Assembly: GCA_023957155.1 (NCBI GenBank)
Contig: JAMLHK010000005.1
Coordinates: 62,001-126,000, forward strand
Origin: Chitinophagaceae bacterium
Lineage (GTDB): Bacteria > Bacteroidota > Bacteroidia > Chitinophagales > Chitinophagaceae
Direction: 5' to 3'
DNA: 64,000 nucleotides
The notes beneath the pieces were generated by a model. That model saw only the letters and a list, made by a program, of their open reading frames with translations. It was not told where the DNA came from and made no database searches. Position numbers and translations under genes: made by a program. The number at the start of each line of letters is the position of its first letter. Position 1 is the first letter of the stretch. Shown piece after piece: positions 1-64,000 of the stretch.

Positions 1-1004
1 ATCATAAAAATACCGGGAAAACTTTGTATGTAAAGAGCATTCCTATGCACTGGCCTTTAGACAATGTACCGGGAGAGTGTGTATATGAGTGCTGGTTAAG
101 TCTTGATAAAAATACCGTAAAAGTAACCAGCCGTATTGTGAATAACCGTCCGGACAAAACACAATATGCAGCAAGAGGGCAGGAACTGCCTGCGGTATAT
201 ACCAATGCCCCCTGGCATAAGCTGATCACTTACCAGGGAGACCGGCCTTTCACACATGATACGCTGAGCCTGATCCCCAATCATAATTTACCAACAACAA
301 ATAATATCCAGTGGGCGCACTGGCAGGCAACAGAAAACTGGGCGGCAAATGTGGATGAAAATAATTACGGGCTGGGTGTGTGGAATGTCGCTGCACAAAC
401 CTTTTGCGGCGGCTATTACGGCGATAGTTTGTTTGTGGGTGGAAGCCATGATGGACCCACTGCGTATATCGCACCGCTTGGTATGGAGATACTGGACCAT
501 AATATAACGTATGACTATCATTATACCCTGATCCTCGGTACGCTGGATGAAATAAGAAATTATGTATATAAAAAACACTCCTCCACGCTGCCACGTTTCG
601 ATTTTAAAAAAGACCGGCAGCAATGGTATTATCAAAATACAACTGATGAAGGATGGCCAATCAAAAACGGGTTGCGGATTAAGCTGAAGAAAGATGCGGT
701 CATGATCGGGCCAACAACCTTCTGGAAGGCAGCCGATGCACCCGGGCTGGTAATTAAGGCGGCTTTTCCGCCCGGTGTAAAAAAAGCAAAAGTGGGGTGG
801 AAAACGTTCAGGGGAAATTTTGATGAAAAAAACACGATGGAGTTCGAGGTTAAAGATGACGGCAAACTACATACCTATACCATTCCGTTACATACTTCTC
901 CCGAATATACAGGCGTCATTACAGGATTAAAAATAGTATTGAATGCAGGAAGTGAGGTTGATGCAGGAGAGATAGTAAGGGTACGCCACATCGTATTGAG
1001 ATAA
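1..1004 (+). CDS. C-terminal part of a beta-sandwich protein (5' end outside window)
   Basis: The reading frame is open to the left edge of the window (codons run from base 3), so this is the last ~334 residues of a longer protein. The TTG at 24 is not a convincing start. The visible part is rich in aromatic and polar residues typical of secreted carbohydrate-active proteins of Bacteroidota. The last ~85 residues (from about base 745) form a separate beta-rich module that resembles the small jelly-roll modules at the C-termini of secreted glycan-binding proteins. No catalytic motif is recognised. It ends 580 bp before a sigma factor gene, so it belongs to a preceding transcription unit. Function unknown; a carbohydrate-related role is inference. 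Confidence 0.6.
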   Translation, partial: HKNTGKTLYVKSIPMHWPLDNVPGECVYECWLSLDKNTVKVTSRIVNNRPDKTQYAARGQELPAVYTNAPWHKLITYQGDRPFTHDTLSLIPNHNLPTTNNIQWAHWQATENWAANVDENNYGLGVWNVAAQTFCGGYYGDSLFVGGSHDGPTAYIAPLGMEILDHNITYDYHYTLILGTLDEIRNYVYKKHSSTLPRFDFKKDRQQWYYQNTTDEGWPIKNGLRIKLKKDAVMIGPTTFWKAADAPGLVIKAAFPPGVKKAKVGWKTFRGNFDEKNTMEFEVKDDGKLHTYTIPLHTSPEYTGVITGLKIVLNAGSEVDAGEIVRVRHIVLR

Positions 1005-1585
1005 TATAGTGATATGTATTATTTTAAGTAAGATGTCAATGGTGTATGAGATGAGATACTGTAATCAGTGATCTATAAAAACTGGATTGTTCTCAATATT
1101 GAAGCATCTCCTTTTATTTGCCAGTTCAATCCATAAGCTGCAAAAAAGGTGCAGCGCACGGTGATATTTGGAGTGGTTAAAATAGTTAGTACGAAGGAGC
1201 CACAGCGTGGCGGAATATTGATTTGTTTCCGTAGATGCAGTATTCCTTTTAACTCCATGCTCCCTGCTATTTTTTCCGCAAAAAAGTAGCGCCCTGACGG
1301 CAGACAGGAAAACGCTGCCGGGGAAAAGCTTGTCCGCCGTGGCGGATTACTGCAATTCCCCGGCCCGCACGCGCAGAACGGGTTAAGCTTTAGTGCTGTG
1401 TAAACTCAGCTATAGTTCCCTAAAATATCGTGTAAATAAAGAGATTAGTTAACTTATCATTGTTGACTCCGTATGTCACAGCTCAATGATGGAGAAGCCG
1501 CTAATTGGGTATTTAAGATGACATAGAATACGCTCCTTTGTATTTTTTGTATAGTATTGCAATCAATATATAACCGAAACTATTA
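1005..1585. other. 581-bp intergenic region with strongly paired DNA
   Basis: No convincing gene is seen. A 62-codon minus-strand frame (1073-1258) overlaps a stretch that looks like a dispersed Chitinophagaceae intergenic repeat rather than a gene. Nested inverted repeats occupy 1298-1364 (listed separately). The last ~120 bp are AT-rich and should hold the promoter of the sigma gene at 1586, but no box could be placed with confidence. Confidence 0.5.
1298..1364. repeat. nested inverted repeats, mutually exclusive hairpins
   Basis: A perfect 9-bp inverted repeat GCCGGGGAA (1317-1325) / TTCCCCGGC (1356-1364) encloses a second perfect hairpin TCCGCC-GT-GGCGGA (1333-1346). A competing hairpin CGGCAG (1298-1303) / CTGCCG (1315-1320) shares bases with the outer stem. 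No T-run follows on either strand, so it is not a typical terminator. It looks like a REP-type or otherwise mobile intergenic palindrome. Confidence 0.6.
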
Positions 1586-2185
1586 TTGTCGTCCATTCAA
1601 TCATATACAGAAAAAGAGCTGCTCGAACGCATAGCCGAAGGAGATGAAGACGCGTATAAACTGGTATTTGACCGCTACTGGAATAAAATATACCAGGTTG
1701 CGCTGAGCTTTTTAAAGGTCCCGGATCAGGCGCAGGATGCTGTGCAGCAGGTATTCATTAAGCTTTGGGAAAAAAGAAATAAGCTTCCCGAAGTGGAAAA
1801 TCTGGATGCCTGGCTTTTTATTGTAGCCCGTAATACCATTATAAATATCCTGGAGCGGATCGTTTCTTCAAGAAAAGGTATTCAGCAGATAAAAGACGTG
1901 GTTCCCGAAGATTATCTTACTCCTTCCAGTATGCTGGAATACAAGCAGGTTTCGGAAATCATACAGGATGCCGTCAACAGGCTGCCTCCCCAGCAGGCAT
2001 TGGTTTTCAGGCTGAGCCGTGAGCAGGGGCTCACCTATGCGGAGATAGCAGAGCGGCTGCATATTGCCCCGGCTACGGTAAAAAGCCATATCATACGCGC
2101 CCTCAACAGCATCAGGGAATACGTATACCGCCACACCGATCGTACTTTAATGGTCATTTGGCTGCTCGCCGCATTTGTGAGATAA
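1586..2185 (+). CDS. ECF-family RNA polymerase sigma factor (FecI-like)
   Basis: A 199-residue sigma-70 family protein of the extracytoplasmic function group. Region 2 is around residues 25-60, with the DAQDAVQQVFIKLW-type core-binding helix. Region 4 helix-turn-helix is around residues 130-180 (LPPQQALVFRLS followed by TYAEIAERLHIAPATVKSH). The last ~13 residues are hydrophobic, as in many Bacteroidota FecI-like sigmas. TTG at 1586 is chosen because no ATG precedes region 2 and the alignable sequence begins there. The FecR gene follows after 72 bp. By family knowledge the FecR partner holds the sigma until a signal from the TonB-dependent receptor releases it to transcribe the SusCD genes downstream. 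Confidence 0.93.
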   Translation: MSSIQSYTEKELLERIAEGDEDAYKLVFDRYWNKIYQVALSFLKVPDQAQDAVQQVFIKLWEKRNKLPEVENLDAWLFIVARNTIINILERIVSSRKGIQQIKDVVPEDYLTPSSMLEYKQVSEIIQDAVNRLPPQQALVFRLSREQGLTYAEIAERLHIAPATVKSHIIRALNSIREYVYRHTDRTLMVIWLLAAFVR

Positions 2186-2257
2186 TTTTTTTGAGCTCCA
2201 CTGCACCTGTTTTCATTAATTACTGTCTTTACTGTTCAACAAGCAAGCATTTTTATT

Positions 2258-3415
2258 ATGTCCGCGAACAAATTCCAGGAGTTGATTGACAAATACCTGA
2301 CCAATGCTATACTGCCAGAGGAACAGGAGCAACTGTTTGATATGATTGAAAAGAAGGAATACCGGGCTGACCTGGAGAAAGTTGTTAAAGAAGCGCTGGA
2401 TATGTCTTTTGAGGTAGAAGAAGATGAAGCGCTCCGCGAACGTATTTTCGGACTTTTGCAGCAACATAAAAACCGGCCAAAAGTTTTCAGGATGTATGCC
2501 CTCCGCCGCTGGGGCTGGAGCGCCGCATCGGTTGTATTGATCCTGGCGTCCGTACTGGTATTCCGTATGATCAATAAAAAAAGCAATGCACCTGCTCCCG
2601 CAATCGCAACGGTTGTTGACGTAGAGCCCGGCAGGGACGGGGCTATCCTTACGCTTGCAGATGGTACCCATCTGCTGCTCGACAGCCTGGATAATGGGGT
2701 GGTAGCCACACAGAATGGAGTGCAGGCCGTTCTTAAAAACGGACAGCTTGCCTATAAAGTAAAGGAACACATTGCCGGAGAAGTAGTGTATAATACCATG
2801 ACAACTCCCAAAGGAAGGCAGTATCATATGACATTGCCGGATGGTACACAGGTTTGGCTGAATGCCGCTTCCTCTGTTTATTTTCCTACTGTATTCAGCA
2901 ATAAGAAGCGCAACATAACAATCACCGGCGAAGTATACCTGGAAGTAGCGCCCGACCCCCGGCGCCCCTTTACGGTAACGGCAGGAAAAACCACTATCGA
3001 GGTGTTGGGTACTCATTTTAACGTGATGGCTTACGAAAATGAAGCTGTAATGAAAACCACGCTTGCCGAAGGATCTGTTCAATTGTCTCATGGTGAACAT
3101 AAGCTGACCTTATTACCCGGGCAGCAGGCCCAGGTAACCGGGAATATTGCCCGGCTGGTGAAGGATGTAGATATGGACGCTGAACTGGCATGGAAAAACG
3201 GGTGGTTCAATTTTAAATACATGGATATTCAAACCGTGATGAAGCAGGTGGAACGCTGGTATGATATTACTGTTGAATACGAGGGACGTATTCCCGAAAA
3301 ACGATTTAACGGTGAGCTGCCCCGAAATGTCAAACTGTCTGAGCTGTTGGAAATTCTACGGTTTTCAGAAGTAAAATTCGTATTGCAGGACAAAGTATTA
3401 ACAATAAAGGAATAA
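2258..3415 (+). CDS. FecR-family anti-sigma factor
   Basis: A 385-residue inner-membrane regulator. The N-terminal ~85 residues are cytoplasmic and should bind the sigma factor at 1586. One transmembrane helix lies at about residues 88-107. The periplasmic FecR domain follows at about 175-275 (TPKGRQYHMTLPDGTQVWLNA motif, then the GEVYLEV and VLGTHFNVMAY motifs). The C-terminal ~70 residues match the DUF4974 type (WYDITVEYEG). By family knowledge it receives a signal from the STN domain of the SusC receptor encoded downstream and regulates the sigma factor. The organisation is the same as in the second set at 35337-42455. Confidence 0.93.
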   Translation: MSANKFQELIDKYLTNAILPEEQEQLFDMIEKKEYRADLEKVVKEALDMSFEVEEDEALRERIFGLLQQHKNRPKVFRMYALRRWGWSAASVVLILASVLVFRMINKKSNAPAPAIATVVDVEPGRDGAILTLADGTHLLLDSLDNGVVATQNGVQAVLKNGQLAYKVKEHIAGEVVYNTMTTPKGRQYHMTLPDGTQVWLNAASSVYFPTVFSNKKRNITITGEVYLEVAPDPRRPFTVTAGKTTIEVLGTHFNVMAYENEAVMKTTLAEGSVQLSHGEHKLTLLPGQQAQVTGNIARLVKDVDMDAELAWKNGWFNFKYMDIQTVMKQVERWYDITVEYEGRIPEKRFNGELPRNVKLSELLEILRFSEVKFVLQDKVLTIKE

Positions 3416-3501
3416 AGTGTAATACTGATTTCCAATAAACTAATTTATAACCAAAACAGCCATTATGATTTAACCTCAGTCTTTTATTCTGCATATCCCA
3501 T

Positions 3502-3588
3502 AAAAACGGGCAGTGATTAGAGCCACTACCCGCTATACGCAGGGATTTGTATACATGATGTTTAGAAACCCCTAACGTTTACAACTAA
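3502..3588 (-). ncRNA. predicted antisense RNA over the susC leader (first locus)
   Basis: Read on the minus strand, a -7 box TACTTTTG (TAnnTTTG consensus) occupies 3601-3594 and ends exactly on the A of the susC start codon. No good -33 TTG is present at the expected spacing. About 60 bp further along the minus strand, inverted arms (3532-3524 and 3515-3507, one G-T pair) are followed by five T residues (3506-3502), as in an intrinsic terminator. The predicted ~87-nt RNA would be complementary to the susC leader. The arrangement matches the DonS-type antisense RNAs known between anti-sigma and susC genes in Bacteroides fragilis. Prediction only; the second locus has the stronger version. Confidence 0.4.
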
Positions 3589-3600
3589 CAAAGCAAAAGT

Positions 3601-6600
3601 ATGAATTTTAAACCTAAAGGGATGGGACTGGTATTTCCGGTCAATTCCTGTATTGTCTTAGCCATGAAACTAACTGTTGCTTTATTGATCATTGCTACTT
3701 TACAGGTAAGTGCCAAAACTTACAGCCAGCAATTAACGATCAATGAAAAAAATCTCACAGTTTCTCATTTCCTGCAACTTATTAAAAAGCAAGCCGGGTA
3801 TAGCTTTTTATATGATGATCTCCAGTTAAAGGATATCCGGATCGCAAGCATTTCGGTAGTGAATGCAGGTGTAGAGCATACGCTGGACGAAGGCTTCAAA
3901 AACCTGCCGTTAGCGTATAAAATATTTAATAAAACAATTGTAGTAAAAAGGGTTAATAATAAGACAGCTTCTCCGCAGGAGCAGGTGGTCCAGCCACCGG
4001 CCGACATTACGATCACTGGTGTTGTAATGAACCCTGACGGTGAGGCATTGAGTAGTGTAAGTGTGATGGTGAAGGGAAGCAATAGCGGAACCACTACCGA
4101 TGGCAATGGCGTATTCTCCATCCAGGTTCCCGACGGCAATGCGGTGCTGGTGTTTTCGTATGTAGGCTACGATAGCCAGGAGATGGTTGTAGGAAACCAG
4201 AGAACGATCAATCTGGTATTAACTCCTTCCGCAGGCTCTTTGGGAGATGTGGTGGTAGTGGCATACGGTAGGCAGAAGAAAATTTCGGTAACAGGCGCTA
4301 TTGCTTCTATTTCAACCAGGGAGATCAAGCAAAGTCCCGCAGCTAATCTGGCGGTTACACTTGCGGGCAGGCTACCTGGCTTAACTGCCTTGCAGAGAAG
4401 CGGCGAGCCCGGGCGCGATGCCACCGCATTATTTTTAAGAGGGATCGGTACGCTCAACGGAACCGCACCTATTATTCTTGTGGATGGCGTGGAACGCGAA
4501 ATGACCTATATAGATCCTAATGAAGTAGAAAATGTAACTATCTTAAAAGATGCTTCATCAACCGCTTTGTTTGGTGTACGCGGTGCTAACGGGGTAATAT
4601 TGGTTACCACTAAAAGAGGAGCGAGCGGCAAGCCAAGCATCGGATTAACGTATGAATACGGGTTGCAGGGATTTACCCGGTCGCCTTCAATGGTCAATTC
4701 GTATGACTGGGCGCGACTGAAGAATGAAGCCTGGTCCAATGATAACCCGGGTGTTGATCCCGATGATCCCGTCAACCAGCCGCCGTATTCAGAATATGCT
4801 TTGGACAGGTTTATGTACCGGGAATATCCTGAAGCGTATCCCAATAATAACTGGCAAAAAATGCTCATCAATGATTATGTGGCGCAGAAGCGGTATAATC
4901 TTAATCTGTCGGGCGGTAGCGAATATGTGCAGTATTTTGTGAATGTTGGCTTTTTAGACCAGGGCGGTCAATGGAAGGTTGACCCCAGCGTTACAGATTA
5001 CGACCCCTCCAGCTTTTTGAGAAGGTATAATTTCCGTTCCAATATTGATGCTAAACTGAACAAGGCGGGTACGTTGAGCACTTTTTTAAATGCAGCAGGC
5101 TATTTTGAAAGGGTAAACTCACCGAATGCCAATACGGATGAAATATTCCGCAGAACGTATGCCTTTTTCCCGGTAGTATTGCCTGGCCCGTTAACGCCCT
5201 CCGGCGAAGTGCTGATAGGCCCGGGTAATTATAACGAGTCGCCCTGGGCAATGATCAACAGGAGCGGTTACCGGCAGGAAACGAGGAATAATATCACCGC
5301 GTCATGGGGGTTAAAGCAGGATTTCGGATTTTTAACGGAAGGGCTTTCTGCCAAATTTATGGCTTCATTTGATACCCGTACCGTTTATTCGCTCACGGCC
5401 GGAAAAGATTACCAGCGCTGGATACAGATTATTGACCCTAACACGCCTAACCATGAAGGGATGGATAGTGTACAGTATACCCGCTTATTCCTGGATAGGG
5501 ATAACACACCATTGAGCATTGGCAGTGGATCTAATTTCCAGTCTTTCTTTAATTTCCAGTTGTCTGTTGACTACAACAGGGTATTCAAACAAAAGCACGC
5601 TTTTACCGGGTTATTGCTGGCACAGCAGGAAACAAGGGTGTTGCCTAACGACAGATTGCCTTATAATCTCAGGGGGATATCTATGCGGGCTGCCTATGCT
5701 TATGATAGTAAATATTTACTGGAATTCAATGCAGGCTATAATGGGTCGGAGCAGTTTGCCAAAGGCAGGCGTTATGGTTTCTTTCCTACCCTGTCCGGAG
5801 GCTGGGTGGTATCTAACGAAGACTTTTTAAAATCCAGCGATATCATTTCATTGCTCAAGATCAGGGCATCTTATGGAAAAGTAGGAAGCGACCGGCTGGG
5901 CGGCAGGCGTTTTTTGTACTTAGATGACATACAACGTATTGGTGGTGGCGGCTTTAGTCCGTCGTTAGGACGTGGCGGCTATATAGCTGAAAACTATATC
6001 GGTAATCCTAATATTCAATGGGAGATAGCTAAAAAAGCCAATATTGGTTTGGAACTGGGCTTTCTGCATAGCGATCTTAATATAATGATTGATGTGTTTA
6101 AAGAAAGAAGGGATAATATTCTGATCAGCCGGCAAACCATTCCTATGGTATATGGTATTGAGCCCGGGCGTATGGCGCCTGTAAATATGGGCGTTGTGGA
6201 AAACAAAGGATACGAGATTGAGCTGAACTATCGTAAAGCGATTAACAGAAACTGGTCGGTGCTTTCAAAGCTCAATTTCAATTTTGCCCGTAATAAAGTA
6301 TTGTTCTCCGATGAATTGCAATATCCTGATGATTATGCTTACCGGTATCGCCAAACAGGGTCTCGTTTGGGGCAGGTATTCGGTTATAAGCTGCGCGACG
6401 GGTATTATGCCAGCTACGAGGAAATTGCTGATGAAGGTTTAACCTATACAGGCTATACGGTCAGGCCCGGTGACTTCAAATATGTGGATACCAATGGCGA
6501 CAAGGTTATTGATGAGCGGGATATGGTTCCCATAGGTTATTCTGCCATTCCGGAATATACCCTGGGAGCGGCTTTTAGCATTACATATAAAAACTTTGAT

Positions 6601-7023
6601 GTTTCCTTTTTATTCCAGGGCAACTTCAATGTATCCCAGCCCCTGTCTGGCTATGGTACCATGAGCACTTCCGATTTCAGGCAACGCCATTTATATGCAT
6701 GGACTGCGGAACGGGCAGCGAAAGGTGAAAAAATACTGTATCCCCGGTTAACAACAGGTGGCAGCTCAAGCGAGAACGACTTCAATGAATTCTTTATAGA
6801 GAACCGCAGTTTTGTACGGTTAAAAAATGCGGAAATAGGATATCGCCTGCCGGAAAAATGGGTACGTAAGATCGGTAGTAAGGAAGTGCGTTTTTATGCC
6901 AATGGGTTTAACCTGATCACATGGGACAAAATGCGTACTAAAGATTTCGACCCGGAAATCAATAATTCCCTCAGTTACCCGGTCTACCAGGTGTTTAATT
7001 CCGGAGTGAATATAACTTTTTGA
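3601..7023 (+). CDS. SusC/RagA-family TonB-dependent outer-membrane receptor
   Basis: An 1140-residue outer-membrane importer for glycans or oligosaccharides. The order is signal segment (hydrophobic helix at ~22-38, cleavage after the SAKTYS region), STN domain ~45-118 (signal transfer to FecR), carboxypeptidase-regulatory-like domain ~135-210 (VMVKGSNSGTTTDGNGVFSI), plug ~215-340 (GRLPGL, LRGIGT, ILKDASSTALFGVRGANGVI), then a 22-strand-type barrel ending in NITF. ATG 3601 is kept over the internal ATG 3664 because SusC proteins of this group often carry such a long n-region. SusD follows after 22 bp. Expression is probably driven by the sigma factor at 1586 and may be repressed by the antisense RNA over its leader. 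Substrate not determinable. Confidence 0.95.
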   Translation: MNFKPKGMGLVFPVNSCIVLAMKLTVALLIIATLQVSAKTYSQQLTINEKNLTVSHFLQLIKKQAGYSFLYDDLQLKDIRIASISVVNAGVEHTLDEGFKNLPLAYKIFNKTIVVKRVNNKTASPQEQVVQPPADITITGVVMNPDGEALSSVSVMVKGSNSGTTTDGNGVFSIQVPDGNAVLVFSYVGYDSQEMVVGNQRTINLVLTPSAGSLGDVVVVAYGRQKKISVTGAIASISTREIKQSPAANLAVTLAGRLPGLTALQRSGEPGRDATALFLRGIGTLNGTAPIILVDGVEREMTYIDPNEVENVTILKDASSTALFGVRGANGVILVTTKRGASGKPSIGLTYEYGLQGFTRSPSMVNSYDWARLKNEAWSNDNPGVDPDDPVNQPPYSEYALDRFMYREYPEAYPNNNWQKMLINDYVAQKRYNLNLSGGSEYVQYFVNVGFLDQGGQWKVDPSVTDYDPSSFLRRYNFRSNIDAKLNKAGTLSTFLNAAGYFERVNSPNANTDEIFRRTYAFFPVVLPGPLTPSGEVLIGPGNYNESPWAMINRSGYRQETRNNITASWGLKQDFGFLTEGLSAKFMASFDTRTVYSLTAGKDYQRWIQIIDPNTPNHEGMDSVQYTRLFLDRDNTPLSIGSGSNFQSFFNFQLSVDYNRVFKQKHAFTGLLLAQQETRVLPNDRLPYNLRGISMRAAYAYDSKYLLEFNAGYNGSEQFAKGRRYGFFPTLSGGWVVSNEDFLKSSDIISLLKIRASYGKVGSDRLGGRRFLYLDDIQRIGGGGFSPSLGRGGYIAENYIGNPNIQWEIAKKANIGLELGFLHSDLNIMIDVFKERRDNILISRQTIPMVYGIEPGRMAPVNMGVVENKGYEIELNYRKAINRNWSVLSKLNFNFARNKVLFSDELQYPDDYAYRYRQTGSRLGQVFGYKLRDGYYASYEEIADEGLTYTGYTVRPGDFKYVDTNGDKVIDERDMVPIGYSAIPEYTLGAAFSITYKNFDVSFLFQGNFNVSQPLSGYGTMSTSDFRQRHLYAWTAERAAKGEKILYPRLTTGGSSSENDFNEFFIENRSFVRLKNAEIGYRLPEKWVRKIGSKEVRFYANGFNLITWDKMRTKDFDPEINNSLSYPVYQVFNSGVNITF

Positions 7024-7045
7024 TTAATCCTTTTACAAACACAAG

Positions 7046-8806
7046 ATGAAAAATATAGCACTTAATATATTGCTGATGGCGGCATTGCTGATCGGCGCCT
7101 GCAAAAAAGATCCGCTGGATCTTATGCCTGATGGTCGCATAACCATAGACCAGGTTTTTAAAGATGAGATGATGGCTTCGGAGTATGTAAACTCTATCTA
7201 TTCCAATATGCAGCATTATGGTACGGCTTATGATTATTGGACCATGTTGGCCGGCTATTCGGATGAAGCTCACGATAACGATTACCCGCAGGATATGGGC
7301 CGCGCCCCGGCCCGCTGGTATGCCGGTGAGCTGAGACCCAACTGGAACCCCATGGATATACCCGGAACAATAGGTAGAAATGATCCGGCGTCCAATGGTT
7401 ATTATTATCGTAATGCATGGAAAGCCATTCGTTTGGCCAATGTTTTCCTCGCAAATATTGACAAAACAGTATATGCCAACCCGAATACCAAACTGCGGCT
7501 GATCGCAGAAGTTAAAACGCTGCGTGCCTTCTTTTACCTGGAACTGATTAAGATGTATGGCGGAATGCCCGTGGTAGACAAACCTTTTACAGAAGAGTTT
7601 AAATTTGAAGACCTCCCGCGGCAATCGTTTAAAGAATGTGTTGATTTTATAAAACAGGATTGTGATGAAGCGATAGCGGAAGCCGCCTTTCCCTGGCGCA
7701 TTGTAACTGAGCCTGACAGGGGACGATTTACCAAAGCGGTTGCACATTCTGTTCGCTCACAGGCCCTGCTGTTCAGTGCAAGTCCTTTATGGAATCCGGA
7801 GGGAGATGACAACCGCTGGACCATGGCTGCCGACTATTCAAAACAATCGCTGGAAGCGCTTACGGGAGCCGGCTACCAGTTATACCCGCAATACGAAGCC
7901 TACTTTTTCGGGCGGTCTGATCTTAGTCCCAATCCTGGTGATAAGGAAACGATCTATGAGATCAAAACATTTAATGGTACCCCGGATTTTAGTCACCTGA
8001 TGTTCCGGATGCATGCCATTCCCACATTAGGCGGCGATAAAGCAGGATGCAGCCCTTCGCAGGAACTGGTGGATGCTTATGATATGGACAATGGAGAAAT
8101 ACCTATTCTCGGCTACCAGGATGAAGACCATCTTCAGCCTATTATCAATGTTGCTTCGGGTTATGACGAAGCGCATCCTTATGCAAACCGCGATCCCCGC
8201 TTTTATGCAACGGTTTGGTATAACGATGCCTATTATGGTGAAATTAATGGTCAGCCATACCGCATTCAGTCTTATGTAGGTGGGGCAGATGGTATTTCAA
8301 ACCTCATGCAAAGAACGCACAATGGCTACTACCTGCGCAAGTTTCGCAATCCGAAACAATTAGATCCCTATACCGGTACGGCTTTATTTAAAAAATACAG
8401 GCTGGGTGAAATATACCTGAACTATGCCGAAGCGGCTAATGAAGCGTATGGCCCTACAGCCGAAGTTTACAACGCTGTTAATACAATTCGGGCACGGGTC
8501 AATATGCCGCAGTTGCCTGCAGGGTTAACCAAAGAACAGATGAGAGAGCGTATTCACAGGGAACGCAGGGTGGAGCTATCTTTTGAAGAACACAGGATAT
8601 GGGATGTGAGACGCTGGAAAATTATCGGGCAAACCGACAGGCTGACTACAGGTGTTGAATGGACAAAAACCGGAGAGGGGCAGTTTACCGGTAAAAGAAT
8701 TGTGGTTGGCAGAAGAAAAACAGCAACGGATAATTATCTGATCATCCCTATCCCGTTAAGTGAACTGACCCTTATGCCCCGGTGGCAGCAAAACCCGGGT
8801 TGGTAA
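7046..8806 (+). CDS. SusD/RagB-family glycan-binding lipoprotein
   Basis: A 586-residue surface lipoprotein with lipobox IGAC (Cys19), preceded by a short positively charged n-region and hydrophobic h-region. The N-terminal half has TPR-like helices (motifs RLANVFLANID and EVKTLRAFFYLELIKMYGG). The C-terminal RagB part holds YAEAANEAYGP, NTIRARVNMP and RRVELSFEEHRIWDVRRWK, all characteristic of SusD proteins. It forms the lid over the SusC partner encoded 22 bp upstream and captures the substrate at the cell surface. The terminal PRWQQNPGW motif is intact. Confidence 0.95.
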   Translation: MKNIALNILLMAALLIGACKKDPLDLMPDGRITIDQVFKDEMMASEYVNSIYSNMQHYGTAYDYWTMLAGYSDEAHDNDYPQDMGRAPARWYAGELRPNWNPMDIPGTIGRNDPASNGYYYRNAWKAIRLANVFLANIDKTVYANPNTKLRLIAEVKTLRAFFYLELIKMYGGMPVVDKPFTEEFKFEDLPRQSFKECVDFIKQDCDEAIAEAAFPWRIVTEPDRGRFTKAVAHSVRSQALLFSASPLWNPEGDDNRWTMAADYSKQSLEALTGAGYQLYPQYEAYFFGRSDLSPNPGDKETIYEIKTFNGTPDFSHLMFRMHAIPTLGGDKAGCSPSQELVDAYDMDNGEIPILGYQDEDHLQPIINVASGYDEAHPYANRDPRFYATVWYNDAYYGEINGQPYRIQSYVGGADGISNLMQRTHNGYYLRKFRNPKQLDPYTGTALFKKYRLGEIYLNYAEAANEAYGPTAEVYNAVNTIRARVNMPQLPAGLTKEQMRERIHRERRVELSFEEHRIWDVRRWKIIGQTDRLTTGVEWTKTGEGQFTGKRIVVGRRKTATDNYLIIPIPLSELTLMPRWQQNPGW

Positions 8807-8855
8807 GTGCAGCAGAGAGGTACTATTTATTGTTCATTTTTTGAAACAGAAGTAT

Positions 8856-9824
8856 ATGACTATCAAAAATTATATAATCATTACATTGCTGGTGGTTACA
8901 GCTGCAGGCATGGGTTCCTGCAACAGAGAGGATAATGATCTGCCGGTTAATAATGCACCGATACCGAGAATATTGGCGTTTATTCCTGAAAATGCGGCTC
9001 CGGGTGATTTGCTGACAATTAAAGGATTGAATTTTTCTCCCGACCCCGAAAAGAATATTATCAGGTTTAATCAAACTGTTATTCCTGCAGAATCGGTGAG
9101 CGATACGGCTATAATCGTAATCGTTCCAGACCTGGCTGTAAAGTCTGCCGGCGTAACAGTGAGGAGCAATGGTAAGATCTCCAACAAAAAAAATCTTAAC
9201 CTGGTGAAGATAAAAAAGTTCCAGGACGATTTTGACCGTGCAAATGTAGAGCTGGTTGATGCATCCGTTGCGCCCAATCCAATTGGCGAAGACTGGGAAA
9301 TCGTCACAGGTAAATTTGCTTTGGAGAGTAATCAACTGGCTACGCACGTTGGCGGACTGGAAAGTTACATGCTGTATCGTGCTCCGGAAGTGGATATGAA
9401 AACAGGTGATGGTAACTTTTTTAAACTTTCGGCAGAGATTACAGTTTCCGGTGGCGGCTCATTTGGCGGCATAATATTCAATGCGCAGGAAGATAATAAA
9501 AGATTTTATCTGTTAAGGACTGCAGGCGGTTTAGTGCAGTTATTAAAAACAGGCGCCAACGGACTGGGCGACTGGGCTGCTGTCATGCTAAGCGCTAATT
9601 TTGAAGGATTGGCCGATGATAAAAAATATCACGTGGAAATTATATCTTCCACGGCAGGAAAAATTTCTATTAAGATCACAGACCCCGATAGTAATGGCAT
9701 TATTATGGATCGCAGCTTTACAGACAATAATCCTTATACAGGCGGCGTTCCCGGCTTCTACTATTTTGGGTTGGCTAATCCTACCAATATTTATTTTGAT
9801 AATTTATTGCTTGAGCTGCAATGA
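8856..9824 (+). CDS. IPT/TIG-domain lipoprotein, SusE-position surface protein
   Basis: ATG 8856 is preferred over TTG 8841 because it gives a compact lipoprotein signal (hydrophobic stretch, then MGSC with Cys22). Residues ~35-115 form an IPT/TIG immunoglobulin-like fold (ILAFIPENAAPGDLLTIKG followed by FNQTVIPAES). The C-terminal ~190 residues form a concanavalin-type beta-sandwich (DDFDRANVE at its start, IYFDNLLLELQ at its end), as in laminin-G-like glycan-binding modules. Its place directly after SusD, 49 bp downstream, is where surface glycan-binding proteins of Bacteroidota PULs usually sit. No catalytic residues are recognised; glycan binding is inference. Confidence 0.75.
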   Translation: MTIKNYIIITLLVVTAAGMGSCNREDNDLPVNNAPIPRILAFIPENAAPGDLLTIKGLNFSPDPEKNIIRFNQTVIPAESVSDTAIIVIVPDLAVKSAGVTVRSNGKISNKKNLNLVKIKKFQDDFDRANVELVDASVAPNPIGEDWEIVTGKFALESNQLATHVGGLESYMLYRAPEVDMKTGDGNFFKLSAEITVSGGGSFGGIIFNAQEDNKRFYLLRTAGGLVQLLKTGANGLGDWAAVMLSANFEGLADDKKYHVEIISSTAGKISIKITDPDSNGIIMDRSFTDNNPYTGGVPGFYYFGLANPTNIYFDNLLLELQ

Positions 9825-9837
9825 TTTTTTTACGAAT

Positions 9838-9881
9838 ATCAACAATGCCTGCTTTGCCTGCCGGTGTTGTTGATGTTTTAA
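9838..9881 (+). terminator. possible intercistronic hairpin / weak terminator
   Basis: Inverted arms ATCAACAA (9838-9845) and TTGTTGAT (9867-9874) with a GC-rich interior are followed by GTTTTAAAAT. The T-run is short, so this may attenuate between the TIG lipoprotein and the next lipoprotein instead of stopping transcription completely. Confidence 0.35.
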
Positions 9882-9892
9882 AATAATTAATT

Positions 9893-10873
9893 ATGAGATC
9901 TTTTGCTTCTATACTTTTCGGTTGTATCATGATAGCATCGTGCTGTAAAAAAATAAATTCAACTGCTTCCGGTACAGGCGACCCTGCAGCTACACCGGTT
10001 TCTTTATTGGGCGATCATAATTTTGAAGCAGGACTTTATTTAAAAGGCGATGTGAGCGGAGCGCCTTCAGCAGGTGAGGTGTTATATCCTTTTGGTAAAA
10101 AGAGCGACAAGCCTACCTGGCAATTGGCTGAATGGGCCAGTAAATATTTATTGCATCAAAGTGACCTTGCAGAAAAGGAGGGGATTAAGTTATATGAAAA
10201 TGCGGGTAAATTGGTTTCATTTAAGCGGGAAGATAATACAACCAGGATCCGTATGGATGTGAAAGCCTCCGCTGAATACGATCACCCGCGTAAAAGCGGG
10301 GAAGGCTGGCCGCATTTGCTGATTGAGCAGGAGTTTGCCACAAAACCCTTTTTAAAATATACAGATGAGCTAACATTGAATTTTGAAGGGCGCCTGGTGG
10401 ATTGTGTTTCCCGGATGCCCTCCGGCAGTTTTGATCCCGGGCTGCATACCGCTCAGTTCCAGTTATTCATTACCCTGCAAAACCTTAACCCGCAATCGCC
10501 GAGCTATGGTGAGCTGGTGTGGTTTGGCGTGCCTTTTTACGATTACCGCAGCAGGCAACAGGAAGTATACGCGGCAAAGGATATCGGAAAAGATGATGCG
10601 ACAGGTATGTTCATATATAGTATTGGCACCACCGATTATATGCAGGGCAGCTTTCATGATGGCAATTGGATAAAGATCGAGAAAGACCTGAAGCCTTTGA
10701 TGGTAAAAGCTTTTGATATTGCAAAAGAGCGGGGATATTTAAAAGGCGCTTATTTAGATGATATGCGTGTAAGCGGTATGAACCTCGGCTGGGAAGTGCC
10801 GGGAACTTTTGATGCGGGATTTGAATTCAAAGGTTTCGATCTGAAGTATATGCCGGTAAAAAAGTTGCAATAA
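9893..10873 (+). CDS. predicted lipoprotein of unknown function in the first SusCD locus
   Basis: A 326-residue protein with a lipobox-like IASC (Cys17) after a hydrophobic segment. Behind the signal it is a single predicted beta-rich domain with many aromatic residues; a segment near residues 130-190 (EFATKPFLKYTDELTLNFEGRL) and the final FELKYMP-like strands resemble secreted jelly-roll proteins. No enzyme motif is seen. It is the last gene of the co-directional sigma-FecR-SusCD block and is probably exported and surface-attached. Function unknown; substrate binding or glycan cleavage are both possible. Confidence 0.6.
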   Translation: MRSFASILFGCIMIASCCKKINSTASGTGDPAATPVSLLGDHNFEAGLYLKGDVSGAPSAGEVLYPFGKKSDKPTWQLAEWASKYLLHQSDLAEKEGIKLYENAGKLVSFKREDNTTRIRMDVKASAEYDHPRKSGEGWPHLLIEQEFATKPFLKYTDELTLNFEGRLVDCVSRMPSGSFDPGLHTAQFQLFITLQNLNPQSPSYGELVWFGVPFYDYRSRQQEVYAAKDIGKDDATGMFIYSIGTTDYMQGSFHDGNWIKIEKDLKPLMVKAFDIAKERGYLKGAYLDDMRVSGMNLGWEVPGTFDAGFEFKGFDLKYMPVKKLQ

Positions 10874-10956
10874 GGATGAATGGGTTTTGCTTTACGGCAG
10901 TTGCAATAATGGAGCTGTGGCGGTCATGTTACAGAACACACTATGAGTAAAAGATA

Positions 10957-10997
10957 CCTGCCTGACACTGGCAGGACAAAATTTCGTAAATTCGTAA
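10957..10997 (+). promoter_or_regulatory. hairpin and TTCGTAA direct repeats before the small two-gene module
   Basis: An inverted repeat CCTGCC (10957-10962) / GGCAGG (10970-10975) is followed by two direct copies of TTCGTAA (10983-10989 and 10991-10997) that end one base before the GTG start at 10999. Such a compact palindrome plus direct repeat could be an operator for autoregulation, but this is a position-based guess. Confidence 0.3.
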
Positions 10998-10998
10998 G

Positions 10999-11526
10999 GT
11001 GAAAAAACGAAAAGAAATAGAGCTTGATTTTGAGGTTGATAAACTTACCAACTCCATTGAAAATACAATTTCGGGAGAGGTTTTTGATACATTGGTTTCA
11101 CTGGTTACAGACGTCAGACAAATTAAAAAAGCAGAATGGACTTTCAACTGGCAGATAGAGATCAAGGATAAAGCCAAAGCTGTTTTTAGGCTAACAACAG
11201 CAAGCAATCCCACTATCATTCAGGGACTTATCTGTTTGACAGACAAGGGAGACCATATCTTTATGGACTTAATTGAAAATGCCAGATTCAATAAAGGGAA
11301 AAATAAGCTTTACAAAGGAGTTGCCGGTAATCTTGTTGCTTTCGCTTGCAAAACCTCATTTGAAAAGAACTATGACGGCATTGTGTCCTTTGTTGCTAAA
11401 ACTCAACTCATTGACCATTATTCGTTGACGTTGGGAGCAAAATCATTTAGCGGTAACAGAATGTTTATAGACACCAAAGAAGCATACATTTTGACAAGAA
11501 AATATTTTAAAGATTTTAAACTATGA
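10999..11526 (+). CDS. GNAT-like protein, candidate toxin of a two-gene module
   Basis: A 175-residue cytoplasmic protein without signal peptide. The first ~75 residues are acidic and helical. The second half has an acetyltransferase-like order: strand, KGVAGNL (a G-x-A loop as in the acetyl-CoA binding motif of GNAT enzymes), then GIVSFVAKTQLIDHY, SLTLGAKSF and RMFIDTKEA. GTG 10999 is used since no ATG precedes. The reading frame overlaps the next small ORF by 4 bp (ATGA), so the two are translationally coupled. The DNA looks more AT-rich and lysine-rich than its neighbours, consistent with recent acquisition. GNAT assignment is by resemblance; the toxin role is inference from the gene pair. 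Confidence 0.6.
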   Translation: MKKRKEIELDFEVDKLTNSIENTISGEVFDTLVSLVTDVRQIKKAEWTFNWQIEIKDKAKAVFRLTTASNPTIIQGLICLTDKGDHIFMDLIENARFNKGKNKLYKGVAGNLVAFACKTSFEKNYDGIVSFVAKTQLIDHYSLTLGAKSFSGNRMFIDTKEAYILTRKYFKDFKL

Positions 11527-11684
11527 TAGACTTCAAAAAAATGGACGAAAAAGACTTTGTTTTCGTTAGTAAACCTTTGAGCGATAAAGAAGATAAAGCG
11601 TTTAGCGAGTTTTTAAAGACCCGCAAGAAAAAAGTGCTGCGGAAAAAGCTGGTAAAAAAGAAGAAAGAACTTCAGGCTCAATAA
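11523..11684 (+). CDS. small lysine-rich partner protein, candidate antitoxin
   Basis: A 53-residue ORF that overlaps the stop codon of the upstream gene by ATGA. The N-terminal 30 residues are mixed (MIDFKKMDEKDFVFVSKPLS), the C-terminal half is extremely basic (KKKVLRKKLVKKKKEL). A short protein with one folded and one charged end, coupled to a GNAT-like gene, is the usual appearance of an antitoxin, though the order here is toxin first. It is too short for most gene callers. No homologue is recognised with certainty. Confidence 0.55.
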   Translation: MIDFKKMDEKDFVFVSKPLSDKEDKAFSEFLKTRKKKVLRKKLVKKKKELQAQ

Positions 11685-11823
11685 GCATGAACTGCCAACA
11701 TGGTTTGCTGCTATACTGGCGACAGATAAATGCTCAACTTTTTGTGCACTATCAGCTCCAGTCTGGCGGGATATTCACTGTTCAACTTTAGTTGTGTTTT
11801 ATTTTTTATAATTCAGATGATTT

Positions 11824-12957
11824 ATGTTTAAAATAATAGCTGTATTTGGGTTAATGGTATTGATTGGTCCAAAATTATCATGGGCTCAGAATGATCGCCC
11901 GGCATGGGAAACTTATGTGAATATGGATCATTTTTTACAGCCCTTCTGGAAGGCCGATACGATATATAGTGAAGCTGTTCAGCCCATAAAAGACGGCGAT
12001 AAAAACGCGGAGGGGCGGTTACTATTCAAAGCAAAGAAGATCATTACGGTAAAAGACACCTACCTGCAAAAGGAATATAAAAAAGGAAAGGACTGGAAAT
12101 ATAAGAACGGAAAGATCGTGTTGACGGCAAAAAGCACGGTCCCCTGGTTTACCCGTAACGAATTGCTATTTGATCAGAAGAAAGAAGGCACTTCCTTACC
12201 GGCAAAGCAGGAGGGGCGTTTTGTATTATTCAGCGAGGGGGGATTGTTGCAATCCCGGCAATTGGCTGTTACGTATATTAAAGAGAAAACCAGTACCTGG
12301 GAAGGGGTTCGCCCGGCTTATGCTGCAAATCTTTTGCCGGCTGCCTCGGCTAAACTCAACAACGGCCAGCCACTGAAAATTGTGTTTTACGGTAATAGTA
12401 TCGAAACGGGAGCAAACTCGAGCATCACCTTAAACCAGGCGCCCTTTTTGCCAACCTGGCCCGAAATGATTGTCTATAACCTGCGTAATCATTATGGCAA
12501 TGCTGTTCCATTTAAAAATGTATCAAGGGGAGGAATGTCTGCTAAATGGGGTTTGGAAAATACTAACACCCTGGTGAATGTAGAAAATCCGGACTTAGTG
12601 ATTATCGGCTTTGGCATGAATGACGGTACAGGCAAAGTGCCTCCCGGAATTTTTATTGAGCAGATCAAAGGTATTATACAAACAGTAAGGTCGGCAAATC
12701 CTCAATGCGAGTTTATCGTAATTGCAACGATGCTGGCCAACCCGGAAGCCATCCACAGCCAGATCCAGTCGGAATATCTAAAGCCGGTTACCGCATTAGC
12801 CGGCCAGGGTATCGCCATAGCGGATATGACTTCCATTCATGGAGAGCTGCTGCGCCATAAAGCATACCAGGATATGACCGGCAACAATATTAATCATCCC
12901 AATGATTATCTTGCCCGCTGGTATGCCCAGGTGATAAGCGCTTTGCTGATACCATAA
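11824..12957 (+). CDS. secreted SGNH/GDSL-type esterase-like hydrolase
   Basis: A 377-residue exported protein with a Sec signal (cleavage after the SWA-Q region, about residue 21). Residues ~30-175 form an N-terminal beta-sandwich. The C-terminal ~200 residues are an SGNH hydrolase: block I is GNSIETG with nucleophile Ser192 (Ser in place of the GDS context), block III is GMND with Asn266, and the catalytic His is His358 in NHPND. The position three residues before His is Asn355, not the usual Asp, so the dyad or triad may be altered. The family removes acyl groups (often acetyl) from glycans or other esters. It lies between the SusCD locus and the redox block and may deacylate the glycan substrate. 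Confidence 0.8.
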   Translation: MFKIIAVFGLMVLIGPKLSWAQNDRPAWETYVNMDHFLQPFWKADTIYSEAVQPIKDGDKNAEGRLLFKAKKIITVKDTYLQKEYKKGKDWKYKNGKIVLTAKSTVPWFTRNELLFDQKKEGTSLPAKQEGRFVLFSEGGLLQSRQLAVTYIKEKTSTWEGVRPAYAANLLPAASAKLNNGQPLKIVFYGNSIETGANSSITLNQAPFLPTWPEMIVYNLRNHYGNAVPFKNVSRGGMSAKWGLENTNTLVNVENPDLVIIGFGMNDGTGKVPPGIFIEQIKGIIQTVRSANPQCEFIVIATMLANPEAIHSQIQSEYLKPVTALAGQGIAIADMTSIHGELLRHKAYQDMTGNNINHPNDYLARWYAQVISALLIP

Positions 12958-13089
12958 AGCGGAAGCTGTACTATCAATAATCGGGATGTATTATAGTTTA
13001 CTCATTCAGGAATTGCCGGTGTCAACAGGCTGGTGACCGTATCATAAAACCGGTTTTGTATAGCGCTCCATATTATTTCACGCAAAGCG

Positions 13090-13119
13090 TTTGTAATATC
13101 AAACGAATTTTTATCTTAG
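13090..13119 (+). promoter_or_regulatory. predicted promoter of the GH39-like gene
   Basis: TTTG at 13090-13093 and TATCTTAG at 13112-13119 are separated by 18 bp, close to the Bacteroidota consensus TTTG-N19-TAnnTTTG. The start codon lies 50 bp downstream. The -7 box lies inside the 45-bp sequence that recurs at 42568-42612. Confidence 0.5.
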
Positions 13120-13145
13120 ACGGAAGTTCTGCTGTATAATACCGG
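13101..13145 (+). repeat. 45-bp conserved intergenic sequence, copy 1
   Basis: The first 20 bases (13101-13120) are identical to 42568-42587; across 45 bases 40 match, including AAGTTCTGC and GTATAAT. The two copies lie 25 and 51-70 bp upstream of different secreted-protein genes. This suggests shared promoter and leader elements or a small dispersed repeat. Confidence 0.7.
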
Positions 13146-13169
13146 TATACATTGACCCGGGAAATTTTC

Positions 13170-14867
13170 ATGCTGATGAATAAGCTGTTTTTATGTATTT
13201 GTTTGTTTGTGATAAACGCCTTTTTGTTGAGCGCTACCTGCAATAAGCAGAAAACGCCAAACCGGTTGCCGGGAGATGTGACCCGGATGGAAATTGAAAT
13301 GAGTGAAACGGGCGCTCCGGTCAAAAATATTTTTTCTGATATTAATGTATGGGATCTGAAGGATTACTGGACAAACCATGCAGCAGGAAGACCTGCTGAT
13401 TTTTTCAGGGAAAACTTCCCGTTTGTACGGCATATTCAGCTGATGACGGCTACCGGGGGTAATGCGGCCAGAGATCTTTTTATTGATCCGTCAGATCGCA
13501 GCCGGATGACGGACTATAATTTTAACCCCCTTATTACGGCCTGCCGGAATGTGGTACGTCAGGGGCTGAAGCCTATGATCAAAACCGGGGCGGTTCCGGA
13601 AAAATTTTGCTCCCGGCCGCACATAGGGTTCTTTGGTGTGAATGTACGTCCGCCGGATGATTATGAAGTGTATTACCGGTATATTAAGGCGTTGGCGGAA
13701 GCGCTTAAACAACACTTCGGGTTAGATGAGCTGAGATCCTGGTCATGGGGTGTTTTAACGGAATATGAAAACAAAGATTGGTTTGCAGCGGAAAATGATG
13801 ATCCCGAAGCCACTAAAATCGCATATTTTAAGTTGTATGATTATACGGTTGCTGCGCTGCAGGATGTAATAGGCGCATCTGATCTGCGTGTGGGGGCACA
13901 TAGTATGACCACAGTGGATGGCTTATGGAATGAGCTTGAATTTATTGATCATGCGGCAAAAGGAACGAATTACAAAACCAGGCAACAGGGAACACAGCTC
14001 AATTTTCTGTGCTCTTCCTTTTATGAAAGCACCCCGGGTAAGAAATCTTCCCGTGCGATGTCGGCTACGGAAGTGATAGAAGCGTTGAGAAACCGGGCCG
14101 TACAAAATGGATTAACGCATCTGCAATTTGGTATAGATGAGGGGCGTATTTTAACCGGGCCCGAGGATGACAAAAGAGATCTCTGGTCGAGGGTGGTAGG
14201 GTTCAGTTTCCAGGGAGCTTCTGATGCCAGATTATTCAGGCAGATGAATGATGCAGGCGCCGACTGGTTTTCATCCTGGTCGCTATTGACCGGCGGACTA
14301 TGGGAAGGCATACCGCTTGTAAGCACCCATGTCGCAAATCTGGCCTATAAGATGACGGGAGAAAGACGGTTAAACAGGATAAATGTTCAGCATGACCCGG
14401 CACAGCCGGCGCAGGAGTTGAATGCAATCGCCTCGTTGAATACCTCATCGAATACGGCTCATATCCTGCTGTATAATTATAATGCCGATATGCTTTCTTC
14501 AGGAGTAAAAAATATGGTGATTACCTTAAAGAATGCCGGCGATATATGGGGAAAAAAGGTCAGGGTGAAGCAATGGATTGTAGATGATGATCATGCCAAC
14601 TTCTGGCCTGCCTGGTGGGCGGATATGAAACAACGGGGACTTGACAAAACGGCTTTTAGCTGGTCCATGTATTCTACCGACCTGCCGCGTAACCTGCTGC
14701 ATGCTGCAGATAAAGATTATTGGGAATCAAAAGCGTCCCATTATAAAGAACTGTCCCGGTTGAACGCTACAGAATATATTACCGGTATAAAAAATAATCA
14801 CCTGCTGTTAGAAACCCCCGTAAAAGTACATGGGGTAGTGATGTATGAGATCGTGGGTATTCCATAA
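13170..14867 (+). CDS. secreted GH39-like TIM-barrel glycosidase candidate
   Basis: A 565-residue exported protein; ATG 13170 (or 13176) is preferred to TTG 13152 since it begins directly at the signal segment (MNKLFLCICLFV). The fold resembles clan GH-A enzymes related to GH39: a long (beta/alpha) barrel from ~45 to ~380 and a small beta domain from ~385 with LLYNYN. Candidate acid/base is Glu198 (with Glu200) in WGVLTEYEN, and candidate nucleophile Glu324 in FGIDEGRIL; both sit at strand ends as expected. The usual Asn before the acid/base is a Thr here. Exact family and substrate are uncertain. A promoter is predicted directly upstream. Confidence 0.7.
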   Translation: MLMNKLFLCICLFVINAFLLSATCNKQKTPNRLPGDVTRMEIEMSETGAPVKNIFSDINVWDLKDYWTNHAAGRPADFFRENFPFVRHIQLMTATGGNAARDLFIDPSDRSRMTDYNFNPLITACRNVVRQGLKPMIKTGAVPEKFCSRPHIGFFGVNVRPPDDYEVYYRYIKALAEALKQHFGLDELRSWSWGVLTEYENKDWFAAENDDPEATKIAYFKLYDYTVAALQDVIGASDLRVGAHSMTTVDGLWNELEFIDHAAKGTNYKTRQQGTQLNFLCSSFYESTPGKKSSRAMSATEVIEALRNRAVQNGLTHLQFGIDEGRILTGPEDDKRDLWSRVVGFSFQGASDARLFRQMNDAGADWFSSWSLLTGGLWEGIPLVSTHVANLAYKMTGERRLNRINVQHDPAQPAQELNAIASLNTSSNTAHILLYNYNADMLSSGVKNMVITLKNAGDIWGKKVRVKQWIVDDDHANFWPAWWADMKQRGLDKTAFSWSMYSTDLPRNLLHAADKDYWESKASHYKELSRLNATEYITGIKNNHLLLETPVKVHGVVMYEIVGIP

Positions 14868-14977
14868 GGCTGCTGCGTATTTTACAGCGTAAAAAATAAA
14901 AATACCGGTAAAATGTCTTTATTCTTTACATTCGGTATTTGCAAAAGGATAGGTGAAAGCCTTTAAATACGAGAATA

Positions 14978-15493
14978 ATGAAACGACGTGCTGCCATTAA
15001 AAATATGATGATTTTTGCGGGAGGCATATATCTTCTTCCTTCCTGCTCGGGTGATCCCGGAAAAGCATCTGTTGAATTAGCGCATATCACCATTTCTGCA
15101 CAACAGGAAGCGCTGCTGGCAGCGATTGCCGAGACGCTGATCCCCGGTACAAAAGATGCTCCCGGTGCAAAGGATCTGAACCTGCACCTGTTTACCCTGA
15201 AGATGGTGGACGACTGCCACTCTGCAGATGACCAGCAAAAATTTGTTTCATCCTTACGGGTGATGGATAAAGAGGGATTGTTTACACGGTTAGACGGTGC
15301 TAAACGGGAAAAATTCATAACAGATTTGTTAGAAGATACAAATGCACCGGAGGAGCTTAGGGAGTTTATGAAGATTACTAAACAAAGAGTAATACAGGGG
15401 TTTAAAAATTCAAAATACGCAATGACTGACCTGAAGCAATACGAGCTGGTTCCCGGCAGGTATAACGGTTATTATCCCGTAGAAAACGTTTAA
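14978..15493 (+). CDS. gluconate 2-dehydrogenase subunit 3 family protein
   Basis: A 171-residue exported small subunit. The N-terminus (MKRRAAIKNMMIFAGG) has a twin-arginine-like start and a PSC lipobox-like cysteine. The body carries the family pattern LLAAIAETLIPGTKDAPGAKDLNLH, followed by a helical region with DDCHSADDQQKF and a terminal EHxPG-like ELVPGRYNGYY. By family knowledge it accompanies a GMC flavoprotein as the small subunit and helps export it via Tat. The GMC gene begins 14 bp downstream, so the two form one operon and one enzyme. Confidence 0.87.
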   Translation: MKRRAAIKNMMIFAGGIYLLPSCSGDPGKASVELAHITISAQQEALLAAIAETLIPGTKDAPGAKDLNLHLFTLKMVDDCHSADDQQKFVSSLRVMDKEGLFTRLDGAKREKFITDLLEDTNAPEELREFMKITKQRVIQGFKNSKYAMTDLKQYELVPGRYNGYYPVENV

Positions 15494-15507
15494 AACAACC
15501 TGAATTT

Positions 15508-17223
15508 ATGCCTCAGTTAAATACAGACAGTATAAAAGATCGCACATTTGACGCTATAGTAATCGGATCGGGGATCAGTGGCGGCTGGTCGGCTAAGGAA
15601 TTGACGGAAAGAGGGCTGAAGACACTTCTTTTGGAACGTGGACGGGATGTGCGGCATATTAAGGACTATCCTACAACGAATATGCTGCCTTATGAATTTG
15701 AGCACAGGGGCGAAGTACCCTTAGCTATACGGGAAAAAAATCCTATAGTAAGTAAGTGCTATGCGTTCAGGGAAGATGCCATGCATTTTTTTGTAAAGGA
15801 TACTGAACATCCCTATATAGAGGATAAGCCTTTTGACTGGATAAGAGGTTACCAGGTTGGCGGAAAATCATTGATGTGGGCCCGCCAGACACAACGGTGG
15901 AGCGATCTGGATTTTGAAGGTCCGGCACGGGATGGGTTTGCCGTAGATTGGCCGATACGATATAAAGATATAGCTCCGTGGTATAGCCATGTGGAAAAAT
16001 TTGCCGGTATCTCAGGCAATAAGGACGGGTTGAAAGAATTACCTGACGGTGAATTTCTTCCCCCCTATCCGTTGAATGCAGTAGAAGATCATTTTAAAAA
16101 AGTAGTAAGCGAAAAGTATCCGGGACGTTATGTCATTAGTGCCCGCGCAGCTCATCTTTCTCAACCACAGCCTGTTCACCTGGAACAGGGGCGCGGACAA
16201 TGCCAGAATCGTATCCTGTGCCAGCGTGGATGTCCTTTTGGCGGCTACTTCAGCAGTAACTCCTCCACTATTCCCTGGGCGCAGAAAACGGGTAACCTTA
16301 CACTCCGTCCTTTCTCTGTAGTACATTCCATTATCTATGATGAACAGAAAGGAAGAGCAACCGGCGTAAAAGTAATTGATACCAATACAAAAGAAGAAAT
16401 AGAATATTTTGCCCGGGTCATTTTTGTAAATGCTTCCACGGTAAATACCAACCTCATTCTCCTTAATTCAATATCCCATCGCTTTCCTGAGGGATTGGGA
16501 AATGACAGCGGTGTATTGGGAAGGTATGTAGCCTTTCATCATTACGGGGGTGATGTAGGCGGCAGGTATGAAGGACCTTTAGACCGGTTCAGAACGGATG
16601 GACGCAACCCGGCACGCGGTTATATACCGAGGTTCAGGAATGTGTATAAACAGGAAACCAGTTTCCTGCGCGGCTATGCAGCCGGGTTAAGTGCAGGACG
16701 GGATTTCTATAGCGACACCAATGCAATCGGGGAAGCATTAAAAGATAACCTGGTCAACCGTAAGCTCGGTCCCTGGTATGTGGGTTCGCACATGATGGGG
16801 GAAACCATTCCCAAAAAAGAAAGCTATATTAAACTGGATACAGATAAAAAGGATGAATGGGGAGTGCCTTTGTTAAGAGTTTCGGTTGACTTTGATGACA
16901 ATGATGCGAAAATGCTTGAGGATTATTTTGAACAATTCAGCGAGATGTTTGCAGCGGCAGGATTTAAAGATATACGAACAAGAAAGCGGCCGGGAGCGCC
17001 GGGGATAGATATCCATGAAATGGGAGGCGTTCGCATGGGACACGATCCCCGCACGTCTGTGCTTAACAAATGGCACCAGCTGCATGCCTGTAAGAATGTG
17101 TTTGTAACCGATGGCGCCTGTATGACTTCCACCTCTACGCAAAATCCATCGCTTACCTATATGGCTTTTTCGGCAAGAGCAGCCAATTTTGCAGTAGATG
17201 AGCTGAAGAAAGGAAATCTTTAA
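15508..17223 (+). CDS. GMC-family FAD oxidoreductase (sugar dehydrogenase large subunit)
   Basis: A 571-residue flavoprotein without its own signal peptide, consistent with hitchhiker export with the small subunit. FAD-binding GSGISGGWSAKEL lies at residues 20-32, followed by the E of LLLERG. GGKSLMWARQTQRWS near residue 120 is the second GMC signature. The C-terminal catalytic pair is His503 in HEMGG and Asn546 in TQNPSLTYMA. A cysteine-rich patch (RGQCQNRILCQRGCPFGG, ~230-247) is of the type seen in cytochrome-linked membrane GMC dehydrogenases. The family oxidises sugar hydroxyls (gluconate, glucoside C3, sorbitol). The gene for a cytochrome-c-containing protein follows after 135 bp and may be the electron acceptor. 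Confidence 0.9.
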   Translation: MPQLNTDSIKDRTFDAIVIGSGISGGWSAKELTERGLKTLLLERGRDVRHIKDYPTTNMLPYEFEHRGEVPLAIREKNPIVSKCYAFREDAMHFFVKDTEHPYIEDKPFDWIRGYQVGGKSLMWARQTQRWSDLDFEGPARDGFAVDWPIRYKDIAPWYSHVEKFAGISGNKDGLKELPDGEFLPPYPLNAVEDHFKKVVSEKYPGRYVISARAAHLSQPQPVHLEQGRGQCQNRILCQRGCPFGGYFSSNSSTIPWAQKTGNLTLRPFSVVHSIIYDEQKGRATGVKVIDTNTKEEIEYFARVIFVNASTVNTNLILLNSISHRFPEGLGNDSGVLGRYVAFHHYGGDVGGRYEGPLDRFRTDGRNPARGYIPRFRNVYKQETSFLRGYAAGLSAGRDFYSDTNAIGEALKDNLVNRKLGPWYVGSHMMGETIPKKESYIKLDTDKKDEWGVPLLRVSVDFDDNDAKMLEDYFEQFSEMFAAAGFKDIRTRKRPGAPGIDIHEMGGVRMGHDPRTSVLNKWHQLHACKNVFVTDGACMTSTSTQNPSLTYMAFSARAANFAVDELKKGNL

Positions 17224-17358
17224 TTTGAAAATACCTCCGGCTCCACAAGGTAAGTACAGGATGCGGGGGTAAAAGAAACGAGTTATCTTACATTAGTTGC
17301 ATAGACTTCTACTGCAATTGCCATATCATTATCTAATATTTAAACGATTGTATTGCAC

Positions 17359-20300
17359 ATGCGCCAGTATTTCCCTGCCTGCCTCGCTGTTTTTGCTTTC
17401 CTGGTTGGTCTTCCGTCCTGCAATTGGTCTAAGGAGGTAAAGACCGGAACACGCGATGAAAAGAAATTCCAGGAGCATGTGCGCAGTACCGAATTTCAAA
17501 CACCTGAGCAGGAACGTGCAGGGTTTGTGCTCCCGGAAGGTTTTGAGATCACCCTTTTTGCTTCGGAACCCGATATCAGTAAGCCGATGAATATTGCATT
17601 TGATGATGCCGGGAGAATGTGGGTTACGCAATCGTCAGAATACCCGATGGCGGCAGGTACCGGTAAAGGCGGAGACCGGATCACGATATTAGAAGATACG
17701 GACGGTGATGGTAAAGCAGATAAGTTTACTCATTTTTCAGACAGTCTCAATATTCCTATCGGCATATTACCATTAAGTGATGGTGATGCGGTTGCCTTTA
17801 GTATTCCCGATGTTTACCGGTTTACCGATACCGATAAAGACGGCAGGGCCGACAAGCAGGAGAAGCTGCTGGGTCCCTTTGGCTTTAAGGATACGCATGG
17901 CATGGTCAATAATTTTATCCGGGGGTTTGACGGGTGGATACAGGCTTCGCACGGGTTCACCAATACCTCTACCATAGCGGGAACGGATGGGAATTCTATT
18001 ACCATGACATCGGGTAATACCTTTCGTTTCAGGCCGGATGGCAGCCGGGTAGAGCAGACTACTTTTGGCAGGGTGAATCCCTTTGGTTTCAGCTATGATG
18101 AATGGGGATATCTTTATTCCATAGACTGCCATAGTAAGCCGATCTACCAGTTGATACCCGGTGCAGATTATCCTCATTTTGGAAAAAAGGCGCCTGCCGG
18201 AATTGGCTTTGGACCGGAAATGACCAGCTATGAGCTGGGGTCTACGGCCCTTGCCGGGCTGGTATATTATACCGGTGAGCAGTTCCCGGAAGCCTACCGC
18301 AACAGTTTTTATTCCGGCGATGTGGTAACCTGCCAGGTTAACCGGAATACCATGACATTCAGTGGATCTACGCCTGTTGCTAAACGTGAGGAAGATTTCC
18401 TGGTGAGCAGGGATCCCTGGTTTCGCCCGGTAGATATAAAAGCCGGGCCGGACGGCGCATTGTATATCGCTGATTTCTATAATCGCATCATAGGGCATTA
18501 TGAAGTGCCGTTGAATCATCCGGGGAGAGACCGGGTAAGCGGCAGGATATGGAAGGTGACATACAAAGGAAAAGAAGCACATAAAGAAGTAAAAGCAACG
18601 GATTGGACAAAAGCCGGGCTGGAAGCGCTGATAGCCGGTTTACAAAGCGCTCCCTTGTCTACCCGTTTTACCATTGCCAATCGTATAGTAGATGTGTGGA
18701 AAGAGAAAGCCGTAGTACCGGTTAAGGCATTACTGGCAGAATCCTCATCGAAGGAAGTGTATGTACAGGCTTTGTGGATATTGTATCGCTTGCATGCCTT
18801 GACCGCTGAATCATTGGAAAAAGCGCTGGAGCACCATGATCCGCTCATAAAAGTACACGCATTGAGAATACTTACGGAAATGGATACCCTAAGTGCTCCC
18901 TACCGTCTCCGGGTTATTGCTGCGCTTGGGGATCCCAGCCCTCATGTGCGCCGCATGGCAGCGGGGGTGCTCAACCGGTTCACCAATGCCGAAAATATTG
19001 TACCCTTGCTCAACCTGTATGCCGCTACCCCGGAAGATGATTCACACCTGAGATATACCGTGCTCCTGGCGGTTCGTAATAACCTGGGCGATAGCAGGGA
19101 AATAAAAAAAGTAATGGGCAAACCATGGAGTGAGGACCAGCTTGCCGTGCTTGCCAGGGTGATGCTGGATGTGCCTTCGGCGGAGGCTGCGGGATTTGTT
19201 TTGAACTATATCCGGAACCACAACGTTCCGCAGGCGCAGCTGGTCAGCAGCGTTGAATATGCCGGACGTTATCTCCCGTTGTCCCGCACCGATGATGTGG
19301 TGGTGCTGATCACAAAGCGTTTTTCCGAAAATACGGATGTGCAAATGACGCTGTATACTACCATAGTCCAGGGGATTGCACAAAAGGGAGCAAAGCCTTC
19401 GCCGCGGATGCAGCAGTGGGGTATTGCATTAGCCAGGCATTATCTCGAAAATATTTCAGAAGCGGGTGATGTATGGAAAAGCCGTCCGCTCGACAGCAGC
19501 GGTGAGCCGTTAGATCCCTGGATGGTATCGGATGCGTTCTTAACGGATATAACGCCTGCTTTTCGTATTATCTTAAGTGAGGCACACTGGTATAACCCCA
19601 CGGCAGTATTATATTCCGTTCCTTTTAAGCTGCCGGGCATGCTGTATATGAATGTCTTTGATAACGATATCCATAACCGGGATGAGAAAACGGGGGTGTC
19701 AAAGAATGTTGTTCGTATACGCCTGTACGGTAGTAATGAAGTAATAGCAGCGTACAGGATGGAGCAGAAACAGCCTATGGAATACAAAGACCTTATCAAA
19801 GAAAAAGTGGCCTTTGATCTTTCAAACTGGCAGGGAAAAGAAGGATATATCGAAGTAGTGGACAGTACGAAAACGGGTTCTATCGGTATAGGTAAGCTGG
19901 AGCCTGAAGTTATATCCATACCCGGTAAAGGAACAGAAGAAACGAACCGGCTTCGCACACAGGCAGCCAAAATAGCAGATGAGTATAGGGTGTCTGCGCT
20001 GCAACCGGCCTTACAAAAGGTGCTGGCCTCCACCAGCTCAGATTACCGGCTTCGTGCGGCCGCAGCTAATGCGCTTATGCATATTGCACCGGGTAACAAC
20101 CTGCCTCTGGTTAGTAAGGTATTTAATGATAAGAATAACCTGCAGGCGTTGCGTGTAAGCCTTGCGGCGACCCTGGGACAGTCTTCTTCCCGGGAAGCAT
20201 ATACGATCTTACAGCAGGCGCTTCCCGGAAGTGAGTTTGCCCTGCAGACCGCTGTTCTTTCAGCGCTTTCTTCTTCTGCAGAGGGGATCGGTTATTTGCT

Positions 20301-20898
20301 GCAGGCATTTAAAGACAATCAATTCAACCCCGTGGCATTGACGGAAGTTGCCGTAAAAGAAAAAATTGCCGCTAACAGCACTCCATCACAGCAGGAGCAG
20401 TTAAATACATTGTGGGGTGACGGTAAAGCCGATGCGGAAGAAAGACAACGATTGATAAAAGAGCGGATATCCGGCTTATCCATATCGAATGCAGCGCCCG
20501 AAGCAGGTAAAGCGGTTTTTGTTCAGCATTGCAGTATATGCCATCAGATCAAAGGAGAAGGCGGATTGATTGGCCCGCAATTAGATGGAATAGGTAATTG
20601 GGGCGTAAGGGCGCTCTCCGAAAAAATCCTCGATCCTAACCGCAATATCTCCCAGGCTTTTCGCACCTACAATATTGTGCTGAAAAATGGAAATCAGACA
20701 AGTGGTTTGTTCCGCAGAACGGAAGGTGAGGTGAATGTATATGCTGACGCTTCGGGAAAAGAATTTTCGGTAGCCAAAAATGATATCAAAGAAGCTAAGC
20801 CCTCATCATATACGTTGATGCCCGACCAGTTCAGGCATACCATTAAAGAGGAAGATTTTTATGCGTTAGTAAAATTTTTCTTGACAATAAAAAATTAG
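17359..20898 (+). CDS. heme-binding beta-propeller/HEAT-repeat lipoprotein (PVC-type), CSICH
   Basis: About 1179 residues; ATG 17359 is preferred to TTG 17353. Lipobox LPSC gives Cys21. Residues ~55-400 form a membrane-bound-dehydrogenase-type beta-propeller with calcium-binding-like loops (DTDGDGKADKF, TDTDKDGRADK) and the DPWFRPVDIKAGPDGALYIADFY motif. HEAT repeats occupy ~430-700 and ~880-1000 with a beta domain between. A C-terminal cytochrome c module carries CSICH at 1058-1062 (distal Met probably near LMPDQ). The family is common in Planctomycetes and Bacteroidota and is thought to oxidise sugars or pass electrons. It follows the GMC oxidoreductase and is followed by the FG-GAP gene after a 30-bp gap. 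Substrate unknown. Confidence 0.88.
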   Translation: MRQYFPACLAVFAFLVGLPSCNWSKEVKTGTRDEKKFQEHVRSTEFQTPEQERAGFVLPEGFEITLFASEPDISKPMNIAFDDAGRMWVTQSSEYPMAAGTGKGGDRITILEDTDGDGKADKFTHFSDSLNIPIGILPLSDGDAVAFSIPDVYRFTDTDKDGRADKQEKLLGPFGFKDTHGMVNNFIRGFDGWIQASHGFTNTSTIAGTDGNSITMTSGNTFRFRPDGSRVEQTTFGRVNPFGFSYDEWGYLYSIDCHSKPIYQLIPGADYPHFGKKAPAGIGFGPEMTSYELGSTALAGLVYYTGEQFPEAYRNSFYSGDVVTCQVNRNTMTFSGSTPVAKREEDFLVSRDPWFRPVDIKAGPDGALYIADFYNRIIGHYEVPLNHPGRDRVSGRIWKVTYKGKEAHKEVKATDWTKAGLEALIAGLQSAPLSTRFTIANRIVDVWKEKAVVPVKALLAESSSKEVYVQALWILYRLHALTAESLEKALEHHDPLIKVHALRILTEMDTLSAPYRLRVIAALGDPSPHVRRMAAGVLNRFTNAENIVPLLNLYAATPEDDSHLRYTVLLAVRNNLGDSREIKKVMGKPWSEDQLAVLARVMLDVPSAEAAGFVLNYIRNHNVPQAQLVSSVEYAGRYLPLSRTDDVVVLITKRFSENTDVQMTLYTTIVQGIAQKGAKPSPRMQQWGIALARHYLENISEAGDVWKSRPLDSSGEPLDPWMVSDAFLTDITPAFRIILSEAHWYNPTAVLYSVPFKLPGMLYMNVFDNDIHNRDEKTGVSKNVVRIRLYGSNEVIAAYRMEQKQPMEYKDLIKEKVAFDLSNWQGKEGYIEVVDSTKTGSIGIGKLEPEVISIPGKGTEETNRLRTQAAKIADEYRVSALQPALQKVLASTSSDYRLRAAAANALMHIAPGNNLPLVSKVFNDKNNLQALRVSLAATLGQSSSREAYTILQQALPGSEFALQTAVLSALSSSAEGIGYLLQAFKDNQFNPVALTEVAVKEKIAANSTPSQQEQLNTLWGDGKADAEERQRLIKERISGLSISNAAPEAGKAVFVQHCSICHQIKGEGGLIGPQLDGIGNWGVRALSEKILDPNRNISQAFRTYNIVLKNGNQTSGLFRRTEGEVNVYADASGKEFSVAKNDIKEAKPSSYTLMPDQFRHTIKEEDFYALVKFFLTIKN

Positions 20899-20928
20899 TT
20901 CATAATGGATTTGCTAAATTCACATATC

Positions 20929-22128
20929 ATGAATAAGAAAAATTTAATGCAGGGAACAAATATATTATTCCTGGGAGGATTGTTATGGATATTACAATCT
21001 GCAGGCTGTGTTGCACAGCATAAACAAAAGACGAACCCGGTTACATTCGACAAGCAGGTGCTTACGAAGGATTTCGTCAGCGAAGGGGCGGCTGTAGGAG
21101 ATGTAAACCATGACGGGAAATTAGATGTAATTGCAGGCGCTTTCTGGTTTGAAGCGCCTGACTGGAAAATGCATGAAATAGCCAAACCCGAAAAGTATGT
21201 AGTGGGTGTGGGATACAGCAATTCATTTTTGAATTTCAGTATGGATGTCAACCAGGATGGATGGATTGACCAGGTACGTATAGACTGGCCGGGGAAAACG
21301 GCAGTATGGCATGAAAACCCGAAAAATGAACCCGGTCACTGGCCGGTACATATCATTCATTCAGCAGTAGGCAATGAATCTCCCTTATTTGTTGATGTAG
21401 ATGGCGACGGGCGGATGGATATTGTTTGCAATGATCCGGAAAAGAAGCAGATCATCTGGCTGAAGTCGCCTTCAAAAAAAGGAGATACTGCCTGGACCGT
21501 AACGGTTATAGATGGGAGGGATGGTATTCCGGGTACGCACCAGTATACCCATGGACAGGGTTATGCCGACATCAATGGAGATGGCAGGAAGGATGTATTG
21601 ATCCATACCGGCTGGTGGGAAGGGCCTGCAGATCCGAAGCAGCCCGGCTGGAAATTCCATCCGGCAGATCTGGGTAGTGATTGTGCCCAGATGTATGTGA
21701 TGGATTTAAATAATGACGGGTTAGCCGATGTTATCAGCTCTGCCGCACACGATTACGGTATCTGGTGGCATGAGCAAAAGAGAGATGCTGGCGGTGAGCT
21801 GTCTTTTGTCCATCATTTAATTGATTCCAGCTTTTCCCAGAGCCATAGCCTGGCATTAGCCGATGTTAACGGTGACGGACACCCGGACCTGGTAACCGGT
21901 AAACGGTATTTTGCTCATAATGGAGCTGATCCGGGAGCGCATGATCCTGCGGTATTATACTGGTATGAGTATAAGCCCGGGAAAACGCCGGTATGGATAA
22001 AGCATGAAGTGGACAATGATTCAGGTTCGGGGTTGAACCTGGTAGTAGAGGATATTAATGGCGATAAGCTGTCTGATATAATTGTAGCGAACAAAAAGGG
22101 AGTACATATTTTTCTGCAGAAAAAGTAA
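20929..22128 (+). CDS. FG-GAP/VCBS-repeat lipoprotein (beta-propeller)
   Basis: About 400 residues. ATG 20929 gives a standard lipoprotein start (MNKKNLMQGTN, hydrophobic run, SAGC); ATG 20905 would add 8 residues. At least seven calcium-binding-type repeats are visible: DVNHDGKLD, DVNQDGWID, DVDGDGRMD, DINGDGRKD, DLNNDGLAD, DVNGDGHPD and DINGDKLSD. This predicts a seven-bladed propeller with metal-binding loops, as in FG-GAP and VCBS proteins. The gene follows the PVC-type heme protein after 30 bp and is probably cotranscribed. A surface-binding or lyase-like role is possible; no catalytic residues are recognised. Confidence 0.8.
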   Translation: MNKKNLMQGTNILFLGGLLWILQSAGCVAQHKQKTNPVTFDKQVLTKDFVSEGAAVGDVNHDGKLDVIAGAFWFEAPDWKMHEIAKPEKYVVGVGYSNSFLNFSMDVNQDGWIDQVRIDWPGKTAVWHENPKNEPGHWPVHIIHSAVGNESPLFVDVDGDGRMDIVCNDPEKKQIIWLKSPSKKGDTAWTVTVIDGRDGIPGTHQYTHGQGYADINGDGRKDVLIHTGWWEGPADPKQPGWKFHPADLGSDCAQMYVMDLNNDGLADVISSAAHDYGIWWHEQKRDAGGELSFVHHLIDSSFSQSHSLALADVNGDGHPDLVTGKRYFAHNGADPGAHDPAVLYWYEYKPGKTPVWIKHEVDNDSGSGLNLVVEDINGDKLSDIIVANKKGVHIFLQKK

Positions 22129-22189
22129 TGAAGTATACTTTCTTGCATCATGACCGGAGTGTCGAAATATAGAGTATCATTTTTTTTAT

Positions 22190-23605
22190 ATGGATATTCT
22201 GATCATCTTCCTGTCGCTGGCTTTTCTCATGTTTGTTGCCTATCGAGGGTTTAGTGTTATTCTTTTTGCTCCCGTTGCCGCATTGATGGCCGTTGTACTT
22301 ACCGGACCTTCATTAGTTCCTGTTTTTTTCTCAGGCATTTTTATGGAGAAGCTGGCAGGGTTTATCAAGCTGTATTTCCCGGTATTTTTACTGGGTGCCA
22401 TTTTTGGTAAGCTGATTGAAATATCCGGATTTGCCCGGTCTATCGCCCATTTCATTATCCGGCTGATCGGTGAAAAAAGAGCTATGTTGACTATCGTGGT
22501 GGTGGGGGCTGTACTCACGTACGGAGGGGTATCGCTTTTCGTTGTGGCATTTGCGTTATATCCCTTTGCCGTGGAGTTGTTCCGGTTAGCTGATATTCCA
22601 AAGCGGCTGATCCCGGCAACCATAGCATTAGGCGCATTTACTTTTACGATGGATGCTTTACCGGGTTCTCCCCAGATCCAGAATATCATTCCAACTACAT
22701 TTTTTAACACCACTACCTGGGCGGCGCCGTGGTTGGGGCTGATTGGTAGTGTGTTTGTATTTACATTGGGAATGACTTATCTTGAATGGAGGCGGAAAGG
22801 AGCTACCGGGAAAGGGCAGGGTTATGAAGCGGGCATATCTTCCGCATTGGCGCCCGGCATATTGCCTCCGGCCGGACCAGGGGAAGGGATATTACCGCCG
22901 GCCGCTGTGGCGGTTTTGCCTTTATTGCTGGTGGGAGTATGCAATAAATTATTTACCCTGGCGATCCTGGGTGCGTATGAAAGCCGGTTTGATTTTGCAG
23001 CTATCGGGCTACCGGATATACAGCCGCTCGATGTGTCTAAGCTGGCCGCCGTATGGGCTGTTTCAGGAGCATTAATGGTTGGCATAGCAACAGTTGTCAT
23101 AAGCTCCTTTAAAACGATTAAACAGCATTTCCGGCAGGGAACACAGGATGCTATAGGCGGTGCTATGCTGGCTACTATGAACACGGCTTCCGAATACGGA
23201 TATGGAAGTGTTATTGCCGCATTGCCCGGTTTTAAACAAATTAATCAGGGATTGGCGCATGCCATCAGCGATCCTTTGCTGAATGAGGCCGTTACAACTA
23301 CTACACTGGCCGGGGTGACGGGATCTGCATCCGGCGGCATGAGCATTGCATTGGCTACAATGAGTGATACCTATATCGAACAGGCTGCCCGGCATGGTAT
23401 ACCCAACGAGGTATTGCACAGGGTAGCCTCTATGGCAAGCGGGGGAATGGATACCCTGCCTCATAATGGAGCCGTGATCACCTTGCTGGCAATTACCGGG
23501 TTGACACACCGGCAGTCCTATATTGATATTTTTGCCATGACCATTATCAAAACGATGGCGGTGTTCCTTGTTATCGGGTTGTACTATCTTACAGGCATTG
23601 TGTAA
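22190..23605 (+). CDS. GntP-family permease, probable 3-hydroxybutyrate/gluconate transporter
   Basis: A 471-residue integral membrane protein with about 12 hydrophobic segments. Its N-terminus (LAFLMFVAYRGFSVILFAP) and conserved GSPQIQNIIPT and SGGMDTLPHNGAVITLL stretches match the GntP gluconate:H+ symporter family and its hydroxybutyrate-permease branch. The 3-hydroxybutyrate dehydrogenase gene begins 14 bp downstream, which favours 3-hydroxybutyrate over gluconate as substrate. A central loop (~205-230) is Pro/Gly-rich. Substrate is inference from context. Confidence 0.87.
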   Translation: MDILIIFLSLAFLMFVAYRGFSVILFAPVAALMAVVLTGPSLVPVFFSGIFMEKLAGFIKLYFPVFLLGAIFGKLIEISGFARSIAHFIIRLIGEKRAMLTIVVVGAVLTYGGVSLFVVAFALYPFAVELFRLADIPKRLIPATIALGAFTFTMDALPGSPQIQNIIPTTFFNTTTWAAPWLGLIGSVFVFTLGMTYLEWRRKGATGKGQGYEAGISSALAPGILPPAGPGEGILPPAAVAVLPLLLVGVCNKLFTLAILGAYESRFDFAAIGLPDIQPLDVSKLAAVWAVSGALMVGIATVVISSFKTIKQHFRQGTQDAIGGAMLATMNTASEYGYGSVIAALPGFKQINQGLAHAISDPLLNEAVTTTTLAGVTGSASGGMSIALATMSDTYIEQAARHGIPNEVLHRVASMASGGMDTLPHNGAVITLLAITGLTHRQSYIDIFAMTIIKTMAVFLVIGLYYLTGIV

Positions 23606-23619
23606 TAAAATAAACAGGT

Positions 23620-24393
23620 ATGAAAAAGAGAACTGCCTTAATTACGGGTAGTACCAGCGGAATTGGACTGGGCATTGCCAAAGCATTTGCTGCAAAGGGA
23701 TACCGGTTGGTATTGAATGGATTAGAGCCGGATGGGGCAGCCATTGCCGGGGAAGTAGCCGGCAGAGCCGGGGTCGCTTACCTCTTTTCTGCTGCCAATA
23801 TGCTTAACCCGGAAGCGATAAGACAAATGGTGGATGAAGCGGCAGCCCTGTTTGGCGGCATTGATATTCTTATTAATAATGCGGGCATTCAGCATGTAGC
23901 TCCCATTGAAAATTTTCCCGATGAAAAATGGTATGATATCATTGGGGTGAACCTGCATGCGGCATATCATTTAACTAAAGCGGTTTGGCCCTACATGAGG
24001 GAACAACAGTTTGGACGCATCATCAATATCGCTTCCGCACACGGGTTAGTGGCTTCAGAATTCAAAAGCGCTTATGTAGCGGCTAAACACGGCCTGGTGG
24101 GATTTACAAAAACCGCTGCCCTGGAAGGGGCATCTTTTAATATAACCTGTAATGCCATTTGCCCGGGGTATGTAAAAACCCCATTGGTAGAAAAGCAAAT
24201 GGACGACCAGTCCAGGGCACATGGTATACCGGAATCGGAAGTGGCAGCTAAAATAATGTTATACAAGCAGGCGGTGAAGTCTTTTGTGCCTGTAGAAGTT
24301 ATAGCAGATATGGCTCTCCTCCTGGCTGCAGAGGGCTCCGCAACCATTACCGGTACCGCTATTCCGTTAGATGGCGGCTGGTCTGCACAATAA
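23620..24393 (+). CDS. 3-hydroxybutyrate dehydrogenase (SDR family)
   Basis: A 257-residue short-chain dehydrogenase. NAD-binding TGSTSGIGLGIA occupies 9-20 and NNAGIQHVAPIE 87-98; the latter carries the Gln-His pair typical of D-3-hydroxybutyrate dehydrogenases. The catalytic set is Ser139, Tyr152 and Lys156. PGYVKTPLVEKQ and the C-terminal PLDGGWSAQ are signatures of this enzyme rather than other SDRs. It converts (R)-3-hydroxybutyrate to acetoacetate with NAD+. It is encoded 14 bp after the GntP permease, so uptake and oxidation are coupled. Confidence 0.9.
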   Translation: MKKRTALITGSTSGIGLGIAKAFAAKGYRLVLNGLEPDGAAIAGEVAGRAGVAYLFSAANMLNPEAIRQMVDEAAALFGGIDILINNAGIQHVAPIENFPDEKWYDIIGVNLHAAYHLTKAVWPYMREQQFGRIINIASAHGLVASEFKSAYVAAKHGLVGFTKTAALEGASFNITCNAICPGYVKTPLVEKQMDDQSRAHGIPESEVAAKIMLYKQAVKSFVPVEVIADMALLLAAEGSATITGTAIPLDGGWSAQ

Positions 24394-24509
24394 AATAAGG
24401 AGGAACAATGAATGAGCGGGGTTAATAAATATACCGGCCGGTATGCTGAAAGGAACAATTCAGGATAAGAACAAATGATGTAAAAGTGAAAATTTGAGAC
24501 ATGCGTTGC

Positions 24510-24539
24510 TTGTAAAGCCGTTCATCCTTCCTATATTTA
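24510..24539 (+). promoter_or_regulatory. predicted promoter of the epimerase gene
   Basis: TTG at 24510-24512 and TATATTTA at 24532-24539 are separated by 19 bp, fitting the Bacteroidota TTTG-N19-TAnnTTTG promoter with one mismatch in the -7 box. The start codon is 31 bp downstream. This separates the epimerase gene from the hydroxybutyrate pair transcriptionally. Confidence 0.5.
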
Positions 24540-24570
24540 CATACAACATTTACTTTTAATTATTTGATCC

Positions 24571-25419
24571 ATGAGATTTGGCATTAACACCTTTTTATTT
24601 ACTTCTCCTTTTACTACGGAAAGCATCGCATTATTTCCCCAATTCAAAAAATGGGGATTTGATTCTGTTGAAATCGCCCTGGAAGATGCATCACATATTG
24701 ATCCGGTTACCGTAAAGAAAGCGCTGGATGATAACGGGCTGGTTTGCGGCTCGATATGTGCTGCGATGGGAGGAGGACGTGATTTTCGCGGAACGCCGGA
24801 GGAACAAAAAGGAGCAATGGATTATCTTAAAGCGATCGTTGATCTTTCTCCTGTTTTGGGGCATCCAACCCTGATCGGTCCTTTATATTCTGCTGTAGGA
24901 AGAGCTGATCTTGTTGCCCCTGAAGATTATAAGCAACAATGGGATACCGTTGTAAAGCACTTGCGCACGCTGGCAGCGCATGCCGGTAGCCTGGGCGTTA
25001 AGCTGGCTATAGAGCCGCTCAACCGGTTTGAAACGGATTTTATCAATACCTGTGAGCAGGCATTACAAATGGTGAATGATGTTAACGAATCTGCCCTGTT
25101 GGTACACCTGGATACTTTTCACATGAATATTGAAGAGAAAAATTCAGCGAATGCCATATTGAAAGCAGGAAATAAACTGGCGCATTTCCATGCCAGCGGT
25201 AGTGACAGGGGAACGCCAGGGAATGACCAGATCAACTGGACAGGTATTTTTGATGCATTGAAGCAGGTGGGGTATACCGGTGATGTGGTAATTGAATCGT
25301 TTACGCCTGCCATCGAGATCATCGCACGCGCAGCCTGCATCTGGAGAGACCTGGAGCCTTCCCGTGAAAGCATTGCAATTGAAGGAGTGAAGTTCCTGAA
25401 GAAGACAGTTGCTTTGTGA
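24571..25419 (+). CDS. sugar epimerase/isomerase, D-tagatose (ketose) 3-epimerase type
   Basis: A 282-residue (beta/alpha)8 protein of the xylose-isomerase-like TIM-barrel superfamily. The metal-binding set reads Glu148 (IEPLNRFE), Asp181 (HLDTFHMN), His207 (HFHASGSDRGTPG) and Glu242 (VIESF). Both spacing and motifs match D-psicose/D-tagatose 3-epimerases almost exactly. It probably interconverts C3 epimers of a ketose or a keto-sugar in the cytoplasm, which would fit a 3-keto-sugar catabolic route. It has its own predicted promoter and stands 177 bp after the hydroxybutyrate dehydrogenase and 99 bp before the symporter pair. Confidence 0.85.
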   Translation: MRFGINTFLFTSPFTTESIALFPQFKKWGFDSVEIALEDASHIDPVTVKKALDDNGLVCGSICAAMGGGRDFRGTPEEQKGAMDYLKAIVDLSPVLGHPTLIGPLYSAVGRADLVAPEDYKQQWDTVVKHLRTLAAHAGSLGVKLAIEPLNRFETDFINTCEQALQMVNDVNESALLVHLDTFHMNIEEKNSANAILKAGNKLAHFHASGSDRGTPGNDQINWTGIFDALKQVGYTGDVVIESFTPAIEIIARAACIWRDLEPSRESIAIEGVKFLKKTVAL

Positions 25420-25518
25420 TCTTTCTTCAATAATAATTCCTATATTCACTCCCTGTAAAAAGAGTGTCTGATACATATAGACAGTTGTTTCATTTTTTTA
25501 ATTACCCTTCACACACAC

Positions 25519-25806
25519 ATGGAACAGAATGTATTTTCTGAACACGATACAACGCATGTTTCAGAAAAAAAAGCTAAGCTTGGGATAAAGTTTTTCTTTT
25601 TTTATCTAACGGTATATGCAGGCTTTGTAGCCATCGGAGTTCTCAATTATGAATTATTAGCCATTGAAGTTTTTAAAGGAATCAATCTCGCCGTTATCTA
25701 TGGTTTCGGGCTGATTGTCCTGGCCGTACTGTTGGGCGTACTCTACAATGCTTTATGCAACCGGTATGAGGCCGGTACTAATGAAAAGGAGGGTAATGCG
25801 TTATGA
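25519..25806 (+). CDS. DUF485 small membrane protein, symporter partner
   Basis: A 95-residue protein with two transmembrane helices (~25-48 and ~58-82) and a charged N-terminus. The pattern GIKFFFFYLTVYAGFV and FGLIVLAVLLGVLYN matches DUF485, which is nearly always encoded directly before ActP-type acetate/solute symporters. The stop codon overlaps the start of the symporter by 4 bp, so translation is coupled. It is probably an accessory subunit. Confidence 0.9.
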   Translation: MEQNVFSEHDTTHVSEKKAKLGIKFFFFYLTVYAGFVAIGVLNYELLAIEVFKGINLAVIYGFGLIVLAVLLGVLYNALCNRYEAGTNEKEGNAL

Positions 25807-27707
25807 TATACGGAGTTTCATACATAGCCTTGGCCTTTTTTATTTTTTTTGTAGGCCTGGTACTGGGCCTTTCTTTTTACCTGGCGAGAAAAACAAAATC
25901 CGCATCTAATTATTATGCTGCGGGGGGAAAAATTCACTGGTCGGTTAATGGTATTGCTTTTGCAGGAGATTATTTATCCGCGGCTTCCTTCCTGGGTATT
26001 TGCGGGATGATCGCCGTTTCCGGGTTTGACGGTTTTCTATATGCTATCGGCTTTCTTGCAGGATGGGTGGTTGCATTATTCCTGATTGCAGAACCGTTTA
26101 AAAAATTAGGAAAATATACGTTTACCGATGCCCTGAATGCCAAGTTTAATTCCCGGGCAATCACCTTAACGGCCTCTATAAGCACATTGATTATTTCTGT
26201 TTTTTATCTCATACCCCAGATGGTGGGCGCCGGTGATTTGGTTACGCCTCTTATGGGTTTGCCGCATTGGGCAGGTGTTTTATTTGTAGGGATCATTGTT
26301 ATTGTGATTGTGGCAACGGCGGGAATGGCTTCTACTACCTATGTACAGTTTTTAAAAGGCGGTTTATTAATTATCTTATCTACCATACTCACTGTTTACA
26401 TATTAAAAAACGGTTTTACCCTAACGCCCAACCAGCAGGACAAGGCGTATCATTCCTTTATAACGCTTCACCCGCAGATGATGGATAATAAAGTGGCATC
26501 TGTTCCGGATTGGGATGTGCTGGCCCAGGTACCCGTAAAAGGAAAAGAATTTGTTCAGCTGAAAAAAGAGGGTATTGTCCGGTGGTTTGACCTGGTGAAA
26601 GAAGATCAGCATTATATATTAAAGGAGGCGCTTTCTATCACAACGGATAGCCGGGGCAGCGTACTATATAATGGAGAGCCGCAGTCGGGTGGCAGGTTTT
26701 ACCAGGTAGGGCATCTGAATAAGATTGTAATAGATGGGAAAGAAGTAACGGAAACCGGTTCCCTCGGTCCTTTGGAATATTTATCTGTAATGGATAAAAG
26801 CATGCTTGTTCGTTTTAGCAACGCTAAATTTCAGCATGAGGGAGAAAGTGTATCACTGTATTATCAGCATACCACTTCCGGTAAAGACTTTTTGCTTCCG
26901 GGCCTGAAATATAAAATAGGCAAGGGCTCCAGCCTCTGGAGTAAGCTGGATTTTATTTCTCTTATGCTGGCTTTGTTCCTGGGTACTGCCGCACTGCCGC
27001 ATATCCTTATTCGTTATTATACGGTCAGATCATCAAAAGACGCCAGGAAATCAACCATTCTTGCTATTGCGGCTATCGGAACATTTTATGTGCTTACCTT
27101 ATATATGGGACTCGGCGCTGCCGTGAATGGTTCAATGGATGTAGAGTCCAGTAACATGGCGGCTCCCTTATTGGCAAGAGCGATAGGCGCCGTCTTATTT
27201 TCAGCCATTTCAGCGGTTGCATTTGCCACCATACTGGGTACAGTGGCGGGATTGATAGTGGCCGCCTCCGGCGCTATTGCCCATGATTTTATGGATGTGT
27301 ACCTGAAGAAAAACCTGAGCGATGCAGAAAAAGTGAAAGCAGGAAAATTAGCTGCCTTTGCAGTAGGATTGCTATCTATATTTCTGGGTATGGCTTTCAA
27401 AGGAATAAACGTATCTTTTTTAGTAGGATGGGCATTTGCCATTGCCGCATCTGCCAATCTCCCGGCCATTCTCTTCCTCCTCTTTTGGAAAAAGACTTCT
27501 GCAAAAGCCATCGCGTATTCCATTGTAGTAGGTATTGTGTCTTCGCTGGCGATCATCCTTACCTCTCCTACCATGTGGGATCGTTACGGGCTGGATCCGG
27601 CAGGCGCTATCCACCAGTTAGAAAACCCCGCCCTTATTTCTTTTCCTCTGGCAGTGCTTACCATTTATATATGCTCCCGGCTATACCCCCGAAAGGAGTT
27701 GGTTTAA
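25803..27707 (+). CDS. sodium:solute symporter (ActP-like, SSS family)
   Basis: A 634-residue transporter with about 13 membrane helices. The N-terminal region has YYAAGGKIHWSVNGIAFAGDYLSAASFLG, typical of acetate/short-chain-acid symporters, and helix 8-9 contains GLIVAASGAIAHDFMDVYLKK. Between helices 5 and 6 (~200-384) there is a hydrophilic insert of about 180 residues, longer than in E. coli ActP (549 residues in total). The gene overlaps the DUF485 gene by 4 bp. By family it takes up acetate, pyruvate or a related monocarboxylate with Na+. Together with the hydroxybutyrate genes it points to use of small organic acids. Confidence 0.87.
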   Translation: MIYGVSYIALAFFIFFVGLVLGLSFYLARKTKSASNYYAAGGKIHWSVNGIAFAGDYLSAASFLGICGMIAVSGFDGFLYAIGFLAGWVVALFLIAEPFKKLGKYTFTDALNAKFNSRAITLTASISTLIISVFYLIPQMVGAGDLVTPLMGLPHWAGVLFVGIIVIVIVATAGMASTTYVQFLKGGLLIILSTILTVYILKNGFTLTPNQQDKAYHSFITLHPQMMDNKVASVPDWDVLAQVPVKGKEFVQLKKEGIVRWFDLVKEDQHYILKEALSITTDSRGSVLYNGEPQSGGRFYQVGHLNKIVIDGKEVTETGSLGPLEYLSVMDKSMLVRFSNAKFQHEGESVSLYYQHTTSGKDFLLPGLKYKIGKGSSLWSKLDFISLMLALFLGTAALPHILIRYYTVRSSKDARKSTILAIAAIGTFYVLTLYMGLGAAVNGSMDVESSNMAAPLLARAIGAVLFSAISAVAFATILGTVAGLIVAASGAIAHDFMDVYLKKNLSDAEKVKAGKLAAFAVGLLSIFLGMAFKGINVSFLVGWAFAIAASANLPAILFLLFWKKTSAKAIAYSIVVGIVSSLAIILTSPTMWDRYGLDPAGAIHQLENPALISFPLAVLTIYICSRLYPRKELV

Positions 27708-27915
27708 ACGCTGCGCGGAGATGAGCGTTGCCATCCGGGGCCCATCTTTTTATGGGGTTGGAATATTAGCCGTATTGTCTGGAAAATGTATTGCGGGTCT
27801 TTATATCCGATGGGATGCCGTATCATATAGCCGTGATCTGCTGCCTGTCCGAAAGATGACCAGGTTATGAGGGTTACCGGGATTTATGATAGAAAATTAT
27901 CAAAATGATCATATC
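27708..27915. other. intergenic region after the symporter operon
   Basis: A short inverted repeat CCCAT / ATGGG around 27740-27757 is not followed by a T-run. No gene or clear promoter is seen. Confidence 0.35.
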
Positions 27916-28995
27916 ATGAAAGTAAAAAATATCATCCTGCTTATTGGGTTTCTATGGATTTACAATGATGGATCAGGTCAGGCTGCTGCCCGGAAGATAG
28001 ACCTGGGTGGTGGGGTATCTATAGAAATGGTTCAGATCCCTGCAGGTAAATTTATGATGGGAAGCACAAAGGAGGAGAAGATCTGGGCAACGGGATGGGA
28101 AGGAGGTGCAGAGCCGGGCCCGGGGCTTCCGGGAACCGGGGAACGGGAAATGTATGAAGGGGAGCACCCGCGTCCTGTGCATATTAAGGATGCGTTCTGG
28201 ATGGGACGAACGGAGGTTACGGTAGCTCAGTTCAGGCGTTTTATTGAGGAAACGGGCTACGTTACGGATGCAGAAAAACCGGGTGGTGAAACGCAGGTGT
28301 TTGATATCAACTGGGAGATAAAAGGTACCTGGCCTCCCTATCCGTGGGTTTCCATGAAGGGAAAGAGCTGGCGTGATCCGAATTTTGGTTTTCCGTTGCG
28401 GGATGTTTACCCGGTGGTTTGTGTGAGTTACAATGACAATAAAGCATTTTGTGAATGGCTGACCAAAAAGGAAAGAGCAGCCGGTCGGTTACCCGAAGGA
28501 TTAGTATATCGCTTACCCACCGAAGCAGAGTGGGAATATGCCTGCCGGGGAGGAAAGGAAGGCAGTACCTATTTCTGGTGGGGAAACGATCTGAGTGAGG
28601 GGGAAGGGAGGCTGAATATTTCAGGTATGGATTTTTTGCCGGGCAGGAATAAGGCATGGCCCTATAATAAAGTACCCTGGAGCGATGGCTTTGCTTTTGT
28701 TTCACCGGTGGATTTTTATGGAGAGAAAGGGCGTAACGGTTTCGGACTGGCGGATATGTTGGGAAATGTATGGGAATTTGTGCTGGATGATTTTGACCCC
28801 AAAGGCGGCCATGAAAAAGTATATTTGGGTAAAGAGGGTAAGGTGGTTCATAATGTTTGCAAAGGGGGTAACTACTATGATGTTCCCGGAAATGCGCGCT
28901 GTGCTGTGCGCCTCGGTATAAAGAGCACCAGCTATTCTGATTCGCGGGATGGATTCAGGATTTGTCTCGGTGTACCTGTAGGGAATGGGCAATAG
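27916..28995 (+). CDS. formylglycine-generating-enzyme-like (SUMF1 domain) secreted protein
   Basis: About 359 residues from ATG 27916, which starts directly at a signal peptide (MKVKNIILLIGFLW, cleavage near GSGQA); ATG 27886 would add 10 residues. The SUMF1/FGE fold is complete: IPAGKFMMGS, EVTVAQFRRFIEETGY, VSYNDNKAFCEWLTKK, RLPTEAEWEYACRGG, MLGNVWEFVLDD, KGGNYYD and SRDGFRIC. The paired active-site cysteines of true formylglycine-generating enzymes are not at the expected place, so sulfatase activation is doubtful. Proteins of this type often act in lectin-like binding or other redox chemistry. No sulfatase gene is in the window. Confidence 0.8.
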   Translation: MKVKNIILLIGFLWIYNDGSGQAAARKIDLGGGVSIEMVQIPAGKFMMGSTKEEKIWATGWEGGAEPGPGLPGTGEREMYEGEHPRPVHIKDAFWMGRTEVTVAQFRRFIEETGYVTDAEKPGGETQVFDINWEIKGTWPPYPWVSMKGKSWRDPNFGFPLRDVYPVVCVSYNDNKAFCEWLTKKERAAGRLPEGLVYRLPTEAEWEYACRGGKEGSTYFWWGNDLSEGEGRLNISGMDFLPGRNKAWPYNKVPWSDGFAFVSPVDFYGEKGRNGFGLADMLGNVWEFVLDDFDPKGGHEKVYLGKEGKVVHNVCKGGNYYDVPGNARCAVRLGIKSTSYSDSRDGFRICLGVPVGNGQ

Positions 28996-29189
28996 TGGAT
29001 CGTGAATAAGGGAAACGTTAAACGGGAAAATGGAGATATCTTACATTCACTATGGACTGTTCACATTGCCTTTCATCATTCACCAGGTTGAGCTGCTATC
29101 CCTGTTGTAGATGTCTCTTCAGCCGGTGATCATATTAATCCTTAAACAAGTACTATAGAATTAAATTGTATATCTCAACACTTATTGTA

Positions 29190-30719
29190 ATGGTTAAATT
29201 TCATATTTCTGTTTTGTTGTGGTCAATGCTTGTTCTTCCGGCTTTTGGAGAAGTAAATCTGCAACAACCGCCTGTTTTTAAAGCGGGATTTGCGGAGCGC
29301 GACATCACGCCGGATATTGGTATGGAGCAGCCCGGCAATTATGGCAAAAGTTATCACCGCAGTTTTCACGATCAGTGTAAAGTCCGGGCTGTGGTTTTTG
29401 ATGACGGGAAAAAACGGGTAGCCCTTGTGGGACTCGATTTACTCTTTGTAACAAGAAGTATAGTTCAGGAAACAAGAGCCGAAATTCAAAAACGTTGCGG
29501 AATAAGTGCCGATGCGATAATGATCGGGGCTTCTCATTCCCATTCATCAGGCCCGATAGGTATGGGAGAGCCGGGCGATTATGATAAAGCTTCCCCGTTA
29601 GTAAAGGATTTGGTGAATAAAGAATCCATTGTTTCAGATCCGGGGTTCATACAATACCTGAAGAAGCAGATTGTTGAAGCGGTTGTATTTGCTGATGCCG
29701 GTCGCGTTGATGCAAAGCTGGCCGTTGGTACGGGGCATGAAGATAAAGTATCCTTTAACCGGCGTCAGCGTATGAAAAACGGGTTAACGTATTCTCATGC
29801 CGGGGTAGGGAATCCTGATATTATTGATTATGCCGGTCCTGTTGATCCGGATGTGGGCACCATAGGTGTATGGGATCTAAAGAATAATTTACTTGGCGTA
29901 GTGGTTAATTTTGCCAATCATAATACCACTAACCCCGGCGGTATATCGGCCAATTGGGTTGGTGCTATGGAGGCAACGCTTCGCCGGGCAACAGGCAATG
30001 CTGCTTTACCCGTGGTGTTTATGCAGGGTGCCTGCGGCGATATCACCCAGGTAGATAACCTGGCGAAATATGCAAATCCTTCATCGGAAGAGTGGTGGGA
30101 AATGGTGGGAGGCCGCATTGGTGCGGAAGTATATAAAACCTTGCTGCTGATAAGGCGTGGAGCCGGGCAGGATATCCCGTTGGATACGCGTCAGAAAGTC
30201 TGGACTATAAAGCGCAGGGTACCCTCTCCCGCAAAAGTGAAGCGGGCGCTTGAGCTGGTAAAGCAGGGACCGGAAAAAGCAGGTAGCGTGGAATGGACGT
30301 TCGCGAAGGAGACCTTAATGTTGGATGCGATGTTAAAAGTTCGTTCTGCGGCGGAAGTGGAAGTACAGGCAGTGCAGGTAGGACCGGCAGTATTTGTTTC
30401 TAACCCTGCGGAGTATTTTGTACAGTATGCGCTTGATATTAAGAAGGCAAGTAAATTTCCTTTCACCTTTGTAGTAGAGCTGGCCAACGGGTGCGTAGGT
30501 TATGTACCCACGGAGGAAGCGATGGGACCTAACGGGGGCGGATATGAAACCCGGTTAACCTCTTACAGTAATCTGGAAGTATCTGCCGGCCGCCAGTTTG
30601 CAAATACCGGGATTCAGCTGGCCAATGAAATGAGTCCCGGCATCGTTCCTGCGCCACCACCACCTCCGCCGTTTAAAGGGCCCTGGACGTATGGAAACCT
30701 TCCGCCTGAACTGGATTAG
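29190..30719 (+). CDS. secreted neutral-ceramidase-like protein (first of two)
   Basis: About 509 residues from ATG 29190 (TTG 29166 gives no better signal). The signal peptide is cleaved near AFGE. The ceramidase-like alkaline fold is indicated by AGFAERDITPDIG at the start, VALVGLDLLFV, a metal-binding GASHSHSSGP, VVNFANHNTT, and VELANGCVGYVPTEEA. At the place of the neutral-ceramidase GDVSPN motif with its nucleophilic Ser the sequence reads CGDITQV, so the usual nucleophile is absent. It is therefore probably not a classical ceramidase; such proteins are common in carbohydrate loci of Bacteroidota and Planctomycetes. A C-terminal PPPPPPF tract is present. Confidence 0.78.
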   Translation: MVKFHISVLLWSMLVLPAFGEVNLQQPPVFKAGFAERDITPDIGMEQPGNYGKSYHRSFHDQCKVRAVVFDDGKKRVALVGLDLLFVTRSIVQETRAEIQKRCGISADAIMIGASHSHSSGPIGMGEPGDYDKASPLVKDLVNKESIVSDPGFIQYLKKQIVEAVVFADAGRVDAKLAVGTGHEDKVSFNRRQRMKNGLTYSHAGVGNPDIIDYAGPVDPDVGTIGVWDLKNNLLGVVVNFANHNTTNPGGISANWVGAMEATLRRATGNAALPVVFMQGACGDITQVDNLAKYANPSSEEWWEMVGGRIGAEVYKTLLLIRRGAGQDIPLDTRQKVWTIKRRVPSPAKVKRALELVKQGPEKAGSVEWTFAKETLMLDAMLKVRSAAEVEVQAVQVGPAVFVSNPAEYFVQYALDIKKASKFPFTFVVELANGCVGYVPTEEAMGPNGGGYETRLTSYSNLEVSAGRQFANTGIQLANEMSPGIVPAPPPPPPFKGPWTYGNLPPELD

Positions 30720-30761
30720 TTTGCCTGTTATTAAAATGAAGTCATCATATCCGAAAAAATT

Positions 30762-32024
30762 ATGAACACAAATAAGTTGGTTTATCACCGGCGACAGTTT
30801 ATTGCAACTGTGGCAACGGCAACCGGGGGATTGTTATTTCCTGCTGATCATCTCCTGGCAAACCCTAAGGAGCCTTTGCCGTCTACTAAGCACTTTTGGT
30901 ATAAAAGAGCATTAAATGAGCCTTATATTGATTCGCAATCCGGGCACCGGGCATTTGGTTTTACAGACGGGAAAATATTAATGTCGGAAGACAACAGCCA
31001 TTCCTGGCCTTATGTGTCGGATTTCTGGGATGCAAAAAATATTACGTTTAGTCATCTTTTTAAAAACGGGAATGTGCTTTTTGCCACCCGTAACAGGTTA
31101 TATTTAAGCACGGACCGCCTTAAAACACTCCGGGAGATCATCGTTAAAAATCCGGACGGCTCGGATTATCTTCCCCATATTCCCAAAAATCCTGAGTATC
31201 CGGGCTGGTATTTCATGCCGCTCTGCGGAGTAAATTCATGGACGATTGATGGTATGGAGATGCTGGTTTGGGGTAACTATTCAAATGTAGCGGGAGGAGC
31301 AGTACCCGTTAATATATATTATTCCACGGATAATGGACGGACCGTAAAGATCGCGTATACCTTCGGTCAGAATCCGTACTACCGGGATAATGGAAGCGGG
31401 GGAGGATCAACGGGAGCCTTGCTTGGAAACCCGGATAACCCTCTTTTTTGCCGTCACATCCATTGTGTGGCATACAATCCTGTTGAGAAAGCATTTTATG
31501 CCTGTACCGGTGATGGAGATCGTCCCGGAAGTCATGAATGTAAGTGGCTGAGGGGAACCTATGATCTTTCACGGGATGAGTGGAGCTGGAAAGTGATCAT
31601 TGAAGCCAGTCTTAACACCCGGTATAAGAGTGGCGGAATTAATTTTGTTAATGGCAAATTATACTTCGTGAGTGATGCCAACGGGCCGGAACCGTATGAC
31701 AGGGGTATATTTTGTTGTGATCCGGCAGATATCGCCAATAAGGAAAAACATACGTTGCTGTTTCAGCCGCGCTATGAATCGGCCAATATGATCATCCAGG
31801 ACGGGGTTATTCTTGCTGCACATTATGCAACCGCATCGCCGTGGAAATGCGGAATTATATATTCCCCGGATATGGGAAAGACATGGAGTGAGTATGATCT
31901 GACGGAGCTGGGTCCCCGGTCTCCGGTAAGACTCCAGTATAAGAATTCGGAAGGATGGTTCCGTCTTGATCTTCGTTCGGGATGGATAGATCGTGCAGAG
32001 GTGCTGTTCATAAAGCCGAAATAG
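30762..32024 (+). CDS. sialidase-like beta-propeller protein (BNR/Asp-box), Tat-type signal
   Basis: A 420-residue exported protein. The N-terminus has HRRQFIATVATATGG, a twin-arginine-type signal. Asp-box-like turns are visible as SEDNSHSW, STDNGRT and SPDMGKTW, spaced as in a six-bladed sialidase/neuraminidase-like propeller. The catalytic Arg triad and Tyr/Glu pair of true sialidases cannot be assigned from the sequence. It follows the ceramidase-like gene after 42 bp. Glycan binding or an unknown glycosidase activity is likely. Confidence 0.65.
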   Translation: MNTNKLVYHRRQFIATVATATGGLLFPADHLLANPKEPLPSTKHFWYKRALNEPYIDSQSGHRAFGFTDGKILMSEDNSHSWPYVSDFWDAKNITFSHLFKNGNVLFATRNRLYLSTDRLKTLREIIVKNPDGSDYLPHIPKNPEYPGWYFMPLCGVNSWTIDGMEMLVWGNYSNVAGGAVPVNIYYSTDNGRTVKIAYTFGQNPYYRDNGSGGGSTGALLGNPDNPLFCRHIHCVAYNPVEKAFYACTGDGDRPGSHECKWLRGTYDLSRDEWSWKVIIEASLNTRYKSGGINFVNGKLYFVSDANGPEPYDRGIFCCDPADIANKEKHTLLFQPRYESANMIIQDGVILAAHYATASPWKCGIIYSPDMGKTWSEYDLTELGPRSPVRLQYKNSEGWFRLDLRSGWIDRAEVLFIKPK

Positions 32025-32092
32025 TCCGCTGTAAATAACCTCGTGTAAAATCATATTGACTCGACTTAATAAACCCGTATACATTGATCAGA

Positions 32093-35000
32093 ATGCAGTT
32101 AAATTTAGTCAGGCCCCTGTTCCCGGTATTACCGGTTGTATTCGTATTCCTGTTATCATCATGCAATGAAAGAGCCGGCCAGCCCCCGTTCTCTCCCCGT
32201 GAAGCGCTTTCTACTTTTCGTCTCCCGAATGAATATAGAATTGAACTGGCGGCCTCCGAACCGCTCATAAGCGATCCGGTGGAGATTGCGTTTGATGAAG
32301 ATGGTAAGATGTACGTGGTACAGATGGATGATTATCCATCCGACCGTATGGATGACTATGGCGCTGATAATGCACCCCGGAGTAAGATCATGTTGCTTGA
32401 AGATAAGGATGGAGACGGCTTTTTTGAGTCGGGAACGGTGTTTGCAGAAGGATTACATTACGCAAACGGGGTAATGCCCTGGAAAGGGGGAGTGCTGATA
32501 GCCTCTGCACCTGATATTTTATTTTTAAAAGATACCGATGGTGATGGAAAAGCAGATGAAAAAAAAGTACTGCTTACCGGCTTTGCGGTAACGAATCCGC
32601 AGTTAAGAATGAGCAGCCTGCGGTATGGATTAGATAACTGGGTTTATGCCGCATATTCCCATGCAGGCGGCGGCAAATGGCGCGAAGAATTTAAAGGAAA
32701 AGGCAGCCCGCTGTATTTTCCTGATAAGCCCGATCAGCAACTGCCTCCATTGCTTCCCGGAACAAATATCCGGTTTATGCCGGGTGAATATAAAGCAGAG
32801 GCGTCCGGCGGTATGTCTCAGTTTGGTTTGTCTTTTGACAGGTCGGGAAACCAGTTTACCGTATGGAATAATGTGCATATCCGGCATGTGGTAATTAATG
32901 AAAAGTATGTATCCAATAATCCTTTTCTGAGCGTTGGAGCTACTATGGCCGATATCTCAGATCATGGAAATGCAGCGCCGGTATATGCGATCACCCGGGA
33001 TATGCTCAATCTTCATGAATCTGAGATGGGGCATTTTACTTCTGCGTGCGGGATAACGGAGTATACCGGCGGCCTTTTTAAAGGGAAGTATGCGAATGCT
33101 TCTTTTGTGTGTGAGCCGGTTTCTAATATCGTACATGCCGACATTCTCGTTCCCAATGGTCCTACGTTCACGGCCGAAAGGGCGGAAAAGGAAAAGGAGT
33201 TCCTGGCCTCGACCGATAGTTGGTTTCGCCCGGTGAATTTAACCACCGGCCCGGACGGGGCTTTATATGTGGTAGATTTTTACAGAAAATTAGTGGAGCA
33301 TCCCGACTGGCTGGCGATGGCCGACTCAAGTGGTTTTTATACACACGCCGGTAAAATAAAAGAATCCGATTTCCTGGAAGGCAATGACCGGGGAAGGATT
33401 TACAGGGTTGTTCCGAAAGATTTTAAGACGGATAAAAAGAGCGCAGCAAAGTTGAGCAATGCCGATATACAGACATTGGTAAATAATCTGAATGATCCCG
33501 GTCTTTGGTGGAGGACGAATGCACAGCGATTGCTGGTAGACCGCAAAGATGAAAGTGCCGTTCCCTTAGTCAGGGAACTGTTATCCCGAAACATTTCGGC
33601 TGAAGGAAAGATACATGCGTTATGGACATTAGAGGGGTTGGGCGCGTTGCCCGATAGCATATTGGAAAATGCTTTTCAGGATGCCGGCCCCATAGTGAGG
33701 AAGCAGGCGATCTTATTAGCAGAAAAAAGAATAGAGAATAGCAGTATGCTTGAAAAAGTGATCCGGGCTTCATCAGATCCGGATCCTTATGTTCAGTTTC
33801 AGGCAGTGCTGACCTTAAGTAATGTTACGGGATCGTACCCGGAGATTTTTCCCGCGCTGTACCAGGTCATCTCTGCCCATATCGGGGATCCCTGGTTCCA
33901 GATTGCCGTTTTATTGGGCGCGGGTGAGCATGCGATTCAGTGGTTTGAAGCCTGTAAAGATTTTGATGCAAAAGATAGTTCGGCAGAAACGGGAAAGAAA
34001 GAATTTTTAAAAAGGATTACCTCGATAACCGGGGCCAGGTATAAACAAAATGAATTATCCTCCTTGGTGAAAATAATATCTGCGGTAAAGGATACGGGAG
34101 TGGTAATTGCCGGACTGCAGGGTATAGAGCGCGGCATGAAACGTAATATCAATCCTGTTCAACTCACTCCGGAAGGGCAGCAAGGACTGATGGCGTTGAT
34201 CTCAGACCGGCCGCGCAATGTAAGAGCCGCTGCTATGGGAATGGCCGCCCGGTTACAGTTGACGGCTTCCGGGGGGCTGACCCGTATTATCAGCCAATCA
34301 AAGCATATAGTGTCAGACACTACCCTGGACCCCGGAGACCGGGTGCTGGCTGTTCAGGCTTTGGGACTGGATCCCGGCGGGCTGCCTTTTACTGTATTGG
34401 AAGCCCTACTTCAAGGCAGCCAGCCTTTGGATATTCAACTGGCTGTGGTAAATGTTCTTTTAAGCAGCCGGCAGAATACTGCTACGGAAATACTGTTGAA
34501 TAAATGGAGCTTGTTTAATCCCCGGATACATACCATCGTGGAAACGGGATTTCTGGCAAGAAAGGACCGATCGGAATCCTTAATGAACGCTATCGGATCC
34601 GGAAAGATAAAACCTGCGTGGATAAGCAGAAATACGCAAAACCGGCTATTAACCTTTTCAGACAGCACGATAAGGGAAACGGCAAAAAAAGTATTTAAGG
34701 ACGTTGGCAGCAGAAGCCGGGAGCAGGTTATCCATGACTATAATGTATCTACTACAGGTAATGGTGATCCGGCTAATGGCAAAGCGGTATTCAGCCGGGC
34801 TTGCGGCGTTTGCCATTCCTTAGAGGGGGTAGGTGTGAATTTTGGCCCGGATTTACATAGCGTTAGTCATCAGACAAAGATCAATCTCCTGACCATGATC
34901 TTAGATCCCAATCATGATATTGCTCCGGGTTACGAGGGATATACGATTGAAACATCAGACGGCGGGACTTTTGTGGGTATTATTGAAAGTGAAAACAGTT

Positions 35001-35167
35001 CCGGTATCGTCCTGAAGAGCCAGGGCGGAGTAGTACATACCATTTTGAAGAGTGATATCAGGTCTATGTCACCCCTGCCCGTTTCTTTGATGCCCGAAGA
35101 GCTGGAGTCCTCTGTTAATAAAGAAGAGATGGCGGATCTGCTGGAGTATATCAAAACATTGAAGTAA
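32093..35167 (+). CDS. heme-binding beta-propeller/HEAT-repeat lipoprotein (PVC-type), CGVCH
   Basis: 1024 residues from ATG 32093 (TTG 32084 adds three residues). Lipobox LSSC gives Cys24. The propeller domain (~45-430) contains LEDKDGDGFFE, KDTDGDGKADE, and DSWFRPVNLTTGPDGALYVVDFY. HEAT repeats occupy ~450-820 (RELLSRNISAEGKIHALWTLEGL and similar). The cytochrome c module has CGVCH at 904-908 and ends with the SLMPEEL region that probably supplies the distal Met. It is the second of three paralogous architectures in the window; the other two are at 17359 and 47835. A role in periplasmic sugar oxidation or electron transfer is inferred. Confidence 0.88.
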   Translation: MQLNLVRPLFPVLPVVFVFLLSSCNERAGQPPFSPREALSTFRLPNEYRIELAASEPLISDPVEIAFDEDGKMYVVQMDDYPSDRMDDYGADNAPRSKIMLLEDKDGDGFFESGTVFAEGLHYANGVMPWKGGVLIASAPDILFLKDTDGDGKADEKKVLLTGFAVTNPQLRMSSLRYGLDNWVYAAYSHAGGGKWREEFKGKGSPLYFPDKPDQQLPPLLPGTNIRFMPGEYKAEASGGMSQFGLSFDRSGNQFTVWNNVHIRHVVINEKYVSNNPFLSVGATMADISDHGNAAPVYAITRDMLNLHESEMGHFTSACGITEYTGGLFKGKYANASFVCEPVSNIVHADILVPNGPTFTAERAEKEKEFLASTDSWFRPVNLTTGPDGALYVVDFYRKLVEHPDWLAMADSSGFYTHAGKIKESDFLEGNDRGRIYRVVPKDFKTDKKSAAKLSNADIQTLVNNLNDPGLWWRTNAQRLLVDRKDESAVPLVRELLSRNISAEGKIHALWTLEGLGALPDSILENAFQDAGPIVRKQAILLAEKRIENSSMLEKVIRASSDPDPYVQFQAVLTLSNVTGSYPEIFPALYQVISAHIGDPWFQIAVLLGAGEHAIQWFEACKDFDAKDSSAETGKKEFLKRITSITGARYKQNELSSLVKIISAVKDTGVVIAGLQGIERGMKRNINPVQLTPEGQQGLMALISDRPRNVRAAAMGMAARLQLTASGGLTRIISQSKHIVSDTTLDPGDRVLAVQALGLDPGGLPFTVLEALLQGSQPLDIQLAVVNVLLSSRQNTATEILLNKWSLFNPRIHTIVETGFLARKDRSESLMNAIGSGKIKPAWISRNTQNRLLTFSDSTIRETAKKVFKDVGSRSREQVIHDYNVSTTGNGDPANGKAVFSRACGVCHSLEGVGVNFGPDLHSVSHQTKINLLTMILDPNHDIAPGYEGYTIETSDGGTFVGIIESENSSGIVLKSQGGVVHTILKSDIRSMSPLPVSLMPEELESSVNKEEMADLLEYIKTLK

Positions 35168-35336
35168 AGAAGAGGGGTACATGGTCGTTCCCTACCGATG
35201 AGAAAGGTAATGAGGGTATTTTAGTTTTCTCTTACGGATTTTCTATTGTAATTATTAAAAAAGTTATTTCTTATCTTTATAAGGGCTACAGGTGTATTTT
35301 GTATCGTAGATGCATAACATATCTCTGCATTGTTTT

Positions 35337-35939
35337 ATGAAACCGACTTTCCGCAATGAGCAACAGGTGGTGAGAGAGATGATAAATAATGACATCTCTG
35401 CGTTTGATGCTGTGTATTGGAAATACCATAAGGCGGTTTACCTGAATATTATTAAACTGGTAAAAGATCCTGAGGTTTCAAAAGATATCTTACAGGAAGT
35501 ATTCGTTGCGCTCTGGATAAAAAGACAAACCCTGAATCCTGAGATGGGTATTGGAGGATGGCTTTTTACTACAAGCTATCATAAATCTGTTGACTACCTG
35601 AAAATTACACAGACTGCCTCCCGGTTTACCCGTGAACAGCATATAATCGAAGTATGGGTTGACCCCGGTAAAGAAGAAGAAAAGGAAAGCCGGTTACAAT
35701 TGATTCAGCAGGCGGTAAGTAATTTGTCTCCCCAAAAAAGAAAAGTATTTGAGTTGTGCAAGTATAAAGGGAAGACGTATGAAGAAACGGCAAGAGAACT
35801 GAATATCTCAAAATATACCGTCAAAGAATATCTTTCCGAATCCCTCTCTTATATCAAAGAATACATTCATGGGCAATCTACGCAGTCATTGATTGACTGT
35901 TTACTTATTTTATTTGCCCTATACCCCCCCGTTATCTGA
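35337..35939 (+). CDS. ECF-family RNA polymerase sigma factor (second locus)
   Basis: About 200 residues from ATG 35337 (ATG 35310 adds a poorly conserved nine-residue leader). Region 2 is at ~15-60 (YWKYHKAVYLNIIKLVKDPEVS, DILQEVFVALW). Region 4 is at ~115-170 (LSPQKRKVFELCKYKGKTYEETARELNISKYTVKEYL). The tail SLIDCLLILFALYPPVI is hydrophobic, as in the sigma at 1586. FecR follows after 95 bp. Expected targets are the SusCD genes downstream. Confidence 0.92.
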   Translation: MKPTFRNEQQVVREMINNDISAFDAVYWKYHKAVYLNIIKLVKDPEVSKDILQEVFVALWIKRQTLNPEMGIGGWLFTTSYHKSVDYLKITQTASRFTREQHIIEVWVDPGKEEEKESRLQLIQQAVSNLSPQKRKVFELCKYKGKTYEETARELNISKYTVKEYLSESLSYIKEYIHGQSTQSLIDCLLILFALYPPVI

Positions 35940-36034
35940 ATATTCCGGTATTTAGTTATAGGAGATGTACGGGGGATGAATCCTCTCATTGGTACACTGC
36001 TCAAATAATAATACTAAAAATCGGGAAAAAAGAA

Positions 36035-37225
36035 ATGCAGGATATAAGAAGTAGTCTGATGCAGTTACTGGCCAAAGAAGACTGGACTACAGAGGATAGA
36101 AACCGGGTGTTAAGCTATCTGGAAAATACGGATGAAGAGGAATTGAAATCCATACTTCAGCAACAATTTGAGGAAAGCCTGGCTCATGATGCAGGAGAAA
36201 GCGCTGTACCTGATCAGCCGGAGAGGTTGTTAAGATCTATTCATAGGAGGGTCGGCATTACGCCGCAGCAGCGAAGCGCTGTGATCGTTAAGTTATTGAA
36301 GCGGGGATTAGCCGCGGCTTCGGTCGTACTTGTGGTTTTGGCGTTAAGTTATTTTATGTTCAGGGTATATGACCATCGGCAGCTTGCCGGCTTCCCCAAG
36401 AATGAGGAAGTGAAATTCCGTGATGATGTAAATCCCGGAACAGATAAGGCAACATTGATGCTTGATGACGGAGCTATTATATCGCTTGACGAGGCTGAAA
36501 ATGGAACGCTTGCGCACGAAAGCGGCGCGGTGGTGATCAAGTCGGGAGGGAAGCTGAACTATCATACTAAAGATGATGCACCCGGCAAGATAGCGTACAA
36601 TACCATTACCACGCCGCGGGGCGGACAATATATGGTTGAGTTGTCGGATGGTACGGGGGTTTGGCTGAATGCAGCTTCCTCTATAAAATTCCCCGCATCT
36701 TTTTCAGGAAAAGAAAGAGAGGTGGAAGTAACCGGTGAAGTATATTTTGAAGTAGCAAAGAACAAGGCAATGCCTTTTATTGTAAAAACGGGGGATGTGC
36801 GGGTACGGGTATTGGGTACTCATTTTAATATTATGGCATATCAGGATGAGCCGGTGTTTAAAACAACTTTATTGGAGGGAGCAGTGGAGGTATATAAAGG
36901 AGATAATGCGATAAAGTTAGCTCCGGGGGAGCAATGGCAGCTTTCACCAAACGGAACGGCCCGGGTAATAAGCGGGGTGGATGTAACAGAAGTAGTGGCA
37001 TGGAAGAACGGGTTTTTTGATTTTGAGGGATTAGATTTCGAAACGATTGCCAGGCAGTTATCCCGGTGGTATAATGTGGAAGTCGTATCCAACCGGAAAA
37101 TTGACGACCTCTTTTATGCGAAAATACCAAGAGATACTAAGTTGTCTGTAGTATTAAAAGCATTGGAATATACCGATAAAGTACATTTTCAGATAGAAGG
37201 GGCAAAAATTATTGTATTGCCGTAA
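36035..37225 (+). CDS. FecR-family anti-sigma factor (second locus)
   Basis: A 396-residue inner-membrane protein. The cytoplasmic N-domain covers ~1-85, one transmembrane helix ~90-110 (GLAAASVVLVVLALSYFMF), the periplasmic FecR domain ~185-285 (TPRGGQYMVELSDGTGVWLNA, GEVYFEV, VLGTHFNIMAY) and a DUF4974-like C-terminus ~325-396 (WYNVEVVSNR). It shares motif order with the FecR at 2258. By family it binds the sigma factor encoded upstream and receives the receptor signal. Confidence 0.92.
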   Translation: MQDIRSSLMQLLAKEDWTTEDRNRVLSYLENTDEEELKSILQQQFEESLAHDAGESAVPDQPERLLRSIHRRVGITPQQRSAVIVKLLKRGLAAASVVLVVLALSYFMFRVYDHRQLAGFPKNEEVKFRDDVNPGTDKATLMLDDGAIISLDEAENGTLAHESGAVVIKSGGKLNYHTKDDAPGKIAYNTITTPRGGQYMVELSDGTGVWLNAASSIKFPASFSGKEREVEVTGEVYFEVAKNKAMPFIVKTGDVRVRVLGTHFNIMAYQDEPVFKTTLLEGAVEVYKGDNAIKLAPGEQWQLSPNGTARVISGVDVTEVVAWKNGFFDFEGLDFETIARQLSRWYNVEVVSNRKIDDLFYAKIPRDTKLSVVLKALEYTDKVHFQIEGAKIIVLP

Positions 37226-37246
37226 AAAATAAACCGGGATTACCTT

Positions 37247-37342
37247 AAAAAAATACCGGAAGCGCTTGCAACACTTCCGGCAGGTATTGGGGTTAATCCA
37301 ACGCAAAACGACTCAATTGTTTTTTATTGTTTAACCAAAACC
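37247..37342 (-). ncRNA. predicted antisense RNA over the susC leader (second locus)
   Basis: On the minus strand, TTG (37379-37377), a 20-bp spacer and TAAATTTG (37356-37349) form a consensus Bacteroidota promoter whose -7 box ends on the A of the susC start codon. Transcription would begin near 37342. It would stop at a hairpin with perfect 7-bp arms CCGGAAG (37280-37274) / CTTCCGG (37262-37256) followed by T-A and seven T residues (37253-37247). The ~96-nt RNA would be fully complementary to the susC leader and could block its translation. Position and size match the DonS class of cis-antisense RNAs in Bacteroides PULs. No transcript data exist here; prediction only. Confidence 0.55.
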
Positions 37343-37355
37343 AAAGTACAAATTT

Positions 37356-40300
37356 ATGCGTTTAATTGATCATTGCCAATTCATACCATTGGCGCAAAAG
37401 GGTTTATATAAAACGCTTTTGATTATGAACCTGACAACTGTTTTTCTGTTTGTGCTGAGTGTAAGCGTCAGCGCAAAAGTATCCTCTCAAACGGTAAGCC
37501 TGTCTGAAACCAATGTACCTCTTGAGAAGGTATTTAAGGAAATCAACAGGCAAACCGGTTATACGTTTGTTTATACCCGGAGTCTTTTAAAGAAAAGCAG
37601 GAATATCAGCATTAACGTACAGGACATTCCTGTGGAAAGGTCGCTGGATATTTGCTTTAAAGATCAGCCCCTGACCTATACCATTCTAAACATGATGGTA
37701 GTTATCAAAGAAAGAGAAAGAGCATATACCGCTTACAACACGGAAGAAGCTGCGCAACCTGTTACGGCTGTAAACATTACCGGGAAAGTAACCGATGAAA
37801 AAGGGCTACCCCTGGAAGGCGCATCCATTTTGGTAAAAGGCACCAGTAATGGGGTAAAATCAGATGCCGGAGGTGTTTTTTCCATAGAAGCAGATCCCAA
37901 TTCAATTTTAGTTATTTCGTACATCGGGTTTGAACCCACTGAGGTTCGGGTGAATAACCGCACCGTGCTGTCTGTGCAACTGAAGCCTTCTTTTGCAACA
38001 GGAGAAGAGGTGGTAATTGGTTATAGCGTTCAAAAGAAAGTAAACCTCACCGGCGCGGTATCCAGCATCAACTTTGAGTCTAAGGAAACCGAGTCACGCC
38101 CTTTAGTAAATGTATCTTCTGCCCTTCAGGGCCTGGCGGCGGGAGCGCTGGTAGTACAGTCTACAGGTAATCCTCAAAATAATAACGCCGATATCACGAT
38201 CAGGGGGGTGGGAACCTTAAACTCAGGCTCCGAGCCGCTGGTAATTATTGACGGGCAGCCTGGCGATATGAACACCATAAACCCCATAGATGTGGCTTCT
38301 GTTTCTATATTAAAAGATGCGGCTTCCTCAGCTATATACGGGTCCCGCGCCGCTAACGGCGTTATTCTGATAACGACCAAAAGCGGTAGTAACTCTAACG
38401 GAAAGATCACGTTCAACTACAACGGGTATGCAGGCACCACAACGCCAACCAAGGTTTTCGATATTATTTCCTATACTCCTGATTATATGGAATTAGTTAA
38501 CCGGATTCAAAGAAACTCCGGTGTTGCAGAAGCCTTTACGCCTGAACGTATTGCAGAATGGGCGCAGAAGTCAAAAACAGATCCCATTCTTTATCCCAAT
38601 ACCGACTGGTATAGTGTAATCATGAAACCGAATCTCCTCACCAGCCATACCATTTCCGCCCGCGGAGGTAATGAAAAGCTTAATATATACAGTGCAGTCG
38701 GTTATCAGGACAACAACGGTGTGGTGCTGAAAACGGGGGTAAAAAGATTTAATTTCAGAAATAATTTAAGCTATAGGATTAACAACTGGCTCAAGCTTGG
38801 TAATATTATTACCGGCAATTTCCAGCAAAACCCGCCCGATATTACCAATAGCTTATTTATTGTTTATCCTAATCCCAGTATTACGCCAATATATAACGGA
38901 ATATACGGAACTGCAATGTCCGGAGGGCTTGATACCCAGGCGGGCAATCTTTTAGAAGAGATTGACTCCCAGAAAGGAGAGACCAAAAGGCAAAATTATA
39001 CCGGTAAGATATATGCCATTCTTACACCCGTTACCGGCTTGAATATTACCGGTAGCTATTTTTTGGATAAGAGCGTTTCCGATGGCTGGGGAAGCGCTGT
39101 CAGCCTGCCTCGTAAAAATTTTCAAACTGATGTTTTTTTAAGTACGGGATCGGCGTATGGCTCTGCTATTTACAGGAACTTTGGCAGGACGGACAGGAAA
39201 GTGGTAGATATTTACGCGGATTATCAAAGATCGCTCGGGTCACACGCTGTAAAGCTGCTTGCGGGCTTTAACCAGGAACAATGGGATAATACCTATTTCT
39301 CCGCCTCAAAATTAGGACTTATCAGCAATGACCTGAATACGCTGGATGCTGCGGCATTCCAGCCTCAGACTTCAGGTAGTGGTCAGTCATACAGAACGCG
39401 ATCCTATTTCGGAAGGCTGAATTACAGCTTCAACGACCGGTACCTGTTTGAAGCGAATATCCGTACAGACGGTTCATCCCGGTTCAGCCCGGAAAACCGG
39501 TGGGGAACTTTCCCTTCATTTTCTGCCGGTTGGATAGCATCGAAAGAGGAGTTTTGGGATGCGTTGGGCAAAACGGTAGATTTCTTTAAGATCCGGGCAT
39601 CATGGGGACGACTGGGTAATAACGGGATCGGGAATTATGCCTGGCAGGATGTGTATGGACCTTCTAACTACAGCTTTAATGGGGCACAGGTTCAGGGACT
39701 GGCACCCGGCTATCTCGTCAATTCAGATATTACCTGGGAAACAACGGATGTAACGAACATTGGTGTAGATATTGACCTGCTGAATAAATTTTCCGTAACG
39801 GTTGATTACTACGATAAATTTACCCACGGTATCCTTGCCGATATGCCGATACCCGGCGTTAATGGCCCGCTGGATCCCCCTTTGGTTAACGCTGCAGAAG
39901 TGCGGAACAAGGGTATTGAGGTGGATGCCAAGTTTCATGAAAGGATCGGGAAATTAAGTATTGCAGCCGGCATATTAGCTGCATATAATAACAATAAGAT
40001 CGTAAAATACAAAGGGCCGGATGTGATAGAAAATCAGGGTAGCGGAGCATCAGCCTGGGCAGAAGGAAAGCCGATCGGCATATTCTGGGTAAGAGAGGTA
40101 GATCATATCGTGCAGGACCAAAAGGAAATTGATCAGCTTGTTAATGCGGGTTATACATGGGAAGGCCCGGTACCCGGCCCCGGCGATTTTCTTTACAAGG
40201 ATGCCAATAATGATAAAATATTTCAAACGGATGAAACCGATATGGTTTTAAAGGGCAATCCGATTCCCGTATATAATTATGCGGTTAATTTAAACCTGGC

Positions 40301-40787
40301 TTATGGAGGTTTTGATTTTTATGTGATGGCCTATGGTGTTGCCAAATGGACCAAGCAGTTGGGAGGATACAGCGAGGGGCTGAATGCCATGGTAGGAGGA
40401 TATGGTTATGCCAAGAGGTGGCTGAATTCCTGGACTCCGGAAAACAAAAGCACTACCATCCCCAAGATTTATTTGAATGATGGCAGGAACAGCGGGGATA
40501 ATGATTACTTTCTGAGCCCGGGGGATTACTTCAGGATAAAAAGTATTCAGTTAGGATATACGCTTCCCCAGCATCTTGTTCGCAGAGCTAAAGTAGACCG
40601 GGTAAGGTTTTTCGTGAACTTTGAAAGTTATTTTCAATGGACAAGATACCGGGGTATGGATCCGGAAACCAATAACCTGGCAGCGGCAAATTCAGCTGAC
40701 GGAGGAGGCGCGTCTTCTTCTCCCAATTACACCAATACTTACCCGTTGTTTAAAACAGCTTCATTTGGCGTGAACGTTTCCTTTTAA
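37356..40787 (+). CDS. SusC/RagA-family TonB-dependent outer-membrane receptor (second locus)
   Basis: An 1143-residue receptor. The hydrophobic signal segment is at ~22-40 with cleavage near SAKVSS. The STN domain is at ~45-115, the carboxypeptidase-regulatory-like domain at ~137-205 (SILVKGTSNGVKSDAGGVFSI), and the plug at ~215-345 (LQGLAAGALVVQ, IRGVGTLNSGSEPLVIIDG, ILKDAASSAIYGSRAANGVI). The barrel ends in GVNVSF. ATG 37356 is kept, although 37425 would also leave a signal segment. SusD follows after 21 bp. It probably signals to FecR (36035) through STN. The substrate is not apparent. Confidence 0.95.
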   Translation: MRLIDHCQFIPLAQKGLYKTLLIMNLTTVFLFVLSVSVSAKVSSQTVSLSETNVPLEKVFKEINRQTGYTFVYTRSLLKKSRNISINVQDIPVERSLDICFKDQPLTYTILNMMVVIKERERAYTAYNTEEAAQPVTAVNITGKVTDEKGLPLEGASILVKGTSNGVKSDAGGVFSIEADPNSILVISYIGFEPTEVRVNNRTVLSVQLKPSFATGEEVVIGYSVQKKVNLTGAVSSINFESKETESRPLVNVSSALQGLAAGALVVQSTGNPQNNNADITIRGVGTLNSGSEPLVIIDGQPGDMNTINPIDVASVSILKDAASSAIYGSRAANGVILITTKSGSNSNGKITFNYNGYAGTTTPTKVFDIISYTPDYMELVNRIQRNSGVAEAFTPERIAEWAQKSKTDPILYPNTDWYSVIMKPNLLTSHTISARGGNEKLNIYSAVGYQDNNGVVLKTGVKRFNFRNNLSYRINNWLKLGNIITGNFQQNPPDITNSLFIVYPNPSITPIYNGIYGTAMSGGLDTQAGNLLEEIDSQKGETKRQNYTGKIYAILTPVTGLNITGSYFLDKSVSDGWGSAVSLPRKNFQTDVFLSTGSAYGSAIYRNFGRTDRKVVDIYADYQRSLGSHAVKLLAGFNQEQWDNTYFSASKLGLISNDLNTLDAAAFQPQTSGSGQSYRTRSYFGRLNYSFNDRYLFEANIRTDGSSRFSPENRWGTFPSFSAGWIASKEEFWDALGKTVDFFKIRASWGRLGNNGIGNYAWQDVYGPSNYSFNGAQVQGLAPGYLVNSDITWETTDVTNIGVDIDLLNKFSVTVDYYDKFTHGILADMPIPGVNGPLDPPLVNAAEVRNKGIEVDAKFHERIGKLSIAAGILAAYNNNKIVKYKGPDVIENQGSGASAWAEGKPIGIFWVREVDHIVQDQKEIDQLVNAGYTWEGPVPGPGDFLYKDANNDKIFQTDETDMVLKGNPIPVYNYAVNLNLAYGGFDFYVMAYGVAKWTKQLGGYSEGLNAMVGGYGYAKRWLNSWTPENKSTTIPKIYLNDGRNSGDNDYFLSPGDYFRIKSIQLGYTLPQHLVRRAKVDRVRFFVNFESYFQWTRYRGMDPETNNLAAANSADGGGASSSPNYTNTYPLFKTASFGVNVSF

Positions 40788-40808
40788 TCTTGATTAAATT
40801 ATTATAGT

Positions 40809-42455
40809 ATGAAAAAAATGATTTTAATTGGATTGATCCTCTCCTGTATAACGTCTTGTAATAAAGATTTTTTTGATACAAGACCACAGGCGGCAATTTC
40901 CAGCTCTATTCTCTGGAGCTCCGATTCTTATGCAGTAATGGCGGTAAATGGTATTTACGGTACCTTTTTAGGAGAGCGTTATTTTGGTGATTATACCTGG
41001 AGATATGGAATGTGGGGACCGGACGGGTTGGATTACGGAGGTAGTACGATGGAGCAGGGAAGGATGGATGCCGGCACCCGGGACATGTGGCGGAAATGGG
41101 CTTATATGTATGGACTGATCAGGCTTTGTAATGATGCGATTGTCAACATTGAAGATAACCCTAATCTTACGCCCGCAACGGCCCAGCGGTTGGTTGGTGA
41201 GGCCAAGTTCATACGCGGATTCTGTTATTTCAACTTATGGGCTTCCTTTGGAAGCATTATCATCGTAGATAAGCCCATCCCCATTGAAGAGACCTATACA
41301 TTAAAGCAAAACAGCCAGGAAGAGATAAAGCAGTTTTTGGTTAAAGATTTTACGGATGCTATAGCGGCATTACCGGTAGATTATAATGCTTCACTGTCTA
41401 ACAGGGGAAGGGCAACAAAGGGAGCCGCCCAGGCTATGCTGGGAAAAACCTACCTGTATGCCCAGGAATGGGGAAAGGCTGCGGAGGAATTGGGAAAGCT
41501 GATGCAGGCCCCGTATACTTATGGACTGCCTGCTGATTATGCCAGTGTTTTTGATCCGGATAATGAATACAACGAAGAAATTATATGGGATATGGAGTGT
41601 ATTGATTATCCCGGGTTGGGAAGTGAACAGGATTTCCGGTATGGGGGGAGGTCGCTGCCGGTATCCGGCTGGTCACAAACGGTTGCCAGCTGGGCGGTTG
41701 TAAATTCTTATACCAACCAGGACGGTTCGGCAATTGATATTTCAGACATCCCTAAAAGGGAAAATTATGCCAGCGAATATGATTACGGCTTAGTGCTGAT
41801 TCCCTGGTACCAGCAGAAGTATAAAAATGCAGATACCCGCCTGCATGATAATATTATTATGCCGGGGGATACCATATTAGGCAATGGTAACCTGCAGTAT
41901 ATGATGAAGTGGCCGTTCGGGGATCATGCAAATGACAATCCCTATCCGGCTTACCAGCTGGATAATTCCGACAAAGCCTCTTTCGGGTGGAGAAAGTTTG
42001 TTATGGACAATAAGCATGCTCACGTAAACAGGGAAGATTCACCGCTGAATATCATATTCATACGGTTTGCCGATGTGCTCCTGCAATGGGCAGAGGCTAA
42101 AAATGAAGCAGATGGCCCGTCTGCGGAGATCTTTAATGTAATCAACAAGGTCAGGGACAGGGGGCATGTTCCCCATCTTTCGGGATTAAGCAAAGATAAT
42201 TTGCGGCAGGAGATCCGCTTAGAGAGAATGCGGGAACTACCGGGTGAAGGCCAGCTGTTCTTTGATGTACGGAGATGGAAAACCGCAGCTACCACCGACC
42301 CGATATTTGGACTGAACAAGGTGGAATATGATTTCACCATGCGTCCTTATTTCACCAGTGTATTCCCTGAAAAATATTATCTGTTCCCTATTCCGCAGGA
42401 TGAAATGATCCTGAATAAGAACCTTGTACAAAATCCGGGATATAGCGGCAATTAA
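40809..42455 (+). CDS. SusD/RagB-family glycan-binding lipoprotein (second locus)
   Basis: A 548-residue lipoprotein with lipobox ITSC (Cys17). It has SusD-typical motifs LVGEAKFIRGFCYFNLWASFG and GRATKGAAQAMLGKTYLYAQEW in the TPR-like half, and ADVLLQWAEAKNEADGP, INKVRDRGHVP and EIRLERMRELPGEGQLFFDVRRWK near the C-terminus. The final FPIPQDEMILNKNLVQNPGY is typical. It pairs with the SusC 21 bp upstream. A strong hairpin follows the gene at 42493-42520. Confidence 0.95.
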   Translation: MKKMILIGLILSCITSCNKDFFDTRPQAAISSSILWSSDSYAVMAVNGIYGTFLGERYFGDYTWRYGMWGPDGLDYGGSTMEQGRMDAGTRDMWRKWAYMYGLIRLCNDAIVNIEDNPNLTPATAQRLVGEAKFIRGFCYFNLWASFGSIIIVDKPIPIEETYTLKQNSQEEIKQFLVKDFTDAIAALPVDYNASLSNRGRATKGAAQAMLGKTYLYAQEWGKAAEELGKLMQAPYTYGLPADYASVFDPDNEYNEEIIWDMECIDYPGLGSEQDFRYGGRSLPVSGWSQTVASWAVVNSYTNQDGSAIDISDIPKRENYASEYDYGLVLIPWYQQKYKNADTRLHDNIIMPGDTILGNGNLQYMMKWPFGDHANDNPYPAYQLDNSDKASFGWRKFVMDNKHAHVNREDSPLNIIFIRFADVLLQWAEAKNEADGPSAEIFNVINKVRDRGHVPHLSGLSKDNLRQEIRLERMRELPGEGQLFFDVRRWKTAATTDPIFGLNKVEYDFTMRPYFTSVFPEKYYLFPIPQDEMILNKNLVQNPGYSGN

Positions 42456-42492
42456 AACCGGCGCATAAAGATAAATTAGCGATATTGTAATT

Positions 42493-42520
42493 CAGATGAG
42501 GTCCTTCCGGGCCTCGTCTG
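42493..42520 (+). terminator. 12-bp stem hairpin after the second susCD pair
   Basis: CAGATGAGGTCC (42493-42504), loop TTCC, GGGCCTCGTCTG (42509-42520): a 12-bp stem with two G-T pairs and a tetraloop. No T-run follows, so it may protect the 3' end of susCD mRNA or cause partial termination before the next gene, not act as a classical terminator. Confidence 0.5.
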
Positions 42521-42567
42521 CATATTACGACCAGGTGGTTATTTTTTAGAAATAACGATCTGATACG

Positions 42568-42612
42568 AAACGAATTTTTATCTTAGATTAAAGTTCTGCC
42601 GTATAATGCCGG
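42568..42612 (+). repeat. 45-bp conserved intergenic sequence, copy 2
   Basis: 40 of 45 bases match 13101-13145, with a perfect 20-bp block at the left end. It contains TATCTTAG (42579-42586), a -7-like box, but no TTG at the -33 distance. It lies 51-70 bp upstream of the first dimethylformamidase-like gene and probably carries its promoter. Confidence 0.65.
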
Positions 42613-42680
42613 CGTGATCAGCGGCCTGTATTCAGGCTGATAAGATTACCGGCATTAGATATATGCACGTTGAAAATAGT

Positions 42681-44243
42681 ATGATGAAAAAGGAATCTGA
42701 TAATCTGACTCGCCGTGAATTGCTTAAAGAGGCTGCGCAAATGGGCCTGCTTGGTACAATGACCACTTCTTTGAAGGAAGCGGCTCCTTTAAATTTACCG
42801 AAGAAGGGGCTGATTGTAAACGAGAATCGGCATGAGGGGACAACGGACTGGCAATTGACTTATGTAAGATCGGAAAATTACCGCTCGGAAAGTATTGAAG
42901 GCTACTGCTCACATACAAGTGTAAGCGCCGGTGAAGTTTTAGATGTTTTTGTGAGTACGGCCTCACCTTCAAAAGTAACCATCCGGATCTATCGCATGGG
43001 ATATTATGGAGGTAAAGGCGGGCGCCATATCACTTCATTAGGACCTTTTGATGTACAACCTCAGCCTACTCCGCCGGTTGGAGAACACCGGCTCAGGGAA
43101 TGTCGCTGGAAGAGTACGGTTAAAATAAAGATCCCGAAGGAGTGGGTTAGCGGAGTATATCTCGGTAAGCTGTCCTGTGATACCCACCGTTATGAAAGCT
43201 ATATCATTTTTGTGGTAAAAGATCAACGGCAGGCTGATATCCTTGTACAGACAAGTGATAACACCTGGCAGGCATACAACAAATGGCCGGATAATTATTC
43301 TTTGTATGAGAGCGATCCTCCCCAGCGTTCCTGGAATGCCACTACATGGATAAGTTGCGACCGGCCTTATGGATGGTACCCGCAGGTGGTTGAGCAGGCG
43401 CTGTCCCAGGGTTCAGGTGAGTTTTTGTTGTGGGAATATCCTTTCTGCTTCTGGCTTGAAAAGCACGGGTATGATGTTACCTATTGCGCAAATGCGGATA
43501 CGCATACAAACGATGCAAAATTAGACCGGGTAAAATGTTTCTTTTCTGTAGGGCATGATGAATATTGGAGCATAGAGATGTATCAAAATATTCAATCTGC
43601 CATACAAAAGGGGTTAAATGTGGGGTTCCTGGCCGGTGATACCGTCACTTCGGTAGTGCCTTTACATCAAATGAATAGCGAAGGGCGTCAGCACCGGTTA
43701 ATACGTCGTACCGGAATGTTTGGCGGCATCCCGCCGGAAGACAGGAAACTATACGAAACCATGAGCTCGGGGTGGGGATACGATTTATTACATGAACACT
43801 GGGAAAAACATGGACCGGCGCAGGCCCTGTTAGTGGGCGGAAGGTCTACCTATCCCGGAAATGGTTCGGGAGACTGGATCATAACAAATGAAAAACACTG
43901 GATATTTGAGGGAACCGGGATGAAAAACGGCGACTGCGTTCCCGGGTTGGTAGGATGGGAATTTGCCTCCGATCCGCCTTTGCATGTACCGGGGTTTGAA
44001 GTGCTTGCTTCAGGCGAGGTGAGGCGGGGCGATGATTCTACTTCTTCCTGGGCGGCAACAATTTATCCCGGGCCAAAAGGAAATTGGGTTTTTAATGCGG
44101 CAACAATTTATTGGTCATTGGGATTATCTCAGCCTCCGGGCTTTAATTATCCTTTTTCTCATCTTGGACGGCCGCATGGCCCGGATGAGCGGGTTCAGAA
44201 AATTATGTCAAATTTCTTAAAGCGTTGTGGTGTTTCTATGTGA
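42681..44243 (+). CDS. N,N-dimethylformamidase-large-subunit-like secreted protein (copy 1)
   Basis: About 520 residues from ATG 42681; ATG 42663 would add six residues, but alignment with the paralogue at 46170 favours the later start. The N-terminus has a Tat-type LTRRELLKEAAQ. An N-terminal beta domain (~45-165; YVRSENYRSESIEGYCS, IRIYRMGYYGGKGG) is followed by the dimethylformamidase large-subunit C-terminal fold (~180-500) with QTSDNTWQAYNKWPDNYSLY, FSVGHDEYWS and GPKGNWVFNAATIYW. The enzyme family hydrolyses amides, but most secreted relatives are uncharacterised. In this locus an amide-linked or N-acyl sugar substrate is conceivable. Linked to SusD by 225 bp containing a hairpin and a probable promoter. 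Confidence 0.82.
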   Translation: MMKKESDNLTRRELLKEAAQMGLLGTMTTSLKEAAPLNLPKKGLIVNENRHEGTTDWQLTYVRSENYRSESIEGYCSHTSVSAGEVLDVFVSTASPSKVTIRIYRMGYYGGKGGRHITSLGPFDVQPQPTPPVGEHRLRECRWKSTVKIKIPKEWVSGVYLGKLSCDTHRYESYIIFVVKDQRQADILVQTSDNTWQAYNKWPDNYSLYESDPPQRSWNATTWISCDRPYGWYPQVVEQALSQGSGEFLLWEYPFCFWLEKHGYDVTYCANADTHTNDAKLDRVKCFFSVGHDEYWSIEMYQNIQSAIQKGLNVGFLAGDTVTSVVPLHQMNSEGRQHRLIRRTGMFGGIPPEDRKLYETMSSGWGYDLLHEHWEKHGPAQALLVGGRSTYPGNGSGDWIITNEKHWIFEGTGMKNGDCVPGLVGWEFASDPPLHVPGFEVLASGEVRRGDDSTSSWAATIYPGPKGNWVFNAATIYWSLGLSQPPGFNYPFSHLGRPHGPDERVQKIMSNFLKRCGVSM

Positions 44244-44264
44244 TCATTTTATCAACCCGTAAAT

Positions 44265-45614
44265 ATGCAACTGTCATCCCGCTCTTTTTTTTGTTTTGTT
44301 GTATTATCTCTGCTACCTGTTTTTTGTGATGCTCAATCTATACGTGCCGGTATCTTTACGGTAGATGCTTCGCCGGCGCTTGGTACCCCGGTAGCCTATG
44401 CCAAAACACGTTCGGTTACGGATTCGCTGAGTGTACGGGGTATTGTCATCCTTTCCGATCAGAAGCCCGTTGTTTTATGTGCGGTGGACTGGATAGGAAT
44501 AGCCAATGAAGGTCTTGATGTGTGGAAGGAACAACTGGCAAATGCGGCCGGTACAACGGTTGACCGTGTTTCGGTACATTCATTACATCAGCATGATGCG
44601 CCGCGATGCGATTTCACCGTGGAACGTATTTTAACACAATATGGCATGGGGGGCACCCGCTTTGAAAATGCGTTCTACCTCAAAGTACTTCAGCAGGCAG
44701 CCCTTGCTGTGGAAAAAGCGGTAAAGAATGCGCAGCCGGTTACACATATCGGTTTTGGAGAAGCTAAAGTTGAAAAAGTAGCATCCAATCGAAGGATATT
44801 AGGAAAGGATGGTAAAGTGGCTATCGTCCGGTACAGTAGTGCAACCGATTCCGCCGCAATAGCTGCTCCTGAAGGCGTAATTGATCCCTGGCTCAAATGT
44901 GTCAGCTTTTGGAATAAAGAAAAACCGGTTGCGGTGCTTACTTTCTATGCTACCCATCCGCAGAGCTATTATGGCACAGGGGATGTAAGCTGCGATTTTG
45001 TAGGTATAGGCAGAAATGCTTTTGAGAAAGCGATTGGAGTACACAGTACTCACTTCAATGGCGCAGGCGGTAATATAGCAGCAGGGAAATACAATAACGG
45101 TTCTCCCGAAATGCGCCCCGTATTGGCTGCGCGGATGGAAGCCGGTATGAAAAAAGCATGGGCGGCAACAAAGAAAATACCGGTGTCAGCGAAAGATATG
45201 ACCTGGAAAAGTATCCCGGTTAGTCTTCCGCTTGCGCATGACCTGGTCATAGATGAACTGAAAGCCAGTATGGAAGATGAAAAATTGACTCCTAATGAAA
45301 AGTATGATGTAGCTATCCGGCTTGCCTGGGCAGAGCGAACGGTACAGGGGAAGAACGTTACGGTGTCTGCCCTGCGGATGGGGAAAACCTGGTTATTGAA
45401 TCTGCCGGGAGAAACCTTCGTAGAATATCAACTGGCAGCCAAAGCCATGAGGCCGGGCGATCAGGTATGCACAGCGGCCTATGAAGAATATGGTCCGCGA
45501 TATATCGGAACAAAAATAGCCTACGCGCAGGGAGGATATGAGGTTACCCAGTCTTTTGTATCTCCGGATGTGGAAGAGGTATTGATGAACGCCATCAGGG
45601 CGGTATTGAAATAG
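44265..45614 (+). CDS. secreted neutral-ceramidase-like protein (second of two)
   Basis: A 449-residue protein with a Sec signal (FFCFVVLSLLPVFCDAQ, cleavage near residue 24). The fold markers are AGIFTVDASPALGTP, VLCAVDWIGIANEG, a metal-site-like SVHSLHQHDAP, and VAVLTFYATHPQSYYG. At the nucleophile position of ceramidases it reads GAGGNIAAG, again without the expected Ser. It shares architecture with 29190-30719 but is diverged. It sits between two dimethylformamidase-like genes (22 bp after the first), which suggests joint action on an amide- or ester-decorated substrate. Confidence 0.78.
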   Translation: MQLSSRSFFCFVVLSLLPVFCDAQSIRAGIFTVDASPALGTPVAYAKTRSVTDSLSVRGIVILSDQKPVVLCAVDWIGIANEGLDVWKEQLANAAGTTVDRVSVHSLHQHDAPRCDFTVERILTQYGMGGTRFENAFYLKVLQQAALAVEKAVKNAQPVTHIGFGEAKVEKVASNRRILGKDGKVAIVRYSSATDSAAIAAPEGVIDPWLKCVSFWNKEKPVAVLTFYATHPQSYYGTGDVSCDFVGIGRNAFEKAIGVHSTHFNGAGGNIAAGKYNNGSPEMRPVLAARMEAGMKKAWAATKKIPVSAKDMTWKSIPVSLPLAHDLVIDELKASMEDEKLTPNEKYDVAIRLAWAERTVQGKNVTVSALRMGKTWLLNLPGETFVEYQLAAKAMRPGDQVCTAAYEEYGPRYIGTKIAYAQGGYEVTQSFVSPDVEEVLMNAIRAVLK

Positions 45615-45687
45615 AGCAACAGATGATCGTGTTATGTTAACCGTAATATGCCGCATCATTTTGTGAATAGTGAATAGTGATGCATTT

Positions 45688-46046
45688 CAAATTTTCGCTT
45701 CATACGCGGTATCCCGGTCGGTGAGACACCACGGCCGTCAACTTAAGCCCGGAGGGCTTGAACCGTACCTGCGGCAGGCAGGTTTGAATAGCCCCCAACA
45801 AAGATGGGGGACAAAATGTGGATGTTTTTGTTGAACCCCTACGGGGTTCAATGTAAAATTTGGCAAATATACCACCGGCTACATCCCCAACAGAGTTGGG
45901 GACTATTCTCAAACCCCATTCGGGGTGTTTGAGTGCATAGGCTCCTTAAGTTGACGGATATGGTGAGACACCGACCGGTAGCGGGTTCTACAGGTGGTGA
46001 CAACACCCGCAACGGCAACTCCGATGTTGGTGTTATCACCAACATC
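45688..46046. repeat. dispersed palindromic repeat, interrupted copy
   Basis: With 45731-45961 and one 11-bp duplicate removed, this sequence aligns over ~80 bp with the reverse complement of 58421-58515. Shared marks are CAAATTTTCGC at the left end, the 23-bp palindrome CCGGTCGGTG-AGA-CACCGACCGG (reconstituted across the insertion), GGTAGCG, TCTACAGG and CACCCGC. The right end carries another perfect hairpin, GATGTTGGTG-TTAT-CACCAACATC (46023-46046). Confidence 0.7.
45731..45961. mobile_element. MITE-like 231-bp insertion with 13-bp inverted termini
   Basis: Perfect inverted ends CCGTCAACTTAAG (45735-45747) and CTTAAGTTGACGG (45945-45957). Outside them GGTGAGACACC is present on both sides (45720-45730 and 45962-45972), as a target duplication would be; the uninterrupted copy at 58.4 kb has it only once. 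Inside are at least five hairpins: AAGCCC/GGGCTT (45745-45759), CCCCCA/TGGGGG (45792-45810), TTGAACCCC/GGGGTTCAA (45831-45851), TCCCCAAC/GTTGGGGA (45884-45902) and CTCAAA-CCCC/GGGG-TTTGAG (45908-45933). No ORF. It looks non-autonomous, or REP-like and moved by an enzyme encoded elsewhere. Confidence 0.65.
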
Positions 46047-46169
46047 TTAAGGAAATGACATTGATTGACAATTGCTCATTCACCCGTACTATACGGCATG
46101 TTATAATGAACACACCAATAGTAATTATTTTATATTTTGAAAGCTGCCTGATACGATAATAATACAGAT

Positions 46170-47813
46170 ATGAAAAAGAATAGCCGTATTTCGAGGCGCC
46201 AGCTCCTTAAAGATTCCGTTGTGATTGGAATGGGAGGAACGCTTACTTCTTTGAGCGGAGCGGCTATCGCCGGTGAACAGCTACAGGAAGATAGCAGAAA
46301 AGAGAATTTAATTATAAAGGAAAATAGAAACCCGGGCACTACCGACTGGCAGCTCACTTATGTAAGGTCTGAAAATTACCGGTCTAAGCTTCTTGAAGGC
46401 TATTGTTCAAAGACCAGTGTTTCCGCGGGTGAATCGCTGGATATCTTTTTGAGTGCGGAAGGACTTGCACGAGAGAAAAATTTTACAACGGATGTTACGA
46501 TAGATTTTTTCAGGATCGGGTATTATGGCGGTAAAGGAGGGCGTTTCATGTTTCAGTTGGGACCAGTACCCGTTCGTAAGCAACCTACGCCGCCGATAGC
46601 GGAGCACCGGCTGCGATCCTGCAATTGGGAGCGGTCGGCATCATTTGTAATACCCGGTAACTGGATAAGCGGTGTATATGTAGGTAAGCTTTCGTGTACT
46701 GCACACCGTTACCAGAGCTATATCATCTTTGTTGTACGGGATAACAGGAAGGCTGATTTGTTATTTCAGACAAGTGATACCACCTGGCAGGCCTATAATA
46801 AATGGCCGGATCAGTATTCTTTATATGACAGCGATTCACCCGTACAGCCTCATAGCAGCAGGACCCGGGTTAGCTTCGATCGCCCCTATGGGAAATATCC
46901 CCAGGTGGTAGACCAGCCTTTATCTCAGGGATCGGGAGAGTTTTTGTTATGGGAATACCCGTTATGCTATTGGTTAGAGCAGGAGGGCTATGATGTAACC
47001 TATTGCAGTAATATAGATACCCATATAGATCGGGAAGGGCTTAACCGGGTAAAATGTTTCCTGTCGGTTGGGCATGATGAATACTGGACGCTGCCTATGT
47101 ATGAGCATGTAAAGGGCGCGGTGGACAATGGATTAAATGCGGCCTTCCTTTCAGGCAATGCCGTTATGTGGGTCATAGACCTGCAACCCGGAGTGTATAT
47201 AGATCCTGCAACGGTTGATGTTCCGAGCGGATTGGATCGCGCCACGGGCCGCCGGGTAGCGGCGATGCCCGGTATACAAAGCGCAGCAAACCGTACCCTG
47301 TTTCGCATTGGGCGCTTTGGAGGTGAAACCGAAGTGGAAGAATCTCTCGGCATCATGGGACCTTTTGAAAAAAAGAACTGGCCAAATGAAAGTGCGCTGA
47401 TAGGAGCCCGGACAATGTATCCTTTCAATGGTTCGGCGGATTGGATTGTAAGCCGGCCCGATCACTGGATCTTTGAAGGAACAGGAATGAAGAAGGGAGA
47501 TAAAATTCCCGGGTTAATAGGGTGGGAGCATCACGGCGATCCGGCAAATATCCCCGGGCTGGAAGTGGTTGCAGAAGGTAAGACGATTAACAGCGGAGGG
47601 GAAGAATCTTATTATACGGCAACCGTGTATCCCGGGCCGAAAGGCAATTGGGTATTTAACGCCGCTACCATTTACTGGAGCCTGGGGTTATCTGATCCAC
47701 CCGGGCATATCCTTCCGAAATCTCATTTCGGAGGTCCTCATGGAACAGATGAAAGAGTGCAGAAAATGACTGCCAATTTCTTAAAACGTTGTGGTATTTC
47801 TCTTAAAAAGTAA
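46170..47813 (+). CDS. N,N-dimethylformamidase-large-subunit-like secreted protein (copy 2)
   Basis: A 547-residue paralogue of the protein at 42681. Tat-type signal ISRRQLLKDSVVIGMGG. The same blocks are present: YVRSENYRSKLLEGYCSKTS, DFFRIGYYGGKGGR, QTSDTTWQAYNKWPDQYSLY, LSVGHDEYWT and GPKGNWVFNAATIYW. It carries an additional loop of about 20 residues near 325-365 compared with copy 1. A dispersed repeat lies in front, so it may have its own promoter. The heme-binding gene starts 21 bp downstream. Function unknown; amide hydrolysis is inferred from the family. Confidence 0.82.
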   Translation: MKKNSRISRRQLLKDSVVIGMGGTLTSLSGAAIAGEQLQEDSRKENLIIKENRNPGTTDWQLTYVRSENYRSKLLEGYCSKTSVSAGESLDIFLSAEGLAREKNFTTDVTIDFFRIGYYGGKGGRFMFQLGPVPVRKQPTPPIAEHRLRSCNWERSASFVIPGNWISGVYVGKLSCTAHRYQSYIIFVVRDNRKADLLFQTSDTTWQAYNKWPDQYSLYDSDSPVQPHSSRTRVSFDRPYGKYPQVVDQPLSQGSGEFLLWEYPLCYWLEQEGYDVTYCSNIDTHIDREGLNRVKCFLSVGHDEYWTLPMYEHVKGAVDNGLNAAFLSGNAVMWVIDLQPGVYIDPATVDVPSGLDRATGRRVAAMPGIQSAANRTLFRIGRFGGETEVEESLGIMGPFEKKNWPNESALIGARTMYPFNGSADWIVSRPDHWIFEGTGMKKGDKIPGLIGWEHHGDPANIPGLEVVAEGKTINSGGEESYYTATVYPGPKGNWVFNAATIYWSLGLSDPPGHILPKSHFGGPHGTDERVQKMTANFLKRCGISLKK

Positions 47814-47834
47814 AGACTCATAAAATCTAATACG

Positions 47835-50800
47835 ATGCGCAGCACAAAGAAGACAAGGATGACATTTTCCGGCCGGAATTTTGTTCACAGGATTGGCATC
47901 AGCCGGTGGAACCCTGCCCTGGTGTGTTTACTGGCTATTACATTACTGGCAGGGTGCAATTCCCGGCATGAAGGCACCCGTGAACTGCACGGTATGCTGG
48001 TACCGGAGGGCTTTACCTTAGAGCCGGTTGTTGATTCGAACCTGATCTCCTATCCCATGTTTGCTTCCTTTGATAACAAGGGAAGACTTTTTTTATGTGA
48101 ATCAACAGGAGAAACTTTTTCAACGGAAGACCATCTCAAAAAACCGCCTTACCATATCCGTCTTTTAGAAGACCTGGATGGAGACGGCAAATTTGAGAAG
48201 AGCAGCATCTTCGCCGATTCGCTTACTTACCCTAAAGGGGCGGTGTTTTTCCAGGGGAGCCTGTATGTGGCTTCTGCACCGGACCTCTTGAAGCTGACGG
48301 ATACGGATGGCGATGGTGTTGCGGATAAAAGGGAGGTACTGCTTTCAGGATGGGTATTACACGCCAACGGCGCAGCATTTGGCGGACCTTTTATGGCACC
48401 CGACGGATGGTTGTATATGACCGATGCGAGACGCAGTTTTGATATTACTACAAAAGAAGGTACTGAGCTTAAAGGTAAAGGAACCCGGATATGGCGTTGT
48501 CTGCCTGATGGTACGGCATTGGAACCGGTGAGCGGCGGAGGATTTGATAATGCGGTGGAGCTGATTTTTATGCCTGCAGGAGAAGCGATTGGTACCATGA
48601 CGTATTTTACCGATCCCATGAATGGTTTTCGGGATGCATTAATGCATTGGGAGTATGGAGGCGTATATCCCAAGCCTCAGCAGGTAATTGAAGATGACAG
48701 GATGAAGCTGACCGGAGACCTGATGCCGGTAATGACGAAATTACCCCGTATTGCTCACTCCGGTTTAATGCGGTATGAAGGCCCGGTATGGGGAGACGCG
48801 TTTAAAGGTAACTTGTTTAGCGCCCAGTTTAATACCGGGCGTATAATGAGACATATCATTACGGCTGATGGAGCCACTTTTCAGACCCGGGATGAAGCTT
48901 TTTTAACTTCTTCTCACCCGGATGTCCATCTTACCGATGTGCTGGAAGATGCGGATGGCAGCATATTAGTAGTAAATACCGGGGGATGGTTTATTGCGGG
49001 ATGTCCGCTTTCGGTAGTAGCTAAGAAAGAAGTGAAAGCGGGTATTTATCGTATCCGTAAGACCGGCGCAAAAGCGGTTGATGATCCCTGGGGACGAAAA
49101 TTAGATATGACAAAAATGACGCCCGGCGAAGTAGCGCAATATGTAATGGATACGCGTTCCGCAGTAAGAAACCAGGCAATTGAACAATTGGTGCTGAACG
49201 GAGGATCTTCTGTAAAAGACATCCGGGAAGTACTGCTCTCCGCGCAGGATGAGGAAGTACGTACAGCGGGTGTATTTATGCTTTACCGGATCGGGCATCC
49301 CGATGGCATGAGTATCATACGCGATATGCTGAAGGATAAAAGTGCGATGGTGCGAACAGCGGCAGCCAGGGTGCTGGGTTTATCGAAAGATTCATCCGCT
49401 GTTGCGCAACTGATGGAAGTGGTACAAAGGGATGAAGCCCCGGTAAGACGGCAGGCTGCAACAGCATTGGGACAGATCGGAGATGTTCAGGCTGTTCCTG
49501 CATTGTTAAAGGCATCATCTGACCCTAATGACCGTTTTGTAGAGCATGCTATTATTTATGCATTGATTTCACTTAAAACCTCCGGCCCGTTGATCCGGGC
49601 GCTGAGTGATACGGCTGCCCATATTCAGAAAGCAGCATTAATTGCCCTCGATCAAATGGATAATTCCCCTTTAAATAAAGAACAGCTGGTACCGTTTTTG
49701 AACAGTAAGGACACGCAATTGCAGGATGTGGGTATATGGGTGGCCCTGCATCATCCGGATTGGGCTGACGTTGTTGTGAACTTTCTTGCCCGGAAATTAA
49801 ACACCGGGGATATCCTTCCGGAACAGGAATCCCAGGTACGCGACCTGATGATCAAATTCAGCCCTGATGCGCAGGTGCAGCATTTCATCGGTACCCGGTT
49901 AGGCAATAGCCAGATCACACCGTCCCAAAAAATATTTTTAATTGAGATCATGAATCGTGCTGAAGTAAGCAAGCTGCCGGATTCGTGGGTGAAACAATTG
50001 AGTGGCTTACTTCGTAGTGATGATCATGACGTCCGTTCGGCGGTTCTGAATTTAATTAAATCAAGAAGGATTTCATCTCTTAATGAGGAATTACACCGGA
50101 TCGTTCAGGATACAAAAGTAAGCACTGATTTCAGGCTTAAAGCGCTTAGCGCAAGGTTAATGTCTGCTCCTGATTTAAGTGATGCGGAATTTGAGATGAT
50201 CCTGACCTATTTGGAGCCCGGTCATGAATCTCCCATCCGGCAGGAAGCTTCCCGGCTCTTGGCCCAGGCAAAACTGAGCGAATCGCAATTGATCGCGCTT
50301 GCCGGTAAGCACATCAGCACGGCAGATGTTTTCCTGTTGCCTAATCTGGTAAACGTATATAAAGACGGGAAAAGCGAAGCTGCCGGGAAAGCGCTGATCA
50401 CGGCATTGCAAAATGTCGGCGACCGGCTGGATAATTTAGCGGTTACCGATATGCAAAAGCTGTTTGGTACGTATCCGCCGTCTGTTCAGGTTGCATCGGC
50501 GCCGCTGATAGAAATATTGAAGGGGAAACAGGCGTCCCGGCTGGAAGAGTTGGAAAAGTTACAGGCCGGGCTTACAAAGGGAGATGTAGGAGATGGGAGA
50601 GCACTGTTTTTTGGTAAAGCAACCTGTTTCAGCTGTCATTCGGTAGGCGGGAAGGGTGGAGATTTCGGGCCTGATCTGTCTAATATCGGGGAGATCCGTT
50701 CGCGCCATGATATCCTTGAGGCAATGCTATATCCCAGCGCCAGTTTTGCCAGGGAATATGAAACATCCAAAATAGCTACAAAGACCACGGTATATACCGG

Positions 50801-51020
50801 GGTTATTAAAGAACAATTGCCCGATGTCATTATCCTGTCAACAGGACCGGGATCTGTAGTACAGGTACCCCGGAGCGAAATTGTTTCTATAGAGCCGGAA
50901 AGTGTTTCTCTGATGCCCCCGGGATTATTGAAGCAGCTCAATAATCAGGAGATATCAGATTTATTGGCTTATCTTGAATCGCTTCCTGACGGCATGGGAC
51001 AGGTAAAGAGTCACGAATAG
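47835..51020 (+). CDS. heme-binding beta-propeller/HEAT-repeat lipoprotein (PVC-type), CFSCH
   Basis: 1061 residues; a long n-region precedes lipobox LAGC (Cys41), so a later start such as ATG 47859 is possible. The propeller domain is at ~55-395 (LEDLDGDGKFEK, LTDTDGDGVADKRE). HEAT repeats cover ~430-860 with clear units such as VRRQAATALGQIGDVQAVPALL. The cytochrome c part has CFSCH at 931-935 and ends with VSLMPPGLLKQL, where the distal Met is expected. The DUF1080 gene follows after a short gap (51071), and proteins of this pair are frequently linked in Planctomycetes. It is the third such protein in 31 kb. Confidence 0.88.
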   Translation: MRSTKKTRMTFSGRNFVHRIGISRWNPALVCLLAITLLAGCNSRHEGTRELHGMLVPEGFTLEPVVDSNLISYPMFASFDNKGRLFLCESTGETFSTEDHLKKPPYHIRLLEDLDGDGKFEKSSIFADSLTYPKGAVFFQGSLYVASAPDLLKLTDTDGDGVADKREVLLSGWVLHANGAAFGGPFMAPDGWLYMTDARRSFDITTKEGTELKGKGTRIWRCLPDGTALEPVSGGGFDNAVELIFMPAGEAIGTMTYFTDPMNGFRDALMHWEYGGVYPKPQQVIEDDRMKLTGDLMPVMTKLPRIAHSGLMRYEGPVWGDAFKGNLFSAQFNTGRIMRHIITADGATFQTRDEAFLTSSHPDVHLTDVLEDADGSILVVNTGGWFIAGCPLSVVAKKEVKAGIYRIRKTGAKAVDDPWGRKLDMTKMTPGEVAQYVMDTRSAVRNQAIEQLVLNGGSSVKDIREVLLSAQDEEVRTAGVFMLYRIGHPDGMSIIRDMLKDKSAMVRTAAARVLGLSKDSSAVAQLMEVVQRDEAPVRRQAATALGQIGDVQAVPALLKASSDPNDRFVEHAIIYALISLKTSGPLIRALSDTAAHIQKAALIALDQMDNSPLNKEQLVPFLNSKDTQLQDVGIWVALHHPDWADVVVNFLARKLNTGDILPEQESQVRDLMIKFSPDAQVQHFIGTRLGNSQITPSQKIFLIEIMNRAEVSKLPDSWVKQLSGLLRSDDHDVRSAVLNLIKSRRISSLNEELHRIVQDTKVSTDFRLKALSARLMSAPDLSDAEFEMILTYLEPGHESPIRQEASRLLAQAKLSESQLIALAGKHISTADVFLLPNLVNVYKDGKSEAAGKALITALQNVGDRLDNLAVTDMQKLFGTYPPSVQVASAPLIEILKGKQASRLEELEKLQAGLTKGDVGDGRALFFGKATCFSCHSVGGKGGDFGPDLSNIGEIRSRHDILEAMLYPSASFAREYETSKIATKTTVYTGVIKEQLPDVIILSTGPGSVVQVPRSEIVSIEPESVSLMPPGLLKQLNNQEISDLLAYLESLPDGMGQVKSHE

Positions 51021-51070
51021 TGGAGGTATAAGTGTTATTAATGAATCGTTCACCTAAAATGATATTTCAA

Positions 51071-51895
51071 ATGAAAAAAAATATGCTTCTCGTACTTGCC
51101 GGAGTTTTGCTTTTTACTTTTCAGGCAGATGATAGTTATGCCCAGGGACGCCGGGGTAAACAGAATATCACTCATCTTTTTAATGGAAAAAATCTCGATG
51201 GGTGGTATACTTTTATTAAAGGACGGGGAAAAAATAATGATCCTCAAAAAGTGTTTACGGTAAAGGATGGGATGATACATATTAGCGGGGAAGAATGGGG
51301 AGGTATCACTACAAATGAAGAATTTAAAAATTATAAGCTTATTGTGGAATATAAATGGGGGGAAAGGACGTATGGAGAGCGGTTAAATAATGCCCGTGAC
51401 AATGGGATCCTTTTTCATTCAAAAGGAGAAGATGGTGCATGGGGAGGCAACTGGATGCATTCTATAGAATGTAATGTAATTGAAGGGGGTACCGGTGATT
51501 TTATCGTGGTGGGAGATAATACGAATAACTTTTTGCTGACTTCCCTGGTGGCTCCGGAAAAGCAGAACGGCTCTTATATCTATCAGCCGGAAGGCGATCC
51601 GGTTACCGTAAACAGCGGCAGAATTAACTGGTATGCACGTGATCCCGGCTGGAAGGATGAAAAAGGATTCAGGGGAAAGGAGGATGTTGAAAAGCCGGTG
51701 GGTGAATGGAACAGGCTGGAATGTATACTGAGAGGAAGCGAGATATTTATTTATCTTAACGGGAAGCTGGTAAACCATGCCATACATGCCAGGCCTGATG
51801 AGGGCAGAATACAAATTCAGTCCGAAGGTGCGGAGATCTTTTACCGGCGGGTTGATTTAATTCCTTTACCTCCCTGTGCAACGGATATTCCATAG
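51071..51895 (+). CDS. DUF1080 protein, 3-keto-disaccharide hydrolase family
   Basis: About 275 residues from ATG 51071, which places a normal Sec signal at the N-terminus (MKKNMLLVLAGVLLFTF, cleavage after SYA). GTG 51032 and ATG 51041/51059 lie in frame but give an odd leader. The jelly-roll has family marks HLFNGKNLDGWYTF, KDGMIHISGEEWGGITT, YKLIVEYKWGE, RDNGILFHSKGEDG, SIECNVIEGGTGDF, GEWNRLECILRG and GRIQIQSEGAEIFYRRVDLIPL. By family knowledge DUF1080 proteins cleave 3-keto-glycosides in the periplasm. This fits the GMC dehydrogenase and Gfo/Idh/MocA proteins in the same window. Confidence 0.87.
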   Translation: MKKNMLLVLAGVLLFTFQADDSYAQGRRGKQNITHLFNGKNLDGWYTFIKGRGKNNDPQKVFTVKDGMIHISGEEWGGITTNEEFKNYKLIVEYKWGERTYGERLNNARDNGILFHSKGEDGAWGGNWMHSIECNVIEGGTGDFIVVGDNTNNFLLTSLVAPEKQNGSYIYQPEGDPVTVNSGRINWYARDPGWKDEKGFRGKEDVEKPVGEWNRLECILRGSEIFIYLNGKLVNHAIHARPDEGRIQIQSEGAEIFYRRVDLIPLPPCATDIP

Positions 51896-51955
51896 TATGA
51901 TATTCACCACGGGGCGTGAAAATGGTATAGGGTAAGCCGTGCTTTCAGGAAAGGG

Positions 51956-53236
51956 ATGACCCGTAATTATCTAACCGGTTTTATGCAAAAGGATATTGTT
52001 CATCGCCGTTTGTTTTTGAAGTCCGTCATCGCATCTTATGCGGGTATCTCAGCTTTCAGATCTTCTGTACCCGGTTCTGGTATACGTTATACTGTACGGC
52101 CGACAGTAGCTTTTCAACAACTCAGTAAGGATTTTTGCTGGTTTCATCCACGGGTAGCCGCAATACCGGCACGGAACCGGAAGGGAATGCCCCGGGTAAT
52201 CATGACGATCCAAAAGCATTTGAAGGTAAGTGATTACTATTCGGGATTGTATTATATGGACAGCAGGGACCTGGGTAAAACCTGGTCTGGCCCGATTGAA
52301 ATACCGGAATTGAAGATGTATACGGATGACGAGGGTTATCAAATCAGTGTGGCAGATGTAACTCCGGGATGGCATGCGCCTACCCAAAAGCTTTTAGCTA
52401 TCGGGATCAGGGTAAAATATGCGAAAAGTGGTGAACAGGTAACCGATACGCCTTTGGCGCATGATTGTGCCTATGCCGTTTTCGATCCCGGAACAGAAAA
52501 ATGGTCGCACTGGAAAAGACTTCCTCCCCTGCCGTACGACAGCTCAAAGTTCTTCCTGCTAAATCCCGGGTGTGTACAATGGCTTGTTAAAGCGGATGGA
52601 ACGATTTTACTACCGGTGTATTTTAGCGGTAAGGGAGAGACGGATAGTGCCTCAACAGTGCTTCATTGCAAATTTGACGGTGAGCGGCTTTCTTATATTC
52701 GTCATGGTGATGAGTTATTTATGCAGGGCGGCCGCGGATTTGTAGAGCCTTCATTGGCATACTGGAACAATCAGTATTACCTGACGCTTAGAAATGATGT
52801 AAAAGCCTATGTATCCACCAGTAAAGACGCCATTACCTGGACGTTGCCCCGGGCATGGGTGTTTGATGATGGACTTGATCTGGGCAGCTACAATACCCAG
52901 GCACACTGGCTGGTGCATAAAAAAGGATTATTTTTGTGCTATACCCGGCGAGGTGCTGATAATGACCATATCCCGAGAAACCGCGCCCCGGTATTTATGG
53001 CACAGGTTGATCCCCGAACATTATCTGTAATACGCAGCTCAGAGCAGGTACTCATTCCCGAAAGGGGAGCTATGCTTGGAAATTTCGGTGCATCCTATAT
53101 TACGGAGCATGAATCCTGGGTTACTGATGCTGAATTTATGATTGGTGAAAACCCCCATCCCCGTGGTGCTGACGGGTCAGTCTGGGTGTCCGGGGTACTC
53201 TGGTCAAAACATAATCAAATGATATTACCGGAGTAA
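51956..53236 (+). CDS. sialidase-like exo-glycosidase/propeller protein, Tat-type signal
   Basis: A 426-residue exported protein (ATG 51983 is an alternative start). The N-terminus has VHRRLFLKSVIASYAG. Asp-box-like MDSRDLGKTWSG (~105) and later propeller turns (STSKDAITW) indicate a six-bladed sialidase-like fold; FVEPSLAYW may correspond to the Glu of sialidases. It differs from the sialidase-like protein at 30762 and is probably not a recent duplicate. It follows the DUF1080 gene by 60 bp and precedes the GH43-like gene by 10 bp. Confidence 0.68.
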   Translation: MTRNYLTGFMQKDIVHRRLFLKSVIASYAGISAFRSSVPGSGIRYTVRPTVAFQQLSKDFCWFHPRVAAIPARNRKGMPRVIMTIQKHLKVSDYYSGLYYMDSRDLGKTWSGPIEIPELKMYTDDEGYQISVADVTPGWHAPTQKLLAIGIRVKYAKSGEQVTDTPLAHDCAYAVFDPGTEKWSHWKRLPPLPYDSSKFFLLNPGCVQWLVKADGTILLPVYFSGKGETDSASTVLHCKFDGERLSYIRHGDELFMQGGRGFVEPSLAYWNNQYYLTLRNDVKAYVSTSKDAITWTLPRAWVFDDGLDLGSYNTQAHWLVHKKGLFLCYTRRGADNDHIPRNRAPVFMAQVDPRTLSVIRSSEQVLIPERGAMLGNFGASYITEHESWVTDAEFMIGENPHPRGADGSVWVSGVLWSKHNQMILPE

Positions 53237-53246
53237 TCTCTTACTT

Positions 53247-54374
53247 ATGATGAAAATGAATTTTCTTTTTGCACTTGGTATTGGTGTTGTGATAATGATG
53301 TCTGCCTGCCATTCCAAAGTAGCCAGTCGGACGCCGGGATCGCCCGGATCTTCATTTGTTGCCCCTGACTGGGGAGAAAAACGATGGAAAGATATTCCCG
53401 AAAACCCGCTTATAGATCCTGCCGGGTACGGCTTGCCGGAGCTGGTTATCGGTGATCCGCAGATATTGACACCCGGTGAATTTGATCACCAGTGGCATGC
53501 TTTTTATCATGGCTTCTCGCATGACGATAAGGGCTGGCATACCTGGTTTTTCCATTCGGTTTCCGATGACGGGCTGCGCTGGAAAGAAGTGTTCCGGGAA
53601 GAAGGGGAAGTAGGGATACAATATCTTTTTTCTGACGGCAGCCAATGGATACAATATTATACGGCTACTACGGCTGCCTTTGCGGAAAAGGAATTCAGGA
53701 AAAAATATCATACCATCATACGGGCACGCACTACCACTGATTTTGTTCATTGGTCAGAACCGGTTGACCTCATTTATCCCGATTTGCCTAAGGAGCGGGA
53801 AGGTTCCGGGATAGAGGCCCGTAATCCCTGTGTGATCCGGCTGCCTGACGGACGTTACCGGATGTACTACAGTGGCGGAATGGTGTATCTGAAAGATGCA
53901 GGCTATGGGGAGCCTAAATATATTTTTTGTGCGGAATCCGATAATCCCCTGGGGCCGTTTGTAAAAAAGGAAGAGCCCGTGCTGGCGCCTGATCCTGATC
54001 TCCCTTACCGGAACTATGGCTGTGGCGGCTTTAAAGTGTTTGGATATAAAAACGGGTACATGGCTTTTTATAACCCGATTTATATTGATAATGAAGAAAA
54101 GTCGCGTTCTGAAATTCGCATGCTCACCAGTAAGGATGGATTACAATGGGAAGAAGCAGATTGTAATCCCGTGGTTAAACCCGATCCGGATATCCCCTGG
54201 CGATCGGCGATCATTTACCAGTTAGACGTGGTAAACTGGAAAAATTCGCTGTTAATGTACTTCAATGCACGTGAAGGCTGGCGGGGCGGTGCCGAACGGA
54301 TCGGTGCTGTCCGGTTAACGCTGAATGGTGAAGCACCTGTGTTTAAGCTGAAAGAACCGTTTAAGAAGAGATGA
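53247..54374 (+). CDS. GH43/GH32-like five-bladed beta-propeller lipoprotein
   Basis: A 375-residue protein with lipobox-like MSAC (Cys21) after a hydrophobic segment. The five-bladed propeller of GH43, GH32 and GH117-like glycosidases is suggested by VIGDPQIL (candidate catalytic Asp), WHAFYHGFSH, GIEARNPCVIRLPDGRYRMYYSGG (Glu or Arg-Asn site) and LTSKDGLQWEEA. The exact family cannot be assigned. Its last 4 bp overlap the next gene, so both are translated together. Confidence 0.7.
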   Translation: MMKMNFLFALGIGVVIMMSACHSKVASRTPGSPGSSFVAPDWGEKRWKDIPENPLIDPAGYGLPELVIGDPQILTPGEFDHQWHAFYHGFSHDDKGWHTWFFHSVSDDGLRWKEVFREEGEVGIQYLFSDGSQWIQYYTATTAAFAEKEFRKKYHTIIRARTTTDFVHWSEPVDLIYPDLPKEREGSGIEARNPCVIRLPDGRYRMYYSGGMVYLKDAGYGEPKYIFCAESDNPLGPFVKKEEPVLAPDPDLPYRNYGCGGFKVFGYKNGYMAFYNPIYIDNEEKSRSEIRMLTSKDGLQWEEADCNPVVKPDPDIPWRSAIIYQLDVVNWKNSLLMYFNAREGWRGGAERIGAVRLTLNGEAPVFKLKEPFKKR

Positions 54375-55048
54375 AGCAGCTATTCGTTATTTTATTGACG
54401 CAGGGGCTGCTGTCATGTAACAGTTACCCCGAATATATCGTACGCAGCACCCCGGATAGCAGGATCATAATAGACGGGAAAGCGAATGAAGACAGCTGGT
54501 TGAATACGGAAAGGATCACTTCATTTGGTAACCCGTGGAATAAAGAGATTGCGCCCAACACTTCTTTTATGATGTGGAGAGACAGCCGGTTTGTTTATTT
54601 CTATTTTGATGTTCAGGATGATCAGATCATATCCGAGCCGGATTTTTCGGGGGAAAGAGATATCGAGAAAGAAGACCGGGTGGAGCTGTTCTTTTCCAAA
54701 GACAGAAAAATGAATGAATATTACTGTTTTGAGATGGATGCAATGGGAAGAACATTGTCGTATCAGGCAAAATATTACCGGGTGTTTAATTTTGATTGGG
54801 AGCCGCCTCCCGGGTATAAAATAGCTTCAGTAAAGCATGACGGCGGGTATAGGGTAGAAGGCTGTATTCCTCTTGAATTTATACAGCGTCTTGCGGACAA
54901 TGGTGAATTATATTTTGGAGCATATCGTGCAGAATTTAACAGGCGCGATACGCTCATTGAGGAAAACTGGCTGAGCTGGGTAGATCCTAAAACAGACACC
55001 CCGGATTTTCATGTTCCTTCCAGTATGGGGAAGCTGATTATAAAATAA
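54371..55048 (+). CDS. CBM9-like carbohydrate-binding lipoprotein
   Basis: A 225-residue small protein with a lipobox LLSC (Cys16). The rest is one beta-sandwich of the carbohydrate-binding family 9-like / DOMON-like type: IIIDGKANEDSWLNTE, FMMWRDSRFVYFYFDVQDD, EDRVELFFSKDRKMNEYYCFEMDAMG, DGGYRVEGCIPLEFI and FGAYRAEFNRRD. The family often binds reducing ends of sugars. It overlaps the GH43-like gene by 4 bp and closes the second SusCD locus. Confidence 0.75.
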   Translation: MKQLFVILLTQGLLSCNSYPEYIVRSTPDSRIIIDGKANEDSWLNTERITSFGNPWNKEIAPNTSFMMWRDSRFVYFYFDVQDDQIISEPDFSGERDIEKEDRVELFFSKDRKMNEYYCFEMDAMGRTLSYQAKYYRVFNFDWEPPPGYKIASVKHDGGYRVEGCIPLEFIQRLADNGELYFGAYRAEFNRRDTLIEENWLSWVDPKTDTPDFHVPSSMGKLIIK

Positions 55049-55386
55049 ATGAAGCCGGGTTTACCATTGAATGATGAGTATGGGAAATGGGTATATTTCA
55101 ACTTCTCGGTTCATATAGGTTTTGGGGCTGACTAAAAATTTTGGTCTAAAGATATAGCTACTATGATTGGGTTGAAAAAATTACTTTTTAGTTGACCACG
55201 GGCAGATTCCACCCGCCTTTTCCTTACTATGCTGCATTTACCTGGCGCAGTGCGCCATGAATATTTGTAGCCACAGGGGTTTCAATACATTTCCTCTAAG
55301 CCGTAGCGCGGCGCAATAGTATGGCTGCTTCACAGCTTATCTGCCTCCGGGAGCATATATATCCGCCGGTTGTAGTAATTTTAAAA
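55049..55386. other. 338-bp intergenic region with a REP-like palindrome
   Basis: No gene. TGGCGC-AGT-GCGCCA (55243-55257) is a perfect inverted repeat, followed by a Chitinophagaceae-type intergenic segment (AGCCACAGGGGTTTCAATAC) that looks like a dispersed repeat remnant. The in-frame ATG at 55321 lies within this region and is a less likely FBPase start than 55387. Confidence 0.45.
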
Positions 55387-56394
55387 ATGAAAAGACTTCA
55401 CGGGCAGGTTACATTGGATGAATTTACTATTCAGCAGCTTCGCTTATTCCCGCATGCCACGGGAGAATTATCGGGCTTGCTGCGCGGCATTGGATTGGCC
55501 GCCAAGCAGGTAAATCTCGAAGTAAATAAAGCGGCGCTTGCAGATATACTGGGTGCGGAAGGCAGTATCAATATCCAGGGAGAAGTGGTACAGAAATTAG
55601 ATGTGTATGCCAATAATGTTTTTATCAATGTATTGCGATCCGGGATCAATTGCGCCGGTATTGTTTCCGAAGAAAATGAAGAGATGGTTGTGTTTGATGA
55701 TGCCAAAAGCAACCAGTCGAAATATGTGCTGCTGATGGATCCGATAGATGGTTCGGGTAATATTGATATTAATATTTCCATAGGGAGTATATTCAGTGTA
55801 TATCGCCGGGTTTCCGATCTGGGAAAACCAGCGGTGCTCGAAGATTTTCTGCAGCCAGGTATAAAACAGGTAGCGGCCGGATATGTTATATACGGGTCGT
55901 CAACCATACTGGTATATGCCACCCGTAGGGGAGTGAACGGATTTACTTTAGATACTGCTATTGGTGAATTTTATCTCAGTCACCCCAATTTGAAAATGCC
56001 TGCGTGTGGCCCGTTTTATTCATTCGATAACCGTTATTATAACCAGGTAGATCAGAAACTTAAAAACTATGTTGATTTTTGTATTTCCACTACCGAAAAT
56101 AAGAACGGACCCTATTCCAACCGCTACTATGGTTGTATGGTAGCCGATATTCACCGTAACTTATTAAAGGGCGGAATATTTTTTTATCCGCAGGTAACGG
56201 ATAAGCCCAATGGCAAACTCAGGCTTTGCTATGAATGCAATCCTATGGCTTTTATAACGGAAGTGGCTGGTGGCAATGCAACAGATGGCAGGCAACGCAT
56301 ATTGGATATACAACCCGAACATATTCACCAGCGCAGCCCTTTGTTTATAGGTTCAAAGGAAATGATGGACGACCTGGGAAGATTTTTGCAATAG
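55387..56394 (+). CDS. fbp: fructose-1,6-bisphosphatase, class I
   Basis: 335 residues from ATG 55387; this start fits the usual length (~330) and aligns with the common N-terminus (LDEFTIQQLRLFPHATGELSGLL). The metal-binding acidic patch VSEENEEM and the signature DPIDGSGNID (118-127) are present; the second Ser of the usual DGSSN is Gly here. Later GGIFFYPQVTDKPNGKLRLCYECNPMAF and IHQRSPLFIGS are typical of class I. It removes the C1 phosphate of fructose 1,6-bisphosphate for gluconeogenesis, in keeping with growth on hydroxybutyrate or acetate. It is a metabolic gene downstream of the glycan locus. Confidence 0.93.
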   Translation: MKRLHGQVTLDEFTIQQLRLFPHATGELSGLLRGIGLAAKQVNLEVNKAALADILGAEGSINIQGEVVQKLDVYANNVFINVLRSGINCAGIVSEENEEMVVFDDAKSNQSKYVLLMDPIDGSGNIDINISIGSIFSVYRRVSDLGKPAVLEDFLQPGIKQVAAGYVIYGSSTILVYATRRGVNGFTLDTAIGEFYLSHPNLKMPACGPFYSFDNRYYNQVDQKLKNYVDFCISTTENKNGPYSNRYYGCMVADIHRNLLKGGIFFYPQVTDKPNGKLRLCYECNPMAFITEVAGGNATDGRQRILDIQPEHIHQRSPLFIGSKEMMDDLGRFLQ

Positions 56395-56430
56395 TACCTG
56401 ATAACGCATTCTAAACATTAATTTTATCCC

Positions 56431-56901
56431 ATGTATACTATTCCCCCTTTTTTGAATATGGTACTGTCTGTTCTTGTAGGACTGTACCTGTTTGTTATTA
56501 TGATAAGAATTTTTGCACTTATCCGGCTGTTTCCCTTTTTCGGTGAGTATGGTCATATTACTCCTCCGGGCGAAACGCCCGATGATGTTACTTTTACGGT
56601 ATCTTATGACTGGGCCCGTTTCCTGTCGCCTGTTCCGGGGATCACGATAAAGATCCGCCGTTCTTCGGCGAAAGATTCATTGTACAATGACTGGCACGGA
56701 TGGTTTACTTCCAATATTGTTTTCCTGTATTATTTCAAAGGACGGTATGAGTTGGATAATCCCGTTCCAGGTGAACCCTACGGCTGGCACCATCTCAGCC
56801 TCTTTGATAAGCCGGATATCCGGATTGTTATGAACCTGTTACATGTAAAAGATAACAGGCAGATTGTTTCGGATGAAGGGTATTATATTGTGAAGAAGTA
56901 A
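56431..56901 (+). CDS. small membrane-anchored protein of unknown function
   Basis: A 156-residue protein with one N-terminal transmembrane helix (~8-30) and a soluble domain with ITIKIRRSSAKDSLYNDWHGWFTSN and EPYGWHHLSLFDKPDIRIVMNL. No family is recognised. It lies between fbp (36 bp) and the ABC importer genes and directly abuts the RbsA-like gene (stop TAA at 56899-56901, start ATG at 56902), so it is probably part of the same operon. Confidence 0.55.
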   Translation: MYTIPPFLNMVLSVLVGLYLFVIMIRIFALIRLFPFFGEYGHITPPGETPDDVTFTVSYDWARFLSPVPGITIKIRRSSAKDSLYNDWHGWFTSNIVFLYYFKGRYELDNPVPGEPYGWHHLSLFDKPDIRIVMNLLHVKDNRQIVSDEGYYIVKK

Positions 56902-58407
56902 ATGCAGCCGTTTGCAACAATGAACTCAGGATACCTGCTGCGTGCAGAAAACATATCAAAATCTTTTCCGGGTGTTAAAGCGCTCGATAATGTTCAGCTG
57001 CACGTTGAAAAAGGGAAAGTACATGCCGTGATGGGAGAAAACGGTGCAGGGAAATCTACTTTAATGAAGATCCTCATCGGTATGTATACACCCGATGCAG
57101 GACGGATTATTTACAAGGGTAAGCCTGTGTTTTTTAACGCGGTGCATGATGCGCTTAAAACGGGGTTTGCTATGATACACCAGGAGCTGATGCCGTTCCC
57201 GGAATTAAGCGTGGCGGAGAATATTTATATGGGAAACGAGCCGCTCAAATCTTTTCCGGGGTGGATAAACCGCAAAAAACAAAACAGGGATGCGCAGCTC
57301 CTGATGGAAAAATTAGGGTTGAAGATAGCGGTTACCCGGCGTATGAAAACGCTCAGCGTAGCAGAAATGCAGATGGTTGAAATGGCTAAAGCGCTTTCTA
57401 ATAAAGCCGAGATCATTATTATGGATGAGCCTACTTCTGCTTTATCTGACCGGGAGACTGCTGTTTTGTTCAACCTGATCCGTGAACTGAAAGCGCAGGG
57501 TATTGCTATTATTTACATTTCACATAAAATGGATGAGATACTGCAGATTGCCGATACCATAACGGTTATGCGTGATGGTAAGCATATTGCTACCTGCCCG
57601 GCTGGTACGATAAGCAATGAGCAGTTGATCTCGCTTATTGTTGGCAGGGCGTTAGATACCATTTTCAAAAAAAGAGCAGTTGTTCCGGGGGAAACCGCTT
57701 TGTCGGTAAAAGGATTAACCGGTAAGAAATTTAAGGATATTGATTTTTCATTACGCAGGGGCGAGGTGTTGGGCATAGCCGGACTGATGGGGGCAGGGCG
57801 GTCGGAAGTGGTTAATACGATTTTTGGACTGGAAAAACCCACTGCCGGAACAATAATGGTGAAAGGGAAAGCTGTTGTCATTCGTTCTCCCCGTGATGCC
57901 ATACAGCTGGGTATCGGATTGATAACCGAAGACAGAAAAAAAGAAGGGCTTGTTCTTTCCGGTACGGTAAAGCAGAATATTACTTTAGCGGCTTTAAAAA
58001 CCTGCTGTAGCGGGCCGTTTATTGATGTACAAAAAGAACGTAGCATAGCAAAGCGCCAGATTCAGCAGTTTGCTATTAAAGTGTCTTCCGGTAACCAGGT
58101 TGTGAATTATTTAAGCGGTGGTAACCAGCAAAAAGTGGTACTGGCAAAAGTTTTATTGAATGACCCGGATATCCTTATTCTTGATGAACCTACGCGGGGT
58201 ATTGATATCGGCGCTAAAGCAGAAATATATAAGTTGATGAATGAGCAGGTATCAAAGGGGAAAGCGATCATCCTGATCTCTTCCGAGCTGCCTGAGATCC
58301 TGGGTATGAGTGACAGGATAATGGTGATGCATGAAGGCCGCATAACGGCAGAATTGACGGGCGCCGAAGCCACGCAGGAAAAAATAATGCAATATGCCAT
58401 GCAATAA
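56902..58407 (+). CDS. sugar ABC importer ATPase, RbsA/CUT2 type
   Basis: A 501-residue protein with two fused ABC domains. Walker A in the first domain is GENGAGKST (45-53) with the signature VAEMQMVEMAKAL. The second domain has the CUT2-typical degenerate GLMGAGRSE and the signature YLSGGNQQKVVLAKVLL with LDEPTRGID. The protein pairs with the permease encoded after 149 bp and the binding protein after that. CUT2 importers take up ribose, xylose, galactose or autoinducer-like sugars. A palindromic repeat lies between this gene and the permease gene. Confidence 0.92.
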   Translation: MQPFATMNSGYLLRAENISKSFPGVKALDNVQLHVEKGKVHAVMGENGAGKSTLMKILIGMYTPDAGRIIYKGKPVFFNAVHDALKTGFAMIHQELMPFPELSVAENIYMGNEPLKSFPGWINRKKQNRDAQLLMEKLGLKIAVTRRMKTLSVAEMQMVEMAKALSNKAEIIIMDEPTSALSDRETAVLFNLIRELKAQGIAIIYISHKMDEILQIADTITVMRDGKHIATCPAGTISNEQLISLIVGRALDTIFKKRAVVPGETALSVKGLTGKKFKDIDFSLRRGEVLGIAGLMGAGRSEVVNTIFGLEKPTAGTIMVKGKAVVIRSPRDAIQLGIGLITEDRKKEGLVLSGTVKQNITLAALKTCCSGPFIDVQKERSIAKRQIQQFAIKVSSGNQVVNYLSGGNQQKVVLAKVLLNDPDILILDEPTRGIDIGAKAEIYKLMNEQVSKGKAIILISSELPEILGMSDRIMVMHEGRITAELTGAEATQEKIMQYAMQ

Positions 58408-58420
58408 ACCGGGCACATTT

Positions 58421-58515
58421 CAATTTTTCGCAGGCGGGTGTCATCGTCCGCCTGTAGAGCTCGCTACCGGTTGGTGTCTCACCGACCGGAATGTTGCGGG
58501 CGGAGCGAAAAATTG
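58421..58515. repeat. palindromic dispersed repeat, uninterrupted copy
   Basis: Outer inverted repeat CAATTTTTCGC (58421-58431) / GCGAAAAATTG (58505-58515). Inside are CAGGCGG / CCGCCTG (58431-58454) and the near-perfect 23-bp palindrome CCGGTTGGTG-TCT-CACCGACCGG (58467-58489). In reverse complement it aligns with 45688-46046 after removal of the insertion there. It separates the ATPase and permease genes of the ABC importer and may form mRNA secondary structure. Confidence 0.7.
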
Positions 58516-58556
58516 ACAATGCCCCAATAAACCCGGAAAATCTCAAATGAAATGAT

Positions 58557-59510
58557 ATGAATATGAACCTGTCGAAAATAAAACTGCCTTCCGGTTACCT
58601 GTCTAAGTATGGTATTTTTATCGCCTTTTTAGGGATATGCGTATTACTATCTCTTACTACTCCTTATTTTTTTACTCCGCAAAATATACTCATCATACTC
58701 CGGCAGGTATCTATTAACGGTATACTGGCTATCGGCGTAACTTTTGTAATTATTGCCGGCGGAATTGATCTTTCGTTGGGTTCAGTGCTGGCATTGACCG
58801 GGGTTGTTGCCGCAAGCTTTGCGCATCCGGGTACCTACCCGTTGATCGTACCGGTTTTGCTGGGCATAGGTGTGGGCATCCTTGTAGGTGCAGTAAATGG
58901 TTTGACTATTACTGTGGGAAGGGTGGCGCCATTTATTGTAACATTAGGTATGATGACTATCGCGCGGGGGCTGGCATTGGTCTGGAGCAACGGCCGGCCG
59001 GTTACAAATCTTTCACCTGCTTTTAATGATATCGGCGGGGGTGACCTCCTGCATATTCCTGTACCCATCCTGTTGTTTGTGCTGGTAATTATTATCTCGG
59101 CAGTGATCCTGAAATATACCCGCACCGGTCGTTATATCTATGCGGTAGGAGGTAATGAAAATGCTGCCAGGGCATCGGGTATCAGGATTAACAGGGTAAA
59201 GCTGTTTGCGTATATCATTTGCGGGGGATTAGCCGGACTGGCAGGTATTGTATTGGCTGCCAGGATAACTACAGGGCAGCCCAATGCGGGCATTGCGTAT
59301 GAGCTGGATGCCATTGCCGCTGTAGTGATTGGCGGTACAAGCCTGATGGGGGGAAGAGGAAGCATTGCCGGAACTGTAATAGGCGTGTTGATTATAGGTG
59401 TTATCAATAACGGGCTGGACCTGTTAAACGTAACATCCTATTATCAGCAAATCATAAAAGGGGTGATCATTATCAGCGCTGTACTGCTCGACAGGAAGAA
59501 TGCACAGTAA
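58557..59510 (+). CDS. sugar ABC importer permease, RbsC/CUT2 type
   Basis: A 317-residue inner-membrane permease with about ten hydrophobic segments. Family motifs: ILRQVSINGILAIGVTFVIIAGGIDLSLGS, GLTITVGRVAPFIVTLGMM, the coupling-type GGNENAARASGI and GGTSLMGGRGSIAGTVIG. It forms the channel for the ATPase at 56902 and the binding protein at 59625. ATG 58563 is an equally possible start. Confidence 0.92.
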   Translation: MNMNLSKIKLPSGYLSKYGIFIAFLGICVLLSLTTPYFFTPQNILIILRQVSINGILAIGVTFVIIAGGIDLSLGSVLALTGVVAASFAHPGTYPLIVPVLLGIGVGILVGAVNGLTITVGRVAPFIVTLGMMTIARGLALVWSNGRPVTNLSPAFNDIGGGDLLHIPVPILLFVLVIIISAVILKYTRTGRYIYAVGGNENAARASGIRINRVKLFAYIICGGLAGLAGIVLAARITTGQPNAGIAYELDAIAAVVIGGTSLMGGRGSIAGTVIGVLIIGVINNGLDLLNVTSYYQQIIKGVIIISAVLLDRKNAQ

Positions 59511-59624
59511 ACAACAACATCGGCGTAGAAGGTATAAGGCAATATTACTCCTGCCCACCCGGTGGTAGAAAATCATTAAAAATACCTATCTTACCCCCTG
59601 CTTCAAAAATCAACCGTAGATAGT

Positions 59625-60557
59625 ATGAAATTTTGTTCCATTTTTTCTTTGCTCATAACAGGATATTTACTTTCAGGATGTAACCCGGGCGCCAATCAGG
59701 ACGGGGGAAAGAGTATTGTGGTAGGAGCTTCCATGCTTAGCCTGCAATCTGAATTTGTAGTGAATGTGAAAGACGCGATGGAAAATTATGCCGGCGAGAA
59801 CGGCGTTAAGCTTATCGTGAATGATGCGCAACGCACGGCCGACAAGCAGGTGCAGCAGATAGAAACCTTTATCTCGCAGAAAGTAGATGCTATTATTCTT
59901 AACCCCTGTGAAGTGGAAGCCAGTTCTCCCGCTGTCGAAAAAGCTAAGGCGGCCGGTATACCCGTCATTAATGTAAATTCCGAAACCTCCGCAACGCCAG
60001 ACGGGTTCGTAGGTTCAGACGATGAGGAATCCGGTACGATAGCGATGGAACAAATTGCTAAATTATTAGGTGGCAAAGGGAATATCGTAATTATTGACGG
60101 GTACATGGGGCAGGCTGCACAAATTAAAAGAGCGATCGGGGCAAAGCGTATATTGGAGAAGTACCCGGACATAAACGTATTGGCAGAGCAAACAGCGGAG
60201 TGGGACAGAGCAAAGGCGATGAGCCTGATGGAAAACTGGATACAGAGCTATGGAGATAAAATCAATGCAGTGTTTGCGCATAACGATGAGATGGGCATGG
60301 GTGCGCTGCAGGCGCTGGAACAGGCGAAGCTGAAAGATAAGGTGGTTGTGGTAAGTATTGACGCCATTGCCGATGCGTTACAGGCGGTGAAAGACGGCAG
60401 GCTCGATGCCACTGTATACCAGGATGCAAAAGGACAGGGCGAGGGTGCTGTTGACATGGCTGTAAAATTGGCCCGGAAAGAACCTGTCGAAAATAAATCG
60501 GTATTTATTCCTTTTCAACTGGTCACTAAAGAAAATATAGCTTCTTTTTTAAAGTAA
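59625..60557 (+). CDS. sugar ABC importer substrate-binding lipoprotein, RbsB type
   Basis: A 310-residue periplasmic-binding-protein-fold protein with signal and lipobox LSGC (Cys19). It has family motifs LNPCEVEASSPAVEKAKAAGIPVINVN, VGSDDEESGTIAMEQIAKLL, VIIDGYMGQAAQIKRAIG, FAHNDEMGMGALQALEQA and DGRLDATVYQDAKGQGEGAVD. Such proteins are usually soluble in Gram-negatives; the lipobox anchors it to a membrane. It completes the CUT2 importer. The upstream TATCTTAC (59587-59594) may be a -7 box. Confidence 0.9.
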   Translation: MKFCSIFSLLITGYLLSGCNPGANQDGGKSIVVGASMLSLQSEFVVNVKDAMENYAGENGVKLIVNDAQRTADKQVQQIETFISQKVDAIILNPCEVEASSPAVEKAKAAGIPVINVNSETSATPDGFVGSDDEESGTIAMEQIAKLLGGKGNIVIIDGYMGQAAQIKRAIGAKRILEKYPDINVLAEQTAEWDRAKAMSLMENWIQSYGDKINAVFAHNDEMGMGALQALEQAKLKDKVVVVSIDAIADALQAVKDGRLDATVYQDAKGQGEGAVDMAVKLARKEPVENKSVFIPFQLVTKENIASFLK

Positions 60558-60590
60558 ACCTGATATATTCATTCTCTTAATCCTGATAAT

Positions 60591-61796
60591 ATGATCTTAC
60601 CTCGTCGCCGTTTTATTGGTATGACGGCTCTCGCCGGAACCGGAATGGTATTAAGTTCCCGTTTTGCATTTGCCGGAGAAGCCTTAGCAGACCGGAAGGT
60701 CCGCATAGGTATTGTCGGCGGCAGGTTCGGTGCATCTTTTTATTTTCATGAACATCCCAACTGTATTGTTGAGGCGGTGAGTGATCTGCGTGCCGATCGC
60801 CGGGCAACGTTACAGAAAACCTATCGTTGTCAAAAAGCTTATGAATCGCTGGATCTTCTTTTAAAGGACAGGAAGATTGATGCGGTATTTATAGCTACCG
60901 GGGCGCCGGATCATGCCCGTCATGTGCTGGCGGTATTAAATGCGGGTAAGCATGTGTTGTGTGCCGTACCTGCAGCTATGACGCTGGAAGAATGTGCCCT
61001 GCTATTGGAAACGGTGAAACGGACCGGGCTTACCTATATGATGGCTGAAACAACGACCTACCGTCAAAATACCATATCGGTAAAAAAAATGTACCAGGAG
61101 GGAAAGTTCGGTCATATTTTCAGCGCAGCAGCGGAGTACAATCACCCGGGGTTGGAAGAGCTATTTCGGGAAGAGGGAGAGTCTACATGGCGATACGGGT
61201 TTCCGCCGATGCATTACCCTACCCATTGTACGGCTTTTTTAATTGCGGTAACCGGCGAGCGCATCACAGAGGTAAGTGGTTTGGGTTGGGGAGATAACAG
61301 CCCTATGCTGAAAGGCAATCCCTATAATAATCCGTTCTGGAATGAAACGGCATTTTTTAAAACAAACCGGGGTACTCCGTTCCGGGTAGAAGTAAACTGG
61401 AAAGGTGCATTAAGAAGCGTAGAACGCGGTGAATGGCGGGGAGATAAAATGAGCTTTTATTCTGCTTACCAGGAAGGACAGCAGCATACCATTGTCCGGT
61501 CGGCTGATGTAACGGGCAAGGACGATGCGGGATTTCAGCATAAAGGAGCTACTGTAGAGCTGTACACTCAACCTAAGTGGTGGGAAACGGATATGTTACC
61601 CCAGCCGCTTCGCCATAACAGCGGTCATGACGGGTCCCATTCTTTTATAACGCACGAATTTATAGATGCGCTGATCAATAACCGCAGTCCCGAGGTAAAT
61701 ATACATGAAGCATTAGCTTATACCGCTCCGGGTATTGTAGCCCATCAATCAGCGCTGAGAGGCGGGGAATATATGAAAGTGCCGGGGTTCGATTAG
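60591..61796 (+). CDS. secreted Gfo/Idh/MocA-family oxidoreductase, altered EKP motif
   Basis: A 401-residue NAD(P)-binding protein with a Tat-type signal (LPRRRFIGMTALAG). The Rossmann motif is GIVGGRFGASF. The position of the catalytic EKP motif reads CAVPA (HVLCAVPAAMTLEE), so the conserved Lys is missing. The C-terminal domain has EYNHPGLEELFREE, HYPTHCTAFLI with a possible catalytic His, and a substrate-loop. Secreted members of this family with Tat signals are typical of Planctomycetes and Bacteroidota sugar loci. It stands 33 bp after the binding protein and is probably cotranscribed with the importer. Inactive or non-standard catalysis is possible. Confidence 0.85.
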   Translation: MILPRRRFIGMTALAGTGMVLSSRFAFAGEALADRKVRIGIVGGRFGASFYFHEHPNCIVEAVSDLRADRRATLQKTYRCQKAYESLDLLLKDRKIDAVFIATGAPDHARHVLAVLNAGKHVLCAVPAAMTLEECALLLETVKRTGLTYMMAETTTYRQNTISVKKMYQEGKFGHIFSAAAEYNHPGLEELFREEGESTWRYGFPPMHYPTHCTAFLIAVTGERITEVSGLGWGDNSPMLKGNPYNNPFWNETAFFKTNRGTPFRVEVNWKGALRSVERGEWRGDKMSFYSAYQEGQQHTIVRSADVTGKDDAGFQHKGATVELYTQPKWWETDMLPQPLRHNSGHDGSHSFITHEFIDALINNRSPEVNIHEALAYTAPGIVAHQSALRGGEYMKVPGFD

Positions 61797-61893
61797 AAGG
61801 GGCATTTCGGTTCTATGGTGTTGCCCGGTTACCTGGCCGGGAAAGCCTGCCTGTCTGCGACAACCGGTACGCTCTGCAGAAAGCCGGTATGCT

Positions 61894-62604
61894 TTACCCG
61901 GATAAAACTCCCGCTACTGCTGCTCCAACCATTGTATTTAAGAAATTCACTGCGTTATTGGTGAGCACGCGTTTATTTTCTAAAGTAAGTCCTAATATGG
62001 AATCTGCTATATTACCTGTTGTGCCGGCGATAATTATGATCAGGAAGTGTTCACTGTTCCAGCAGGTACCCCAAACATATACAAATGCAACAGCCGTGCT
62101 TCCGGCAATCCCAGCAACAGTTCCCTCCGTGCTTACTGCGCCATTTGCTCCGCGTTGCATTTTCCGGTAGGAAAGAATATGGAAATATTTTTTGCCGTAC
62201 ACATTGCCTAATTCCGATGACAGCGTATCTGCCGTAGCTGCGGAAAAACATCCTGCGATCATCAGGCATAGCATTTCGGCTATCCCGGGGCTGTATTGTG
62301 CCGCTATGGACAGGATAGCGGCTGCGCCTGCATTGGCAAAAACCTGCCCCGTATTTCTTTTTCCCCGGGTATCTTCTGCTGTTCCTTCTTTCATCTTTAC
62401 ATTGAACTTCCATGCGGTGGCGCCAACGCCTGAGATAAAAAAGACCGATAACAGCGCAATACCCGTAAAGCCGGCTCCCCGGAAAATAAGCAGCGCCAGC
62501 AAACCGCCCATAAAGGCACCGCCAACCGTTAGCTTCTTTTTTGATATGCTGATGAGCATGCCTGCTATTATGATAATAAAAGCGGCCAGGTAAGATCCGT
62601 TCAT
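61894..62604 (-). CDS. DUF92-family integral membrane protein
   Basis: A 236-residue minus-strand protein with about six hydrophobic segments. The family features are GGAFMGGLLALLIFRGAGFTGIALL near the N-terminus, the GTRGKRNTGQVFANAGAAAIL stretch and AATADTLSSELGNVYGKKYF. Function of DUF92 proteins is not established; phytol kinase-related proteins (VTE6) share the domain. It converges on the Gfo/Idh/MocA gene and its start at 62604 is 76 bp from the terminator of the next minus-strand gene. Confidence 0.85.
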   Translation of the reverse strand: MNGSYLAAFIIIIAGMLISISKKKLTVGGAFMGGLLALLIFRGAGFTGIALLSVFFISGVGATAWKFNVKMKEGTAEDTRGKRNTGQVFANAGAAAILSIAAQYSPGIAEMLCLMIAGCFSAATADTLSSELGNVYGKKYFHILSYRKMQRGANGAVSTEGTVAGIAGSTAVAFVYVWGTCWNSEHFLIIIIAGTTGNIADSILGLTLENKRVLTNNAVNFLNTMVGAAVAGVLSG

Positions 62605-62680
62605 GCGTACAAATGTAACGCCATGAGGCTATTTGCCTGAGCGAGCAAGCGTTATTTCAGGCGATGTATATCCTGCAAAA

Positions 62681-62708
62681 ATAAAAAAACCCCGGGTATA
62701 CCGGGGCT
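62681..62708 (-). terminator. rho-independent terminator of the outer-membrane barrel gene
   Basis: On the minus strand CCCCGG-TATAC-CCGGGG (62706-62690) is followed by seven T residues (62689-62683). It lies 29 bp after the stop codon of the barrel gene at 62737 and separates it from the DUF92 gene. Confidence 0.85.
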
Positions 62709-62736
62709 GTGATATGAGTTCAGGTAGTACCCTGTA

Positions 62737-63333
62737 TTAGTTACCTCCGCCGAAAGTATAAAATACGCCCAGGTGGAAACCTCCTGTTTTAATATTGACA
62801 GACTCCCCTTCGTCAGCATCTGCTATGCTCGTAAGTCCGAGATTATACCGGGCTCCTATTCCGAAACCATTGGATAATTTATACCCGGCACCCAATCCCC
62901 ATGAGAAATTGATTTTTTTAAAGCCTTCCTTTACATCCATTGAATTCCCGTCTGCCGAAAGTTTAGCGCTTGTTAAAAAACCAACCTGCGGTCCCGTTTC
63001 AGCATAAAAGCCGGAAGGATTATTGTATTGGGCAAGCACCGGTATATTAATATAGTCTGTTTTAAGGTGTACACTTTGCCCTTCAGATTTATAAGTAGCA
63101 CCCTCCATGGAATACAGCAGTTCGGGCTGAAGACTGAACATTTCGCTGAGCTGGATATTTACCAGGCCGCCGCCGGCAAAGCCAACCTTGTATTTGGGAG
63201 ACAAGCCCTCAATTTTTGCATCCGAACCCCCAAAGCTGGTAAAGTTTGCCCCGGCCTTTACCCCGAATTTTATTTGTGCCTGAATGGTGAATCCGATAAG
63301 TGTAAAAGCGGATAGAATAAAGATCTTTTTCAT
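62737..63333 (-). CDS. outer-membrane beta-barrel protein (porin family)
   Basis: A 198-residue minus-strand protein with signal MKKIFILSAFTLIGFTIQAQ. The mature part starts with IKFGVKAGANFTSFGG and alternates beta strands (VNIQLSEMFSLQPELLYSMEG, YINIPVLAQYN, FSWGLGAGYKLSNGFGIGARYNLGLTSI) ending with GVFYTFG. This matches the small outer-membrane beta-barrel families of Bacteroidota (OmpX/OMP_b-brl type). It has its own promoter and terminator, so it is a single-gene unit. Confidence 0.88.
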   Translation of the reverse strand: MKKIFILSAFTLIGFTIQAQIKFGVKAGANFTSFGGSDAKIEGLSPKYKVGFAGGGLVNIQLSEMFSLQPELLYSMEGATYKSEGQSVHLKTDYINIPVLAQYNNPSGFYAETGPQVGFLTSAKLSADGNSMDVKEGFKKINFSWGLGAGYKLSNGFGIGARYNLGLTSIADADEGESVNIKTGGFHLGVFYTFGGGN

Positions 63334-63367
63334 AATTATATTAGTTTATAATAAATAACGTATGCTG

Positions 63368-63375
63368 CAAATATA
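63368..63375 (-). promoter_or_regulatory. -7 box of the barrel gene
   Basis: TATATTTG on the minus strand (63375-63368) is an exact TAnnTTTG match, 35 bp upstream of the start codon at 63333. No TTG is seen at the -33 distance. Confidence 0.45.
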
Positions 63376-63459
63376 TATTGTATGTTTGAGAAATAATGCT
63401 TTTTGTGGTAAAAAGAGTACATAAAACAATAAATAAAATCAACTTTAAATGACGGGCGT

Positions 63460-63783
63460 TTGATACAGCAGATCATTCACTATAGTTGCCATTTTCTTGT
63501 TCCTTTAGGTATTGCTTTTTTCGTAAGCAGGAAACACTGGCTAAGCGCTTATATTATATTGCTGCTGACAATGCTGGTGGATCTGGATCATTTGCTGGCC
63601 ACGCCTGTATATGCCGCCTGCAGATGTAGTATAGGATTCCATATTTTACACAGCTATCCTGCTATAGCTGTTTATATCATACTCTTGTTCTTTAAGCCCC
63701 TCCGGTTGGTAGCTATCGGGCTGGTATGGCATATCGCTACGGATTATATTGACTGCTTCTTACAGACGGTATATTGTAGATGA
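63460..63783 (+). CDS. DUF6122 membrane protein
   Basis: A 107-residue protein with four predicted hydrophobic segments. Typical of the family are IIHYSCHFLVPLGIAF, MLVDLDHLLATPVY, CSIGFHILHSYPAI and HIATDYIDCF. TTG 63460 is used since the in-frame upstream codons include a stop and the nearby ATG at 63449 is closed by TGA after four codons. The conserved His/Asp residues hint at a metal-dependent membrane hydrolase-like fold, but no function is established. Confidence 0.75.
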   Translation: MIQQIIHYSCHFLVPLGIAFFVSRKHWLSAYIILLLTMLVDLDHLLATPVYAACRCSIGFHILHSYPAIAVYIILLFFKPLRLVAIGLVWHIATDYIDCFLQTVYCR

Positions 63784-64000
63784 TAACCATGTTGCTGACG
63801 CAAGGTGATAACGGCCCGGAGCCGGTACGCCCTTGGCGGGTAGCCAATCTAATATGAAACCGGTTTTAATATTGCAGCACTATGCGCCGTTTTATTTTTC
63901 TCTATCGTATGCGTTGCTTCACCGCCTATTTTCAGCGCGACAATTTTAAATGCACCCCAATTTTGTTTTTCTGTGCTTCTTTCTTAACTTTTCATCATGT
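63784..64000. other. intergenic sequence at the right edge
   Basis: No convincing coding region. A minus-strand frame is open for about 45 codons (63860-63995) but is closed on both sides and has no start. A short inverted repeat around 63813-63835 is GC-rich. Confidence 0.4.

Follow-up and report, generated by a model that had tools for sequence, protein, structure and literature searches.

RNAs of the DonS family are 78 to 128 nt long, lie divergent to susC, and have a negative effect on susC expression (PMC7366714); in 2025, DonS was described as repressing its PUL by an unknown mechanism (PMC11697453). In Bacteroides thetaiotaomicron, 32 PUL-associated antisense RNAs (asRNAs) are reported. 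The asRNA-PUL pairs are both anti-correlated and positively correlated, and since positively correlated pairs exist, repression is not universal; the same source calls for functional work on PUL asRNAs (PMC10994844).

Here we analyze the gap between fecR and susC in a 64,000-nucleotide stretch of DNA from a Chitinophagaceae bacterium (the window). A preliminary description of this sequence had proposed a DonS-like antisense RNA at this susC gene, and its statement about DonS agrees with the three papers above on the divergent position and the negative effect. Its prediction was right as an observation, and the RNA is very probably of the DonS type in kind, a reading supported, at the level of sequence, by conservation, compensatory base pairs, and strand-specific folding. 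We consider it likely that the housekeeping sigma factor drives synthesis of a cis-antisense RNA of the DonS type, which keeps susC expression low for as long as the ECF sigma factor has not been released.

RESULTS

A predicted antisense RNA between fecR and susC

The elements noted earlier on the minus strand (a TTG, a 20-bp spacer, TAAATTTG, a hairpin, and seven T residues) were all found in place (Table 1). The promoter reads TTG-N20-TAAATTTG, and the -7 box touches the A of the susC ATG as had been claimed, its first T facing position 37356. The terminator reads CCGGAAG...CTTCCGG followed by seven T on the minus strand, with the T tract at 37253-37247. It had been taken for a perfect 7-bp hairpin; the hairpin is present, and its stem is longer, with 13 pairs (G-T allowed) at 37282-37254. 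The earlier placement of all elements inside the gap holds for the RNA and its terminator and not for the promoter, which lies mostly within susC codons 1 to 8. When both strands of positions 34000-46000 were scanned, this hairpin had the most pairs among 16 terminator-like sites; the scan is not significant by itself, because shuffles averaged 11.7 sites (sd 3.6). In the second copy of the element the box again lies on the ATG, and the terminator is at -95.

Table 1. Features of the focal locus and of the second copy of the element (window coordinates)
Feature	Position	Strand	Basis
ECF-type sigma factor gene	35310..35939	+	Pfam
fecR, anti-sigma (FecR + FecR_C); stop ends at 37225	36035..37225	+	Pfam
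susC (STN, CarbopepD_reg_2, Plug, barrel), presumed target	37356..40787	+	Pfam; TIGR04056, 785.6 bits
susD	40809..42455	+	Pfam
-33-like TTG of the predicted antisense promoter, within susC codon 8	37377..37379	-	Sequence; TTG spacing in relatives
-7 box TAAATTTG, overlapping the A of the susC start codon	37349..37356	-	Sequence; box conserved
Predicted antisense RNA, ~96 to 99 nt	37247..37345	-	Start inferred from box
Stem P1, 5' arm GGTTAA	37331..37336	-	Fold; P1 covariation
Stem P1, 3' arm TTAACC	37291..37296	-	Fold; P1 covariation
Terminator stem-loop, 13 pairs	37254..37282	-	Hairpin scan; covariation helix 2, 96.1% of cells paired
Terminator T7 tract	37247..37253	-	Sequence
Second copy of the element, first FecR-SusC gap; susC ATG at 3601	3498..3627	-	Both features; R1 E = 0.0011

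Searching positions 35000-38500 against Rfam 15 left the gap without a match and gave one sub-threshold match elsewhere (plus strand, 36365-36428); on 10 related loci only tRNA was matched, at E up to 0.5. As no curated covariance model matched, we rejected a known Rfam family for the antisense RNA.

Behind the focal SusCD pair, positions 42663-45614 encode a DMFA2_C protein and a second protein with a weak resemblance to neutral ceramidases (26.1 bits against a cut-off of 32.1). These downstream genes hint that the substrate is perhaps an amide or a lipid and not a glycan.

Box and terminator recur at FecR-linked susC genes

FecR loci were gathered irrespective of the hairpin: 21 FecR genes of the window's own genome, 30 loci that were the best matches of a search in relatives (many more FecR matches existed, and two of the 30 belong to the own genome), and 19 loci from named contigs, including Paraflavisolibacter caeni (Chitinophagaceae), Chitinophaga, Pedobacter, and Mucilaginibacter (Sphingobacteriaceae). 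The 71 places were reduced to 59 gaps by removing three duplicates (L021, L043, L059), two places without a next ORF (L034, L063), and seven gaps shorter than 80 bp; near-copies (L054-L058) remain in the set, as does a second place from L061. At every kept gap (59/59), SusC is matched by the next ORF.

An exact TAnnTTTG, the published consensus of the -7 box (PMC7366714), lies on the susC ATG in 39 of the 59 gaps (20 are without the exact box), and a minus-strand terminator lies 70 to 145 bp upstream of susC in 49 (10 are without one by the rule used). The preliminary description had staked its reading on conservation of both minus-strand elements in orthologous gaps, and 34/59 gaps contain both (11/19 in the own genome, 23/40 in others), while a mirrored plus-strand terminator is found in 3/59. 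Dinucleotide-shuffled gaps (n = 1180) contained the box in 18, the terminator in 27, and both in 2 cases. Among background ORFs of 200 aa or more (n = 214) the corresponding counts were 2, 6, and 2, and the two ORFs with both elements are those at the window's own two FecR-SusC gaps. The 24 own-genome SusC genes without FecR that score over the TIGR04056 cut-off had neither box nor terminator.

For a second sample, SusC loci of two relatives and two Bacteroidales genomes were ranked by score, and the top 30 were taken. Its 17 SusC genes with FecR, three of them overlapping earlier loci, had the box in 9, the terminator in 12, and both in 8 cases; the 11 assessable SusC genes without FecR had neither. 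Two of 13 rows (L174 and L186), with only 88 and 157 bases upstream, were not counted as FecR-free. Over the two samples, neither element was present at 35/35 SusC genes without FecR (24 + 11). The element is confined to FecR-linked SusC in the sampled genomes; exceptions elsewhere are L125 and L128, where it stands beside a SusC gene without detected FecR.

The element keeps its distance from the susC start codon

The distance from the terminator to the susC ATG is narrow (median, 96.5; IQR, 94 to 103; range, 79 to 136), whereas that from the fecR stop to the terminator runs from 12 to 345. At L022, a close relative with a FecR 55% identical, the fecR side measures 345 bp versus 28 in the window, and the terminator-to-ATG distance nonetheless stays at 98 bp. 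At L068 a 161-aa ORF follows FecR, and the element precedes the next long ORF, which is SusC-like at its start. Hence, the element travels with susC and not with fecR. The contig bearing L068 (CAJCIQ010000066.1) is labelled Beijerinckiaceae; because it bears FecR, a SusC-like ORF, and the element, the label appears to be wrong and the contig to come from Bacteroidota.

Upstream of the exact box, TTG peaks at spacers of 19 (5 rows) and 20 (10 rows), together 15/39 rows, and occurs 0 or 1 times at every other spacer between 10 and 30. With the box on the ATG, this spacing places the predicted promoter within susC codons 1 to 8. The hydrophobic signal core begins at a median residue of 20 in FecR-linked SusC and of 7 in other SusC, a correlation with FecR linkage, as the two groups may differ otherwise. 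The predicted RNAs have a median length of 93.5 nt, and 48/50 fall between 78 and 128 nt.

The predicted antisense RNA has a conserved and covarying fold

Folding was done on the 50 rows in which a terminator was recognized when the loop rule was relaxed slightly, and z values were computed on bodies with the terminator removed. Single-sequence folds showed a 5' stem-loop, P1, in which a 5' arm of the GUUUGGGUUAA type pairs with a UUAACCxGAAC-type stretch just before the terminator. The antisense bodies had a mean z of -2.28, with 28/50 below -2. P1 had at least 10 long-range pairs in 37/50 bodies versus 175/1000 shuffles and at least 5 in 48/50 versus 454/1000; in the window itself, P1 is comparatively weak (z, -1.09). 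We also considered a fixed recognition loop, [AG]TC-N3-8-GATT, which was present in 15/50 bodies versus 1.9 expected; it marks a subset only, to which the window's RNA does not belong.

An initial alignment of 30 sequences (A1) misaligned the hairpins, and the models R1 and R2 were seeded on 16 chosen sequences (A2), for which reason they lean to CCGG-type terminators. The own genome supplied four of the 16 seeds; as the first seed is the window's copy, the E-value of that copy carries no evidential weight. The 10 P1 pairs of R2 were taken from the single-sequence folds. In A2, which is a MAFFT alignment unfitted to structure, 95.0% of the terminator cells are paired and four terminator pairs show double changes versus 1.8 in shuffles; the number of terminator pair types was not above shuffles (9 versus 9.6). 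RNAalifold recovered 6 P1 pairs on A2.

For a larger alignment (A4), 87 loci were searched; 76 of them contributed 78 model-aligned rows, and 11 had no R2 match. Left out beforehand were two short gaps (L006, L015), L063, duplicates or near-copies (L021, L043, L055, L058, L059), and five loci with matches near neither FecR nor SusC (L126, L129, L130, L131, L137). Being fitted to the structure, A4 is biased toward it, and two of its rows (L051 and L004, both plus strand) are from the wrong strand; 88.4% of its cells are paired, and all 20 modelled pairs change on both sides. There were 240 double-change cells versus 60.7 in shuffles (0/500 shuffles as high), and slid structures used as controls gave 21 to 57. 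Compensatory changes affect 10/10 P1 pairs.

The element occurs in several families of Bacteroidota

R1 gave 16 matches in the own genome. The best 12, with E values up to 0.0042, are without exception antisense and within FecR-SusC gaps, and 4 of them were seeds; the remaining four matches are the focal hairpin read on its reverse strand, one site in another FecR gap, and two sites near neither gene. Across the phylum, where up to 11 candidates were scored per genome, 23/296 genomes, the own genome included, matched at an E of 0.01. At least 33 matches outside the own genome were among those listed, and 28 were fetched: 23 lie antisense between FecR and SusC, two lie beside SusC without detected FecR (L125, L128), and three lie near neither (L126, L129, L137). 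The 23 FecR-SusC matches span four families (f1, which is the own family, f18, f20, and f25). Weak model matches off FecR and SusC homologues (L126, L129, L130, L131, L137) may be due to chance or represent other carriers. Within the own family, R2 matched 55/117 genomes, the own one included, at an E of 0.001, and two relatives have at least 27 and at least 28 matches among the best 28 candidates scored per genome.

Genomes presumed to be Bacteroidales were chosen by a Bacteroidales-1 RNA over its cut-off. Their 30 FecR loci left 28 with a next ORF and 23 with a gap of at least 80 bp, which contained the box in 11, the terminator in 14, both in 11, and a plus-strand terminator in one case. 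R2 was weak on seven of these genomes: one (G424) gave eight matches at E up to 1, six of them beside FecR by coordinates, and four others gave 12 matches, all at E 0.01 or above.

Sense-strand signals upstream of the hairpin

Sense mini-ORFs (ATG, at most eight more codons, and a stop) were found between the fecR stop and the antisense terminator in 32/45 gaps versus 17.8 in shuffles, and in 13/13 versus 6.5 in the Bacteroidales rows. Such mini-ORFs occur in related loci, e.g., L023-L025, L054-L058, and L140-L168, and are absent from the window's gap. The 6-mers CTATGA and GCCTAT are enriched upstream of the hairpin, most strongly in Bacteroidales, and neither is in the window's gap; GCCTATGA is found 31 to 38 bp upstream of the hairpin in 6/13 Bacteroidales rows. 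The sense signal could be either a leader peptide or a susC promoter element.

DISCUSSION

Proposed mechanism and alternatives

We hypothesize that the housekeeping sigma factor recognizes TTG-N19/20-TAnnTTTG on the strand opposite the first eight susC codons. The resulting RNA of 90 to 100 nt would start 11 to 14 nt upstream of the susC ATG, head away from susC through the leader, fold its 5' stem-loop P1, and stop at the intrinsic terminator short of fecR. While FecR holds the ECF sigma factor, the constitutively made RNA and its transcription would suppress leaky expression of susC: the RNA, with a 5' arm complementary to the A-rich leader immediately before the ATG, would cover this leader, which aids translation in the phylum (PMC7366714), and the antisense polymerase would traverse it. 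When a substrate frees the ECF sigma factor, strong sense transcription would presumably overrun the antisense promoter. We infer here that the element is transcribed, which sigma factor is used, that susC is repressed, and which step is blocked.

Because the promoter, the two-hairpin RNA, and the stop signal recur in several families, the antisense control described in gut Bacteroides is probably of early origin and wide distribution. With moderate confidence, we regard the element as a family of structured antisense RNAs that is old, extends across the phylum, and resides within ECF/FecR-controlled susC loci. Its promoter in the first codons may explain the ~20 residues before the signal core, and the 5' stem-loop would act as an RNA, by leader pairing or protein binding, and not solely through transcription.

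The RNA could instead be inert, with antisense transcription damping the susC promoter by promoter occlusion and polymerase collision and with the terminator merely protecting fecR. The predicted promoter on the start codon, from which transcription would cross the leader, suits this account, as does the transcriptional level at which DonS is said to act, reportedly according to Cao in 2016. However, P1 lies outside the terminator, is kept by compensatory changes in all of its pairs (10/10), and is stabler than shuffles on the antisense strand, and pure interference needs no such structure. We therefore consider an inert RNA unlikely; since P1 is conserved and interference alone would not need it, the RNA appears to matter beyond the act of its transcription.

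It is very unlikely that the conserved structure serves the sense strand, where it would form a leader or attenuator of the susC mRNA. The same DNA would belong to the susC leader if the sense start lay upstream of the hairpin, where sense mini-ORFs are enriched, but folding is strand specific: the sense strand of the same bodies had a mean z of -0.45 (6/50 below -2) versus -2.28 for the antisense strand, which folded more stably in 48/50. Moreover, the antisense folds contain 1006 pairs, of which 177 are G-U pairs that turn into A-C in the sense strand, and the mirrored plus-strand terminator is rare (3/59). The strand-specific folding thus disfavors a sense-strand attenuator.

Coincidence between a stray hairpin and the composition of Bacteroidota translation starts, where adenines at -3, -6, and -11 to -15 favor translation (PMC7366714), is hardly credible and was rejected on the shuffle, non-FecR SusC, and background controls: A-richness at -10 to -15 and -6 may be partly translational, yet the letters fixed in the 59 gaps are C-7 (48), A-5 (57), A-4 (57), and T-1 (55) with A at -3 in only 16, background starts (n = 175) have no such bias (A-5, 61; A-4, 66), and the exact box is missing from the 24 own and 11 other SusC genes without FecR.

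On our preferred reading, the RNA is predicted in Chitinophagaceae, Sphingobacteriaceae, and further families, and the start and leader of such SusC genes would be shaped by a signal on the opposite strand. If the element is indeed a phylum-wide family of structured RNAs, genomes with dozens of such transporters would carry a matching set of dedicated RNA brakes. The covariance model, the narrow geometry, and the covarying 5' stem make the DonS-type mechanism directly testable.

Comparison with known systems

In searches of open-access papers other than the founding DonS paper, we found no report of the RNA in Chitinophagaceae, Sphingobacteriaceae, or further families and none of its start-codon placement or covarying structure. 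GibS of B. thetaiotaomicron, for which pairing near the start codons of metabolic mRNAs was predicted and tested by EMSA (PMC7366714), is likewise a small RNA of Bacteroidota; it is trans-acting and has an unstructured 5' part, whereas the present RNA is cis-encoded and has a structured one. The FopS family of B. thetaiotaomicron, from a paper on PUL regulation, is another multi-copy small RNA family, set beside ours by its description only; unlike the present RNA, 9/14 of its members are intergenic, and 4/14 are antisense (PMC11697453).

The closest relatives are DonS of B. fragilis and BTnc009, -055, -077, -123, and -249 of B. thetaiotaomicron, which are likewise antisense, divergent to susC, and located in PULs. 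The predicted length of the window's RNA (96 to 99 nt) falls inside the published range of 78 to 128 nt, and a promoter with a housekeeping-type -7 box and an intrinsic terminator are, on our reading of the class, also shared. The FecR gaps of Bacteroidales place the element alike, DonS itself not having been identified among them. Unlike these Bacteroides RNAs, the predicted RNA occurs well outside Bacteroidales, and it has two covarying stems, a box whose position on the ATG is fixed, and an association with FecR-linked SusC, none of which is stated for Bacteroides asRNAs in the available text of the sources. The predicted RNA is very probably of a kind known from Bacteroides; new are the range over which it occurs, its position at the start codon, and the covariation of its structure.
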